From the NCBI GenBank assembly GCA_003707065.3, contig PPXM03000001.1:1240001-1304000 (forward strand): 64,000 nt of DNA, in the 5' to 3' direction. The stretch comes from Trigonopsis variabilis (taxonomy: Eukaryota; Ascomycota; Trigonopsidomycetes; Trigonopsidales; Trigonopsidaceae). Under the pieces are notes generated by a model that did not search any database, had not been told where the DNA came from, and saw nothing but the letters and a program-made list of their open reading frames with translations. Both the position numbers and the translations under genes were made by a program. Below are positions 1 through 64,000 of the stretch, one piece after another; within the stretch, counting starts at the first letter, position 1; each line of letters opens with the position of its first letter.

Positions 1-178
1 ACTGACATGTGACCTACTTCATGCCTTATTTCGACTTTATCTTATCACCCGCAATTGAGTTTATTCTATCTTTTTGTCATTAAATCCCACCCAAAGTCGA
101 TACCCCGCAAAACTAGGGCAGTGAGCCGCACGGGGGAGGACGTACTTAAAGCTCTCGAGGGAAGCTAAGACAAATGTC
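1..178. other. Upstream region of the acyl-CoA synthetase gene
   Basis: No reading frame is supported here. The stretch runs into the window edge and most likely holds the promoter and leader of the acyl-CoA synthetase gene. An ATG at 174 is followed immediately by a stop (ATG TCA TGA) and overlaps the chosen start at 179, so it could act as a minimal upstream reading frame. Confidence 0.4.
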
Positions 179-2491
179 ATGAGCTTTGATTTCCCAGTGG
201 ATAAAGAGATTCGGGCACTTCCAAGGTATGAGACAGCAAGTTTGCTGGCCTTGGAAGAGGAGCCTCTTAGCGGTAGAAAGGCGTTTGGCCAATTATATAA
301 GCACGGTGATACACAAGCAATTCCGATTCCGGGATCGGAAAAGGACGGATATACACCTATCTATAGGAATGTGACTTCGCCTGATAAATTAATTACAACA
401 CTACATCCCAAGGTGAGTCAATTGTTTAATGGACGATGGGTAAAGAGGTTGGGTCATTGCGATGACAATGGGGTGCGACGCTGATGCTTTACTTTCCGGT
501 GATGGATATCTCGTCTTGTTGGCTACAGGTGACTAATTATTTAGTTGTCGACTGTTCATGATTTTGTAGAAGCAGGACTGACGGAATATGCAGACAGCGG
601 TGCACTGGGTTCTCGACGCTACTTGGGAGACAATCGATGGTCGGATTATCAGTGGGAGAGTTATAGAGATATTGCGGAGCGACGGATCAATTTAGGCTCG
701 GGAATATTGAAAATCAACCGAGATTTGTTGAAAAATCCGCAAATGGAGCAATTTGGCGTGGGCATCTTTGCTCCCAACTGTGTCGAATGGCTATTAACTG
801 ACATGGCGCTTCAATACTACAATCTCTATAACGTGGCGTTGTATGATACCCTTGGCCCTGATTCCACTGTATACATCTTGAATCTTTGTGAGATCGGTAT
901 CGTCGTCTGTTCTCTTGCCCACATCCCCCATCTTCTCTCAGTGCGCGATAAAGTCCCCCATCTCCAGGTTATTATATGTATCGAGCCACTGGATGAACCT
1001 GGAACCCTACCCTCTCATTCTAAGAGAGCCATTCTCCAGCATTGGGTCGATAAAGCCAAACTGAAGCTCTTCACCTTCAAGGACGTGGAGCAATTGGGAG
1101 CCGCGAACCGTTTCCCATGCACTCCTCCGTCACCAGAGTCGATCTTGACCATCAACTTCACTTCAGGAACTACGGGTAACCCAAAGGGTGCGGTCATCAC
1201 TCATTCCAATGGTGCAAGTGGGCTGACAGCGGCGCTTATAGGAATTCCAAGTCAGTCTCCAACCCAGGACATCTATCTATCATATCTTCCTTTGGCACAT
1301 ATCTACGAGCGACAAGTGTTGCTGAGCAGAATCCCTCGTGGCGCCAAAGTTGGTTTTTTCCACGGAGATGTGGCAACTTTATCGGATGATATACTTGCCT
1401 TGCGGCCAAATATTTTCCCAAGTGTCCCTCGCATCTACAGCAGGTACGAATCTACCATCAAATCGCGGACTCTGAACGCATCTGGCCTGAAAGGTTCCCT
1501 TAGTCGTGTGGCCTCAGCAGGCAAAGCTGCTCACTTCCGAAACTACAAGTCAATTAATCATCCTTTATGGGATCGAATCTGGACCAACCCCTTGCGGAAC
1601 AATCTAGGCTTTGACCGCTTGCACGCCATGGTCACAGGATCTGCTCCTATTGGGCCCGAGAGCCTGCAATTTCTCCAACAGGCAATAGGATCACCCTTGA
1701 TCCAAGCTTACGGGTCCACAGAGACTTTTGCTGCAATGTCAGTCTGTGCTTTTGGCGACCGTGACATCGGTCACTGCGGCCCTCCTCTGCCTGTGTGCGA
1801 GGTGCGCTTACGAGATGTGCCGTCGATGAATTACACTAGTAAAGATAAGCCTTGGCCAAGAGGGGAGCTTTGCGTTCGAGGGCCTAGTATCTTTAAGGAG
1901 TACTATCGGGCTCCAGACAAAACAGCCGAGAGTTTTGACGAAGATGGGTTTTTTATGACTGGAGACGTTGGTTCGATCGATGAGTTCGGCCGTCTTAGGA
2001 TCGTCGACCGGGTTAAGAACTTTTTCAAATTAGCTCAAGGTGAATATATCTCGCCCGAGAACCTGGAAAACATCATCCTCCCCTTATCGCCCTATCTCAC
2101 CCAGATCTTCATCCATGGTAACTCCACTGAAAGCTATACCATAGCGCTGGTAGCCGCCGAGCGGAGTGCCTTTTCTAAAACGGTCAAAGACATTCTAGGC
2201 AAAGACATTGATCCTCATGATCTCGCTAGCCTGAGCGAAGCTGGGAAAGATTCCAGGCTTCGAAAAGTTATCTTGAAACGGTTTGAGCGCATTATTCTAA
2301 AGAATAAGCGCAAAAAGTACGAGGTGATACAGAACTTGTTTGTTCTAATTGAGCCCTTTTCGGTTGAAAACGACACCCTGTCGCCGTCTTTTAAACTTCG
2401 ACGCCCACAAGCAGCTGCTCTATATGCCAAGGAGATCGCTGCCCTATATAGTGAAGGGCCACTGCTGCGACAGGACCGCTCGAGTCTTTAA
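179..2491 (+). CDS. Long-chain acyl-CoA synthetase (AMP-forming fatty acid-CoA ligase)
   Basis: CDS join(179..412,545..2491), 726 residues. It activates long-chain fatty acids to acyl-CoA in two steps through an acyl-adenylate. The AMP-binding signature TSGTTGNPKG is present, followed by YLPLAHIYER, the adenine-binding YGSTET stretch, the MTGDVG motif and the C-terminal hinge GRLRIVDRVKNFFKLAQGE typical of fungal and animal long-chain synthetases (Faa2/ACSL type). Exon 1 carries the N-terminal extension usual in this family. The 132-bp intron starts with GTGAGT and ends at TTTAG after a gactaat branch motif, in phase 0. The protein ends in SSL, only a weak match to a peroxisomal PTS1 signal, so peroxisomal location is possible but not shown. 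Assignment to the long-chain family is secure; the exact orthologue is not. Confidence 0.93.
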
Positions 2492-3036
2492 AAAGTCCAG
2501 CGTCGTTGGAGAGCTCGTGCTCGTCTCTCCCCACGTGACCGGGAGCGCGTTGAGTCTGTGTATGGTAGGTAGCTAGTTGGATCCTACAAGAAATAAGTAA
2601 GAGTGAACCAAAAATTAGTGAAATGGAGAAACATAAAGAGCAGAGAGATACCTTATATGCGCAAGTTAGAATGAAACAAATGGAAGCAAACGCAGTAATT
2701 GCGTTAATGAGTCTGTATCGAGAAAATTCCCGAACGGGAGATAAACGCAATACCCTGACATGGATACCCATGCCGGCCTTATGTTTTCTCAGATATTTCA
2801 GCCCGGTCGTCATCCAGGCTAAGCTGTCATATGAAAGAACAAAGATCAAATGATGCTACGGGGGACACATGGCGCACGGTGTATGGAAGGAACTCATGTC
2901 TATCGTTAGTTATGTCTTGCAATCAGACCTTAAATGAAGCTAATCTGCGACTCTCAATTTGCGTAAATTATGTAGAAACTATCGACATGTAGATGGCTGT
3001 CAGTTTCTTGGGCGTTACACGACCTTACCTCTCTAT
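2492..3036. other. Intergenic region between acyl-CoA synthetase and MTC5
   Basis: About 545 bp with no convincing gene. Short open frames on both strands (for example minus strand 2391-2849, antisense to the end of the synthetase) have no recognisable domain. It probably contains the 3' UTR of the upstream gene and the promoter of MTC5, both read left to right. Confidence 0.5.
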
Positions 3037-6000
3037 ATGGCCCAGGTGCGACATGACGGCCACGCTGAAGAGAGAGACGAAGGGGACGGGGGAGACAATA
3101 AGGAGATTGATATAGATGATGAGACCGAGGGTTAGTTGAAAAATTATATTTTCTTACCATAGACTCGAAGAAGGCCAAGAAGGACCAAGGGTGGATAGGG
3201 AATAGTAAAGATACCTTTTCCACACCCTTATCTCTTCGGGTTGATGAACCATGTACAGCGATGTTAGTTATCCTACTGAAGTTTAGCTAATTGAAAGGTC
3301 AATTTCAACATCTGGGCGAGATGCAGTGCTTGCTAGGTACGTTCTTTGGCGATGAGCTTCTTGACTGACTAAACAGTCGTCGTGGACTGTATATAATAGA
3401 TCTAGATGATCCATTTTCCCCTCCCAGATGGTTGAGCCACCTCACTTCGTGGGAAGTTGCTGATGTTCAGTGGGCTACTCATGCTGCAAAGTCCACTTTG
3501 ATAATCTCCACTTCGAATCAAAAGGCTCTTGTGTGGAATATCGCTCTACCATCCTCGCGAGCCATTGAGCATGTTCTACATGGCCATACGAGGGCAATCA
3601 CAGACATCAACTTTCACCCTCTCGACCCCGAGCGACTGGCAACCTGCTCGATCGACTCTTTTGTCCACAGCTGGGATCTTCGTACCCCAAAACGTCCCGT
3701 TCAAAGTTTCGCGGATTTCCACGCCGGAGCATCCTCAGTAAAATGGAATAGACGAGATAGTCATATCATCGCCAGCAGTCACGACTGTAACATCTATATC
3801 TGGGACGATCGAATGGGAATTCGGCCTAGCCGGACAATCACAGGCCATACATCCAAAGTCACGTCGTTAGATTTTCACGGCAGAGATAGAAACCGTCTCA
3901 TTTCCGGCTCCCTGGATTGTACTGTCAAATTCTGGGATATCTCTGATGAAAACAAGTTCCCTACTGCCACTTTGGAAGCAGGAGTCCCAATCTGGAGAGC
4001 TCGACACACCCCGTTTGGCGAAGGCTGCACTATTCTTCCTGTCTATGGCCTTGACAACTCCGTGTATTTACTTGACAACTCCCCCGAAAATCCTACCAGA
4101 TCTCTCTTTAATCCTGCTCATGTGTTTCGAGGTCACTCAGAGCCTATCAAAGAAGCTGTTTTCCGTTGGAAAGGTGGCTATGGAGAAGTGGATGACCGAG
4201 AATTCCAGCTCTGCACTTGGAGCGCTGACCATGATCTTCGTCTATGGCCCATTGGATCCTCGTTGCTCGAAAAACTGCATCATACTATAAATGGCCAAAT
4301 GATCCATCGACCTGGAGAGAAAATAGCACCTTATATATCCTATCGTCCCGAGCCGGGAGCTGCAGGGACGCCATTTGGTATGCCATCTCTATCACGCTTC
4401 AGCCATTACAGTAAAGAAGATGTAACGAGACCTTCGCGGTTTATGACGACAAGACGTACAGGGCCAGTTACTCCCTTTGATCATCTCAATTGGATGGCGG
4501 GTGTCCGTCTCGGCCCGTCTGCCTTCATCGATACCAGCGAATCTCCCATCTCTACGGGTGATCTATCGGCTTCTCAGAATTTACAGAATGCTCAAGTCAG
4601 CTCTTATCTTGATGCTGATTTTGTGCCTGAGAATTTAGGTGAAGAAGTCAGTAGTGTGGGCCACAAATTTCCTCGAGTTCGATTTGAGAGAATCTCGATC
4701 TCAACTGGCGTCTGTGTTGTTTCGCTATACGGTCCTTGGGGTCAAAATAAGGAGGAAGAACCAGTCTTTCTTCGAATCTCGATCACTTTCCCTGCTGGCT
4801 ATCCTTCCTCTGGACATTGTCCCAAGTTCGTCCCTGAACCTAGTGCGGAAATTCAGCCAGAGACGCTCAAAGAGATCAGTCTCCAGCTAGAGGCCATTTG
4901 CAGTCATTATTCACGATATAACCGTCCGTGTTTGGAAGCATGTATCAGATATCTTTTGGGAGAAAACGTGAATATCGACGAGCTGTCACTGGAATCCGAC
5001 CTAGAGGAGGAAGAAATTGACGATGAAAGGCGGGTTCTGGAGAGCATGGGAGACTTAGTGCGATTATATTCTTCGTCGGACGATGAAGCTGATGTGGGAG
5101 AAGTTGGTGCTTTAACGTCATTCGTGGAAAGATCTCCCCATGATAGCACACCAATGCCAATTGAATGTGGGATGTGCTGGTCTCCATCTGGAAAGCTGGT
5201 CTGCTTTTTCCGAAGGAAAACCGAAGACGTCTCGCTTAGAGGTCCTGGAAATCAACTCCATCGGCGATTTGATGCGTTTTCAAGATTTGCAAGGAAGAAA
5301 GATGACAAAGGCGATGCTGAAATGGAGAGTGAGTCGGATTCAGATGACGATATACTTCAAGGAGTCAACATTGGTGCTGGATTGCGAGGATCTTTACAGT
5401 TTCCTCGACCTGCTCACGCAAACATTAGACTAGCAAGTGGAGGATTATCTACGGATGCTTCTGAAAGCCACGCGTCGGGAAGACAGCCTGTTCCGTCACG
5501 GCATAGTCGTAATCATGTGGTGACGAAGGACTTGAGTCACTTGGTTCGCCTGAGTGTTTCGCTAGCCCAAGATTATGTGATTCCGATAGAGTCAGAAGGT
5601 GCCGATATTTCCACAGCGGTGCTGCATAACCGCGCCCTCGCAATTGAGATGAACAAAGAAGAAGAAGCATGGGCATGGATGATGGCAGAAGTGATACTAG
5701 GCGGAGAATATAGCAAAGGAAGGGACGATGAATCAGTGATACCAGGAGTAGTATGGGGATCTCATCCCTTAGGAAACCAGGGCATGGTCCGATCTCTAAT
5801 GGATTATTTCTCCAAACGAGCCGACTTTCAAATGCTGGGAATGCTTGCCTGTTTCTTTTCAAACCGATATATAGCTTTACGCAAGTGTATGAATGAGAAA
5901 AAGCTACTTGTGGATTGGGTCTGGGGAGAGCAGGGCCCTACTGAGGTGAAGGCAAACGAGATCTCAATATTTCCACGCTCGGCAAACGAATCGACAACAA

Positions 6001-6770
6001 TTTTAAGTTCCATGCCTTCGGGACATTCGTTCATGTCCTCACGACTTGAGAATTCGCTCGGCACGTCAGTGGAGAGAGCTGGTAGTATGATGAGTCGCAA
6101 TAATCGATCAGGGACAAGTACGCGCATGTTTGCTCATCCCAACATGTCAGTGGATGCATTATCGGTCTCGAGCACCAAGAGCAATACTCTTTCTTCGCGA
6201 GCAAGCAACGTTGGCGATGATGCAGCCCCCCATCCGCTTCCCGTCAAGGTGACCATGATGAATCTGGATAAGTTTGATTTCGAGCTAGCCTGGGAGATTC
6301 CCGAAGGCGACCTGGGAAATCTACAGGAGTTTCTGTATTACCGAAAGTACTATGCTGACTTGTTGTTACGGATGGGCTTTGCCGCCAAGCGCGCCGAAAT
6401 GGCCTTCTTTGTCGACGAGGATTTCACCATTCCTGAGGGACATCTGGGAGTAAAGAAGAGTGTTTCAGACGAGTACGATGGTCCTGGAATCTGGGTCACG
6501 TGTAAAAAGTGCGGAGCCGAGACTGACTGTGGCCAGACCAAGAACCATGTTCGACTACTCCGCTGTTCGGCATGTCACGAGTACTCTACTGGAGTGGAAT
6601 GCGTGATTTGCCGCACCAACGTCCGAGGTATCTATTGGGCATGTTTAAGTTGTGGGCACGTGTGCCATGGAGGGTGTATTGAGCAATGGTGGTATGAGCA
6701 AGGACAGCATCAGTGTGCGACAGGGTGCGGATGCGACTGTTACAAGGCATGCGTGGATAATGAAGGGTGA
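3037..6770 (+). CDS. MTC5: SEACAT subunit Mtc5/Sea3 (WDR59 orthologue): WD40, RWD and C-terminal RING
   Basis: CDS join(3037..3130,3163..3262,3298..3336,3377..6770), 1208 residues. It is a subunit of the SEA/GATOR2 coat on the vacuole membrane that relays amino-acid supply to TORC1. The N-terminal WD40 propeller (about residues 80-400) contains EVADVQW, TSNQKALVWN, HTRAITDINF and HTSKVTSLDF. An RWD domain follows (about 460-590), then an acidic and serine-rich middle. The C-terminus is a cysteine/histidine-rich RING-like domain with CKKCG, CSAC, CVIC, CGHVCHGGC and CGCDC. Three introns of 32, 35 and 40 bp interrupt the first 340 bp. They were placed because they restore the conserved N-terminus (SISTSGRDAVLAS, then RRGLYIIDLDDP). 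The start at 3037 is the first ATG in the joined frame. It converges on the thioesterase gene, with 57 bp between the two stops. Confidence 0.9.
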
Positions 6771-6827
6771 TGGGTAAGACGGATAGTTGGAAAAGCCGAA
6801 AATGAGAAGGGTTATGTACATTTAGGA

Positions 6828-7820
6828 TCACTCGTGTCTGTGAAGGAGGGAATACCGCTTGGGTACGACAAACAGGCCTTCAGCAGTGACCAGGACTCTT
6901 CCGTGGTCATCTTCAACGGCACATTCGACGGAAGCTTTGCGATTGTCGGCCTGGAAGAGGTTAGACTGTGAGTTACCGCGGAACTTACCTCGATCGTCTT
7001 TGATCGGATAACCACAAACTTATCCGACCACGTTGGGTTTCTGTAATTTAGTTTCAATGATGCGGTGACTCCATTTCCGCCCGATAAAGATAGAAAAGCG
7101 GTCCTACCTAGAGCTTCATCGACCAGAGTTGCAAGCAGACCGCCGTGCTGGACATTAGTAACGGCATGATTCACTTTAGCTTACCACCAGCCGCGGCCAG
7201 CCACTTAGCAAAGGCCCACAGTAGACAACTTGAACGATTTCTTTCTTCTCTCGGTTGATAAAGACTCGAGAAGGAAGAGGAAGAGCGCCAGGAATAGCCA
7301 AGGTCTTTCTAGTCAAAGATTCCGTAGTATACCTCTTATCTCCAGCCTCCCAGCCCCAAATTGCTTCGTAATCCGGGTCTCGTTCCAGTAGTTTGACAAT
7401 TTTCAGCTTTTCACACTTCTCTCGTAGCTTGGCCTTGTACTCGGCAGCCTCAGGGGTCCCGTCTAAAGGAAACTGACCATGGCAAGAGAAGAAATACCAA
7501 GGAGACCATTTATGGGCGACAACATAGCCAAAGAAAGCACCAGCACCCACCAAGAGAAAGAACTTGGGAAAGAATCGTCGTCGATAAGGATGGTACTTAT
7601 AATTGCCAGAACCACATGATCCTCGATACTGAGTTGACTCCGGTTTTGGATCAGCTTGATTATTCGGGGCTTGCTGGCTAGAATAGAGTCTAGACAAAGC
7701 CAGAGAAGGCTGACTAGTTAGAACCTGAGTTTGGCGACCGAATGCCGCGAGGGAGCAATTGCCTGCTCGAATAGAGCGACTAAAGATATATTGACGAGAA
7801 AGACGAGCCGAACTGAGCAT
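6828..7820 (-). CDS. Mitochondrial hotdog-fold thioesterase superfamily protein
   Basis: CDS complement(join(6828..6950,6989..7147,7185..7820)), 305 residues. The start is basic and serine-rich (MLSSARLSRQYIFSRSIRAG), as expected for a mitochondrial presequence. One predicted membrane segment follows near residues 80-105 (FFPKFFLLVGAGAFFGYVVA). The C-terminal hotdog domain contains HGGLLATLVDEALGRTAF, the PaaI/4HBT-type motif in which the helix HGG...DE forms the active site, and ends in LVTAEGLFVV. Introns of 37 and 38 bp were placed by frame and the motif; the first joins LV to HGG. Fungal homologues are annotated as mitochondrial thioesterase-like (FMP10/THEM4-type) proteins. Substrate is unknown; acyl-CoA hydrolysis is the likely reaction. 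Confidence 0.82.
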
Positions 7821-8271
7821 GTTACCTATGGAACGCCCCTGATTAGAACCGTTATATAGTGATTGCGGGACACGTATACGGTGTTACTAGTCAGTAAGGG
7901 TCAAAAGTGGGAGAAATGCGATTACGTGGCCTGGATGAAACAGGTGGTGCATGACATAAAGAGCCATTGTCGGAAAAGGCGAGAGTCGGAGATGTGGAGA
8001 TTCAGGCATGATTGGTGGTGTCGAGCGTTTTTTCCTGACCACACTAGAAGCTGCTGGTCTCGGTGAGGTTGTGGGTTGCCTGGTAATGAGAATTGCCTTG
8101 CTAATGACGACGGGTTGACTCCCTCACTAAATCTAGTGAGCCCTTACTAAGTAGGCGACCCTACTAACGACCGCAAGCGCCCAGTCTTAGAACTCGCCTA
8201 CGTACCGGGCTAGGTATCTTGAACCACCTCAAGCCATCGCAATATTCACCTCTTGCAGTTTTTAGTCTAAA
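7821..8271. promoter_or_regulatory. Divergent promoter between thioesterase and ankyrin/BTB genes
   Basis: A 451-bp region between two gene starts pointing away from each other. A 67-codon open frame (7863-8066) has no recognisable domain and was not called. The stretch 8118-8180 has several short CTAGTRAG/CTTACTAAG-type repeats (tcactaaatctagtgag, then ccttactaagtagg). Their function is unknown. Confidence 0.4.
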
Positions 8272-10328
8272 ATGACCAGGGACTCTGACATAGACTCTTT
8301 TGTCAACGAAAGCATGGAGCGACTACAAGAGGTCGATGGTAGACTGGCAGAACGGGACATTGGCGACCAACAAGCCAGTGAGACAGCTTCAACCGATGGT
8401 GATCAAGACGTCATCCATCCGCTTGAAGAGGCGGAGGAAACCGGATCGAATATCTCAGACTATGACTTGCTAGATGAGTTACCAGAAGGCGATGTACGTG
8501 AATGTGAATCTACGATTGATTGATGAATTAATCTGACTCCCAGGTGCTAGAAGATGCTTATCAAGGGCTCCGGGATAAGTTATCAAATTACTCCAAATCC
8601 CGGGAAGAACGGCTGAAACTATGGAACTCCATTACTTTTCGGGAACGTGAGCAGTACACAGCATTAATGGATGCTTGCGCGAGAGGCGATCTGGAGCAAG
8701 TGGAACTATTGATCCAGACTTATGGGATCAATATCAATTTGGTGGACGAATGGGATGCAACTCCACTATTTCTCGCTTCGCTCTGTGGCCATGAGCCCGT
8801 GGTGCGGTATCTACTAGAAAATGGAGCTATCTGTGACCGAGACTCGTTCCAAGGCGAGCGAGCTATCTATGGAGCTCTAACCGAATCAATCAGAGATCTG
8901 CTGTTAAGTTAGTATGTATCCTTCTGCCTGCCTTTCTAACCCTTCCTTAGTGGAATCTCAAAGTCGGTTGATACATCTCAGCCGTTTGCTGCCTTTTTGT
9001 CTTCGCTTTTTGATAATAAAGGCCCGTCCAATGCTGATGTCACCTTTAATGTTGTTGACCACTCTTCTTCTCCAGTCAGACGTGTGCCCGTGTTGGCCCA
9101 TAAGTTCCTCTTAATTGCGAGATGCGCTTATTTTGCGTCGATGTTTCTATCTGGAGAATGGAAGAATCAATCTTCCATTGATCTCGATGAAGACTTTGAC
9201 GCAGACACCTTCAAGGCTGTCCTGAAGTATCTGTATCTGGTCGATTTTCTGGTTACCGAAGAAAGTGATCGACAAAAGATTTACGATCTTGCTGTATTCT
9301 TGAATCTACCGGACTTGATGACATACTTGGACCGGAGTTTTGGAAGCAGAAACCGAACCGAAGTCAGCAGCCTCCAGATGGTGAATTTGACTCAAGCAAA
9401 ACAACAACTTGGAGATTATGCGAGAAAGTTCGTTATTGGGAAACGATTTCGCTGTAAACAGGATCAAGTTTCTCAGTATTCAGCACACCTGGCTGCTCTC
9501 AACACCTGGGGCGCAGACATGATTCTTCTCTATATCGATGAAGGAACCGAAGAAGAATCAGAGGACTCACTTGTCACGCTATATCCAGTTAAATCCAGCA
9601 TGCTTATGAGATCGGAGTACTTCCAAACCATGCTTACTTCGGGATTTTCTGAATCGTTGGCGCTCCTAAATGGGCAAAAGAACGAAAAGATGCTTCCAGT
9701 CATCACCTTGCGCACTGTGGCTTCGCAGAGGGCGCTAGAACTGACGCTGTTGTACCTATATACGAATGTTATGGATGTGCCCAAAGATTTAGTCATCGAA
9801 CTACTCGAGCTTGCGGACGAGTTACTGATAGAGAAACTAAAAACTTTGGTGGCAATCTCTATCACAAATTGCAGAACTGAAGAATCTCGGGCAGGGCTTC
9901 CTTCATTCTACGATCTTCTTCGGGTTGCCTGGATTACTCGAGTTGAACGCCTCGAGAGGTACATCGCTGAATATTTTGCACATATTATATGCGAGGTTGC
10001 CAAGGAGGAGGAGTTCGGTCTTCTCTTGAAGGAGTCTGTGGAGCGAATAGAAAGTAAAGAGGAGGACGATACGTCGGCCTTGATTGACGAGATCCGATAC
10101 TTTCTGACTAAGAAGTACTCGATCCAAAGCAGCGAGGAACGCCAGCGGGCCTATGGAGCAAACGCTTTTATGAGGAAGTTCATCACGCCACAATCAAATG
10201 TCAAGCAGGAAAATGAAAAGTCAGTTGAGGAACTGGAGGCCGAGTGGGCTGCTAGCAAAGATGTGGTTGCCTACAATCATGATATGGCCATTCTTGATGA
10301 TTTGCTGGAAAAATTGGGCCTAGAATAG
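8272..10328 (+). CDS. Ankyrin repeat and double BTB/POZ protein (ABTB1/BPOZ-like, YIL001W-type)
   Basis: CDS join(8272..8493,8544..8911,8951..10328), 655 residues. Proteins of this layout are thought to act as substrate adaptors for cullin-3-type ubiquitin ligases. The acidic N-terminus is followed by ankyrin repeats (about residues 110-185: TALMDACARGDLEQVELLI, then TPLFLASLCGHEPVVRYLL). The first BTB domain comes next (about 225-320, starting DVTFNVVDH, with VPVLAHKFLLIARC), then a second BTB domain (about 370-490, with SSMLMRSEYFQTMLTSGFSE) and a helical tail. Introns of 50 and 39 bp have GTACGT/GTATGT donors and CTGAC/CTAAC branch motifs, and the frame closes exactly. The gene lies head-on to CAND1, a regulator of cullin ligases. 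This is a suggestive pairing but may be chance. Confidence 0.85.
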
Positions 10329-10494
10329 ACATTGGACTCAGGCGAAAAGGAGTGAGACTGGGCTAGTATGCTCAGACTACGGATTTGGACTGTCATTGTA
10401 CTGGGTGTTATTGAGGGATAGACCTTTCGAGGAGTTGGAGGAATACAATAGTTGCCATTCTATTATTGTAGTATTTTTCACATTTGTTCAAGAT

Positions 10495-13400
10495 TCACCG
10501 CGACCCATTGACGTCTTTCCAGTGCTTCAATGCCACGACCACCTTTTGCCATTCAGGGTAGCCAGCATGGTTGACAAAAGAAGACTTTACCGAGTCATCT
10601 ATGGACAAGCCGACAATGGCAAGGTGCCTATGTAGCTCATTATTCTTTTCAAACTCTTGCTTGATAGCGTTATCTTTGACTTGGCGGCTCATCAGCGAGG
10701 AAAAGGCGGTTGCAAGATCGATGAAACGGGTTCCTTTGGCCAAAATCTGCGGATCGATGCTGATAATCTTATTAATAATCAAACACGTCAAGATCTGGAC
10801 GTCCACGTCTGGATCCTTGAGCCCTTGAAAAACGTGTTGCCAGATCTCATTGAGATTGATCAAAAGACCGCTTTTATCAGCAAATTCAAACAACAACGTG
10901 TAGATATTCTCATACGCAGCCTTTCTTGAATCCAAACCATCGTCTATCTTGTGTTTAAATGGACCCATTTGGACTTCTCGTATCATATCCTTGTCTACCG
11001 ATAGATGGGAGTAGAGATTAGAAAGTATGTCGGGGATATGGGGAGCAATCAGTTTTGGCTTATTGTGAATAGCCATATTTAAGGCAGATAACGCCAGTCG
11101 TCTATTACTAAGGTTCAAGTCTCGCGTGCATTCAATGAATTCGGTAATCACCGGTTTAAGCAAGGGTTCTATGGTAGGCTCAGCAGACTCTGGGAAAATA
11201 AACGAAATTGCAGATATCAGCAAGCCTCGGATACTCAGGTCAGGATTCTTCAAACTCTTGGCTATTTCGGGCAGAACCGAGTTCGGGTTGACAAGAGCGA
11301 GTTTACCCAAACATTCTGCAGCCGCTAGTCTTGAATCTTCGTGCTCGTAGTCAGAAGGAAGTGATAGCGATACTATAATTTGCTCCAATTCTCTCGTATA
11401 TTCCTCCAAGGCTCGTCTTATAGGATTCGAGTTATCACTCTTGACGCCCATATCGATGACTTGCCGTAACACACAAAGAAGCATGAACAGCTCAGGTTGG
11501 TCTGAGGATCGGCCGGGTGCATCTTTGGTGTACAATTGAAGGGTTGCTAATAAGGGAGGCATGAGCTTTGGAATATCTGATGCGATGAGTGTACCCAGCG
11601 TATCAGCAGCAGCCATTCGAATCTCATCGGATGGCGATAGCAGTAGCAAATATAGCCAATCGACATCAATATCCAAAGGCATCAGTTTGTTCAACTCACA
11701 AAGGACCAGCAATGAGTTCACGTGAGAAGTTACCTCCTGAGAACCACCTGTTGGAGAGAGAGAGGATTTCGCAACATTGACCAACAATTCAATTACCGGT
11801 AATCGCTCTTTCGCTATAATCAAGGCTTGGACACGAGCAAGTCCATGATTATTTGCACCCTCCTTAGTTTCTGGCTGCTCAGCTTTGGTCTGGAATTGCC
11901 GGAACAGGACGTTAGCATCATCTGGGTGTTTATCTAGATAGCACGACACCACCGAAAGAATAGGATTGGCCAGAATAGAGGAACCTAAAGGAGAGTCAGC
12001 CAAAGAAATGATGCTGTCAAATATATCAATAGAGACGCTAGCATTGTTATTGATCAAGTTTGCAAGGATATTGAGACCATGGACGGCCTGAGAACCCTCG
12101 TCGGTCGTAATTTGTTGATTGACGATCTTGGCCAGTTCTTCAGTATCTTCTGGTTTCATATCGCAGCTGTATTTAGTCACTTCCGCCAGTGTGGCAAGAG
12201 AAACCGACTTCAAGTTCCGATTGCTCTTAACTAGCATGCCAATCAGCGTAGGGGCGAATGAGGGGATTTCTCTCCTGGCAGATTCCATGTAGTAGTCCGT
12301 AAGAGAGCCATATATGGTTCCCAAAGCTTTCGTCGCGACAAGAGAAGTAGTCTCATGCATGACTCGTTCGATCAGCTCCTTCAGACATCTTGAATACAAA
12401 TCCTCAGAGAGCTTCAATCGTGATAATATAGCGGCTAACGATTCGATAGCAGCAGATCGGACACTAATATCAGCACTATTCGACGACACCTTGTCATAGA
12501 CCGCAAGCGTCAGTGTTTCCAGCGGCTTCTGAAGAGAAGATCCTTCTGACGGAGAAAGAGAAACCTTTACTACCAAAGGTTGGACCGCAGTCAAGGCATC
12601 AGCAGATACCTTGTAGAATTTATCGCCGATGCCAGACACCACGGCATCGATGAAAACACTCAAATAAGGCTCCAAGTCTGTGGCAGAAAAGCTATCAAGA
12701 ATAATATCAAAAGTACTTAGAACATTTTCTCGTAATGCCGGATCAGCCATTGTGGCTGACAAAGCCGGCAAGAGTTTACCAAAGTAAGCACATGATTCTT
12801 GGGTTGTCGAACAGAGGCTGCTTATCACAAGAGTACTGCGTTCTTTGGTTGGTGCTGATACCCGATCATTTTGGAGAAACTTGATTAATTGTTTAACAAG
12901 TTTGGGCAAAAGATCATGTAGTCTAGTGGACGGGCTGACCTGGTCTGTATCTTCGTCTTTAGGACCTTCGTTATCAGAACTTGCCTTTCTCTTGAGAGAG
13001 CTAGGACGAGTAAGAGGATTAGGAGTTTCGGCGCGAGAAGTGGCAGTTTGAGTATGGGAGATGATTTCCTTGAACGCTTCCAAAGCAGCTTGTTTGATAG
13101 TGTCCTCTCTATCATTGAGGCTTTTCAATAAAGGTACAGCGAGGTGGGAGTAAATGGAACTCAGAAGGTCAGGACGGGAAACAGCCAAAATACTGATAAG
13201 TTTGATGGAGGCTTTTCTGACCTTCCAGCTGGTATCTTCGTCATCAACATAATCTTCATCGATAGCATCTTCATAAAAATCATCGTTTTCAATCGATTGG
13301 GCATCATCATCATCGTCGTTATCAGCATCTTTCATTTGCTCGTCTTCAGAGTCAGAGTTGCTATCCTCGTTTTCTGAATCGTTCATCAACGGATCATACT

Positions 13401-14441
13401 TGATAAATTCGCAGCAAATACCGATGAGCTTAGATGAATAAGGCTGGCATTGCTCACTGCAAGACAAGACTAGCACTTCTAATGTATTTAAACACGTTTC
13501 GAGAAGACTAACGTCGTCGTCATTTTTCAGGCAGTCAAAAATTAGAGGTATAAAGTCGCCAGCGACAGACTGAAAACGATTGATATCAGTCCGACAGATT
13601 GTGCCGACAATTTGGATAAATAATCGTAATGAGACTGGGTCGGATTTGTAGAGGGAAAACTGATTTAGAAGATCTGAAACCAAAGTCTTGAATGATTCAT
13701 CATTCAGGTAAGGACAAAGATCACCTAAACTCTGACCGGCTCTGCGACGGATGACGACTAGTTTCGATTGTCCAATGCAAGATCTCAGGCTTTTCTCGAT
13801 GGTAGAAATATCAGAATCGTTGAGGAAAGGACCAAAGCGTCTGATTGAAAAAGCAAGGATATCAATGGCATCAACTGAAGTGAGAATTTCAGGAATAATG
13901 ACTGGGAGAACTATGGATGTCATTGATTTCGTGTTATTAAGACTGAGATTGGTAGAAGACAAGACAGCTCGAAGAGCAGTCGACGCGACGCTTGACTCAA
14001 TAAAAGATGATGACTTGGCCTTGGCTCTCTCATTGCTTTCCATGCTAGCCAGTTCGCTTAATAATTTACTCGTCATGGACTCATTGAGTAACTTGGCTAG
14101 GGGAGGAAGACTATAGTTAGTTTCATCGGATTCAATAAGCATGATATATCGCTTTCTGTCCTCCATTTCGACGCTCCAAGGTAGCAAACCTTTCAACTTT
14201 CTACATACCATTTGATAGCCAAGGTCTGGACCTCCGAATTCCCATCCGTTATACTTTTGATTATACCTTTGGTCACTTTCGAGGCCAAGGTGGAATCAGC
14301 CAGACTGAAATTCGGCCCAGTGAGAGTCGCTTGTAAATCATTCAAGGCCATGAATCGGAAATCAGCATCCGGAGATGACAGACCCTCCATCAGCTTTCCA
14401 ATCACGACTTGATTCACCGCCGGATCAGGTCGTCGTGCCAT
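10495..14441 (-). CDS. CAND1: Cullin-associated NEDD8-dissociated protein (CAND1/Knd1/TIP120), HEAT repeat
   Basis: CDS complement(join(10495..14110,14209..14441)), 1282 residues, close to the usual length of about 1230. CAND1 wraps around unneddylated cullin-RING ligases and exchanges their substrate-receptor modules. HEAT-like helices run through the whole protein. The N-terminal LLEKM-type start is seen as VVIGKLMEGLSSPDADFRFM, and the C-terminal TIP120 domain contains DDGLDSRKAAYENIYTLL, a recognised CAND1 hallmark. A long acidic loop (about residues 310-360, rich in D/E/N) interrupts the repeats, as in other family members. The 98-bp intron (14111-14208) was chosen because it joins VQTLAIKC to LPPLAKLL, matching the family's conserved VQNLAVKCLGPL stretch. 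A shorter 35-bp splice also keeps the frame but loses that match. Confidence 0.9.
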
Positions 14442-16310
14442 TGAGGTGTTTCACGAAAGGTTGGTAACGTCTTACCACAGACTTACCGCGTGGAGAACAT
14501 CGTGGATCTCATTGCCACGCCAGGATAGTTATGAGAAATACGGAGCCAGCGGTTTAGTATGAGACTCGATTATATAGTCTATCGTTGTGCTTATGTCTTT
14601 CGAAGCTTGCGAGAAGACTTTATTGAACGGGTGACTCGGAGACCCGCGAATGTCGTAAGAATTTCTAGCAGTTTATCCATAGAAGTGGGTTGAAAAGGCA
14701 CAGATATTCACTTATGACTTGTTTGGATATCTTTTCTAGTCACCCTGGCAAGATTAGTGCCGGGAGATCTAAGGATCCATCTTGCCCACTGGTCTTGAAG
14801 CTTGTCTAACCTGATATCTTTTCTAATGAATGAGTGAATGACTTTTGGAATGTTTTAATTTCCGCAGCTCTTATTAAGTGTGCCAATATGTCAAGGTTTG
14901 AGAATGGAGTTATACCACTTCTAGCGTTCTTCCTACTTTATCATGAGAATTCTTGTCTTTTTGCAGTCATCTGTGCCTCAATATCTATGTCGGCACTTTA
15001 TTATCACCTGTTCCTTTCAGAGTGACCATTGCAATCTCTTGCTCCAAAACCGTACTCATTTTCCCGGGTTCATACTAGCTTTGAAAAAGATGCGCGATGA
15101 TCAAATGGGCTAGAAAGTCTTTTGTGGTGCTCGACGTCTTAGAGCTATCCATCCTCAAATGGACGGTACAGTTTTCCATGATTGCTCGACGCTTTAGAGC
15201 GTGAGATTCACCTTCATATGAGCACCTACACATCTGCCATTCTCACTTTATCTATACTAGATCACTAGAGAGCTTTCTCAACAGAAACCTACTAAGAAAG
15301 TACCATAAACATGTTATTAGCGCCTACTGGTTCCTTCGTGTTACCCTTGCCTAGAACAATGAGTATCCACCTCTCCATGTCACTCTCCGTGTGATCTCTC
15401 GTCTACAGTGCCCATCTCATCACCAGTGGTTTTCTCCACTAAACTAGAGTTCAAATCCATCTTACTAGATCTGCCAACGCTGGATTGGCCGTTGCAAAGC
15501 CAAGCGCAAGGTGGACGTGCGATAAGTCTCCATCTGTATTGTCGCCCGAGCCTTCAGGTGCAACGATCTATGACGAATGATGATGTATCCATATTCACAT
15601 CTCAGGAACAGGGGTAGATCACCAAGACCCGACGTAGATCAACTGGGGTCGAACGAGCCCCTGGTGATAGTGGCAACGGTCTAGATCGAACCAGTTGTAC
15701 GTACGAACCAGAGAAGCGGCTAGGCTCCCTACTGTGACTTCACATGGTCTAGTACGAGTTTTCCTGGAGAATGGCACTGCAACGCTCGAGGCCAAATCAG
15801 TGAGAACCCGATTGTTGGGGTTATCCGTTCTAGGGTACAGGATGGGCCAAGGACATCGAGTCAAAACTAGATCTTGGCGACCATCCAGTGGCAACGATCT
15901 CGATTAGGAAAATTGCCCATGGGGAAACCACTGCATCTCGAGCACCTGGGAAAGAGCTACGGTTGAGAGTAGTATAGTCTCGAGGCGCCAAATAAATAAA
16001 TGTCTATAATTTCCTTCAAACAAATAAAAAACCGAGAGAATGACGACCGATGACGAGGAATCTTTCTGCGTCCGGGAAAAGATCGCGGCTCGGGGTTTGC
16101 GCTTGATAACACATTTAGGCTAGCGAGGACCCCGGTTTGGTGCAGGCCAGAAGTGTGCAATGTCCACCACTGGCAAAGAATCCGGGGAAGTCGAAGAGTT
16201 GTGTCGCGAAGCCAGGGAAAGCGAGCCACATATATCGAATTAGAGAGGCAGCGGCTCGTTTTGAAAAGATAAGAAAGAGCTTGGCTGGATAAAGCAAGGA
16301 TAGCAGCTGC

Positions 16311-16333
16311 GACCCTGGTCTTTCACCAGGGTC
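16311..16333. repeat. Perfect 9-bp inverted repeat (hairpin) in the long intergenic region
   Basis: GACCCTGGT, a 5-nt loop CTTTC, then ACCAGGGTC. The arms are fully complementary and GC-rich, so a stable stem would form in RNA. It could be part of a non-coding RNA or leader, or a palindromic protein-binding site. Confidence 0.5.
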
Positions 16334-17371
16334 TTCATCACGGCTCGCTACGCTCGGGCGAAATGCGGAAGGTGATAGGAGTGCACATTGTGTCGTTTAC
16401 GACCGTCAGACGTACTATATGAAAAAAACCCGGTAAAAAGAACATAAACCGAATTGAAACTTATCTAGGACCTTCCAGAAATAGCAAAAGATAGAAGAAA
16501 GAGGGCTAAAGCCGAAGAAAGCGACGGGTACTAATTCTCACTTTACCCCAGCTTCGAGTTTCCTAATCGAGGAATGGGGGCAGAAACGCCCACCAATCAA
16601 AACAGGACAATCCGCCGCTTTTGGCCCTAGCTGTCCTCCTAGTCCTGGTCGTCCTTGGTCTGCGAGTCAAGACGGGCAGGTGTTCCCCGCATAATGGACG
16701 ACTTGTTTGGAATGATTCTCGCTGATTACGAGGGTATAATTGCCAAATGACAGTGAAGTCAATCGCACGCCAAGATGCTGGATTCTGATAGGCTGACGAG
16801 GCCATGCAGCTCCAACCAGCACAATAGACAACTGCTCGTCTCCCACGTGTGCCGAGGCAATGACATCTTAAAATAGAGAACACAACTAAGAATAAACATA
16901 GAATAGTTGGAAGTTATTTGTAGTCAATTAGAATATTCTCTTTTTAGTCTTTTCCTTTCTCCATAGCCGTCTAGAACGAGTCAAAAACTCTGCACTTGCC
17001 AGGAATCAGGCGCGCTCCACCATCTGAATGATCTGGAAGCTACCCGTCTAGTCTGGGTACTCCACAGTGATTTAGTTTGCAGCACTTTAGGAGCATGAGG
17101 CGCGTGGCGACGGTAGGAGGGCATCTCAGACTTTTGTCAATGTGATGAGCGGGTGGTTGCTTTGTTGGTCAAGAAGCAGCTCTCATTTACGCCAAAGGCT
17201 ACATTGGTTGTCTTGTTCAGTCACGACGCCTGGCTCAGCAAACTACCCTCTCCCCCGTCGGGTTTCTCTCCTTCCGACTGATTTTGTTGTGTTTCGTCAA
17301 GTTCGACTTGAAGCCACCAGTGTTGCTTGGCTTCTAGAGGCTTTCTCTCTCGGACTTTGTGTGTTTGCAAG

Positions 17372-17654
17372 GTAAGCTAGATATGGCCTGTTTGCGAGCC
17401 TTGTTGGGCCCCAAGCCTAAAAGAGCAAAATTTTGGTCATCCCTTTGAGAGGCAAGAATCGATTCAGAATATTGATTTAATCGGAGATCGCAGTCCCGAT
17501 TCACTGTCTTTTGATCTTTTTATCCTCTTTTTTGGCCGTTTTTCAAGGCGTTGAGCTTGGTGACATTTCCTCGGATTTAAAGCTCGTATTTTTTTTCCTT
17601 GCCAAAAATCTCTAATGGCCTGTTTTTTTTTCTTGTCTTTCTTTCAATAACTAG
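17372..17654 (+). other. Candidate 5' UTR intron of the C2H2 regulator
   Basis: A strong donor (GCAAG|GTAAGC) at 17372 is matched by an acceptor with a branch-like AATAACTAG ending at 17654. Removing these 283 bases would take out two upstream ATGs (each in ATGGCCTG) and leave a leader without ATG up to the start codon at 17709. At 283 bp it would be much longer than the coding introns of this window. Inferred from splice signals only. Confidence 0.45.
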
Positions 17655-17708
17655 ATCGATCTCAAAGACTCGCCTTGCTTCAAAGATCGTTGTCTAACTA
17701 TAGTCATC

Positions 17709-20700
17709 ATGAACTCTCCTGGCTTGGGCTCGGAGAATCAACAAGGACGAGGAGCGGAACCTAAAAAGCCGTTTGTTATCAAGACTGACAAGCCTCGTCC
17801 TCATGTCTGCATGACATGTACAAGATCCTTTGCCCGCTTGGAGCATCTCAAGCGCCATGAGCGGTCTCACACCAAGGAGAAGCCTTTTCAGTGCCCGGTG
17901 TGTGAGCGATGCTTTGCTCGAAGGTAAGTGATGCCACTTTACGTCGTTTCATAGCTAACATTTAAATAGAGATCTCTTACTTCGACATCAGCAGAAGCTT
18001 CATGCGTCCTACCCCATCGCTCGAGCCAAAGGTAGAAAAGGAACTTCTTCCAAAAGCCGAGCATCGGCCGGTATCTCACCTTCTTCGTCTGCTACTCCTC
18101 CGGTCAAAATGAATGCTCCTCAAGGTTTGACCGATGATCCTTCGTTTAAAATGAAAATGGCTCCCAAAACATCCTCATCCTCCCGTCCTGGTCAACGGTC
18201 CAGAGCTGCGTCCTTTTCGGCTCAGACAGGTAATTCTTATATCAAAGTCAAGGATATTCCTACGTCTTCGGCCCAGCTCCCTCACACCGGCTCTGGAATC
18301 GTCAATTTCTCTACTCCTCAATTGGCAGCCATCAACCTCGACTCCAATTCCGACTCGGAAATCGGAAAGTTCTCTCTCAATGATTTTTACTCTCCAATGT
18401 TCATTAACCCTGCGTGGCTTGGAAATGGCTCGTCATCGCCAGAGACTCAGGCCCCTGGTTCTAGCCCCTCGATAGAAAGCCTCCTGCGAGGAATCCAAGC
18501 CAACAACAACAATAAAGGCTCCCCCAATAATCAAGATTTATACAATAATAATGTTGCTGCTGCTAACGATAACTCCAACTCGGTCAATAACAATTCTGCT
18601 ATCTTCTCGTCCTTTACAGGACAGCAGTCGGGTAACTTTCCCCAGATCAAGCAGGAGAATAATGAGAACCAATCGTTTGGCTGGATGCAAAATCTACATA
18701 GCGAGGAATTACCAGATATGCAATACAAAGACACCGGTCTTGGTGGCGTGATGGACCAAGGCCACATGGCCTCTCAAGCTCATGATCAGGCGCCAAGTGG
18801 CTTTCCTGATCTCTTGTCCGACTTGCGAGATAAAAATGGATCCAAAAACCAGTTTTCCAATCGACCAAACGCGCAAACCAATCAGGCCCTTGCTACTAGT
18901 CAACAAAACGGTGATCTTAGCAGAGGTCAACCAACGGCCATGTACAATGATTTTCTCAAGTCATTCATGGGCGATGAGATGGATCCAGAATCTTTTGGAT
19001 TCCCTGATCTCAAGTTTTCGGCCAGTGGATTGAGTCTGAGTGATATGATCATGCCAGATGCTGATGGGGAACCTCTTTTCAAGGAACCTTTCAATGCCAA
19101 CTTTCCTACCCAGCATAACCCAGTTACGCCTCCGCAAACGATAAGTCCCAATTCCTTGAATACGGAATCTTCTCTTCCTCTTGTCTCTGACCAAAATGGA
19201 CAACATTTTACTCCTCCCTCGTCCAAGCCGGCTTGTCTGTCGCGTGTGAATACATCTGAGTTGCCCACTCAAGTGCAGCAACTTCCGCAACAGGCCCCGA
19301 TGGATCAGGAACATTCCCTATTGGAGCATCCTCAACAGTATCTCTATTTGGTATCTGACGAATCACATAGCATAGGACCCAAGGTGACTCCTCAGATCAG
19401 ACTGCATCTTCTTGAATCTCTTTCTACTCCTACGCCATTTACCACCACTGCCAAGCCCCATTTGCCCAGCACAGTTGACCTTCAACGGTTCCTCGATGCT
19501 TACACTAGGGATTTTGTCCGGCATTTACCCTTTATTCATCCCACTCTTGAGATTACCGAGGAGAACGCACCTCTCTTATTGGCAATGGCTGCAATTGGAG
19601 CCTTGTATGAGTTTGAACCGGCCATTGCTCGAAATATCTTCGAAACTTCCCGGAGGTCCATCCATGTCTATCTTGAATGCCGTCGGGCACGATCTTCAGA
19701 GCTCAATAAGAACAATACAAATGAGGGAGAAGAAGAAACACCACTGTGGCTGGTTCAGTGTTTGACATTGGGAGTCATCTATGGATTGTTCTGCGGTGAC
19801 CCTGTCACCGCTGAAATTGCTGTTGCCCAAAGCTCAGCTGTTGTTTCTTTGTCTCAGTCGGCTAAGCTCCACCTCCTTCCTGCCAAGAAGGATATGAATA
19901 ATGCCAGCTTGCAAGAGAAGTGGAAACACTTTATTGATACTCAAACTAGAATACGGACTATGCATGCTGTTCATATCGTCAGCGTCATGCTTGCGACTGG
20001 TTTCAATATCGCTCCTGCCATGAGGGTCGAGGACGTTTCATGCGGATGTCCTTGTGATGAGTTCCTGTGGAGCGCGCGAACCGCAGACGAGTGGTACACT
20101 CTTTATAGGGAATACGAGAGCCGCGGCTCAGGTGAGAGCGCTTTATTTGGCTTGAATTATCATAGTCTTTTCAATTCCCTTTTATGTGCCAATTTCATGT
20201 CTGTGCCTCGCTTGCCTGTGGCTGGGTTCACCTTATTGTCGCTCATGTACGGTATCCATTCTCACATATATGAGCTCCTGCTGTCGAGACCTTCGAATGA
20301 CAAGTGGGATGAAACCGTGCGACCATTGGTCAATGCTACGAAATCGTGGGAGATGATCTGGTCGCTGAGCCCCTACGCGTCGTTGGAGCCCAGTGGACAA
20401 TACGGGCCAATGATGAATGATGGAGCGACCATGCTTTCACTTGCGAGGATTCGTCTTAGTGTTGATTACTCTCGCGTGAAAGAACTATTTTGGTCTCGTG
20501 ATTTCGTCGCTATGGGCTACGCTCTTTCTGAGATCAGCCACGAAGCTGGACTTAGAAAGGCCGCTGAATACAGCGCAGAGGCGATCTCTTTATGGGAAAA
20601 ACATTGCATTAGGTGGGACTCTGCTGCCGCTGGCCGCCAAACGTTTATCCATACCTTGATTACTCTTTTCGACGGTTCCTTGCTCCTGAGCGAGTACATC

Positions 20701-21132
20701 CAACGCCTTGAGACCAGGCTTGGAGTCATCCGATCTGGCAAGCCGACCTTGTCGCCTTCTGAAATTCAAGCTGCCTTGATGCTACTAGATGATGACGAAC
20801 GGGCATTATACATACGGTGTCGAGATCTCATCGTGCGAGTGGCTGATTTGGTGAGTCCCGGAGGCAATGGGCCTCAACCGAACCAGCTAGGCCGCCAGAA
20901 TTCATTCTCACGTCCCAAAATGGGAAGTGTTTCTCTGGATAGGCAGTTGAACGCGTTGAGTCTATCGTCAAACAGGCATGAATGGAGTTCCACTTCGTCG
21001 GGATTAGGATGCCAAATCTTGAAGACGGTTGGGACGATCTTTGAGAATTCGGTCGTGTGGCCATTCACTCCTGTCATGGCTGATGCTCTCAAGATCCGGG
21101 CCAGCCAGCTTGCGTCTATGGGAAGTGAATAA
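17709..21132 (+). CDS. C2H2 zinc-finger transcription factor with fungal-specific middle homology domain (KLF1-like)
   Basis: CDS join(17709..17923,17970..21132), 1125 residues. Two adjacent C2H2 fingers lie at about residues 33-88 (HVCMTCTRSFARLEHLKRH, then CPVCERCFARRDLLLRHQQ). The intron falls inside the second finger; its removal (46 bp, branch GCTAAC) completes it. A long low-complexity region rich in S, N and Q follows (about 90-520), typical of activation domains. The C-terminal half (about 570-900) resembles the fungal transcription factor domain, starting near LQRFLDAYTRDFVRHLPFIH. This finger pair and layout match S. pombe Klf1 and filamentous fungal relatives, nuclear regulators linked to long-term quiescence in fission yeast. 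The long upstream region suggests complex control. Confidence 0.87.
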
Positions 21133-21411
21133 ACTACTACTGCATTATCTTACCCTTGTACAAAAGCTAGATGGATGTTTATAATTTATGTTTGTGCTTT
21201 TGGTGTGATTATTTGCTACGCTGCTGATGATGAGTCGGATTATGCTTGGGTAATGTGGAGAAGGCTCGAGATGCCTATCAGTATACAAAGAATTAGAGCT
21301 ACTATGTTCATTGACGATGCAAAGGATATATTATTTGGATGCAATAGCGTAGATATGCAAATTTCCCGAGCGCACGAAACGTCTGCGGATATCATTGTAA
21401 CGACGAGCTCC

Positions 21412-23482
21412 TCAGCGCCTAAAGTCCACTTCATCGAATAATGTCGAGCGTGTTTGAATTAATGCAAGCAACTCCTTAACGAATTCGTAAAAAATTATAA
21501 TATTGTCGGCCACATGACCACTGGGTAGTTTTTCACCGTCTAATTGTATGACATCTTTATGTTCGCGACGAGCCCAACGTTTAAGTCGGGACTGGGGTCT
21601 GCCTGTAAGAAAGCCTTGATAATTATTAAGATGTGAGTCAAGCTTTTTATGATGCAATCTAGTTATTTGATTCCAGATGGCTTCTAGATGAGCCATGAGA
21701 GGAGATATGGGTGGTTTGGAGACGAGCGAGACTGGAGCAAAAGCGGACAGGTCATGGTCAACGAGGGAGGAGAATGCAAGAACTTCCGGAGGTTGCTGCT
21801 TGGAATAAGCACTGGACGCGTTCATTTCTCCAAGAAACCAGGGACGAAGGGAGAGATACCCGCAACTAGCGAGTTCGACGATGACGGCCGTCAAGGCCAG
21901 GTTTAAAGAAGGGGTATTTGATAAGAAGTTCCCGAGCTGAGCTATGATAGTAGATATAAAAGGATCGGAGACAGTCAAAGTTTTGAAAGTCAGCAAAGGG
22001 CTGGATAGCAAGGTGAACTTGTAGCGAGGAGGACAGCCGTCTGAGTTTGGATGAGGATAGATAAGGTCCTTTGGGAGGAAAGGATGGGATTCAATGGCAG
22101 TTTGTATGTCCTCAAGGTAGCATGGGTATGCCATGGAGGACATATATTGTGACTCAGGGAGCATTTTGACAAAGAAAGCGATCTCGGCGCCGTGGATGGA
22201 GACTGGACAAGGCTTCCGGGTCCCAGAGAGGGCCTTAACGAGAGATTGACAAGCAATAGGGTAATATGATCGAATCAGAGTCCTAGCTAGACCGAGACAC
22301 GTAGAAAGAATGAGAGGATCGGGAGACGAGAGGCCGGCACGGATGACATCATCAAGAGGATATATGGAAGGGTGGACGTCGTTATGAAGTTTTTGGCTGG
22401 CCAACGGAAAAGAAGAAGGGGAAGCTTTTTCTAGCAGAAGGGAAGGGTTTGGTTCCAGAGCGCAGAGATAGGACAGAATCACATAAGTCAGATCGTTATA
22501 AGAAAGACGGGCCAAGGATGAAGATAAAATTTGAAGAGCAGTAGCAGAAGTCTCCAAAAGAGCGGGGTATAACACTGGGGCAGAGAAGAGCACATGGACA
22601 TGTTCGAGCAATTGGCAACGCACAGGCTTCGAAGGGCATCTGATAAGGATGTCCTGGATAAATAAAAGATAACCTACAAATGGTGATGTAGATGGTACCT
22701 TGGGCTGTCTTGAAACCTGACTGAAAAGAGCACACGCCCCAGAAGCGATCAATGTCGCAAAATCGCTATCTAGAATCGTTTTTTCCAGCATGGGGCAGCT
22801 TTCTGTGGCTTCAGTCAGATAAAGAACCCCCATTTTGGAAAAGTCCCCTAGTGAGCCCTCCAAATAAACGTAATTAGTAAGGCAATAGAGTAACGGGAAG
22901 CCTTTCAGCTCCTGTGGTTAACAAAACACAGCACATGACCGTACCTCGTCTTTTTGCTCTGTCTCTAGCCAAGAGGGAATTGCATGAGGATAAGTTTTCA
23001 ATCGGAAGGACAATAAGCACAGCAGCTCCGTGTACTGTTCCAATGCTGGCCCTGAGAGAAATTGGCGGTTCTTCGTCAAGAACCTCGAAATAAGGCTGAC
23101 GAAATCCGAGCTCGTTAGAATATTCTCATCAGAGGCATCGACGATATAAATAAAGAGTCGGATCAGGTCTGTTAAAGATGCTGATTCCAAAGAGATTAAA
23201 GGCAAAGCCAAAATCAGAATGCGTGAATTTATAATCTCGCGGACGACTAATCTCAGGTCATTTGTATCCTGTAAGGAGCTTAATAGATCCACAAGGTCTC
23301 GTATCAAAGAGAGGATCACCAAAGCTTCGGGCTGGCTGTCTTGACAGCATGTCTGTCACCAGTTAGCCACGTTTCTTCAACATCTAACGTACTACTAATT
23401 GACCTATTAGTTCGTTTGTTGTTTTAGACCGCCCTGGATTCACTGATCCTGGACGGTGGAGCAGTTTCCGGATATGATCCAT
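21412..23482 (-). CDS. FHIP family protein (FTS-Hook-interacting protein, RAI16-like)
   Basis: CDS complement(join(21412..22911,22945..23352,23393..23482)), 665 residues. FHIP proteins are part of the FTS-Hook-FHIP complex that links early endosomes to dynein for long-range movement. The protein is an alpha-helical array. Recognisable family stretches are the region around FPLLYCLTNYVYLEGSLGDF (about residue 170) and the C-terminal NIIIFYEFVKELLALIQ, which matches the conserved FLKELAAIAQ-type end. Introns of 33 and 40 bp were placed by frame. The first exon (90 bp, 30 codons) begins at an ATG at 23482; a GCTAACT branch motif precedes its acceptor. It converges with the C2H2 gene and diverges from DSC1. 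Family assignment rests on motif memory, so it is good but not certain. Confidence 0.72.
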
Positions 23483-23778
23483 CCCGTGAAGGTCAGGAAG
23501 GAAAGGGCTACAATGAAGGAAAGAACAAAAACAATGCACTCTTTCTTCTATCTAAATTACGGAAGTTATACTGGTAACCAGAATTAAAGCCAACTGACTT
23601 AGTCACCATTCCTCAAAGCAAGAATTGCTTTCAGAAAGGCCATCTCAAATAGTGAGGACGCTTGTTGCTGTCGCTATAGAAAGGCGCCGCCAAGAAACTC
23701 TCCCAACGTCGCTCTCCACCCACCTTGGGACCCTTCTCCTTTGCCAACTTTTGCTAGACTCTGGCGCGCTTAGACCTG
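23483..23778. promoter_or_regulatory. Divergent promoter between FHIP and DSC1/TUL1 genes
   Basis: A 296-bp region between two outward-pointing starts. No gene or clear motif was recognised. Confidence 0.4.
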
Positions 23779-25872
23779 ATGCCTGGGTTTGAAGTGAATA
23801 AGGCGGGAATTGTTTTATTTCTCATATATTTATTTATTCTCATAACCCCCTCTCAAGTCCCTGCTTCTCTTGATGACGTGAATGAATATACGCTTGGTCT
23901 CCGGCGCATGCTCGATGTCCTGGGCAATTCTTCCTGGCTGGCCCATCCTAACTTCACAGGAATACCTTGGCCTTTACGTTCTTCCAAGGTCGACTCCACA
24001 GTCCTAGATTTATATCAGAAGGATCTTGTGATTCAGGGGTCTTATTTCTCGAACACGTCGGGGATGTTCACGGGCTCGTGGGAACTATGGCCGGATCTTG
24101 CTGACACTGGGGCTTCCACGACGGCCGAAGATCCGTCTATTCCATCTAGTACGGCGACAAGAGTGTCATTGCCGCCGTTTGGCAATGTGACTAAACCGTC
24201 GGGATCAGTGATGATCCGATTATCTGAACAGTCGAGCTCTCCTTTGCCGACATTAACATCCTCATTATCCGTGGAAGACGAATCAGGTGACGCATTAGTT
24301 TCCATTGATCTTTTTGGTGTCCATTTTCCTGACAATGGCAGTGCTATCTTGGTGTCTAATTCAGATGCCTTTGCTGGATTGTTTGCGTTACCATTTTTGA
24401 CTTTTGATGAAGAAGCTTTCAACATATCACGCATGGCGGTCACGAATATTGTGCAAAAGAACATTCAAGAAATCGATGAAGCCATCATGTATCAAGACGG
24501 TCGCTTAATCGAGTCTGATCCTACCTACCGCTGCGAGTATGTTGTATATTTACAGCAGCGGCCTACCTATCTTTCCCCTTTGGAAATGGAACTGATCGAG
24601 CATGAGTTACGCTTTCCTCAAGGGCGACCTTATCCTCATGTTCCTGAAGTCGAATTCGACTTTGTCGCCTATTCTCCTAATTGTAAATCCCAGCTACAAG
24701 GGACCATGAAAGGCCAAAAACTAGAACTATACTGGTACCAAGTCCGTACCGTCGGTCTGTGCTCTGTTGTTCTCTTGGCTTTGCAAATTTTACTCACTCT
24801 GAGACAAATGAAGATAACAAATACACCCTCGTTGCTCTCACGACTGAACTTTTGGACAGTTGCTATCATGGCCCTTGCTGATGGATTCCTTTGTCTGATT
24901 GATCTCGGTACAGCAATCTTTCTTGATTACGGCTTCTTAGCTTTCATGACCTCCACCTTTTTGAGCTTCTTTCTCGTGTCCGTGTTCGAAATGCGCTACA
25001 TGACTCTCATAAACGAAGTACAAACTCCTGAACGATTGGCAGCGGCAGCCGCTGCAGCGGCTGCGGAACAGAATACCCAAGAAACCCAGGGACAAACAAA
25101 TCAAACCACGCTAAGGGACGCAAGTCCTCTTCTACCGACACCGGTCACAGCCATGGTCGGCAACATTCCACAAGCCCCTGAGTCAGAGAGTCCCAATTCA
25201 ATATATTACAAGTTCTACCTTAGCTTGCTCGGCTTGACAATGATGGTCGTCAGTTCTGGCGGCTGGCCTGCTGCTATTCGAAACCCATTTAGAAACATGC
25301 TTTTCTTTGCCATGAATTCTTACTGGGTCCCTCAGATCTTTAGAAACGTCATGAGGGGATCAAGGAGATCGTTCAGATTGGAATATGTTCTGGGCATGAG
25401 TATTATCCGTCTGGTACCCGTTTTATATTTTTATTTAAATAAGCATAACATCCTCTATTACCCGACCGATCCCATTTGGGCTGCTGTTATCTGCGGATGG
25501 GTCTGGTTCCAGATCTGTATCATGGTTGCTCAGGAATTTCTGGGACCTCGATTCTTTGTCCCAAACAACATCCTCCCGGAACTATATGATTATTATCGAC
25601 CCCTTACTCCAGAAGATTTGCAAACAAATGGCGTTGTCGTCAACCCTAGCGACGGCCTTAGTGCCACGCACTACCATTCTAACTGTGCCATTTGCATGCA
25701 GCCGACAGACTTGATTGTCTATCCTTCAGGCACCTCCTCTAACGGCGTATTCTCCAAAAAGACCTACATGGTGACTCCTTGTCGGCATATTTTTCATCCT
25801 AATTGTCTGAAAGCCTGGATGCGACAAAGGCTTCAATGTCCTATATGTCGAAGTGTCCTTCTTCCCGAATAA
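23779..25872 (+). CDS. DSC1: Golgi/endosome RING-H2 ubiquitin ligase, DSC complex subunit (Dsc1/Tul1)
   Basis: Single exon, 697 residues. Dsc1/Tul1 is the membrane-embedded E3 of the Dsc complex. It ubiquitinates Golgi and vacuole membrane proteins and, in several fungi, triggers SREBP cleavage. An N-terminal signal or anchor segment (IVLFLIYLFILITP) precedes a lumenal domain of about 300 residues with NxS/T sites. Several membrane segments follow (from about residue 320 to 600). The C-terminus is a RING-H2: CAIC (about residue 637), CRHIFHPNC and CPICRSVLLPE at the very end. A cytosolic loop near residue 420 has an alanine run of about nine residues. Length, topology and terminal RING all fit the family. 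Confidence 0.92.
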   Translation: MPGFEVNKAGIVLFLIYLFILITPSQVPASLDDVNEYTLGLRRMLDVLGNSSWLAHPNFTGIPWPLRSSKVDSTVLDLYQKDLVIQGSYFSNTSGMFTGSWELWPDLADTGASTTAEDPSIPSSTATRVSLPPFGNVTKPSGSVMIRLSEQSSSPLPTLTSSLSVEDESGDALVSIDLFGVHFPDNGSAILVSNSDAFAGLFALPFLTFDEEAFNISRMAVTNIVQKNIQEIDEAIMYQDGRLIESDPTYRCEYVVYLQQRPTYLSPLEMELIEHELRFPQGRPYPHVPEVEFDFVAYSPNCKSQLQGTMKGQKLELYWYQVRTVGLCSVVLLALQILLTLRQMKITNTPSLLSRLNFWTVAIMALADGFLCLIDLGTAIFLDYGFLAFMTSTFLSFFLVSVFEMRYMTLINEVQTPERLAAAAAAAAAEQNTQETQGQTNQTTLRDASPLLPTPVTAMVGNIPQAPESESPNSIYYKFYLSLLGLTMMVVSSGGWPAAIRNPFRNMLFFAMNSYWVPQIFRNVMRGSRRSFRLEYVLGMSIIRLVPVLYFYLNKHNILYYPTDPIWAAVICGWVWFQICIMVAQEFLGPRFFVPNNILPELYDYYRPLTPEDLQTNGVVVNPSDGLSATHYHSNCAICMQPTDLIVYPSGTSSNGVFSKKTYMVTPCRHIFHPNCLKAWMRQRLQCPICRSVLLPE

Positions 25873-26113
25873 AACATTCATTAATGATTTATGAATCTCA
25901 TTGTATATTAATTGTGGTCAGGAATAATAGGTTGGCAACGGTTTATCCTTTCGTATGATGTAAAACAATCAGTCGGTGGGGCTGGTTCTGATGTTATCAG
26001 CCTTTTTGCTTTGCTTTGTGCTTGCTACTGGATGTGATCCGTAAGACATTAAAGTAAAGAGTACTAAACAAAACAAAAATTCAATAATACGCCTTTATAT
26101 GCTATAGAATGGT
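25873..26113. other. Convergent intergenic region DSC1/ELG1
   Basis: A 241-bp stretch between two converging stop codons. It is AT-rich with several AATAAA-like words (for instance around 25910 and 26080) that could serve poly(A) site formation on either strand. No gene seen. Confidence 0.4.
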
Positions 26114-29020
26114 TCATAGGTTTTTTGACGAGAACCCGGTACCCAAGATCTCCTTGACAGAGCCCATATTTTTGAGAGCATAGGTAGTATTACTATCATG
26201 GCAGGGCATAGTACTGCGGGTGATCCTTCTTGCGAGCCTTTGAATATTTTTAATCAAGTCGCTTCGCTGATAGTTCACCTCAGCTAGCTGTCGAGCATAG
26301 GGTGCAACTTGAGAGGCCAAGGTTGAAAGATTCGAGTGTGTGATACTATTATACGGTATTGAATCATGGATCCAATTGCTAGGTGTCGCTAGTTCGCTCA
26401 AGGTCCGTCGGATCGAAGGGTCGCTGAGTGTTAGTCCGAAAGGGAAGAATGGATCAATACTCACCAGGTATCAGGGAGAGAAACTGGCCCGGTATCGATA
26501 GATGCAAGATGGAGGAGATGTGAGGCTTGAATTCCTAGCCAAGGTAAGGGGTCGAATTCATAAGGTAACGGTGGATCGACAAAAGGTCGGTCTTCCACGA
26601 GCGTAGGGAGAGTGATGACTTCGTCTTGAATTGAATGCTAAGGTCAGTAAGCTAAGATTGAAAAACTTACATCGGTGGGAATAAGGGTATGAAGATGAGA
26701 GGACATGAGATCACAATCACTGCGAGTTTGACAAAACTCTAGCCATTCTTCCACGTTTTGGGTCGACGTGGATGACAGTTCAATTTCCCACTGAGAACGA
26801 AGATGTTTAGGTTCATTGAGAGGTTTGATCATCGTTTCAATGCTTATTACTCTCAGATCCAGCTCCGGGTCTGTACCATCCAGTTTGGGAGATAACGACC
26901 AAGCATAGCTACCCAGTGGAGACCCGATTCCCATCTGGCACCAGAATTGCAACTCGGCCAGACAAGCACTCAATTGCGGACCACGTAGTTCAACCAAATG
27001 GGACAGGTAGTCTAGCGTTAGCCAATGGCCTTCACATAGTCCGATCAACCACAAGGCGCGAGACAATATGTCTTTTTTAGCGTAATCAAACTGAATGATA
27101 CGATCCCTATTCTGATCGACGATATCCGCAGGAAGACGGTCGAGATCAGTGCAAGTGAGAATCATTGGTCGGCGACTAGAAACGGAAAATCGTTCGACTG
27201 CCTGCCATATTGTCCGTTCGTCGTCAAATAATACATCGATATCCTCAATCAAGATCAAGCCTTCTTGCTTGTTTTTGCTGACCACGTCCGCAGACACTCG
27301 AAAGAGGTGATTCTGAGTGAGCTCACCCAAAGCCGTCTCCAGATCCTTCGCACTACGTCGTTCTCCACTATTCATCTCAAAAACTCCAAACCCAAGTTGA
27401 TAAGCAATCGCATTCACGGTACTCGTCTTTCCACTTGAGGTGGGCCCGTGAAGAATCAGAAAGTTCGCGCCCTCAGGCTCTTCTTCAGAGCTGCAGTCGA
27501 CAATAAAGTCATCTAAAGGTTTCTTCTTCCGTTTTCTGCGAATCGACGTCATATCAGATTTTTTGAATCCCATTTGAGCAGATAGCCAGCGATAGAGAGC
27601 TTGAGGAGCGTCGGTTCCTGTGATCACTTCATGAACGTTTAGTGGCCGATATTTGTAACTCCAGCACTGAGTTTCATATTCTCCGTCATCAAAAGCCGAA
27701 TGACAGGGAACGCGATTATATAAGTACTTGAGCTGAGGATACAGGTTCACATCGACCACGTCCTTGGCCACCTCTTCAAGCTCGACGCCGGTCATGAGTT
27801 TGCGAGTAGGATTCTTGAGACGTTCTGACGGACTATGAGACAAATCGTACTTGAAGACAGGGCATAAGGTCTCAGTGTCATTTCCTTTCCCCCAAGATTT
27901 ACTTGACTTTCCTTTTCTAGGTCGACTATGCGAAGAGACTATATTTTCAGACGGTGATAAGCCCCTCACATGATCAGCAAGAAGTCCTGGCCATAGAGAC
28001 TCTTTCAAATGCACCTTGGAAGAAGATTTACTCTTCTCACGGAGAGAAGGAGGATTCTTGAGAAATAGAGGAAATTTACGCCGGTTGGCCTGTTCCGAAG
28101 AGTTTGGGGTATCATTGTGGTTTAAAGACGAAGAAGGTCGAGATGTGCTTGAGAGGTTAGATGCTGAAGAAGGCGAGTGATCAGTAGACATGATATTCTT
28201 CTCTGGGTCCGTGAGTTCTGTGTTCTCTCGAGATGATAAACCGGGCTCCATAGAGGATTCAATGGTATCGGAAGTGGGAGTGATCTTCTGTCTCCGTTTT
28301 TGAAAAGATGTAAAGAAGGGATGAACCTTTTTGGGAGCTTTTGGGGTCTCTGAGGACTGTTCTGATTTTAAATTGCCGGCAACTGCATGTTGGGAATGAT
28401 CTGATAAAGTCGTATCAGAACCATTTTCTTTTAAAAGCGATGGTTCACAATGTTCATGGACTTTTGGAGGGTCAGCAAGTCAGTTAAGAATAAATAAAGA
28501 AAGCAAATACCTTGAGATAGAGCACAAGAGAGTGAACCTTTCGCATTGTCTGGTGGTCAGAAGAGCAAAATGACGAGAAACCGACCGTTGGTTGGGACGG
28601 AGGATGTAAGAGTTAATTGAGCAGTCGACGCGTCTAATTCTGTATTTTCAAGAGGAGAACCTTATGGTAAGTAAAAACATGGATAAGAGTGTCAATCGTA
28701 CCGGATAAGGATGGCTGTTGAGGAGCAATAGGTTGGTCAAGTCTGTCATTTAGAGACTCCAACTCACTTTTGGGCAGACGGAGAGATATTGTAAGACTTG
28801 AGGGACTCGAAGAATCAAGATCGTCTTCAGAGTTTATAGGTTTGACGCTGGGCGACGCGTCTGATTCTGATGATGGCACATTCCACATAGACAAGAGAGT
28901 ATTCTTCTGTGACCGTTTGAGTCGTTGACGCTTTATCTGTTTAGGAGGTTCATTGGACATGCTTCCGCTAGATAATATGGCTCCCTTGTCTCTACTATTC
29001 GATAGAGGGGACTTGAGCAT
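26114..29020 (-). CDS. ELG1: ELG1/ATAD5-like clamp unloader, AAA+ ATPase
   Basis: CDS complement(join(26114..26423,26465..26637,26671..28460,28511..28549,28586..28660,28702..29020)), 901 residues. Elg1 is the large subunit of an alternative RFC complex that removes PCNA from DNA after replication. The unstructured N-terminus holds a KKVHPFFTSFQKR box typical of the family. The AAA+ part has WSYKYRPLNVHEV, a Walker A (LHGPTSSGKTSTVNAIA), the family's FEMNSGERRSAKDL and a Walker B (LILIEDIDVLF), then the RFC collar. Five introns (41, 33, 50, 36 and 41 bp) break the gene; one internal exon is only 39 nt. All joins keep frame and remove stops. The start at 29020 is the first ATG; a second in-frame one lies about 20 codons downstream (MSNEPPKQ). 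Confidence 0.87.
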
Positions 29021-29241
29021 GCCGTGGGGAGGATGTAACGAGAAGCACAAAGCAAAGGTGATCGAGGTTCTACGCTAAGAGGGTTAGAATTCCGTGCGTG
29101 ATTGACTATTAGAACTCTAGATTAAATGTAAAGTACATGGTTTATACCTAGAAGTTGATTTTAATGACGGACGAGCCGAGGTTAATATAGTCATAATGTA
29201 CACAGATCACAAGAGGTCATAAACGACGTCCAATTGAACGA

Positions 29242-29579
29242 TCAACGTAAAGGTCTAACCAGGACTACCGAATCGCCTCGGACAAATAACATATCGCTTT
29301 GTTTTTGTATCGTCTAATGTTAGAGACGGACAACTGTAGCATGAACAAACCTTGACTTTATCTAAATCATCATCCAAGACATAAACAGTCTCCTCAACAT
29401 CGCCCAAGACGAAATTGCAGTGAGAATCATAGGCCTAGATCAGGTTAGATTAATCCAAGTGTTCATAATACATGTAAAGTGCCCTGAAGTTCACGATCAC
29501 CTCTTAACTTGATGAAAATCCTTTCATCTAGAGACAGACGGATTAAATCTAAAGGAGACGGAGGTGCCGATTCAGCCAT
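29242..29579 (-). CDS. LSM3: U6 snRNA-associated Sm-like protein LSm3
   Basis: CDS complement(join(29242..29313,29351..29434,29472..29579)), 87 residues, the normal LSm3 size. LSm3 is a ring subunit of the nuclear LSm2-8 complex that binds the U6 RNA 3' end, and of the cytoplasmic LSm1-7 complex in mRNA decay. Sm1 motif: [19 protein letters not shown], completed across the first intron. DVEETVY follows, and the Sm2 motif [12 protein letters not shown] lies in exon 3. Both introns are 37 bp. No single open frame covers the protein, so simple ORF calling misses this gene. It is divergent from MVP1. Confidence 0.93.
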
Positions 29580-29963
29580 GGTCCGAAATAGAAGTTGGAA
29601 ATCAGAAATGTAGGCTCGAGACTAGTCACCGATAATGTAGTTAGAGAGCGAGTGTCTCACTTGGGCAGTAAGGCAACGAACTACCTACCTAGAGCGAAGT
29701 AACGAAATACGAAGGGCGTCCTAACTAACTGCTGTGAGGTAACCATTAGAACTACTCACTCCAATTTTGAACATTTCTCACTCATAAATTGATCAGCTAA
29801 ATTAGAATAATCGTAATTACGTATACTTTATATCCGCCAGGCGCAGTTATGTTGGGTCTCCGTTCATGTTTAACCGAAAGTATCATCGATTCTTTCTCCA
29901 GTTGTGTTGACCGTCCCACTGTATCAGTCGCTTGACTCACAGTCCCTTGTCTCTGTTGCCGCC
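29580..29963. promoter_or_regulatory. Divergent promoter between LSM3 and MVP1
   Basis: A 384-bp region between two outward-pointing starts. No ORF with a domain was found, and no clear binding site was recognised. Confidence 0.4.
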
Positions 29964-31849
29964 ATGTCCCTATTTGGCTCTCCTGAATCAAATAATAATC
30001 CTCTATTTGCTGGCAATTCCTCTCATCCGTCCTCTTTATTCGGTCCCGACCCCGAACCGGACCCATGGGCGTCGTCATCCGATAACAATCGTCAAAGATC
30101 GTCCGTCTTATCTTCGGTATCGATCCCTCCATCTTATTCCCAGCTTTTTAACGATGCCAATCCCATTTCAGGAACGGTTCCCCTATCTTCTTTAAGAACA
30201 ATTTTGGTCAAAGCTTCCATACCCTCGTCTTATCAAACCCAGATTCTCCACACCGTCCTTGGCGATCAACCTTCAACGAAACTTGATCAAACGAATTGGA
30301 ATATAGCATTAGGTTTAACAGCTTTGGCTCAGAACGGCGAGAGTGATCTATCTTTAGATACCCTCGCTTCACATCACGGTAGGTTCTCACATTAATTGTC
30401 GACAATCAGCTTACTTTTATAGACCTCCCCGACCTTCACTTGGACCCTCTTTCACAGACATTCAGTTCCGCTAGTCCTGAAGTCATTTCTCCTCAACCTG
30501 TAGTTGCTGACGCTCCTGACTTGAATGTCTGGGAACACCAAGATCTCCCGATTGCAGTTACGGACGTCAACGCGGAAGACACTATATCAGTTAGTATCAT
30601 TCCAGAACGTGAAGGTGTTTTTATGTTCAAACACGTCAACTTCCTGGTCGAAGGTGGCGTGTGTCCTCCTAGTCATGGCCGCCCAGCTCGGCCAGGCCAA
30701 AGAGTTGTTCGACGATTTAGTGATTTTGTTTGGTACGATTAATTCTTAAGAGGCTTCTGACTTTATAGGCTGTCTGAAACGCTCAGTCGGAAATACCCTT
30801 TTCGAATGGTTCCTGTTCTTCGTATGTACTGATGCTCTCTGAACCCTATTAACTTGCAGCCCCTAAACGATTCACTGGTAAGCTAATCACTGGTTGCTAC
30901 TAAACTCACAGTTAATGGCCATTACCTATCGTCAGATGCAATGTTTCTGGAACGGCGAAGGCGTGGATTGAGTAGATTTACTAATGCTCTTGTTAGACAC
31001 CCAGTCATGGGCAGAGACCCGATTACAATCAAGTTTGTGACTGAAGTTGACGAAGTAACCAAATGGCGTAAAGAGGTGGAGCCTGAGTTTGACGAGTTTC
31101 GCAATCGCATTCGCAGTGAATCGTTTGAACAAGCGTGGGATGATGAACGAGAGAGGTTGAAATGGTCAAAGACTCGGCATGGAGTCGTCCATTCGCTGGA
31201 ATTAATGACGACGTTATGTAAGCTTTTGGATAGAATGAGTAGACGAAAGGAGGCGGAAGGTGCTGATTATATGAGGGTTTCTCTCACCTTATCATCAATG
31301 ACCGAAGCTACCGATGAGACTTACATATACGAATCTCAAGATACGGGCCGGCTGAATTATGGGACCAAAGCTGTCGCCAATCTCTTAGCTAACTCCCAGT
31401 CGTTGGCAGACGATGAGATGCGTGCATGGGATCTTGGTGCACTAGAAGACGCCAAGCGACATCGAGATGTGTTGATGGCAGTAATGCAGATGTTTGATCG
31501 AAGCGACCGATTATCTCAGAATACTATCGGCCAGCTAGAAAGGCGGATCTTAACTGCAGAAAATAAAATGAAAACACTTGAAAATAAAGAGGACCGGGTG
31601 AATGAAATTACGAGGTTGAAAAAGAATGTGGAAAGAGATAGGCAGAGTATCAGTGACCAAATTAATCGAGATTGGCTCATTAAAGAAACCATCCAAGACG
31701 AATTAAAATACTTCCAAAAATTCCAGTTTCAGATGAGCCGCTTTCTTCAAGATTGGAGCGCAGATAGATTGAAATACTCGGAGCTCGTGGCCGACAACTG
31801 GAAGGCAATCAGTGCAGAAGCTAATGCGATGCCTTGGGGAAGTGAATGA
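29964..31849 (+). CDS. MVP1: Sorting nexin Mvp1 (SNX8-like PX-BAR protein)
   Basis: CDS join(29964..30378,30423..30732,30769..30821,30860..30877,30912..31849), 577 residues. Mvp1 drives retrograde recycling of membrane proteins from endosomes. The N-terminus is an unstructured NPLF/DPW-rich region. The PX domain (about 180-310) includes VRRFSDFVWLSETL, RKYPFR and LPPKRF, the basic pocket that binds PI3P. The rest is a BAR-like helical region. Four introns of 44, 36, 38 and 34 bp fall in the first half. Three of them cut the PX domain and enclose an 18-nt microexon (30860-30877) coding for PPKRFT and its edges. Phases agree at every join. The first ATG in the joined frame is used as start. Confidence 0.9.
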
Positions 31850-32024
31850 ATGGATTCTTATCTTTGGGCTATAGTGGGTGAATTAGGTTCTAACTTCGAA
31901 TCGTCGTAAATCTGTCAAATCTGTGTCCTTATTATCAGAATGCACGAGCCAGGACTACACATGTCATGTTAGTATTACCACACAAAAGCCATGATACAAA
32001 TACTTTAATCTATGATACAAGGAT

Positions 32025-34283
32025 CTAAAACACCAAGCGTTCAATACTGTAGCTTCCAACTCCGCGAGAAATAGCCTGTCCTTTACTGATGAGAGCCTTT
32101 TTCCGCTCTTCGGCCGTTGTAGGCTTGACTTGCTTCTGGCTAGGATCCGATAACGGCAAAGTACCCTTGAGTAGTTCCTTTTGTCGTTGTTCTTCCGAGA
32201 CAACATTAATTTTATGAGAAGGGTCAATGGCTTGTCCACTGGCCATCTTTCCTTGTTCGTGTCTTCTGATTGTCTCTCCGACGAGAACCATGAGACCGTA
32301 TTCAGCCCGAAGAGAATTCAAGACATCATCAAATGTATTCTGCAGACCAAGAACTGTTTCTGAGGGCCACCCTAAGACACCTCCAGCGTCGATGAATACT
32401 CCAAGAGCTTCCCACCCAAAGTTCATGGCCAATATCCTTTGAACAGTTTGTTGTATTTGGACAGTATTCATCTTTGTCCGAATCTGATTGACAGTAATTA
32501 TATAGACATATTCATCCACAAGACGTGCAATAGCTTCTCTAAAGATATCATCGTCGGAGTCCGTTACTCCATCTAGAACTTCGGAGACTCCAAGACTAGG
32601 ACAGGTAGCCAAAGCCTGACAACAAAGTCGAGGATAAGGTTTCAGGGCTTTGACCAAACCAGGGTACTCTGGTGAAGGGAATAGAGGGTGAGTGAGCAGA
32701 TAGACCAATGATTCTTCCGGAACAAATGACGATAAGTGAAGGTCTTGATCAGATTGCTGGAACGCCATTTGGACCACAGCTTTGACTAAACTGACGTCCA
32801 ACTCGCGATCGTTTGGGTCAAAGACTTTGGCTTTCATTGTGATTTCAGCCGAAGGAGGCCACGAGTGCCCAGAAGCGTAAGCCAAAAAGGAGTGATCAAA
32901 CGTAGAAACATTTCCTTTCCGGCATAAATCTGATAGATCGGATATAATAATCTTGGTCTCTTCTCTTGCCTTAGACAGAGAAAGTCGCTCGATGGCAACA
33001 AATTCAGAATAGACCACTCGATCATACTTGATCATGGCATCAGTAAATGCACCACTCCATTCACTGGTCGATCCGCTGGCACAGCCTAGGCTTTCAAATA
33101 AATCCATGCGGCCGAGGTCACAGTGAATAGCCTGTACAGCCAGAGACTGAGTGTCGTCATTATCAGACGACACTACAGCAAGGCCGAGAGCAGTCGAGCT
33201 GCTGACCGCGTACAAATCGAGCTGTCGCGACTGAACTTGTCGCTGAGCCACTATAGTGCCATATCTCGCATTAACCAGACTCAACGTATCGCCAGAGGAG
33301 AATAACAATTGATGAGGTCCCACAGTGACGACTGAGACGTTCAAACTACTTCCCAGATCTAACGAAAAGTCCTCCATCGAATTCTTCAACAGATCTGATA
33401 CAGATAATTTCTTCGAACTAGGGTCATAGAGGTAGACTGAAGCTCCGCTGAAAGCAAACAGAGAAGAAGATGCTTGATTGGATGCCGCTGGTAAATCTTG
33501 AGTAAAAATGCAGAAAGTTTCTGATGATGATCGAGCCACCGCAACTAGTCGGAGCTCAAAGCGACTTCGCTTACCGACGTCTCGTTTAGCAATAAGAACC
33601 AATACATTGTGATCGGGGGACACACGCTTATGACTCTCACTTATAGAAATGTTTAATTTGTCTAACAGAGCCTGGAGCTCGCTCGACCGCTCAGTGGGCC
33701 TGATAAGATGAGATAGGACAAGAGACCGGGACGACTTGGTGGGGAGACTCCAGAGCTGATCCACAAGATCGGGTGAATAAGCTCGCATTAAAGAGGAAGA
33801 AAAGATTGCGACGAGGAATTTGGAGCCGGAGGGCTTGTCATAGATAGCGTAGAGGTGAGTGATTAAATCCTCCTTGTTTGACTCGATGGCTAAAGTCTTT
33901 TGTTGACCGTCTTCAGAAACATAACGGATTTCAGAGCGTGAGTTCTCCCGAGCCACAAAATAGATGTCTTGATTTTTGTTAGATGATGGTGAGTCCTGAG
34001 AGTCGTATTCCGGAGGAGCAACGCTAGTGATTTCACATAAAGGAGACACGCTGATATTCTTCATCACTTTAGGAGTGCTCGAAAAGGAGAAGACCCGGAC
34101 GCCGACTGCAGAAACGCCGACGATAGCTCGGTTTGAGCTGCAGGCCAGTAGACAACGATTGGTCAGCTTTGTACCTGTCTCGGGTTCAGAGGCATTCTTT
34201 TTTCGTCGCTTGGCAGGAAACACTGACGTTGATGCTAGAGAAGGTAATACATCGAGCGGAAAAGGCTCACTTATACTGGGCAT
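32025..34283 (-). CDS. Probable t-UTP/nucleolar beta-propeller protein, UTP8 (NOL11)-like
   Basis: Single exon, 752 residues. The first 60 residues hold a basic KRRKK cluster. Residues 50-400 read as a degenerate beta-propeller (RAIVGVSAVGVRVFSF, KFLVAIFSSSLMRAYSPD, HQLLFSSGDTLSLV). The second half is helical and the C-terminus is basic. This layout and the N-terminal pattern resemble fungal Utp8, a subunit of the t-UTP complex that binds nascent pre-rRNA with the small-subunit processome. The match is by overall pattern, not by a diagnostic motif, so another WD-like nucleolar protein cannot be excluded. It lies in tandem with SPG1, about 270 bp downstream of that gene's stop. Confidence 0.5.
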   Translation of the reverse strand: MPSISEPFPLDVLPSLASTSVFPAKRRKKNASEPETGTKLTNRCLLACSSNRAIVGVSAVGVRVFSFSSTPKVMKNISVSPLCEITSVAPPEYDSQDSPSSNKNQDIYFVARENSRSEIRYVSEDGQQKTLAIESNKEDLITHLYAIYDKPSGSKFLVAIFSSSLMRAYSPDLVDQLWSLPTKSSRSLVLSHLIRPTERSSELQALLDKLNISISESHKRVSPDHNVLVLIAKRDVGKRSRFELRLVAVARSSSETFCIFTQDLPAASNQASSSLFAFSGASVYLYDPSSKKLSVSDLLKNSMEDFSLDLGSSLNVSVVTVGPHQLLFSSGDTLSLVNARYGTIVAQRQVQSRQLDLYAVSSSTALGLAVVSSDNDDTQSLAVQAIHCDLGRMDLFESLGCASGSTSEWSGAFTDAMIKYDRVVYSEFVAIERLSLSKAREETKIIISDLSDLCRKGNVSTFDHSFLAYASGHSWPPSAEITMKAKVFDPNDRELDVSLVKAVVQMAFQQSDQDLHLSSFVPEESLVYLLTHPLFPSPEYPGLVKALKPYPRLCCQALATCPSLGVSEVLDGVTDSDDDIFREAIARLVDEYVYIITVNQIRTKMNTVQIQQTVQRILAMNFGWEALGVFIDAGGVLGWPSETVLGLQNTFDDVLNSLRAEYGLMVLVGETIRRHEQGKMASGQAIDPSHKINVVSEEQRQKELLKGTLPLSDPSQKQVKPTTAEERKKALISKGQAISRGVGSYSIERLVF

Positions 34284-34553
34284 AACTTTGTCGGTTTTGA
34301 GCCTTGGACGTTGAGAGCAAAGGAAAAAAATTCCAGATTACCCGGCCGTGACGTTGGGAGATTAACAGCTCTGTCAACGAGCACAGGTGGGTGGGTTAAA
34401 AGGCAACGCTTGAACAATGTATAAGAAGAATACGGAGAAACTATTATTCTATGAGGAGAGACCTTGAATTGAGCAGTACATAAATGGATGGTAGATAGGT
34501 TTGGAGATTAGTAGGAATCGAGGAGAAGACAGACTTGTATGAGGAGAGAAGCG

Positions 34554-35369
34554 TTAGCTTTGTTGCCAAGAGGGGTCTTGGTAGATGAGAAGAGGCTCAC
34601 CAGTCTTTGTAATTTCAGGTATGACACATTTGAGGTCGAAGGCCTTAGCCAAGACGATTTTGAAGATCTAAAGTTAGCACAGAAAGAGAGAAAGAAGTAC
34701 TTTTTGGACATTAATGGAGTGGCTTGTAGAACAGAATATAAGACTGGCTTTCATTGCTTTTGCAAACCGTTTGGCCTGAAAGGTTAGTGGGAGGAGCATA
34801 AGACCTTGTGGCTACCTGACGGGTGATTTCTTCCTGATCTTCGTGGGAGAGGTTCACGAAATTGTCGTATTTTGTTCCCACAAGAAAGGGAATGGCGGTC
34901 TAAAGTCAATAAGACGCTAGTAGTGGTAATACCTTATTAAAGCCTCGAGCTTGTCGATACCATTCCTTTACTGAGTTTAAAGTCGATTTTCGAGTAAGGT
35001 CAAACATGAATAACAGAGCCACCGCATCGTTTGACACCAACGGCAGCATATTGACGAATTCACGTTGACCCCCGAGATCCCAAATTGAAAAAGTGATTTC
35101 AGTGTTGCGAATAAAGATGGTTTTCTCCATGAAATTCACTCCCAAAGTTTGGATATAGTCTTCATCAAAGCTCCCTTCAACATATTTCACCATTAATGAG
35201 GTCTTGCCTATTTGAGCATCCCCCAGCATGCCGACTTTTATCACAACCCTATGGAGTTAGACATACTCTCTCACAATATGAAATCCCCAATTAGAATAGG
35301 CATCATCCTTGACACTTACGAGTTTGACCGGGAGCTTGCTCCTTCGGCATCGGGCTCATTTGTCGACAT
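34554..35369 (-). CDS. SPG1: Septation/mitotic exit Ras-like GTPase Spg1/Tem1
   Basis: CDS complement(join(34554..34667,34701..34775,34816..34899,34933..35248,35320..35369)), 212 residues. Spg1/Tem1 is the GTPase at the spindle pole body that switches on the septation initiation (mitotic exit) network. Motifs seen: P-loop GDAQIGKTSL, switch region TLGVNFMEKT, WDLGGQREFVNMLP, FLVGTKYDNF (the G4 motif is TKYD, as in this family), and STSHSINVQKIFK followed by PEIT. Four introns of 71, 40, 33 and 33 bp were placed by frame and by the conserved sequence they join. The end (QDPSWQQS) could change if a further short intron lies after TGE. A short acidic and serine-rich N-terminal extension precedes the GTPase fold. 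Confidence 0.92.
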
Positions 35370-36455
35370 TGGGCTTGATGTTTAGTTGGGTTGTTACAAA
35401 CCGACGCGTCGACGGGTTCAAGTCGTGATTAGTCGCTCTCTACATATTCATAACCTGGAAGACATAGAGCGTGGTGCAAATTAAATTAACCATGATTGAG
35501 GCTATAATGCGTGACTATTTATTTTTCTAAATGGTCGTTGACTTAGTCTTTCCTTCTAGCCGGCGCAGTTTGGTGTCTCTGGCCAACAAGAAAGAAGATT
35601 TGTGATGAATAACAAGAAGCTTACTACCGTATTTCAGTAGCCCGATTTCAGTAAGCCGGAGACTTTCAAGAATGGCCACTAGGGCAGTGAAACTCTGTCA
35701 ATCTTCTCTGACTATAGTGCAAAACCGAACACGAGATTTCTCCTCCCGATGAAGCATCAAATCGTAGGGATGATACGATTGAGATAGTCAAGTTAAAATT
35801 TCACAGCCAGGCCTCGTGTTGGGATCTTAGACTAACACCGCAAAGGCGTGAGGCGTCAGCATAGGTGAATCGATTGAATTATACTAGAAAACAAATAGAA
35901 TATAATCTCTATTTTATCCTTGGAAGCATCTTCGAGCGTTTTTAACCAAGATCTCATGGCTTTTTAACGTCCATCTGACTGATGCTAAGTTAGGTTGACA
36001 CGAAATAGATTAAACTTCTCTTATCCTATTCATCCCAACTAGCCCACTGATGTCACCCATTGCGTTTACAAACTTATCACCAAACTTACGGTCGCCTAAT
36101 TTTAGGACAAACCAAGCTCTACACTTGCTCACCAATAATTCGACCGCCTTTGACTGGTTTAGGCTGATTGGCTTAAGCGACAAAAATAACCACCACGCAG
36201 TAATCTGCGTTGTAGAAATTAGAAAAGAAAACGTCTGGATAAAAGGTGAAACGGACTGCTTTTGACATATCTAGATACATTACCACCAGTCTCTACAGAC
36301 TGCATCCTCAAGACATCTGTAAGCGATCAATCATACGCTCTCTGTTTGGTCAAGGATAATTGATAACCCGTGTTTGATCGACTTTCTTGGCAACTTGCTG
36401 CAACAAGCCATAACGATCTTTTTTTGCGGGATCATTCTTATGACCTATTTGTATA
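35370..36455. other. Divergent intergenic region SPG1/NHA1
   Basis: About 1.1 kb between two outward-pointing genes. One open frame of 71 codons (36050-36265) has no recognisable domain. The region is AT-rich. I see no RNA gene, repeat array or known binding site. Confidence 0.4.
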
Positions 36456-39117
36456 ATGGCATGGTCTCAGCTTTGGGTAAGTTGGAAAAACAAGATCTTT
36501 TGTGCCGGTTTTGTCGCACTAGGCTCAGTTAGAGCTGAGGGACTTTCTAGAATGACGCTGACACGATAGATTGATAAACCACACTTAGCATATGCGATTA
36601 TTGGGGGATTTATTTCGATCTTTTCTCTTATTTCCTTATTTGTGAAAGAGAAACTCTATATTGGTGAAGCATGTGAGTTGCGAGTTGGATGATAAGAAGT
36701 AGACTTTTAACAACATAGCGGTCGCGACAGTAGTTGGATTGATTTTCGGTCCTCATGCTGCAGATATTTTCAATCCGTTATCATGGGGAAATACTGACAG
36801 GATAACGCTGGAGATCTCTAGAGTGGTACTTGTTGTGCAGATCTTTGCGGTTGCGGTAGAATTGCCGAAAAAGTACATGCTCAAGCACTGGTTCTCGGTG
36901 TTTATGCTTCTGGTTCCTGTCATGGCATCAGGCTGGCTTTTGTGCTCTCTATTCATCTGGTGGATGGTCCCCGTTCTTAGCTGGAATGAAGCACTGGTGG
37001 TTTCTGGATGCATTACTGCCACCGATCCTGTCCTTGCGTCTGCAGTGGTAGGAAAAGGAAAGTTCGCCAAGCGGGTCCCAGGACATCTAAGGAACTTACT
37101 ATCTGCTGAAAGTGGCTGCAATGACGGCATGGCCTTTCCTTTCGTCTACGTCTCTCTCTATATCCTTAAATTCCGTGGCCATCCAGGAACAATTGTCTGG
37201 CACTGGGTTGTTTACACTATTCTCTATGAGTGCATCTTTGGTTGTGTTTTGGGTTCCATCATTGGCTACGTCGCCAGACATGCCGTCAAGTATGCTGTCA
37301 AGCATAATCTTATAGATCGAGAATCGTTTTTGGTCATCTACTGCGTGCTTGCTCTTTTCTGCGCCGGAATAGGGAGCATATTGGGCACTGATGACCTGCT
37401 AGTCGCTTTTGGTGCCGGCGCAGCATTTTCGTGGGACGGCTGGTTCAGCAAGAAAACAGAAGAATCTCACGTTTCAGATGTCATTGATCTTTTATTGAAT
37501 CTGGCTTATTTCGTGTACTTTGGTGCCATCATTCCCTGGCCAAACTTCAATTCTCCCAGCCATGGAATCTACGTTTGGAGATTAATTGTCCTCGCCATCT
37601 TTGTCTTGCTTTTCAGGCGTATTCCGGCCATGCTTTTGGCAAAGCCGCTCATTCCTGATATTCGAACTTGGCGCGAAGCTTTATTCTGTGGGCATTTCGG
37701 TCCCATAGGTGTCGGGGCCATTTTTGTCTCCATTTTGGCCCGAGCCGAATTGGAGCATGACGAACCAACTCCGTTGTATGAGTTGCCGCCAGCCGGTTCT
37801 AAAAACTATACCATAATTGAAGTAATATGGCCTGTGGTCACTTTTCTGGTTCTTTCTTCTATTATTGTTCACGGATCGTCGATTGCCGTCTTTACGCTTG
37901 GTAAGCGGATCAACACCTTTGCCATTACCATGTCAGCCACCACCACGAATGCTAATGGCCCATCTTGGCTTTCTAGACTGCCACGCGTTGATTCTAATGG
38001 TATGAGTCTTAGCTTCAGGAAAGCTGAGACAGTTGAACCTACGGCTGCCGACAAACTTGGACTTACCACCCGTGGACGAGCAAGGAGGAGGAAAACTCGC
38101 AAGCATCATAGGCGACGTAGGTCTGAGCTTCGTGATAATGAACTGCCAATCAACCAAGAAGCTGGCGCCGAGATCTCTGATAGGGTCGCCAGGCAGGCCG
38201 ATGCCGAAGAAGACCAAGAAGAGGCAATCAATGCTCCTCACCGCGTTAGTGCATACCAGGAGGGTGGAGATATTATTCTCGAGACGCCAGACGGTGAAGT
38301 TCTTGACACTATCGAGACTCATCGTGACGATCGGCACGAATTGACTCCTCAACAACTCGAGCGTTTGACAAACAATCCTCGCCTGGCGCATCACATGGCT
38401 GGCATGAATGCCACTGCTTATCTTCTCAACAACGAGGTCATTGTTGAGAATGAAGATGGTGACATCATCCGTCGCTATACGGTGAACAAACATCCCTCAG
38501 ATACATCTGGACCATCTGCGCGTAGAATCTTAAGCAAGACGATGAAGTTTCTTGGAATACATCGACATCACGCAGATCTTGGTGATGAAGAAAAGCAGCA
38601 GGTCTCGTTGGGTGCAGTAAACAGCACTTCCCATAAGAGTGCTGACTCAGATGGCGAGACTCTGCCTATGTACCAAAACTTCCTTGCTAGAAGAAGCAGC
38701 AGTGAGAGTATGAGGGGAAACTCTAGAAGGAACAGTCAAAGCGGTGGGGACGACGAGGGGAACCATGTTCCCTCTGATACACCGAGAATTTCCTTTGCTG
38801 GCGAGACGGCCGTTGAGCGACGTCGTCGTCTTGCCGCTCTTGGTATTCAAGAGTCTAACGGCCATGATGCCCGAAGCAGCTCGAAATCACGAGAGGACCA
38901 AGACAGGGAAGGGAAAGAGAGTCAAGGAGATGAACAGGAGAATGATGCCAATAGTCAGGCTGTTGAGAGTCAGTCCGAGGATGCTACGATAGATAATGAT
39001 CAGAATAATGATCAGAGCGGTGAAGATTCGGAAAGGAATGCCCAGGAAGAGGATAATCATGGAAGGCGCATAACTTGGGGCTCCGACGTCAGAAGCAAGC
39101 CCCGTCGATACATGTGA
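36456..39117 (+). CDS. NHA1: Plasma-membrane Na+(K+)/H+ antiporter, Nha1/Sod2 family
   Basis: CDS join(36456..36476,36570..36672,36719..39117), 840 residues. It exports sodium, lithium or potassium in exchange for protons and supports salt and pH tolerance. The first exon codes only seven residues (MAWSQLW). It joins to [18 protein letters not shown] and VKEKLYIGE, matching the fungal Nha1 start. The next exon continues [18 protein letters not shown]-like sequence. The NhaP-type membrane domain contains [14 protein letters not shown], with the ND-like/TDP ion-binding motif, and [13 protein letters not shown]. About 12 membrane segments occupy the first 440 residues. A long polar, acidic cytosolic tail (about 400 residues, several RRRK and D/E runs) follows, as in yeast Nha1. 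Introns are 93 and 46 bp. Confidence 0.93.
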
Positions 39118-39592
39118 ACAATTGGAGGGCGGTATATATGAGGAAAGGCTTACTTTGTTTCTATAATTCACTTGCAGTGCTAATGCGTCACTATGCGACT
39201 GTGAGATTAGCTGAGACACAGTAGACTGAAGTTCGCTCGAGTATGCATGAAATCTGGAGTTGCTGTGTATAAGTTAAAACTTCGTTATCAAGACAATGTT
39301 CTGGAGATTCACACCTTAGGCACTGCGTGACATCCCAGGGAGGTAGCCACGAGCAGCCAGCGTCACTCACTCCAAAACTCTAATAAACAACCAAACTGTT
39401 GATCAAAGGGGACCCAGGTGGCAAATCCTTAATGCCTCTAATGGCGAGATCAAAAAAGATGAAGTCTTTTGCCGCCCTGAATATTCTGGAAGGTCTGGGG
39501 TCGACCGTTACCCTCTCGAACTCGGTGTTGCGATCAATGGTGCACTGCGGTTCGTAGTAAGCAACCACCTCGCCTAATCAGCTCTCATAGAC
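39118..39592. promoter_or_regulatory. Intergenic region and CDC48 promoter
   Basis: 475 bp between the NHA1 stop and the CDC48 start, both genes on the plus strand. The notable element is a PACE-like site, listed separately. A 62-codon minus-strand open frame (39380-39568) has no recognisable domain and was not called. Confidence 0.5.
39417..39425 (+). promoter_or_regulatory. PACE element (GGTGGCAAA), proteasome-associated control element
   Basis: An exact GGTGGCAAA sits 176 bp upstream of the CDC48 ATG. In budding yeast this nonamer is the binding site of Rpn4, which co-induces proteasome genes and CDC48 under proteotoxic stress. Position and neighbour gene fit that role. Whether this organism has an Rpn4-like factor cannot be told from the window. 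Confidence 0.6.
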
Positions 39593-42111
<2,519 letters not shown>

Positions 42112-42350
42112 AGCATATGACAGTCAGTGGATGGTAGAGGAGACTAAATTAGAACGGCCATGTATGGTCTCAAAGTTAGCTAGTCTATATGGAAAGAAGA
42201 TCAGTATGGTATGGTCAGTAGCGTTTGTTGTGCTTGGTATAGAGAAAGCAGAGCAAAGAATAAGTTAATGGTAGCTTACGTATCACGTGATGCGATCTGT
42301 TGAGGATAACCTGAGTCGCGCACGTAAACTCCTTCTTCTTGACAACGATT

Positions 42351-43648
42351 ATGGCTTCTGCTGCAGATCAGCCCATCCGCAAGCGTCGGTCATCCTCGCT
42401 CACTAATTCGCTTTCTGTATCCCTGCAGAAAGATGCAGGACTAGGAGATTCTGCTGGCTCGGTCTCTCTTGGCCCTCTGGGAGCGTCCAAGTCGCGTACT
42501 CGAGCAAGCCAACAAAGACAAAGAGCCTTGTCTACATCCAAAGGAGGTCTTGAATATTCGCGGCTTTGGATTGTTGAATTTGCTTATCAACATGCTTGGT
42601 GTAAGTGGAGAAAACGCGACAAGAGCGTAGAGAGTACAATAGGACTGACATCTGACTTATAGTTACGCCTCTTGCAATCATGTTGGCTACTTACGGAGCC
42701 TATTACCTATCAGGGAATCATACGGAGACAAATCCATTGCATCCATTCTTGTTTTTGTCTTACAAAGTACCTGGGAGTAACCCGGTCGTGTATGGCAAGG
42801 GCAAGAAGGATTTCCTGTTTGTTTTACACGGGATGGTTTTCTTCACCTTTCTTCGGGAATTCATGATGCAAGTCATTCTGATGCCAATGGCCAAAAAGAT
42901 GGGAGTTCATCAGAAAGGCAAATTGAAGCGCTTCCTTGAGCAAGGCTACAGTATGTGTTATTATGGGACAACGGGACCAATTGGTCTTGCAATTATGTAT
43001 CATATGCCAATGTGGTATTTCAACATGACGGCGGTATATGAGACTTATCCTCATAAGGTCCAAGAACTTGATCTCAAGGCTTATTACCTCTTGCAGGCTG
43101 CTTTTTGGGCCCAGCAGTCCGTGGTGCTAATGCTTCGACTAGAGAAACCGAGAAAGGACTTCCAAGAACTTGTGTTTCATCATATAGTCACAATTGCGTT
43201 AATCTTTTTAAGCTATCGTTTCCATTTTACTTGGATCGGCCTGGCCATTTATATCACTATGGATGTCTCTGACTTTTTTTTGGCTGCGTCCAAACTGTTG
43301 AACTACCTTGATTTGGCCATTTCTGTTCCATTTTACTTTCTCTTTGTTACCGTCTGGATCTATCTCCGACATTACATCAATATCTTGATCCTTATCTCCT
43401 TATGGACTGAATTTGAAACTGTGGGAGATTTCACTCTAAACTGGGAAACCCAGCAGTACAAATGTTGGATCTCCCAGTATATCACCTTTGCGTTGATTCT
43501 TGCTCTGCAATTAGTCAACCTCTACTGGCTTTTCCTCCTCTTTCGGATCGCCTACAGGTTCCTTTTCCATGGCATCGCTAAGGATGAACGCAGTGAAGAT
43601 GAAGACGAAGACGATACTGATTCTGAAGAAGAAAAGAAGAAGAAATAG
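42351..43648 (+). CDS. LAG1: Ceramide synthase, Lag1/Lac1 family (TLC domain)
   Basis: CDS join(42351..42600,42663..43648), 411 residues. It joins a sphingoid base to a fatty acyl-CoA in the ER to form (dihydro)ceramide. The polytopic TLC domain holds the Lag1 motif with the two catalytic histidines in FHHIVTIALIFLSYRFHFT, then DVSDFFLAASKLLNYL. The N-terminus is basic and serine-rich and the C-terminus is strongly acidic followed by a KKKK run, the latter fitting an ER-retention role. A 62-bp intron splits codon F84 (W|F). The usual histidine before DVSD is methionine here (MDVSD). The next gene upstream is CDC48 on the same strand. Confidence 0.93.
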
Positions 43649-44903
43649 GCTCGGATTGGACAGGTTGATGGTTACTACCTATAGGAAGGTCTCGCCTGAT
43701 CCAAATGCTCGAGAGAATTGGAAAAGGAATTTCGTCGATGGAGATAGACTACATTCATTAGCTATTGGCTTTTCAGACGCTTAATGGCGGATGGCAGGTA
43801 TAGCAGACCTCAATGGCACTTGAAATGAGCATTGAGCATCATTTGAAAGTGGTGCAGTGGATCTTGTATATAATTCTCGAATCTTTCTCGTCCTCAGGCT
43901 GTAGACCCAGTAAGATATTATTTCACGAAGCTCCAATAAAGAGAGCTCCAGGCAAATCTGTTACCCTAGAAAACAACTCAGGACAATTCTACAGGAGCCA
44001 CATGGCAAAAGTTCTTTTTTACTTTCGAGTCTTGCTGACTATACTGCATGGCCAGACTGAAACCTACATGATCATGAAGGTTCTGCGCGATAAATGGTGG
44101 GTGAAGCGAAGCATGCTTGTCGTTGCCTAGGCAATTATCGACTCGCATTCATTTATCGAGTGCGTGAGAATATCATCAAAGTTCCAGAGAGAACTAATTA
44201 CACATCTACGTTACACTAATGTAACTGGCATAGTCCAACTTACAACATTGTTCAGGAAGCTCATTAGATAACATACGTGAGCTGGTAGGTATCAACAATG
44301 AGTAAAAATGGTACGACATGTTGTTGTCCATGCGCCTTCACCTGATACATGCAACGAACTGATAATCGTTGTAAAGGGCACTCAACTGTTCCTCAAAAGG
44401 TCCTATTTCAATACTCTTGCTCTCTTTATGTCTTACGCTAAGTTGATCTAGACTTGATTTAGACCTGATGACTTCTGCAGAGATCATTCACTCTTGTTAA
44501 TGAACCAAACCAGTCTGACCTCAGGAATTTAAGTACTCATGAAATGCCTTGGCTGTAGAAGACTGGCACGTTTTCTTCGGTAAAGGGAGCATCAAGATGT
44601 GTCGAGACGATCGTAAGACATTTCTTTTAGATGACATGCCCTTGTCCAAACATCCCAACGGCCAGTTCGGATTAAGATATGATACCATTATGATATAAAC
44701 TCAAACAAAAATCAAACCGTTTAGTTCTTAATTTGCTATGGCTATCCAAAAGCAATCTTAGTCATCAGACAACGACGCACGCCATTCCCTAACCCGTCCG
44801 AAGAGTCCGGTGACAAGAGTAACGTGACAGAAGCTGTTATATATTAGTATCCCAACATATATAACGGGAGCACCAACCGACATTTAATTTGACCAAGCTT
44901 AGG
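43649..44903. other. Gene-poor region between ceramide synthase and OYE-family gene
   Basis: About 1.25 kb on the left edge of the accessory-looking block. One 105-codon open frame (43813-44130) has no recognisable domain. No RNA gene, repeat array or mobile element was recognised. Confidence 0.4.
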
Positions 44904-46166
44904 ATGTCACCTACACCCCTCATCGTCCCTGCAGCTAAAGGAATTCCCTACTTCGCTCCTCGACAGGTTCCTGCTCCAGGAACAGCCCTAAAGGTGACTG
45001 AACGGACGCCGAAGGTGTTCCTTCCTGTCAATATTCGAGGAGTGGAGTTTGCTAATAGGATATGGGTACCTCCTCTTTGCCAATACTCTGCTAAGGATGG
45101 CTTCTACAACGATTGGATGTTGGTCGAGTTGGGTTCCTATGCCAGTCGAGGAGCTGCGTTGGTCTTCGCTGAGGACTGTGCTGTATCGCCAGAAGGACGG
45201 ATCACACCCCAGTGTCCCGGACTATGGAACGATGCTCACGCAGCGCCATTGAAGCGATTTACTGATTTCGTCCACTCAGTTGGTGGCAAGGCCGGTATTC
45301 AATTGGGCCATGCTGGTAGGAAAGCGTCGACTTTGACCCCTTATATCGGCTACGGTTACGCTGATAAGGCTCACGACGGGTATGACATTGTTGGCCCCAC
45401 CACTGAGATTTGGGATCATCCAGGAGATCACTACGCTGCTCCTGCTGCTCTTGACAAAGCTGGTATCCAACGAATCACTCAGGCGTTTGCCGACGCTGCC
45501 GTCCGAGCCGTCAATGCTGGCATTGATGTTATTCAAATCCATTCCGCTCATGGATACTTACTCCATTCCTTCGTATCTCCTCTTTCCAACACTAGAACCG
45601 ACGAATACGGAGGATCTTTGAATGGCCGATTGAAATTTCCCTTAGAGGTCATCCAGGCCGTCAAAAAGGCAATTCCACCTCACGTCTTGCTATTCCTCAG
45701 AGTGTCCGCTGTTGACTGGTCTCCAGATGGCAAAGGACTCGAGCTGCCCGACACAATCGAATATGTTCGTCGTGCCGTGACGCTGGGAATCGACTCCGTC
45801 GATATCTCAAGCGCAGGAAATGATTATCGAGAAGACATCCCTGCCAAGCCTGGTTTCCAAGCTGAGCTTGGTATCCAAGTCAAGCAGGCCGTGCCCCATG
45901 CCCATATTACCTCGGTCGGTCTTCTAACCGAGCCTAGAGTCATTAGAAAGTATACAGAGGAGTCCGGTACCGGAAACTTAGACGCCATTTACGTTGGCCG
46001 TGGATTCATGAAGAATCCAAATTTCGCTTTAGATCTTGCTGATAAATTTGGAGTTGAAGCTCAATGGCCTCTACAATATGGATATGCCGTTGGACATGCT
46101 GTCAACTATAGACGAGTAGCCATTAAGGCTTCCAAGGAGGAGCATAGAGATGCTAAACTTGCTTAG
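44904..46166 (+). CDS. NADH:flavin oxidoreductase / enoate reductase of the Old Yellow Enzyme family (YqjM-like)
   Basis: Single exon, 420 residues. It is an FMN-dependent TIM-barrel enzyme that reduces activated C=C bonds of alpha,beta-unsaturated carbonyls with NAD(P)H. The bacterial YqjM-type (thermophilic-like) subgroup is suggested by the cysteine in VPPLCQYSAKDG. Other motifs are IQLGHAGRKAS, the active-site pair in IQIHSAHGYLLHSFVSPLSN, RTDEYGGSL and, near the C-terminus, DAIYVGRGFMKNPNF for the FMN phosphate. The first ATG that gives the full N-terminus is 44904. Physiological substrate is unknown. Its position next to a permease, a monooxygenase and a regulator suggests a catabolic or detoxifying role. 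Confidence 0.92.
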   Translation: MSPTPLIVPAAKGIPYFAPRQVPAPGTALKVTERTPKVFLPVNIRGVEFANRIWVPPLCQYSAKDGFYNDWMLVELGSYASRGAALVFAEDCAVSPEGRITPQCPGLWNDAHAAPLKRFTDFVHSVGGKAGIQLGHAGRKASTLTPYIGYGYADKAHDGYDIVGPTTEIWDHPGDHYAAPAALDKAGIQRITQAFADAAVRAVNAGIDVIQIHSAHGYLLHSFVSPLSNTRTDEYGGSLNGRLKFPLEVIQAVKKAIPPHVLLFLRVSAVDWSPDGKGLELPDTIEYVRRAVTLGIDSVDISSAGNDYREDIPAKPGFQAELGIQVKQAVPHAHITSVGLLTEPRVIRKYTEESGTGNLDAIYVGRGFMKNPNFALDLADKFGVEAQWPLQYGYAVGHAVNYRRVAIKASKEEHRDAKLA

Positions 46167-46338
46167 ATCCAATGAAACTAGATCTCTGATAATAAACCTA
46201 CGTAACACTCGTCTCAGGAACTTTGTGTTCTCTACATATATACCTACATTAAGCCAGATAAAAATCTAAAAAGAAGTCAGAACTAGCTCTTCATTAGATA
46301 CAATAAAACTCATACCTTGTCGACATTGTCGATACATT

Positions 46339-48106
46339 TCACACCGGCATCCCATACGATAGGAACCTTTTCCACATGGGTTGGCTGTAATAGCGGTCCA
46401 AGAACTCGATTTCCTCAGGTCCCGGGATGCGACGTCCTGTCATCAGGTCGATTTCTTCGAGCTTCCTGAACTTGGTTTTAAAAACCAGTTTATATAAAAT
46501 GGCAGATGCGAGGACCATGACAACACCAAGATAAGTTTCAAAGAAGTTATAGGCGGAAGGAGAGGAGCCAATTGGCCAAATGGAATAATAACCCGTAGCG
46601 AAGAGCATAAGAAAGCTCACAAGTCCCAAAAACCCGGGATAAAGCGGAAAATACATGGCCTTCCAGGCATACTTGCAACTAAAAACAGAAGTAGGATCTC
46701 CTTGGGCCTTGATTGCGGCACGGAACCTGAAGTTGCAAATGGCAAGATTAAGCCAAATGAGCATATAAGCTGTTGAAGTTACAGCCGAAAACCAATCGAA
46801 CACAATCACTCCGGTAGCGGACATGTTTATATAGACACAGATGATGGAAAAGACTCCACAGAAAATAAGTGTATAGATGGGACGTCCGCGCTTATCAGTA
46901 TAGGCGCACCATTTGGGCAGCAGTCTGAGGGTGGCCATACTTCTCATGACTCGTGAAGCGATATAGACAGATTCAACGGCAATAGACAGAACACCGACAA
47001 TCATAACAGCATTCATGATATCGGGTAGAACCTTAATTCCGGCCTCATTCATGGCAATGACATAAGGTGACGCTGCGGAACCAGAGGCACCCCATAAATG
47101 GTCGTTATCGGATCGCACGAGCAGGGTCATGAGAGTGGCAGCAATCATATAGAAACCTACAATGCGAACAGTGACGCCCTTGACTGATCGAGCCATTGAA
47201 AATCGGGGCGAGGAGGCTTCACCCCCCAGAATGCCCACAAAGGACTGGTCACTCACCGACCAAACAGCATAAAGAAAGCACTGGCAGAAGCCCTTAAAAT
47301 GATTCTTGAAAGCAGGTAACTCAGTCCAGGTCTCCCCATGACGAACATAGCCTTCGGACCCTGCTCCTCCGACCATTGCAAAACAAGTAATCAGCATCAC
47401 TATCATGAATACCACTTTAATCAAAGAGGTAGTAAATTCGAATTCACCGAAAAGCCAAGCAGGAAAGAGGAAAATAGCCAGCGAACATACGGTAAAGAGA
47501 GTGACTGAGGATTAGCATGTGAGATACTTATCCGACTTACATAAAGCAACTCTTGGAGAAGGTCCCCAATAAGATGCCAACACATGAAATGTTGTAGCCT
47601 CTGAAGCAACCTAGTTGTGTTAATCGTCAAAGTTGGTCTAACCCAACTTACCACAGTGATCCATGCCAACCAATCTGCAAATCCAATTGCGAAGGCAATT
47701 GAGGGGTCAAGAAAGCGATAGCTATAATCGACAAAGTTTCCAGAGACCGGGAAAGCAATAGTCATTTCAGCAATGACCTGCAGAGCCGCAAAAACTGTTA
47801 ACATAGTAATGCCGTAAGCAACTTTAAAGGTCAGACCAAGTAGCATGACCACTTACCAATAACATTTCCAGGGCCTCCAGCATAAAGACTTTTTCCAGTA
47901 AGAATGAAAGCACCGGTCCCCAAAGTGGACCCGAAAGACATCATTTGAATATGACGAGGCTTAAGAGATCTATGAAGAGACTTCTGATCACCATACTCTT
48001 GAGATAACTCTATTCCAGTCTTGGGATCATATTTGATACTTTCACAGCCGGCTAATTCAGAGTCGACCTCTGTGGATTCAACCGTAGCCTGTTTGATCTC
48101 TGACAT
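46339..48106 (-). CDS. Amino-acid permease (AAP/APC superfamily, fungal YAT family)
   Basis: CDS complement(join(46339..47504,47541..47610,47652..47821,47857..48106)), 551 residues. A 12-segment plasma-membrane transporter importing amino acids with protons. The N-terminal motif KPRHIQMMSFGSTLGTGAFI is the family signature; the first transmembrane segment follows with AGGPGNVIVAYGITML, joined across a 35-bp intron. FPVSGNFVDYSYRFLDP and ADWLAWITVVASEATTFH continue across the second intron. Introns are 35, 41 and 36 bp; without them the frame is broken into three pieces. Substrate specificity cannot be read from sequence. It shares a repeat-rich divergent promoter with the FAD monooxygenase, which includes GATAAG sites as used by nitrogen regulators. 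Confidence 0.9.
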
Positions 48107-49036
48107 GACCTTTGGAGTGATATGAATAGTCTCAATAAGCCTGTGTCTTAAAAGAAATGCTTATCAGAAGCTCACGTATATGGAAGATTGGAAGATAGGC
48201 TAGTCTCAATAAATTCCCCGTCGCAGCACAGTCACCAATCTAGTTTGATCGGAGGTTAAAGTCCTCGATTTGCAATTATGAAAATATACTACTCATTGAT
48301 GATAAGGCCTTATTCTGTCATTGATAACTTAAATAGCCGTCGCGTAGCTTCCCAGATAAGAATCTGGCCTCTCTTTACTTCCTCTCAAGAAATTTCCCGT
48401 CGCGTAAGACTCACGACAAGCAAGTCGCCTTTGTTGTGCAATTGACAAAACATATACTTCTTTTGTAAAATCAATAACATTAAATTTCTTATCAAATTGC
48501 TCATCATTGACAACTTAATTCGCCGTCGCTTATTGACTCTGCCAGACAAGAATCTTGACAGATTCACATCGTCCTCGACCAATCTCAATAAACCGCCGTC
48601 GCATAACTCCAGTAACAGAAACATCTCATGGATCAACACCTTTGACAGCCATAGCTGTATTCTCACTAGGAAAGGGTCCCCATAATCGCAAAAGTCATAT
48701 CCGCAGTCCAATTTGTCAGGACCAGTTTTGTCCAAAAGGTCGGCTCATCTTCTTTTCAGTTTCATGAGTCTATTGAGTGAATTCTTTCGTCGTCACGTCT
48801 TGCCAGAACATTAGATGTACATACATGTAAAGGTATCAAGACGACAAGCCAATAAACTTTTCGCCGTCGCAACGACGATAAGAAACTGTGCGGCTGCGAT
48901 AAGATAGGGTTAAGAAAAAAAGCTCAATTCACTAATGGGTAGACTGACGGCATGAGGGCCAAAAGGTGTGAGTATCAACTGAAAATAATCGGACCCATTT
49001 ATATTGTGAAGAGTGCTGCTTGGATTACAAGGCGAA
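48107..49036. promoter_or_regulatory. Divergent promoter of amino-acid permease and FAD monooxygenase
   Basis: A 930-bp region between two outward-pointing genes. It contains the CCGTCGC repeat array listed separately and several GATAAG/CTTATC words (near 48301, 48354, 48876 and 48898), which could be GATA-factor sites of nitrogen control. No protein gene was recognised. The FAD monooxygenase start is the ATG at 49037. Confidence 0.55.
48206..48885. repeat. Array of seven degenerate CCGTCGC-centred repeats
   Basis: CCGTCGC occurs at 48218, 48337, 48397, 48523, 48596 and 48864, with a degenerate copy (cgtcgtcacg) near 48788. Each is preceded by an AATAAA-, AACTTAAT- or AAGAAATT-like word and often followed by CAGAYAAGAATCTTG/CTGG. 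The left half is spaced roughly every 60 bp or twice that (119, 60, 126, 73 bp), which looks like old tandem units. One unit includes the palindrome CCAGATAAGAATCTGG (48352-48367). They look like repeated regulatory boxes. Confidence 0.6.
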
Positions 49037-50363
49037 ATGACCCAGGACGAATGGCATCCTTTGAATGTGGCGATTATTGGTTGCGGATTAGGAGGCTTGT
49101 CCACTGCTATAGCTTTACGCCGAGAGGGACATTTTGTTACTTTATATGAACGTTATCATTTTGCTAATGAAGTTGGAGCTTCTCTTAGCGCAGCGTCGAA
49201 CGGATCGAGACATCTAGTTAGATGGCAAGTTGATGTGAAAAAAGCCAAGCCGACCATTCTTCGCAATCTGATCCGTCAGAATTGGTCAACAGGAGAAGTC
49301 GAGGGTACCTATCCTTTGGGGGATTACAAAGAAATGTTCGGAGAGGTGAGACAAGGGAATTGACCTCAGTATTAATCGTTCTAGGAATATTATAACTTCC
49401 ATAGAGTTGATCTTCACTCAGAGCTGCTTCATACTGCCACCGAAACGACCTTACCTGGCCCTCCATGTGTTATCAAACTTGATCACAAAGCCGTTGATAT
49501 CCAAGCAGACGAAGGCAAGGTGACATTTGAGAATGGAGAGACAATCAGCGCTGATATGGTCATTGCTGCTGACGGTATTAGATCCCGTACTCGTGAGCTA
49601 TTGGGTGTTACTCCAGAGTATGATCGATCATCATCTTGTTGCTACCGATTCCTCGTCGACAGTCAAAACGCTATCAATGCTGGCCTCACCGATTTCTCTA
49701 AGGAGGATGCCATCTTATACTGGGGAGGTTTTGGGATCAACAAGATCGTGCTGTCCCCTTGCAGCAACAATGAGGTGCTGAGCGCTTATTGCTTTTACCC
49801 GTGAGTGAAACCAATGGTCTCTGCTAACCAATAGATCCACGTACAATAATCTCAAGACTGATGGCTGGAACCTTTCCGCCACGGCTCAAGAACTTCACGA
49901 CACTTACCCGGATCTAGATCCTAAGATAAAAGCATTATTTGACATTGCTACTGATATCAAAATGTGGCGATTGTACGTCCATAAGCCGTATCCTTATTGG
50001 GTCAAAGGCAAGTTCGCTCTCTTAGGTGATGCTGCTCACCCTATGTTGCCTGATCAATCCCAAGGGGCATGCGCTGCGTTCGAAGATGCCGCTGCTCTTG
50101 GATACATAACTTCCAAACAGTACCAATTATCCGTTCCTCAGATTTTGGAAGTGTATCAGGCGGTAAGAAAACCTCGTGCGACAAGGATCCAAGAGGCGAG
50201 CGCCAAGGCCAGGGAAGACATCACAGAACGCATTGGATTCAGTTCTAAACTAGACAAGCCAGGAAAACTCACTATTGAAGAAGTGTGCGGTTATGACATG
50301 GAAAGAGCAGTGGAGGATACCGTTGCAGCTCTGTTTCCCGAGGCCATTTCAGCTGAAAGCTAG
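49037..50363 (+). CDS. FAD-dependent aromatic-ring monooxygenase (salicylate hydroxylase-like)
   Basis: CDS join(49037..49345,49385..49800,49835..50363), 417 residues. A flavoprotein monooxygenase of the UbiH/salicylate hydroxylase superfamily that uses NAD(P)H and oxygen to hydroxylate an aromatic or similar substrate. The N-terminal FAD fold is VAIIGCGLGGLSTAIALRREG (GxGxxG). The family stretch EVGASLSAASNGSRHL follows, then the DG motif in VIAADGIRSRTREL, and the GD motif FALLGDAAHPMLPDQSQGAC near the C-terminus. Introns are 39 and 34 bp. Substrate is unknown. It shares a promoter with the permease and lies beside a zinc-cluster regulator, so it may be the main enzyme of a small catabolic cluster. 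Confidence 0.9.
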
Positions 50364-50433
50364 ACTTTACTAGTCGAAGAACTTATAGCCAGTATATATA
50401 TTTCTGTAAAGTTCTTGTCAATAATGAATTAAT

Positions 50434-52155
50434 CTAGACCAAAATCAATGATGCATAGGCTTTATAAACATAGTCTTCCCATATGTGCATTGAATCAATT
50501 CCACTGTTCTGCCATTCCCCAATGTCATGGATAAGGCGTCTAGTTCGTGACACATGAGCAAACCCATTCGTCACTTCCATCGATTCCAGGCGAGCAGATA
50601 CCCTCAATCGAAGTTTGGGACATTTAGATTCAATGGAGGCCACCAGAAGAGGAAACAATATTTCAGATTCTGCAGGAGATCCGAGAGGGATTTCCGAAAT
50701 TTTATCGACGATGTCCTCAGCGAGATTAGCATAGACCTGTTCGGTTCTTGTAAAAGCGTTATCTGTAATTGAAAGCAACCTAAGGAGCCCTGAATATCTC
50801 AGAGCAAAATCTACACTTATCAAGTCCTGCAGCAAACCTGCATCTAAAATATTCGGACGAACATCTGTCGTATTAAGAAAGAAAGCCTCCAATTGATTGC
50901 GACGGGAAGAAATCTCGTCAGGAGACAGCTCACCATTCAAGATGGAAGCCCGAAAAGCCATCAATTCCCCGTAGGCTACATAAAATGGACAAGATATACC
51001 AAATACTGGGTGGATGCCATCCTCGGCGAAATAATCGCCTGTCTTAAAGGGAACTGATCCCGACGTGAAAGTACTGACGATATCTATATAGCCAAAGGCT
51101 TGAATCAAAAACCGAGTAAGTTCATCAGCTGGATCACTCAGTAATAGTCTATCTACCAGCTGTTTGGCAAAAGACATGTGAAGACGTAATCGAGACAATC
51201 TAAAATTCGCAATCTCAATATAACATAGTAGGATGGTAGACGCCAACGCTGGTACTAAAATTTGTTTATCTGAACCCTGAGCAATCAATGTTCGGAGTTG
51301 CGAAAGCCCTAGTAGTCAGATTTCAGTTTGAAGCTAGCGTACCTGTTGTCTGATGACTGAGAACGACCACACTATAGGTCGAATCCTTGATTTGCATATG
51401 AGAGGCTGCAAAGGCTTGAATAAACGACATAATAGACGGTTCACTCCAGGCAAGTTTTAGAAAGAAGTTTAACATTGGATTGAAGTCGTTATTATACGTC
51501 ACAACAACAGCTGGAGAGACCATATGGACGTAATGAGCTAACAATCCAGAGTCTCTGTCGATATTCATCCCATACTTCAAAGAAGACATAGGTGATTGAT
51601 AGGAAGAGGCCGCTGCATTTGTAATTGGTATCAAGGCCGACTCGTTGCCTCTAAAAGACAGCTGAGGCCTATCTGACGACTCAATTAACATCATTCCGGG
51701 TGTACACCGCACTGGACTTTTTTCTGTCTTAACTCTCTCACATTGAAGACCTAGCCTTATACAGTCTCCACATCTAGGATATTTCTCGTCACATTTTTTA
51801 CGGCTTTTTATCAGTCAGATTGAATAGTGTTCGTACCGTCGTTTACAGGACAAACAACCGGATCGACTTCGGACAACTTTCTCCGCCCGAGATGGTTTTA
51901 TCTGAATGTTTGGACGGTCATGTCTTTCGTCAGAAGTTATATATCAAGTCACTCACGCTCCGGGACTACCTTTAGGGCGTCGTCCTCGCTTTCGAATCTC
52001 TCGCGTAGATTCACAAACCACATTTAATCGTTTGCATCTCAGGCAAGACCCGCTCTCCATAACGCAAACTTGCTTCTAAATTGATGTATTAGTTTTGCCT
52101 TATAAAGGTCAATACTCACAATAAGCGCACATCTATCACACGCATGAGCGGCCAT
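50434..52155 (-). CDS. Transcription factor with two tandem Zn2Cys6 zinc clusters and fungal TF domain
   Basis: CDS complement(join(50434..51308,51343..51803,51837..51923,51957..52075,52120..52155)), 525 residues. The first cluster has cysteines 6, 9, 16, 23, 26 and 33 (CDRCALIKQVC, then CLRCKRLNVVC). The second has 75, 78, 85, 92, 95 and 102 (CLSCKRRRKKC, then CGDCIRLGLQC). Both show the exact 2-6-6-2-6 spacing of the binuclear cluster. Between them lies a basic RKRGRRPKG stretch that resembles an AT-hook. The rest looks like a Fungal_trans_2-type regulatory domain. The four introns are 34, 33, 33 and 44 bp; all phases agree, and both zinc domains are completed only after splicing. Usual fungal regulators carry one such cluster. 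Likely regulator of neighbouring genes; direct target unknown. Confidence 0.8.
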
Positions 52156-52728
52156 CTCTGCGGTCGAGCGTACAACGACGACGATAAGCGCTATCAGATC
52201 GTTTCGATCTCACAGGCGCTACTAATACAGCAACGCTGGTGAAATTGGACTTGTCCTTCTAGGTCTGCTAGGGACAGCAGCGAAAGAAGAAAAGAAGATG
52301 AAATTACGAATAAGTAGAGAACGCAAGAAGGACTCTAGGAAATTGGCGCCGATAGTCTTCGAGGCCCAAGAAAATGATAGATAACTAATCATGGGAAGAC
52401 CTTAAGAGAATAATTGACGTATTCTATGGACGTAACTGCAAAATATGTTGAAAAGAGTCTGCGTCTTGGTACTTATGATCTCCACAGAGCATGAGTTGAC
52501 CAACCGGCTTTAGTACACTATCTCTCCATGGTGCAAAAAAAGGCACGAAGACTGCAGTGATGGCCTCATACTCTTCTCTAATTAGAAGATTTTCCGCTAT
52601 TGACGACTCATAAGTTGTAAAAGTGAGTCGAAGAGAAGGGCAATATTGATCGATGAAAGTTTGACTCGCCGCACCTTTTCATTGTCACGCCCTGACATAG
52701 AGACCGTTCCAGCAGTCGACCGTCCGCT
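52156..52728. promoter_or_regulatory. Divergent intergenic region between zinc-cluster regulator and F-box-like gene
   Basis: 573 bp between two outward-pointing starts. Short frames here (for example 52646-52840 on the plus strand) overlap the start of the next gene in another frame and were not called. No clear motif was recognised. Confidence 0.4.
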
Positions 52729-53640
52729 ATGGGTTTTATTGAACCGGGGACCAAGACGAGGAAGCGAGGAAAGAAAAAACGCAAGAATGAAATGGAAATC
52801 AAGGCTTTGCCTGAACCACCGGCGTGGATCCCGAATTTAGGAGCGTTTCCGGCCGAGATGCTGCGAGAAATCTTTCTTTTAAGTTGGAATCTCCGATTTC
52901 CTTTGGTAAATCGCCACGTTTATTTGTCTTTGACTCGATCCGACTCTCTGCCTGACGAATTTCTTAATAATTTACTTGAAGAGAACGGTGGTGTTGCGCC
53001 TGCGTGGCTGTTTGCTCGAAGGTTCATGACGATTGCCCGGATTCAACGATATAACAGCAGATCTCAGCTCGAAATTGTTCCATGCGAGCCAATGCCACAA
53101 GCTATTGTATCTCCTCCATTTGGGGCTAGAAAGTTGTTTGTTCTTGAGTACCTGCTCTACAGTGGCATCGATGAAATTAAGAGGCCAATCAATGCTCTAA
53201 AGAATGCAATTCAAGGAGGCGTACCGATCAAACATATAAGAATGATATACAATGCTGCAGGGTCTCCAAATGCTTGGTCGCATGCCAGTAATGGGGAAAC
53301 TGAGGGAATACGAATTCCTCCGAGCTTATTGTTTGTAGCATTGGCTGAGTCAAGGTTTGAAGTTGCTGCTATGTTTATGAAATGTGGAGTGGATAGCGGA
53401 GACAAAAAACTGTGGAAAGAACTACTCACGGGACGAATGTTCCAGGCCTGCGACTGGTTGCTCAACAGGGGAGCCCATCCTCCTCTTCGGCTTGCAAAAA
53501 AGTATGAGGAGTTGCAGCGTCAAGGTCTGGTAAATGAGGTCGGCTTAAGCCAGAAACTGGAGGACTATAGAGCCAAGATGAGGCGCAGGAAAGTTCGAGA
53601 CAGCCTACGGAGAAAATCCAGCATTGATGATGTGATTTGA
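52729..53640 (+). CDS. F-box-like protein with ankyrin-like C-terminal region
   Basis: Single exon, 303 residues. A highly basic N-terminus (GTKTRKRGKKKRKNE) is followed by an F-box-like helix set (about residues 30-65: GAFPAEMLREIFLLSWNLRF, then LVNRHVYLSLT). F-box proteins recruit substrates to SCF ubiquitin ligases. The rest (about 130-260) reads as loosely ankyrin-like helices (SLLFVALAESRFEVAAMFMK, GRMFQACDWLLNRGAHPP), with a basic coiled end. Fungi carry many lineage-specific F-box genes, often poorly conserved. No orthologue is recognised. The assignment is from the F-box pattern only. Confidence 0.6.
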   Translation: MGFIEPGTKTRKRGKKKRKNEMEIKALPEPPAWIPNLGAFPAEMLREIFLLSWNLRFPLVNRHVYLSLTRSDSLPDEFLNNLLEENGGVAPAWLFARRFMTIARIQRYNSRSQLEIVPCEPMPQAIVSPPFGARKLFVLEYLLYSGIDEIKRPINALKNAIQGGVPIKHIRMIYNAAGSPNAWSHASNGETEGIRIPPSLLFVALAESRFEVAAMFMKCGVDSGDKKLWKELLTGRMFQACDWLLNRGAHPPLRLAKKYEELQRQGLVNEVGLSQKLEDYRAKMRRRKVRDSLRRKSSIDDVI

Positions 53641-53718
53641 CGCGTTCCTCCAGTCTACCGTAGAATTACTCTGATACGGAGCTACGATATTTTGCTTCCT
53701 CTTTTGTCATTAAAAGTA

Positions 53719-54489
53719 TCATGTACTGAGTGCTCCGTGGAAAAAGTTATACTCAAACTCAAATACCGTCTTGGCCGCTTTGGTGATCAAGTCCTTGAAC
53801 TGAGGCTCAATCTCAAGCGTGTATTTGACCGCATGGGTCAGACTATCGACAAATCGGTCGAAATCCGGATTCCCTCCCCACCATTCCAAAAAGGCTGCCA
53901 AGGACTTGCCCGATTCAGACTGCATATAGGACTTGTCAGATACCACGCTTTTGAAGGCATCCCTATATGCAACTTCCACAGCCCACAGCGTCGCCAAAAG
54001 ATACGGCCAGTGGACAGACGGGTCGCCGGTGATCTCGACCAGATATGACATATACTTCCAATTGAAATCTGCAATCGACGACTTGGGCAGTTTGTCCAGC
54101 AATGTCAACCCTGGGTACTGCGCCACCTCTTCAGCCATACTTCGTGGCACTCCAGGCTTGAGTTCACTCAAAATCACTCCTCTCTCGGCTGCCTTGGAGC
54201 GGAATAACTGTATTTCTTGCACTATGACTTCAAATGATTCGAGAATAAGACTGTAGGTCTGTTGTAGAGGTGTATGAGTGTTGGGGATTCCAAACGCTCT
54301 GGTCAATGAATCGGCAAGCATCGAGTTCAGATGAAGGCCGACTCGGACGAAGATGAAGTCCTGGTACAGCCACGTATCAAACGCAGTGTCGGTCAATCGC
54401 TGCTCCCGCATTAACTGGATAAATGGTGAATCGATTGACCCCCGTCTGTATTCATCGTAGATGCCCAGTTTCTTGCTCAATTCAGCCAT
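53719..54489 (-). CDS. TENA/THI-4 domain protein
   Basis: Single exon, 256 residues, a full-length family member. TenA proteins are all-helical bundles; many hydrolyse aminopyrimidine in thiamin salvage, others are of unknown function. Typical elements are the early FDTWLYQDFIFVRVG helix, LVEITGDPSVHWPYLLATLWAVEVAYRDAF, and the late FLEWWGGNPDFDRFVDSLTH region. The protein contains no cysteine at all. The catalytic cysteine of TenA_C-type thiaminases is therefore absent, which places it with the TenA_E-like group or with non-catalytic relatives. It is transcribed in the same direction as SEN1, which lies upstream on this strand. Confidence 0.82.
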   Translation of the reverse strand: MAELSKKLGIYDEYRRGSIDSPFIQLMREQRLTDTAFDTWLYQDFIFVRVGLHLNSMLADSLTRAFGIPNTHTPLQQTYSLILESFEVIVQEIQLFRSKAAERGVILSELKPGVPRSMAEEVAQYPGLTLLDKLPKSSIADFNWKYMSYLVEITGDPSVHWPYLLATLWAVEVAYRDAFKSVVSDKSYMQSESGKSLAAFLEWWGGNPDFDRFVDSLTHAVKYTLEIEPQFKDLITKAAKTVFEFEYNFFHGALST

Positions 54490-54811
54490 CGTGATTGTTC
54501 AAAGGTGGGGGATCAGTCAACCGTAGCGGTTACAACGTTCAACGTCATTGAATGTCTTCTCAGAAAGGCAGGCTCGTCGTTCTTATTAGACATTATAACA
54601 TATCTCAGGAATTCGTAATTATTGGATGGCTATATGTTAAATAGTACGTGCACTCGTAAACACTGGAGTTGTCACTATAACGAAACTAGTTTGGGAATGC
54701 TTCCTACTGCTGTTATACATCGCTCAGTGATTTGGCTAGGTAGTTGACAATGCTGGCCTCATGATTGAGGCTACGAGTATATTATCTCCTATTGTACAAA
54801 AGGGCCTGGCT
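54490..54811. other. Intergenic region between SEN1 and TENA-domain gene
   Basis: 322 bp between two minus-strand genes; probably SEN1 3' UTR and the TENA gene promoter. No gene recognised. Confidence 0.4.
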
Positions 54812-57800
54812 CTAGTTTTTATAGTCAAAATCATAATATCGAACCCGAGGACGGGTGTCATCAGATGATTTGGGTCCATCTTTTCTTTTTTTGGGGGCCT
54901 GTGTGGATGGTGCAGAAGGCTCATCGTAAAAGTTTGAGGCTGTCGGAGTAGCATGCTCGTGTTGGCGAGTTTGGGCGTTGCGGTCATGATCAACATGATA
55001 TTTTCGTTTCTTCCATGACCCCTGTGCCTTTCTATTATCATTTCCTTGTCCCCTAGATGCCGTTTGAGGACGGGGAGCAGAGACAGCAGGAGATGGAGAG
55101 GCAGACGTTGACCCAGGCGCCGGACGAGAAGGTGGAGCATTGCCGCTTCTCTTTGACTGGCTTGGAGGGAGCTGCGTATTGAAGTACCTGGGCTCCCGAA
55201 TAGGAATCGCAGGGTGAGGTTGCTTAGGCAAAGATTTGGTACGACTAGGCGGCTGCTTCGCGGGTTGAGTGGGAGGTCGCGATGGTCGAGATGGCCGCGA
55301 TGCGGTCCGAGCACTATTGAACAGGAAGCCGGGATATGCACTGGTAAGAAGATGTCGCTTCTCGGCATTGTTCACCAAGTTGGACCAGACCTCGTTTTGC
55401 TTCAAAGTCTCGACATTGCCAACAATCCACATCGATGATCGGGCGCGGGTCAGACCGACGTTCATTCGGCGAACATCACCCAAGAAACCGATGCCAGACT
55501 TGCCTGGTGCTGATCGAACGCAAGAAAAGATAATGATATCCTTCTCCTGTCCTTGGAATCCATCGATGGTATTGAAATCCACCGATTTCAGAATCAAATC
55601 ACCGTATTTGCGACGGAAAGTGTTTTTCAGCTCAATCATTTGCTGTTTATAAGGAGTAATCACTCCAATCCTTTGATCGAAATCTTCAGAAGGGTGGGCA
55701 GCGAGCAAATACTCGTATAGCTCGAGAGTGACCTCGGCTTCAGCCTTGTTAAACAGCGAATGGGTCCGTTTACTTTGCTCTTCTGTGCCTCGGACGTCAA
55801 AAAAGTGGTACGGGCCAAACAAATCTCCCTTAGTTGAATGCCACGGTCGCGCAGTCTTTGCAGCCATGCCCTCTCCATTAATGAGCTCGCCATCGTAGAA
55901 TTGAGCTGAAGGAAATTGAGAAATCTCCGGATGCATGCGATACTGAATGCTCAACAAGTGAACTGACTTGGGATAGTTTTTCTGCATTCGAACAAACAAT
56001 GATTGTTCGTATTTGAACTTGGCCGCAGCCAGAGAGAGCACCGTAGGGGGCAACTGGTTGGGATCTCCAACCATTATACAGCGGATACACCCAAATTTCA
56101 ACGGAATTAATGCGGACAATTCAATACACTGAGCAGCCTCGTCAATGATTACAGTCTCAAACGTGAGACTGAGCGATGTCAAGACCTCATGAGAACTTCC
56201 CGACAGTGTTGCACAAATGATTTCTGCGTCAGTCAATAGTCTCCTTTGGATATTTTTCTTTTCAATATCCCGGTTCCGCAACGTGGTCTTCCTCTTGTCT
56301 CGTTCTTCGTCAAGCTGCCGACCCAAGTCATTGCGTAGTTTTATTAATTCATGTAGACGGGTCTCCAGTTTGGCAATCTCGTCCGTAGACATATTGGGCT
56401 TTTGGAGTTGTTCCCGAACCATATTTCTTTCTTCGACCACCTTTTGGTGCCTAGCACGAAGACTAGTTCCATCTGAATCATCTTTCTCGAGTTCCAGCTC
56501 AAACTTCATAAGCTCCTGGTCTACCAACTCTTCCAACGTCAAGTCTCGCACTTGAGGGTTGATTATCTCGCTCCGTCCCAAACGGACAACCTTGGGGGAG
56601 TAAACTTGGCCATGTATATTTCTTATTCCTCCTTTAAATCGAAGAACAAGCTCATCAACCGCAGCGTTACTAGGAGCACACACAAGGATTCGCTTAGGAG
56701 CAGGAAGGGGGGCCGGCACTGCAGCTTTAGATTTCGCAGACACGCCAGGGATACCAATTGGCACTCCTTTGGTTTTGGTCTGGCTTAGAAACGCTCCAAC
56801 GATTCCCAAGATTGTCTTGGTCTTTCCTGTACCGGGAGGACTAGACGAGTTAGTGGACTAAAAAAATTATAAATGTTACCCTTGAATAAGTGAGAATCCA
56901 AGACTATCCAGAGCAGCTGCAATAGCCGTGGCCTGAGGCCTATTAACTTGGAAAATTTGTTCATAGCGCTGCACCAACGACGCCTCTGGTCGAATAGATG
57001 GCGCCGGTTTGGCTTCCAGAACATTATCACACAGATCATAAAATCCCAATCCCTTTACTGACGAATACTCTCTCTCGATGGTCGTAACGTTCAGAACTGA
57101 AACAGCATGCAGCTCCATTTTTGGAATCAGATGAGGAATCATGGAAGCCGGGTTATAGGTGCGAACGGTGATATCAATAAATTCGGCATTCGCTCGCTTT
57201 ATTTCTCTGACTTTTGCTAAACAGCAAGGAAATTTGGGATCTGGAAGGCGAGGTCTAGTCCGATTCTCGCCTTCGGGAACAAAAGATAAAGCCAACAGAT
57301 CAGATTCGCCAAGTTTCAATTCAGCAATGGCATCATTATTAGCAAACATATAAATATCAATGAAATCGTCAACAGATGTGCGAGATCCCACTGTTAGCTT
57401 GAACGGGCGATTGCTGCCCTCTTCCTTGCTTTGAACGATAGCTTGCCAACACTCAAGCATCAAGAGAGGCTCAAAGACCTCTTGGTAAGCAAGCACTGAT
57501 GGAAATTGGGCCATGACTGTTTTATAGGATGCCTCTGTCATTCCACTGGGAAACTCGCTGTCATTATGATAGTTCCACGATAATATCTTGCGATATAATG
57601 GGTTCATGTCAATATTCAACCTTGCGCGCATATTTCTTTCGGCTCTTTCGCGTTCTGAAATCTGCACTGGAGCACTCTGTCGAAGTGGCTTGTGAGAAAA
57701 GACTCCAATAGGAGTGACAGTGGGCCTAGAGACGGGCCTGGCCCGTTGAACAGTTTTCTCTTTGCGAGATTTACTGATAGAGAATAAGCTATCGATGTCA

Positions 57801-60800
57801 TCATCCTCATCTGACGAGGAAGATGACGGCTCGGAAGCTTCTTCGACTGGCGTGTTTTTCTTGGCCACGGTACTTCGCATACCAGCTGCTGCATTGACAG
57901 CCGTGGCTGGGACAGTCGATTTAACAGCTTGGAGTGCCGAAGCTCTTCCTCGTCTCTGTTCGGCCAACTCTGCTCGCATGCTAGAAATTAGACTCGATTT
58001 AGCAGGAGCTGGAGCCGGGGGAGCCCGAGTCTGCTGAGGAGCAGGTTTAGGACCAGTATAAGCGGTAGCAAAAGAGGTGATTTTAGTTTGATGCTCTCCT
58101 CCAGATCGTTTGGCCTGGATGCTTTTGTAGATAGAATTCACAACATCATTAACCGCGTTTTCATCAGCCATATCTAGAGAGTCTAGCACTGAGTCCGGAA
58201 TATCTTTGATAGAATTTTTCGCCATCTTTTCCATGGTATCTCCCACTGGTTTCCCGTTCTTGGACAGCCAGCTATCCAAGAGCGTCTGAGAGCCTTGTTT
58301 CTGTTTCACCGGTCCGATAAAATCGAAATCAAATCGACTCAACATCAAAATTAGTCTGTCACATTGCGTCTCACTAAGATTATTTCTATGCTTTTTCGTC
58401 TTGTGAGCCAGATTGTAGAGCAGCTCGAGAGTTGAAGGCGCGACCTTGATTTCTGATTGGGAGAAAAGATCGAGAATCGCACAGATCAGACGTACGCACG
58501 AATCCAGAAGAGCAGCATCACTTAATCGGAGCCATTGGCAAAGATAGGGCAAGGGTTCTTGAAGCGTTTGTAGTAACTTATTGCCAGCACGGGATTTTGT
58601 TGGCGAGATGACAGCCTGAGAAGATGAATCTGAGGTATTCAATAAGAATTGACCAAGGAGGTTATAATTAGAAGTGAGGAGGTTACTGTAATCTAGCACA
58701 TCTCTCATGAAATCGGTCATGGACTCTTTGGGATAAATATCAGCCCATACTAGTGTTTTCCGATACATGGTCCCAAGTGATGTCCACATAGTCCTCCAGA
58801 ACTCTTCAAGGACCGACTTTATGTTGGGTATTTGTTGTCGTCGTTTCGTATCGGCAGTCAAAAGACCTTGTCGAGGGTCAAAGAACACATCAATTAGATC
58901 CACCGCTGCTTTGATTATTCGAGGACAAGGGCCAAAGGTCGATGATGAGCAACACCGCTTGACAGCCAACGAGAATGACGACACTGATTTGTTGAAGTCG
59001 TTTGTCATTAAACTTTGAAGACTTTCCATCCGGCCTTCCGTGTCAAAGGCCTGCTTCAAGATATCAACACTCGCCTGATAAACAGAAGAATCTGACGCAA
59101 ATATACACATTAAAATTCCAGTCAGAGCCCTTTCATCTTCCACGATTTCAAGCAGTTGATCAGACTGATAATTTCCGATCTTAAGCAGGATCGACGCCAC
59201 GGAGTGAAGAAACTCAAACAGAACCTTGTTCATATCTTTTCTCTCTTGTTTATCAGTATAAGACGCTTTAATTATCAGCTGTTCCGCCAATGAGACTTGT
59301 TTTACACTGGAGATTATCATTCTTGTCACGGGAACATTGTTAACCGGTAGAGCACGTTGCAGATAGTCCCAAAATTTTTCATGTAGTTGTGGCAGGGTCG
59401 ACAGTTGCTTTCCCTTAACGATGGCAATATTAGCTCGGATAATTGTAGAACAATCAAGAGAAATGCATTTATAAAGGATCGACAGAGCGTGTTCCTGAAT
59501 TTTCTTTTCTGATTGATCCGCTTGATAAGCATATTTAAGGATAATGCCAAGAAAAGGTTCAGCAAGCGCCCTAATATCTTTTTCCAGGATCTTATTGACA
59601 GCGTCGTCAGAGCTGATCTTTTGTGCGTCGCTCAAAATATCATCCAGGCATCGGAGACCCACGAGAGTGCAGTCTCTCCGGATATCTTCTGGTACAGAAG
59701 CCGAATTAAATCGTTGTATAAGTTGTTTGAGGACAATTGCGCAGCTTTTTTGTTTAGTAGTATTCGTCTGAGACAATAAAAATGGCTCAATCCACCCAAT
59801 GAGTGACTGTAATGAAACCGAATCCGACTTTTCATTCGCCTCCAATGCACTAGCGATACGAATTAACTGGTCAAGAAAGGGATTCCCAAAAATGGTATCC
59901 AGGAAGTTTTGAGGAATATATGGTGCCACACATGACCAGAACTCATGGGAGAGCTTTTCCAGGAGACACTGGAAGCATTCAAGAATGACGGGAAGGTTCT
60001 CTTTGGGGTAGGTTTGGATCTGGGTTGAAAGGTATCGGACAATGTCGGTCTGAGTTCCGCGTAACTTGTTGATGATAACCTGCTTATCGACTTTCCCAAG
60101 GAATATTCTCATTCCATGCCAGAAATTGAACATATAAGGAAGGGAGTTCTGGTTATAATAACTCATCATCATGATCCGCTCAAAAGAATCCACCAGTAAA
60201 ATCCCAAAGTCATCAACAGTCATAACTTGTGCTTCACTAAATGTCCTTTCTGCCCATTTTCTCTCATCAGCTTTATCGCTGAATAAGAAAAGCATGATTC
60301 CAGGGACAATCTCCGTAGACAGGCGTAGAAATCGACCTGGAGCTTGTAGTCCAAAGAAAACATCACGAAAGGCGGTTCGAGCATTAGGTCGGTCCAGTAA
60401 ATCAAGACAACAAAAGCATTCATACATAGCGTTGAAGCTGTAAGGCATTTCGCTAGCCTTTGGCTTCTCGACTTCTTTACAGTACTTCGCTGCGCTTTCG
60501 AGTATAGGCAAGACTCGGCTCACATCCCAATCAACAAGTATCTTGAAGAATTCAGACACTGTATCTGGATCATAGCCGTCCAGCATGGTCCGATGTAACT
60601 CGGCCCGCTGGACATGAAACGCCTTTATACATTGAAAGCATGTCTTCAAATGATTTGCCAGACGTTCCTTGAGCCATTCTAAAGCGCTCGAGTCGGGAAA
60701 TGCAAATAAATGTAAAGCCTCTCGCAAAACAATCCCTGTTTTTTCATCCGGGACCAAATGGCTATCTTGCGGCAATGAACTTAGATATCTAGAATTAGCA

Positions 60801-60913
60801 CCGACGAATTATGATAAATACTTTAAAGATGACTGCAAGGCTTCTTCTTGAGCTGCGCTATCATCCGGATTTTGGTGGCTAGCTTCAATTAGAGCCACGA
60901 CCCGATCCACCAT
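54812..60913 (-). CDS. SEN1: RNA/DNA helicase Sen1 (senataxin)
   Basis: CDS complement(join(54812..56840,56880..60788,60822..60913)), 2009 residues. Sen1 is a superfamily 1B helicase that terminates RNA polymerase II transcription at non-coding genes and removes R-loops. A long helical N-terminal domain (about residues 1-1000) precedes a low-complexity linker. The helicase core follows: Walker [16 protein letters not shown] (motif II), QYRMHPEISQFPS, VITPYKQQM, TIDGFQGQEKDIIIFS and VGLTRARSSM. The C-terminal tail is rich in P, S and K and ends YYDFDYKN. A 39-bp intron splits the Walker A glycine codon (GG|T), and a 33-bp intron interrupts the start. The start at 60913 gives the expected MVDRVVALIEASHQNPDD. 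Confidence 0.95.
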
Positions 60914-61221
60914 TTCTTGCTCTTCTTAAAAGTTAGCATACCCCTTTACTTCGACACTAACCCCCATGCTTTATCTTCTCCATGAGGATCCAGCGGCTAA
61001 GACGATTTACGTAGATTTACACGCCCGCAGGCTTGTGGAAAAGGATCAAATCTGCAACGTATGAGCTGCCCTGTCGCTGTTACCACGACGCTCAGATTCG
61101 ACCCAGTGGGTCGAGGTGGATCGACCATTTGATGTCCAGTTCAACTTACAAGCCCAGTTATTAAAGAAGAAATGCCCGTTTATCATACAAACCAGTCTCA
61201 GTCTATCGTCTTCAACGACCA
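60914..61221. other. Intergenic region between SQS1 and SEN1
   Basis: 308 bp between two minus-strand genes, presumably the SEN1 promoter and SQS1 3' UTR. No gene or clear motif recognised. Confidence 0.4.
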
Positions 61222-63230
61222 TTAGCTCCCCAAGCCCTTCTTGGTAGTCTTTACCCGCGCCATTATAGGTTCCAGCTCTCCCTTATTATGCTCGACACCC
61301 AGTGCCTGCCCTGATGACCATCCCATCTTTTCTAATAGAGCCCTTCCTCGGTTATCGGATTCAATTTCCGGAGCATTGCCACCAACTACATCACCCTCTC
61401 GATGGCGCGTTCGGGTGTAGTCAGCAGCGCTCCCTACTCTTTTTCCTCCAACCTTGGTATTGTTAGTCTTGGCATCACTGCGCGGGGCAAATGATAATAA
61501 TTTAGTGATGGCGGCAAGTCGCCGATCGACGTCCTCATCATAAGCATGTTTAGGAGACTTTATAAAGGTCAAGAACCTGTTATGGCCACTGCCGATAGAA
61601 CTCGTCTTGAGATTCAATTTCATTCCGGCCAGATGCAGTCTTTTCCGATGAGGTTTCTCCATGGGCGGCAAGGAAAGAGTAGTCCGACCGTCGTCCAAAA
61701 GAAAAGCTTTTATTTCAAAAAGCAAGTCATAACGACTAATGCCATCCGAGTACTTGTCCTTCAACGCGGCAACCCCTGTCTGTTTGAACTTCTTTCCCAA
61801 CTGACCTAATCGACGCAGCTCCTCCCGCTCTCTTTTCTTGTCTGCCTTCTTGCGCTTATCCTTCTTACGCTGGGCTTCCATATGAGCCTCAAGCTCAAGC
61901 AAAAGGTCCTCTTCGTCTGAGATTTCTTGTAGGATATCCTGCTTTGTGCCACGGTAGGTATACTTGACTCTTCCTGGCTTCTTGGCACTAGTCGATGACT
62001 CTCCGCCCTCCATTAGCGCCTCAAAATATTCCTCGAACTCATCAGTTTCATCTAAATCTTCAAAATCGTCGATATTGGCGGTGTCTGAAAGCAAATCATA
62101 AGATTCATCGCCATCTTCAAACATGCCTGCCAATGACAGTCCATCTCCTTCTTCATCTGAGGTCACATCATCTAGATCGAGTCGTAAGAAACTACTTCCA
62201 AGCTCCTGTATAGGAAGCCAGAGAGGCTCGTCCGAGTCTGAGAATCTAACAGAGACCTCCAGGATTCCATTGACAGTTCTCTTTGAGAGTATACCGCTCA
62301 CTCCACAGTCCATAGATTCCAATAGGTCGTTGAAATCATTCTTGTTTAGTTTAGATTCCCGTTCTGACTGACCGGAATCTTCTGGGGCTATATAAATATC
62401 GTCCCCGCCGATATCTATGGTTGAAAAAGCATTGGGTAAGTCATGAATAGAGACCTGCTCATCATCTAGGTTTTCATTCAGAAAATCGTCCTCTTCAGCA
62501 ATATTATCAAGATAATCCTGAAATGCTATATCGTCATCCTCATCACGGAATATTACCGCTCGAGGTTGTTGATTCCGCCGCTGTTTATTTCTCTGTCGCT
62601 TCTTTTTGCCCTTTTCTTTTTTATTTCCCAAATATTCAGCTAGGCTGATAAAATCCTCTTCAGGTTGATTCTTTTTTGGACCATTCTTGGTCTGCTGTTT
62701 CTTAGGGCTTAATAAAATGATCTCATCTTCTTCCAATTCATCCGATCCCTCGCTATCCGAATTCTCTTTCGCGATTTCCATCGTTGGTTCTCCCTTGGGG
62801 GGATGATCACTCCCATGCGTGCCAAGCTCCCGTTTCACCTCCAGATCATGCTTCATATCTTTCTCACTCTCTAAAACAAGCGACACGACCTTATCCTCAT
62901 TATGCAAATGGGAAAGAAAATCAACAATCTCGTCATCTTCCTCATCTTCAATTCCATCTTCAAGCGGTTGTTTAAGAATCGAAGGATCATAAATAGTACT
63001 AGATTTAACAAAAATCACAGGCATCAACCGCAGTTGGGATGAAACATCTAAACTTGCCCATCCCCTAGCTCGATCACTGGATTTAAGAGTGAACACGTTC
63101 TTGTCGTCATCTGGTCGGTCAGCCCATCTTTCATCCACACTATACAACCTCGTGGTTTTGGCTTGGGTGCTCTTTTATTCCCTTGCCGCTGTTTATGATG
63201 TTTAGCCCCTCGCTTAGGACCTCTAGCCAT
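61222..63230 (-). CDS. SQS1: G-patch and R3H protein Sqs1, Prp43 helicase cofactor
   Basis: CDS complement(join(61222..63110,63146..63230)), 657 residues. Sqs1 (Pfa1) activates the DEAH helicase Prp43 in ribosome biogenesis and pre-mRNA splicing. The first exon is a basic leader (MARGPKRGAKHHKQRQGNKR). Long acidic stretches occupy the middle. An R3H-like region (about 500-560: EIKAFLLDDGRTTLSLPPME) lies before the C-terminal G-patch (GRALLEKMGWSSGQALGVEH). The 35-bp intron (63111-63145) was chosen because it keeps frame and has a GTATAG donor and a CTGAC branch motif. The start is the ATG at 63230; a longer frame would need a TTG start. Confidence 0.88.
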
Positions 63231-63513
63231 GGTGAACAAGTGAGGTGAAGAGGAGCTCGCTTGGCCCTAGCTCGGTATCGTCACCACCATCATCGCGTTA
63301 CAATTTACCCTCTTGGGACATCAGTCGCGGCCTTGCTCATCGTCAGATCATCTCTTTTCCATTTGCATTGAAAGTTATACATAGGCTAGAAACCAAAGTT
63401 ACTAATTAGAAAGACACGGACCGTTCTGGATTTCTTTGCGATCTTGTGAAGATCTACTTTTGAGTCTTGGTTGTGACGGGCAGATCTAGGTCTACCTTTG
63501 GTGGCAATCTCAA
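63231..63513. promoter_or_regulatory. Divergent promoter SQS1/ATG4
   Basis: 283 bp between two outward-pointing genes. A TGCTCATCGT word near 63335 matches the ribosome-biogenesis PAC box (complement of GCGATGAGMT) at 8 of 10 positions, which would fit SQS1, but one such match may be chance. Confidence 0.35.
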
Positions 63514-64000
63514 ATGAGCTTGAACCGGATATTATATCGGCTATGGGATGATCGGGAATCTTATAACACAGATCCCTCCGCTGAAATCTGGTGTATGGGC
63601 TCATGTTACCCGCCTCATGTCCCAGAAAAGGAGGGAGAGGAGGAGAGAAAGATACCTTATGATGACAAGTTTATCCAAGATGTGGAATCTAAACTTTGGT
63701 TTACTTATAGAACTGGGTTTAATATAATCAAGCATCACCCTGAAGGTCCGCAGCCTTTGTCTTTTAAACATATTATTCGCGGCCAGTTTAACGACCTGTC
63801 AGGGTTCACCACTGACTGTGGTTGGGGTTGTATGATCCGAAGTGGGCAATCATTATTAGCGAATACATTAGTTTTCTTGATACTGAGTCGACAGTGGAGG
63901 TATAATCCCTGTGAACGTGACGATCCTTGTACTCGTTCGCATCGGGAAATCATATCCTGGTTCTCAGATCATCCTCAATCTCCTTTTTCCATACATAGCT
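63514..64000 (+). CDS. ATG4: Cysteine protease Atg4 (5' part, runs off window)
   Basis: Partial CDS, 162 codons visible, no stop before the window end. Atg4 cleaves the C-terminus of Atg8 and later releases it from membranes, a core step of autophagy. The N-terminus reads EIWCMGSCYPP and KLWFTYRTGFNII, then the catalytic-cysteine motif TTDCGWGCMIRSGQSLLANTL. The nucleophile is the GWGC cysteine, about residue 106. Most family members have TDTGWGC; here the residue before GWG is cysteine (DCGWGC). No intron is needed in the visible part. The start at 63514 is the first ATG giving the conserved beginning. Confidence 0.93.
   Translation, partial: MSLNRILYRLWDDRESYNTDPSAEIWCMGSCYPPHVPEKEGEEERKIPYDDKFIQDVESKLWFTYRTGFNIIKHHPEGPQPLSFKHIIRGQFNDLSGFTTDCGWGCMIRSGQSLLANTLVFLILSRQWRYNPCERDDPCTRSHREIISWFSDHPQSPFSIHS

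What the first reader, a model, noticed from the sequence alone, without database searches (positions are those of the whole stretch)
50434..52155. Regulator with two tandem Zn2Cys6 zinc clusters
Two complete binuclear zinc clusters lie in one reading frame, cysteines 6-33 and 75-102, both with exact 2-6-6-2-6 spacing. They are separated by a basic AT-hook-like RKRGRRPKG linker. Fungal Zn2Cys6 proteins nearly always carry a single N-terminal cluster and bind paired sites as dimers. A double cluster could let one polypeptide read both half-sites. The twelve cysteines appear only when four introns of 33-44 bp are removed with matching phases, which argues against chance.
Basis: partly seen in the sequence, partly recalled or inferred. 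Interest (0 to 1): 0.75.

Follow-up and report, generated by a model that had tools for sequence, protein, structure and literature searches.

The report
Fungal regulator with two zinc clusters
This fungal gene encodes a gene-control protein with two copies of a zinc-based DNA-binding domain where one is usual; the layout is real but already reported in other fungi, and the first copy looks poorly suited to reading DNA on its own.

Summary
A five-exon minus-strand gene (52155-50434; introns 44, 33, 33, 34 nt) encodes 525 aa with two Zn2Cys6 clusters, C6-C33 and C75-C102, both spaced 2-6-6-2-6, plus a Fungal_trans_2/PF11951 domain. Chance is unlikely: a splice-aware motif scan of the window's two strands finds only these two clusters, and 20 simulated 64-kb sequences give none.

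PF11951 proteins with two C6 domains are already in print for Tolypocladium and Cordyceps, with another first-cluster spacing (PMC6471507). The linker lacks an AT-hook core. Cluster 2 is canonical; cluster 1 is an outlier among 52 clusters compared (one K/R of six loop residues, the only Val at the last loop position), so two equivalent half-site readers are doubtful.

New here: at least four more double-cluster genes in this 11.35-Mb genome, 5 of 51 counted, with differing C-termini. Database relatives found have one cluster; no orthologue was found, so conservation of cluster 1 is untested.

The parts
50434..52155 (-). whole coding region of the double-cluster regulator, five exons, 525 aa
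   Evidence: spliced translation; Pfam
52013..52140 (-). cluster 1 (C6-C33), CDRCALIKQVCVMESGSCLRCKRLNVVC, split by intron 1
   Evidence: Zn_clus 25.7 bits on residues 1-73
52076..52119 (-). intron 1, 44 nt
   Evidence: only GT-AG solution giving a complete motif; retention gives a stop after 38 aa
51924..51956 (-). intron 2, 33 nt, in the linker; a 55-nt alternative to 51902 breaks the frame
51740..51856 (-). cluster 2 (C75-C102), CLSCKRRRKKCDEKYPRCGDCIRLGLQC, split by intron 3
   Evidence: Zn_clus best stretch 74-106
51804..51836 (-). intron 3, 33 nt
51309..51342 (-). intron 4, 34 nt
50467..51544 (-). Fungal_trans_2 (PF11951) domain, residues 168-515, over exons 4 and 5
49037..50363 (+). convergent neighbour: FAD-dependent monooxygenase-like gene with introns of 39 and 34 nt; possible target, not shown

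Best explanation
A genuine fungal transcription regulator of the Zn2Cys6 + Fungal_trans_2 (PF11951) class that carries a second, divergent zinc cluster in front of the usual one. Cluster 2 is the main base-reading module and recognises a CGG-like triplet. Cluster 1 probably still folds around two zinc ions but reads bases weakly, acting as an auxiliary module that, with the basic 41-aa linker (13 K/R), lengthens or strengthens contact with DNA beside the main site or touches a partner. The PF11951 domain would regulate activity. Shown: gene model, both complete clusters, PF11951 domain. Inferred: zinc binding, the DNA site, the division of labour, regulation.
For: Gene model and domains; cluster 2 has six of six K/R in the loop pattern seen across the genome and resembles single clusters of PF11951-type database proteins; cluster 1 keeps all six cysteines and the K at the position equivalent to Gal4 K18 (alignment to Gal4 recalled) but has 1 K/R of 6, Val at the last loop position (1 of 52) and no Pro; cluster 1 still passes the Zn_clus cut-off.
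Against: No binding, expression or zinc data. A low count of basic residues is also seen in L035, a single-cluster gene, so it does not prove loss of base reading. No orthologue was found to show how cluster 1 evolves. The fold comparison of the C-terminal exon was uninformative.
Confidence: 0.5

Rival explanations
1. Covalent pair: the two clusters act like the two halves of a Gal4-type dimer, so one polypeptide reads two half-sites.
For: Two complete clusters in one chain; nine Pro/Gly in residues 103-168 leave no three-heptad coil after cluster 2; the double layout recurs in 5 of 51 genes of this genome, in L001, L002, L003 and L014 with basic loops in both clusters.
Against: In this gene cluster 1 lacks most loop basic residues. 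Nothing rules out dimerisation through the C-terminal domain; the Upc2 C-terminal domain forms dimers (PMC5412356, passage). Short window intergenic stretches scanned for CGG/CCG pairs gave none in this gene's own 545-bp upstream region.
Confidence: 0.27
2. Cluster 1 is a decaying relic of an earlier fusion or duplication, with no present role.
For: Loop divergence; cluster 1 and cluster 2 rank only 39th and 50th of 51 in each other's similarity lists; the database relatives found have one cluster.
Against: All six cysteines with exact spacing are kept, and three in-frame-stop introns around the clusters still need correct splicing.
Confidence: 0.18
3. Gene-model artefact: exons 1-2 are not joined to the rest in the mature messenger.
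For: No RNA evidence; introns of 33-34 nt are at the short end of those seen in other clusters (35-64 nt).
Against: Unique splice solutions; no motif by chance in the window or simulations; exon 3 has no in-frame Met before cluster 2; a 34-nt intron in the neighbouring FAD gene.
Confidence: 0.05

Closest known systems
CCG_02279 (Tolypocladium guangdongense) and CCM_00582 (Cordyceps militaris), double-C6 DUF3468/PF11951 proteins, PMC6471507 (passages and section 3.3 seen)
   Same: Two C6 zinc domains plus the PF11951 domain in one protein; second cluster spaced 2-6-6-2-6.
   Different: Their first cluster is spaced 2-6-5-2-6, here 2-6-6-2-6.
nosA/UME6-named Zn_clus + PF11951 regulators (P0001-P0009)
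   Same: Zn_clus and PF11951; their RSRSGC-x2-C-RLRRKKCDE cluster resembles cluster 2.
   Different: One cluster in each of the nine; 487-839 aa; similarity was limited to the cluster region in the search rows (6-11% of the query for the seven).
Double-cluster genes L001, L002, L003, L014 of the same genome
   Same: Two Zn_clus stretches in one model each.
   Different: Linkers of 9, 28, 27 and 37 aa; L001 and L014 have Fungal_trans/PF04082 instead; no middle-domain match in L002 and L003; L001 needs no intron in either cluster.
Gal4/Ppr1-type dimeric zinc-cluster proteins
   Same: The cluster itself; cluster 2 region matches Ppr1 (1pyi, residues 70-105, E 0.0012).
   Different: One cluster per chain and dimerisation by a following coiled coil (PMC5559640 and PMC5412356 passages).
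C2H2 + Zn cluster dual-specificity factors (PMC5415576 passages)
   Same: More than one DNA-binding module near the N-terminus.
   Different: There the modules belong to different families; the passages seen list no Zn cluster + Zn cluster class.

Membership tests
Zn2Cys6 / Fungal_trans_2 (PF00172 + PF11951) regulators | Zn_clus above curated cut-off | tested here: met
   42.3 bits whole protein, two stretches; cluster 1 piece alone 25.7; cut-off 21
Zn2Cys6 / Fungal_trans_2 (PF00172 + PF11951) regulators | PF11951 domain | tested here: met
   124.3 bits, E 7.4e-36, residues 168-515
Zn2Cys6 / Fungal_trans_2 (PF00172 + PF11951) regulators | binds DNA and regulates transcription | not testable with these tools
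   needs binding and expression assays
Double-C6 DUF3468 proteins of PMC6471507 | two C6 domains plus PF11951 | tested here: met
   comparison with the paper's text
Double-C6 DUF3468 proteins of PMC6471507 | first cluster spaced 2-6-5-2-6 | tested here: not met
   first cluster is 2-6-6-2-6
Double-C6 DUF3468 proteins of PMC6471507 | common descent with CCG_02279/CCM_00582 | not tested
   their sequences were not at hand; they were not among the hits
Gal4-type coiled-coil dimers | heptad coil shortly after the cluster | tested here: not met
   Pro/Gly at 111, 116, 117, 127, 133, 140, 152, 159, 167 in residues 103-168; a residue count, not a coil predictor
AT-hook | RGRP core (recalled) | tested here: not met
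   RGRRP only; no Pfam AT-hook row at E up to 1
Upc2-like C-terminal fold | structural similarity | tested here: inconclusive
   sequence match to Upc2 at E 0.011; model of exon 5 alone pLDDT 71.6; no PDB match at E <= 0.001

The most novel reading that the evidence does not exclude
In this small-genome fungus, single-chain double-cluster DNA-binding regions arose repeatedly (at least five genes with different linkers, intron positions and C-terminal domains), as an alternative to coiled-coil dimers for reading paired sites.
Probability: 0.2. Interest if true: 0.65.

Novelty: new member of a known kind. Interest (0 to 1): 0.36.

Why it matters
Zinc-cluster proteins are the largest fungal regulator family, and site spacing is usually set by dimerisation and linker. 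A natural single-chain pair would test whether covalent tethering can replace dimerisation. The genome's five double-cluster genes form a ready comparison set: L001 and L002 look like internal duplications with basic loops in both clusters, while this gene has one strong and one divergent cluster.

Tried and rejected
Orthologues: three protein searches. The full protein gave 7 hits at E <= 0.001 among the 7992 candidates scored. Residues 1-110 gave 2 weak hits (E 0.21 and 0.49) among 6 candidates. Residues 108-525 gave none at E <= 10 among 7998 scored. The tool reaches only relatives sharing short exact words, so absence is not shown.

Internal duplication of the cluster in this gene: not supported by similarity ranks, 39th and 50th of 51. 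The introns sit 21 and 20 nt into the motifs, near but in different phase; L045 also has one at 20. In L002 both introns sit at 10, which fits duplication of an exon-intron unit there.

AT-hook: rejected. C-terminal fold: exon 5 only, pLDDT 71.6, no significant PDB match. CGG/CCG pair census upstream of this gene: none. RNA families and tRNAs in the window: none. Lineage: not determined; CDC48 scores highest against chains named cell division control protein 48, which places it no closer than fungus-like.

Frequency comparison: 5 of 51 here against one double-C6 protein reported among 139 C6 genes of Tolypocladium, Fisher two-sided p 0.0057. Weak, because the methods differ, the section I read does not say that the rest have one, and both counts are lower bounds. 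Of the 49 loci fetched, 4 (L024, L031, L034, L036) gave no complete motif in my one-intron scan and cannot be judged; on resolvable genes it is 5 of 47.

Literature: eight searches ran. Names written Zn(II)2Cys6 are hard to search there, so more reports may exist.

Full report
What is there. On the minus strand, 52155-50434 encodes a 525-aa protein in five exons with introns of 44, 33, 33 and 34 nt. It holds two Zn2Cys6 clusters, C6-C33 and C75-C102, each spaced 2-6-6-2-6, joined by a 41-aa linker with 13 K/R, and a Fungal_trans_2 (PF11951) domain at 168-515 (E 7.4e-36). The cluster 1 piece alone passes the Zn_clus cut-off (25.7 against 21 bits).

Is it chance? A splice-aware scan of the 64-kb window on both strands finds only these two motifs at three settings, and 20 simulated 64-kb single strands give none. 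Each in-cluster intron has one solution that completes the motif. Retention of any intron stops the frame early, and only Met1 and Met18 lie before cluster 2. The neighbouring FAD monooxygenase has introns of 39 and 34 nt that restore a full FAD_binding_3 match; 15 clusters in 13 other genes are split by introns of 35-64 nt. There is no RNA evidence.

The two clusters differ. Among 52 clusters from 47 genes of this genome, cluster 2 is ordinary. Cluster 1 has one K/R in the six loop residues (only L035 is as low), is the only one with Val at the last loop position, where the other 51 have K or R, and is one of 6 without Pro in the middle loop; it keeps Lys at the position equivalent to Gal4 K18 (the Gal4 numbering is recalled). 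The clusters rank 39th and 50th of 51 in each other's similarity lists. I therefore read cluster 2 as the main reader and cluster 1 as an auxiliary or divergent module. This is inference.

Relatives. Nine database proteins were returned, seven at E <= 0.001 and two weak; each has one motif. P0008, the one I aligned by itself, aligns its cluster with cluster 2 best. A search with the C-terminal part returned nothing. In the same genome the best other match is a single-cluster gene, L019 (29% over residues 73-245, E 1.1e-7). PF11951 gives 13 matches at 11 places by my count.

Other double-cluster genes. The genome (11,351,025 bases, 15 contigs) gives 54 Zn_clus matches, a lower bound. I fetched the surroundings of the 53 outside this gene as 49 loci; with two genes in L004 and the window gene I count 51 genes. 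Four more have two clusters: L001 (C5, both clusters in one exon, 9-aa linker, Fungal_trans), L002 (C9, both clusters split at the same motif position), L003 (C13) and L014 (C13, Fungal_trans). Their models were joined by eye and are provisional; L001 needs no splicing in the clusters (77.2 bits, two stretches). Four of the 49 loci gave no complete motif and cannot be judged.

What is known. PMC6471507 reports a double-C6 DUF3468 (PF11951) protein in each of Tolypocladium and Cordyceps, spaced 2-6-5-2-6 and 2-6-6-2-6 (section 3.3 read). PMC10305253 cites an Alternaria factor with two Zn2Cys6 domains and a transmembrane domain (passage). [quoted passage not shown] The layout is thus not new. 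Passages of PMC5559640 and PMC5412356 describe the usual dimer mode and possible monomer binding.

Verdict. Real gene, real double cluster, known kind. The bolder point is the recurrence of the layout in one small genome, with C-termini of several kinds. Whether 5 of 51 is unusual needs a uniform count in other fungi; the comparison with one reported among 139 in Tolypocladium (p 0.0057) is weak for the reasons given under tried and rejected.

Noticed in passing
window 48218-48870 (+): Six exact CCGTCGC copies on one strand (48218, 48337, 48397, 48523, 48596, 48864) in the stretch between the permease and the FAD monooxygenase. The window has 15 in all, 3.65 expected. Flanks are partly alike at 179-186 nt spacing, so part of this is duplication. 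Genome-wide, close pairs are no commoner than the reversed control (24 against 23), but a chain of five copies was listed only here. Possible operator array; binder unknown.
   Followed up: partly
L001:1427-1681 and L002:1063-1418 (own genome C5 and C9): Double clusters that look like internal duplications: L001 with both in one exon and a 9-aa linker, L002 with an intron at the same motif position in both clusters.
   Followed up: partly
window 17959-21132 (+): Large regulator with Fungal_trans/PF04082; the frame begins with a sequence that by eye resembles the end of a C2H2 finger.
   Followed up: no
window 50363-50434: The FAD monooxygenase and this regulator are convergent with about 70 bp between their stops.
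   Followed up: no
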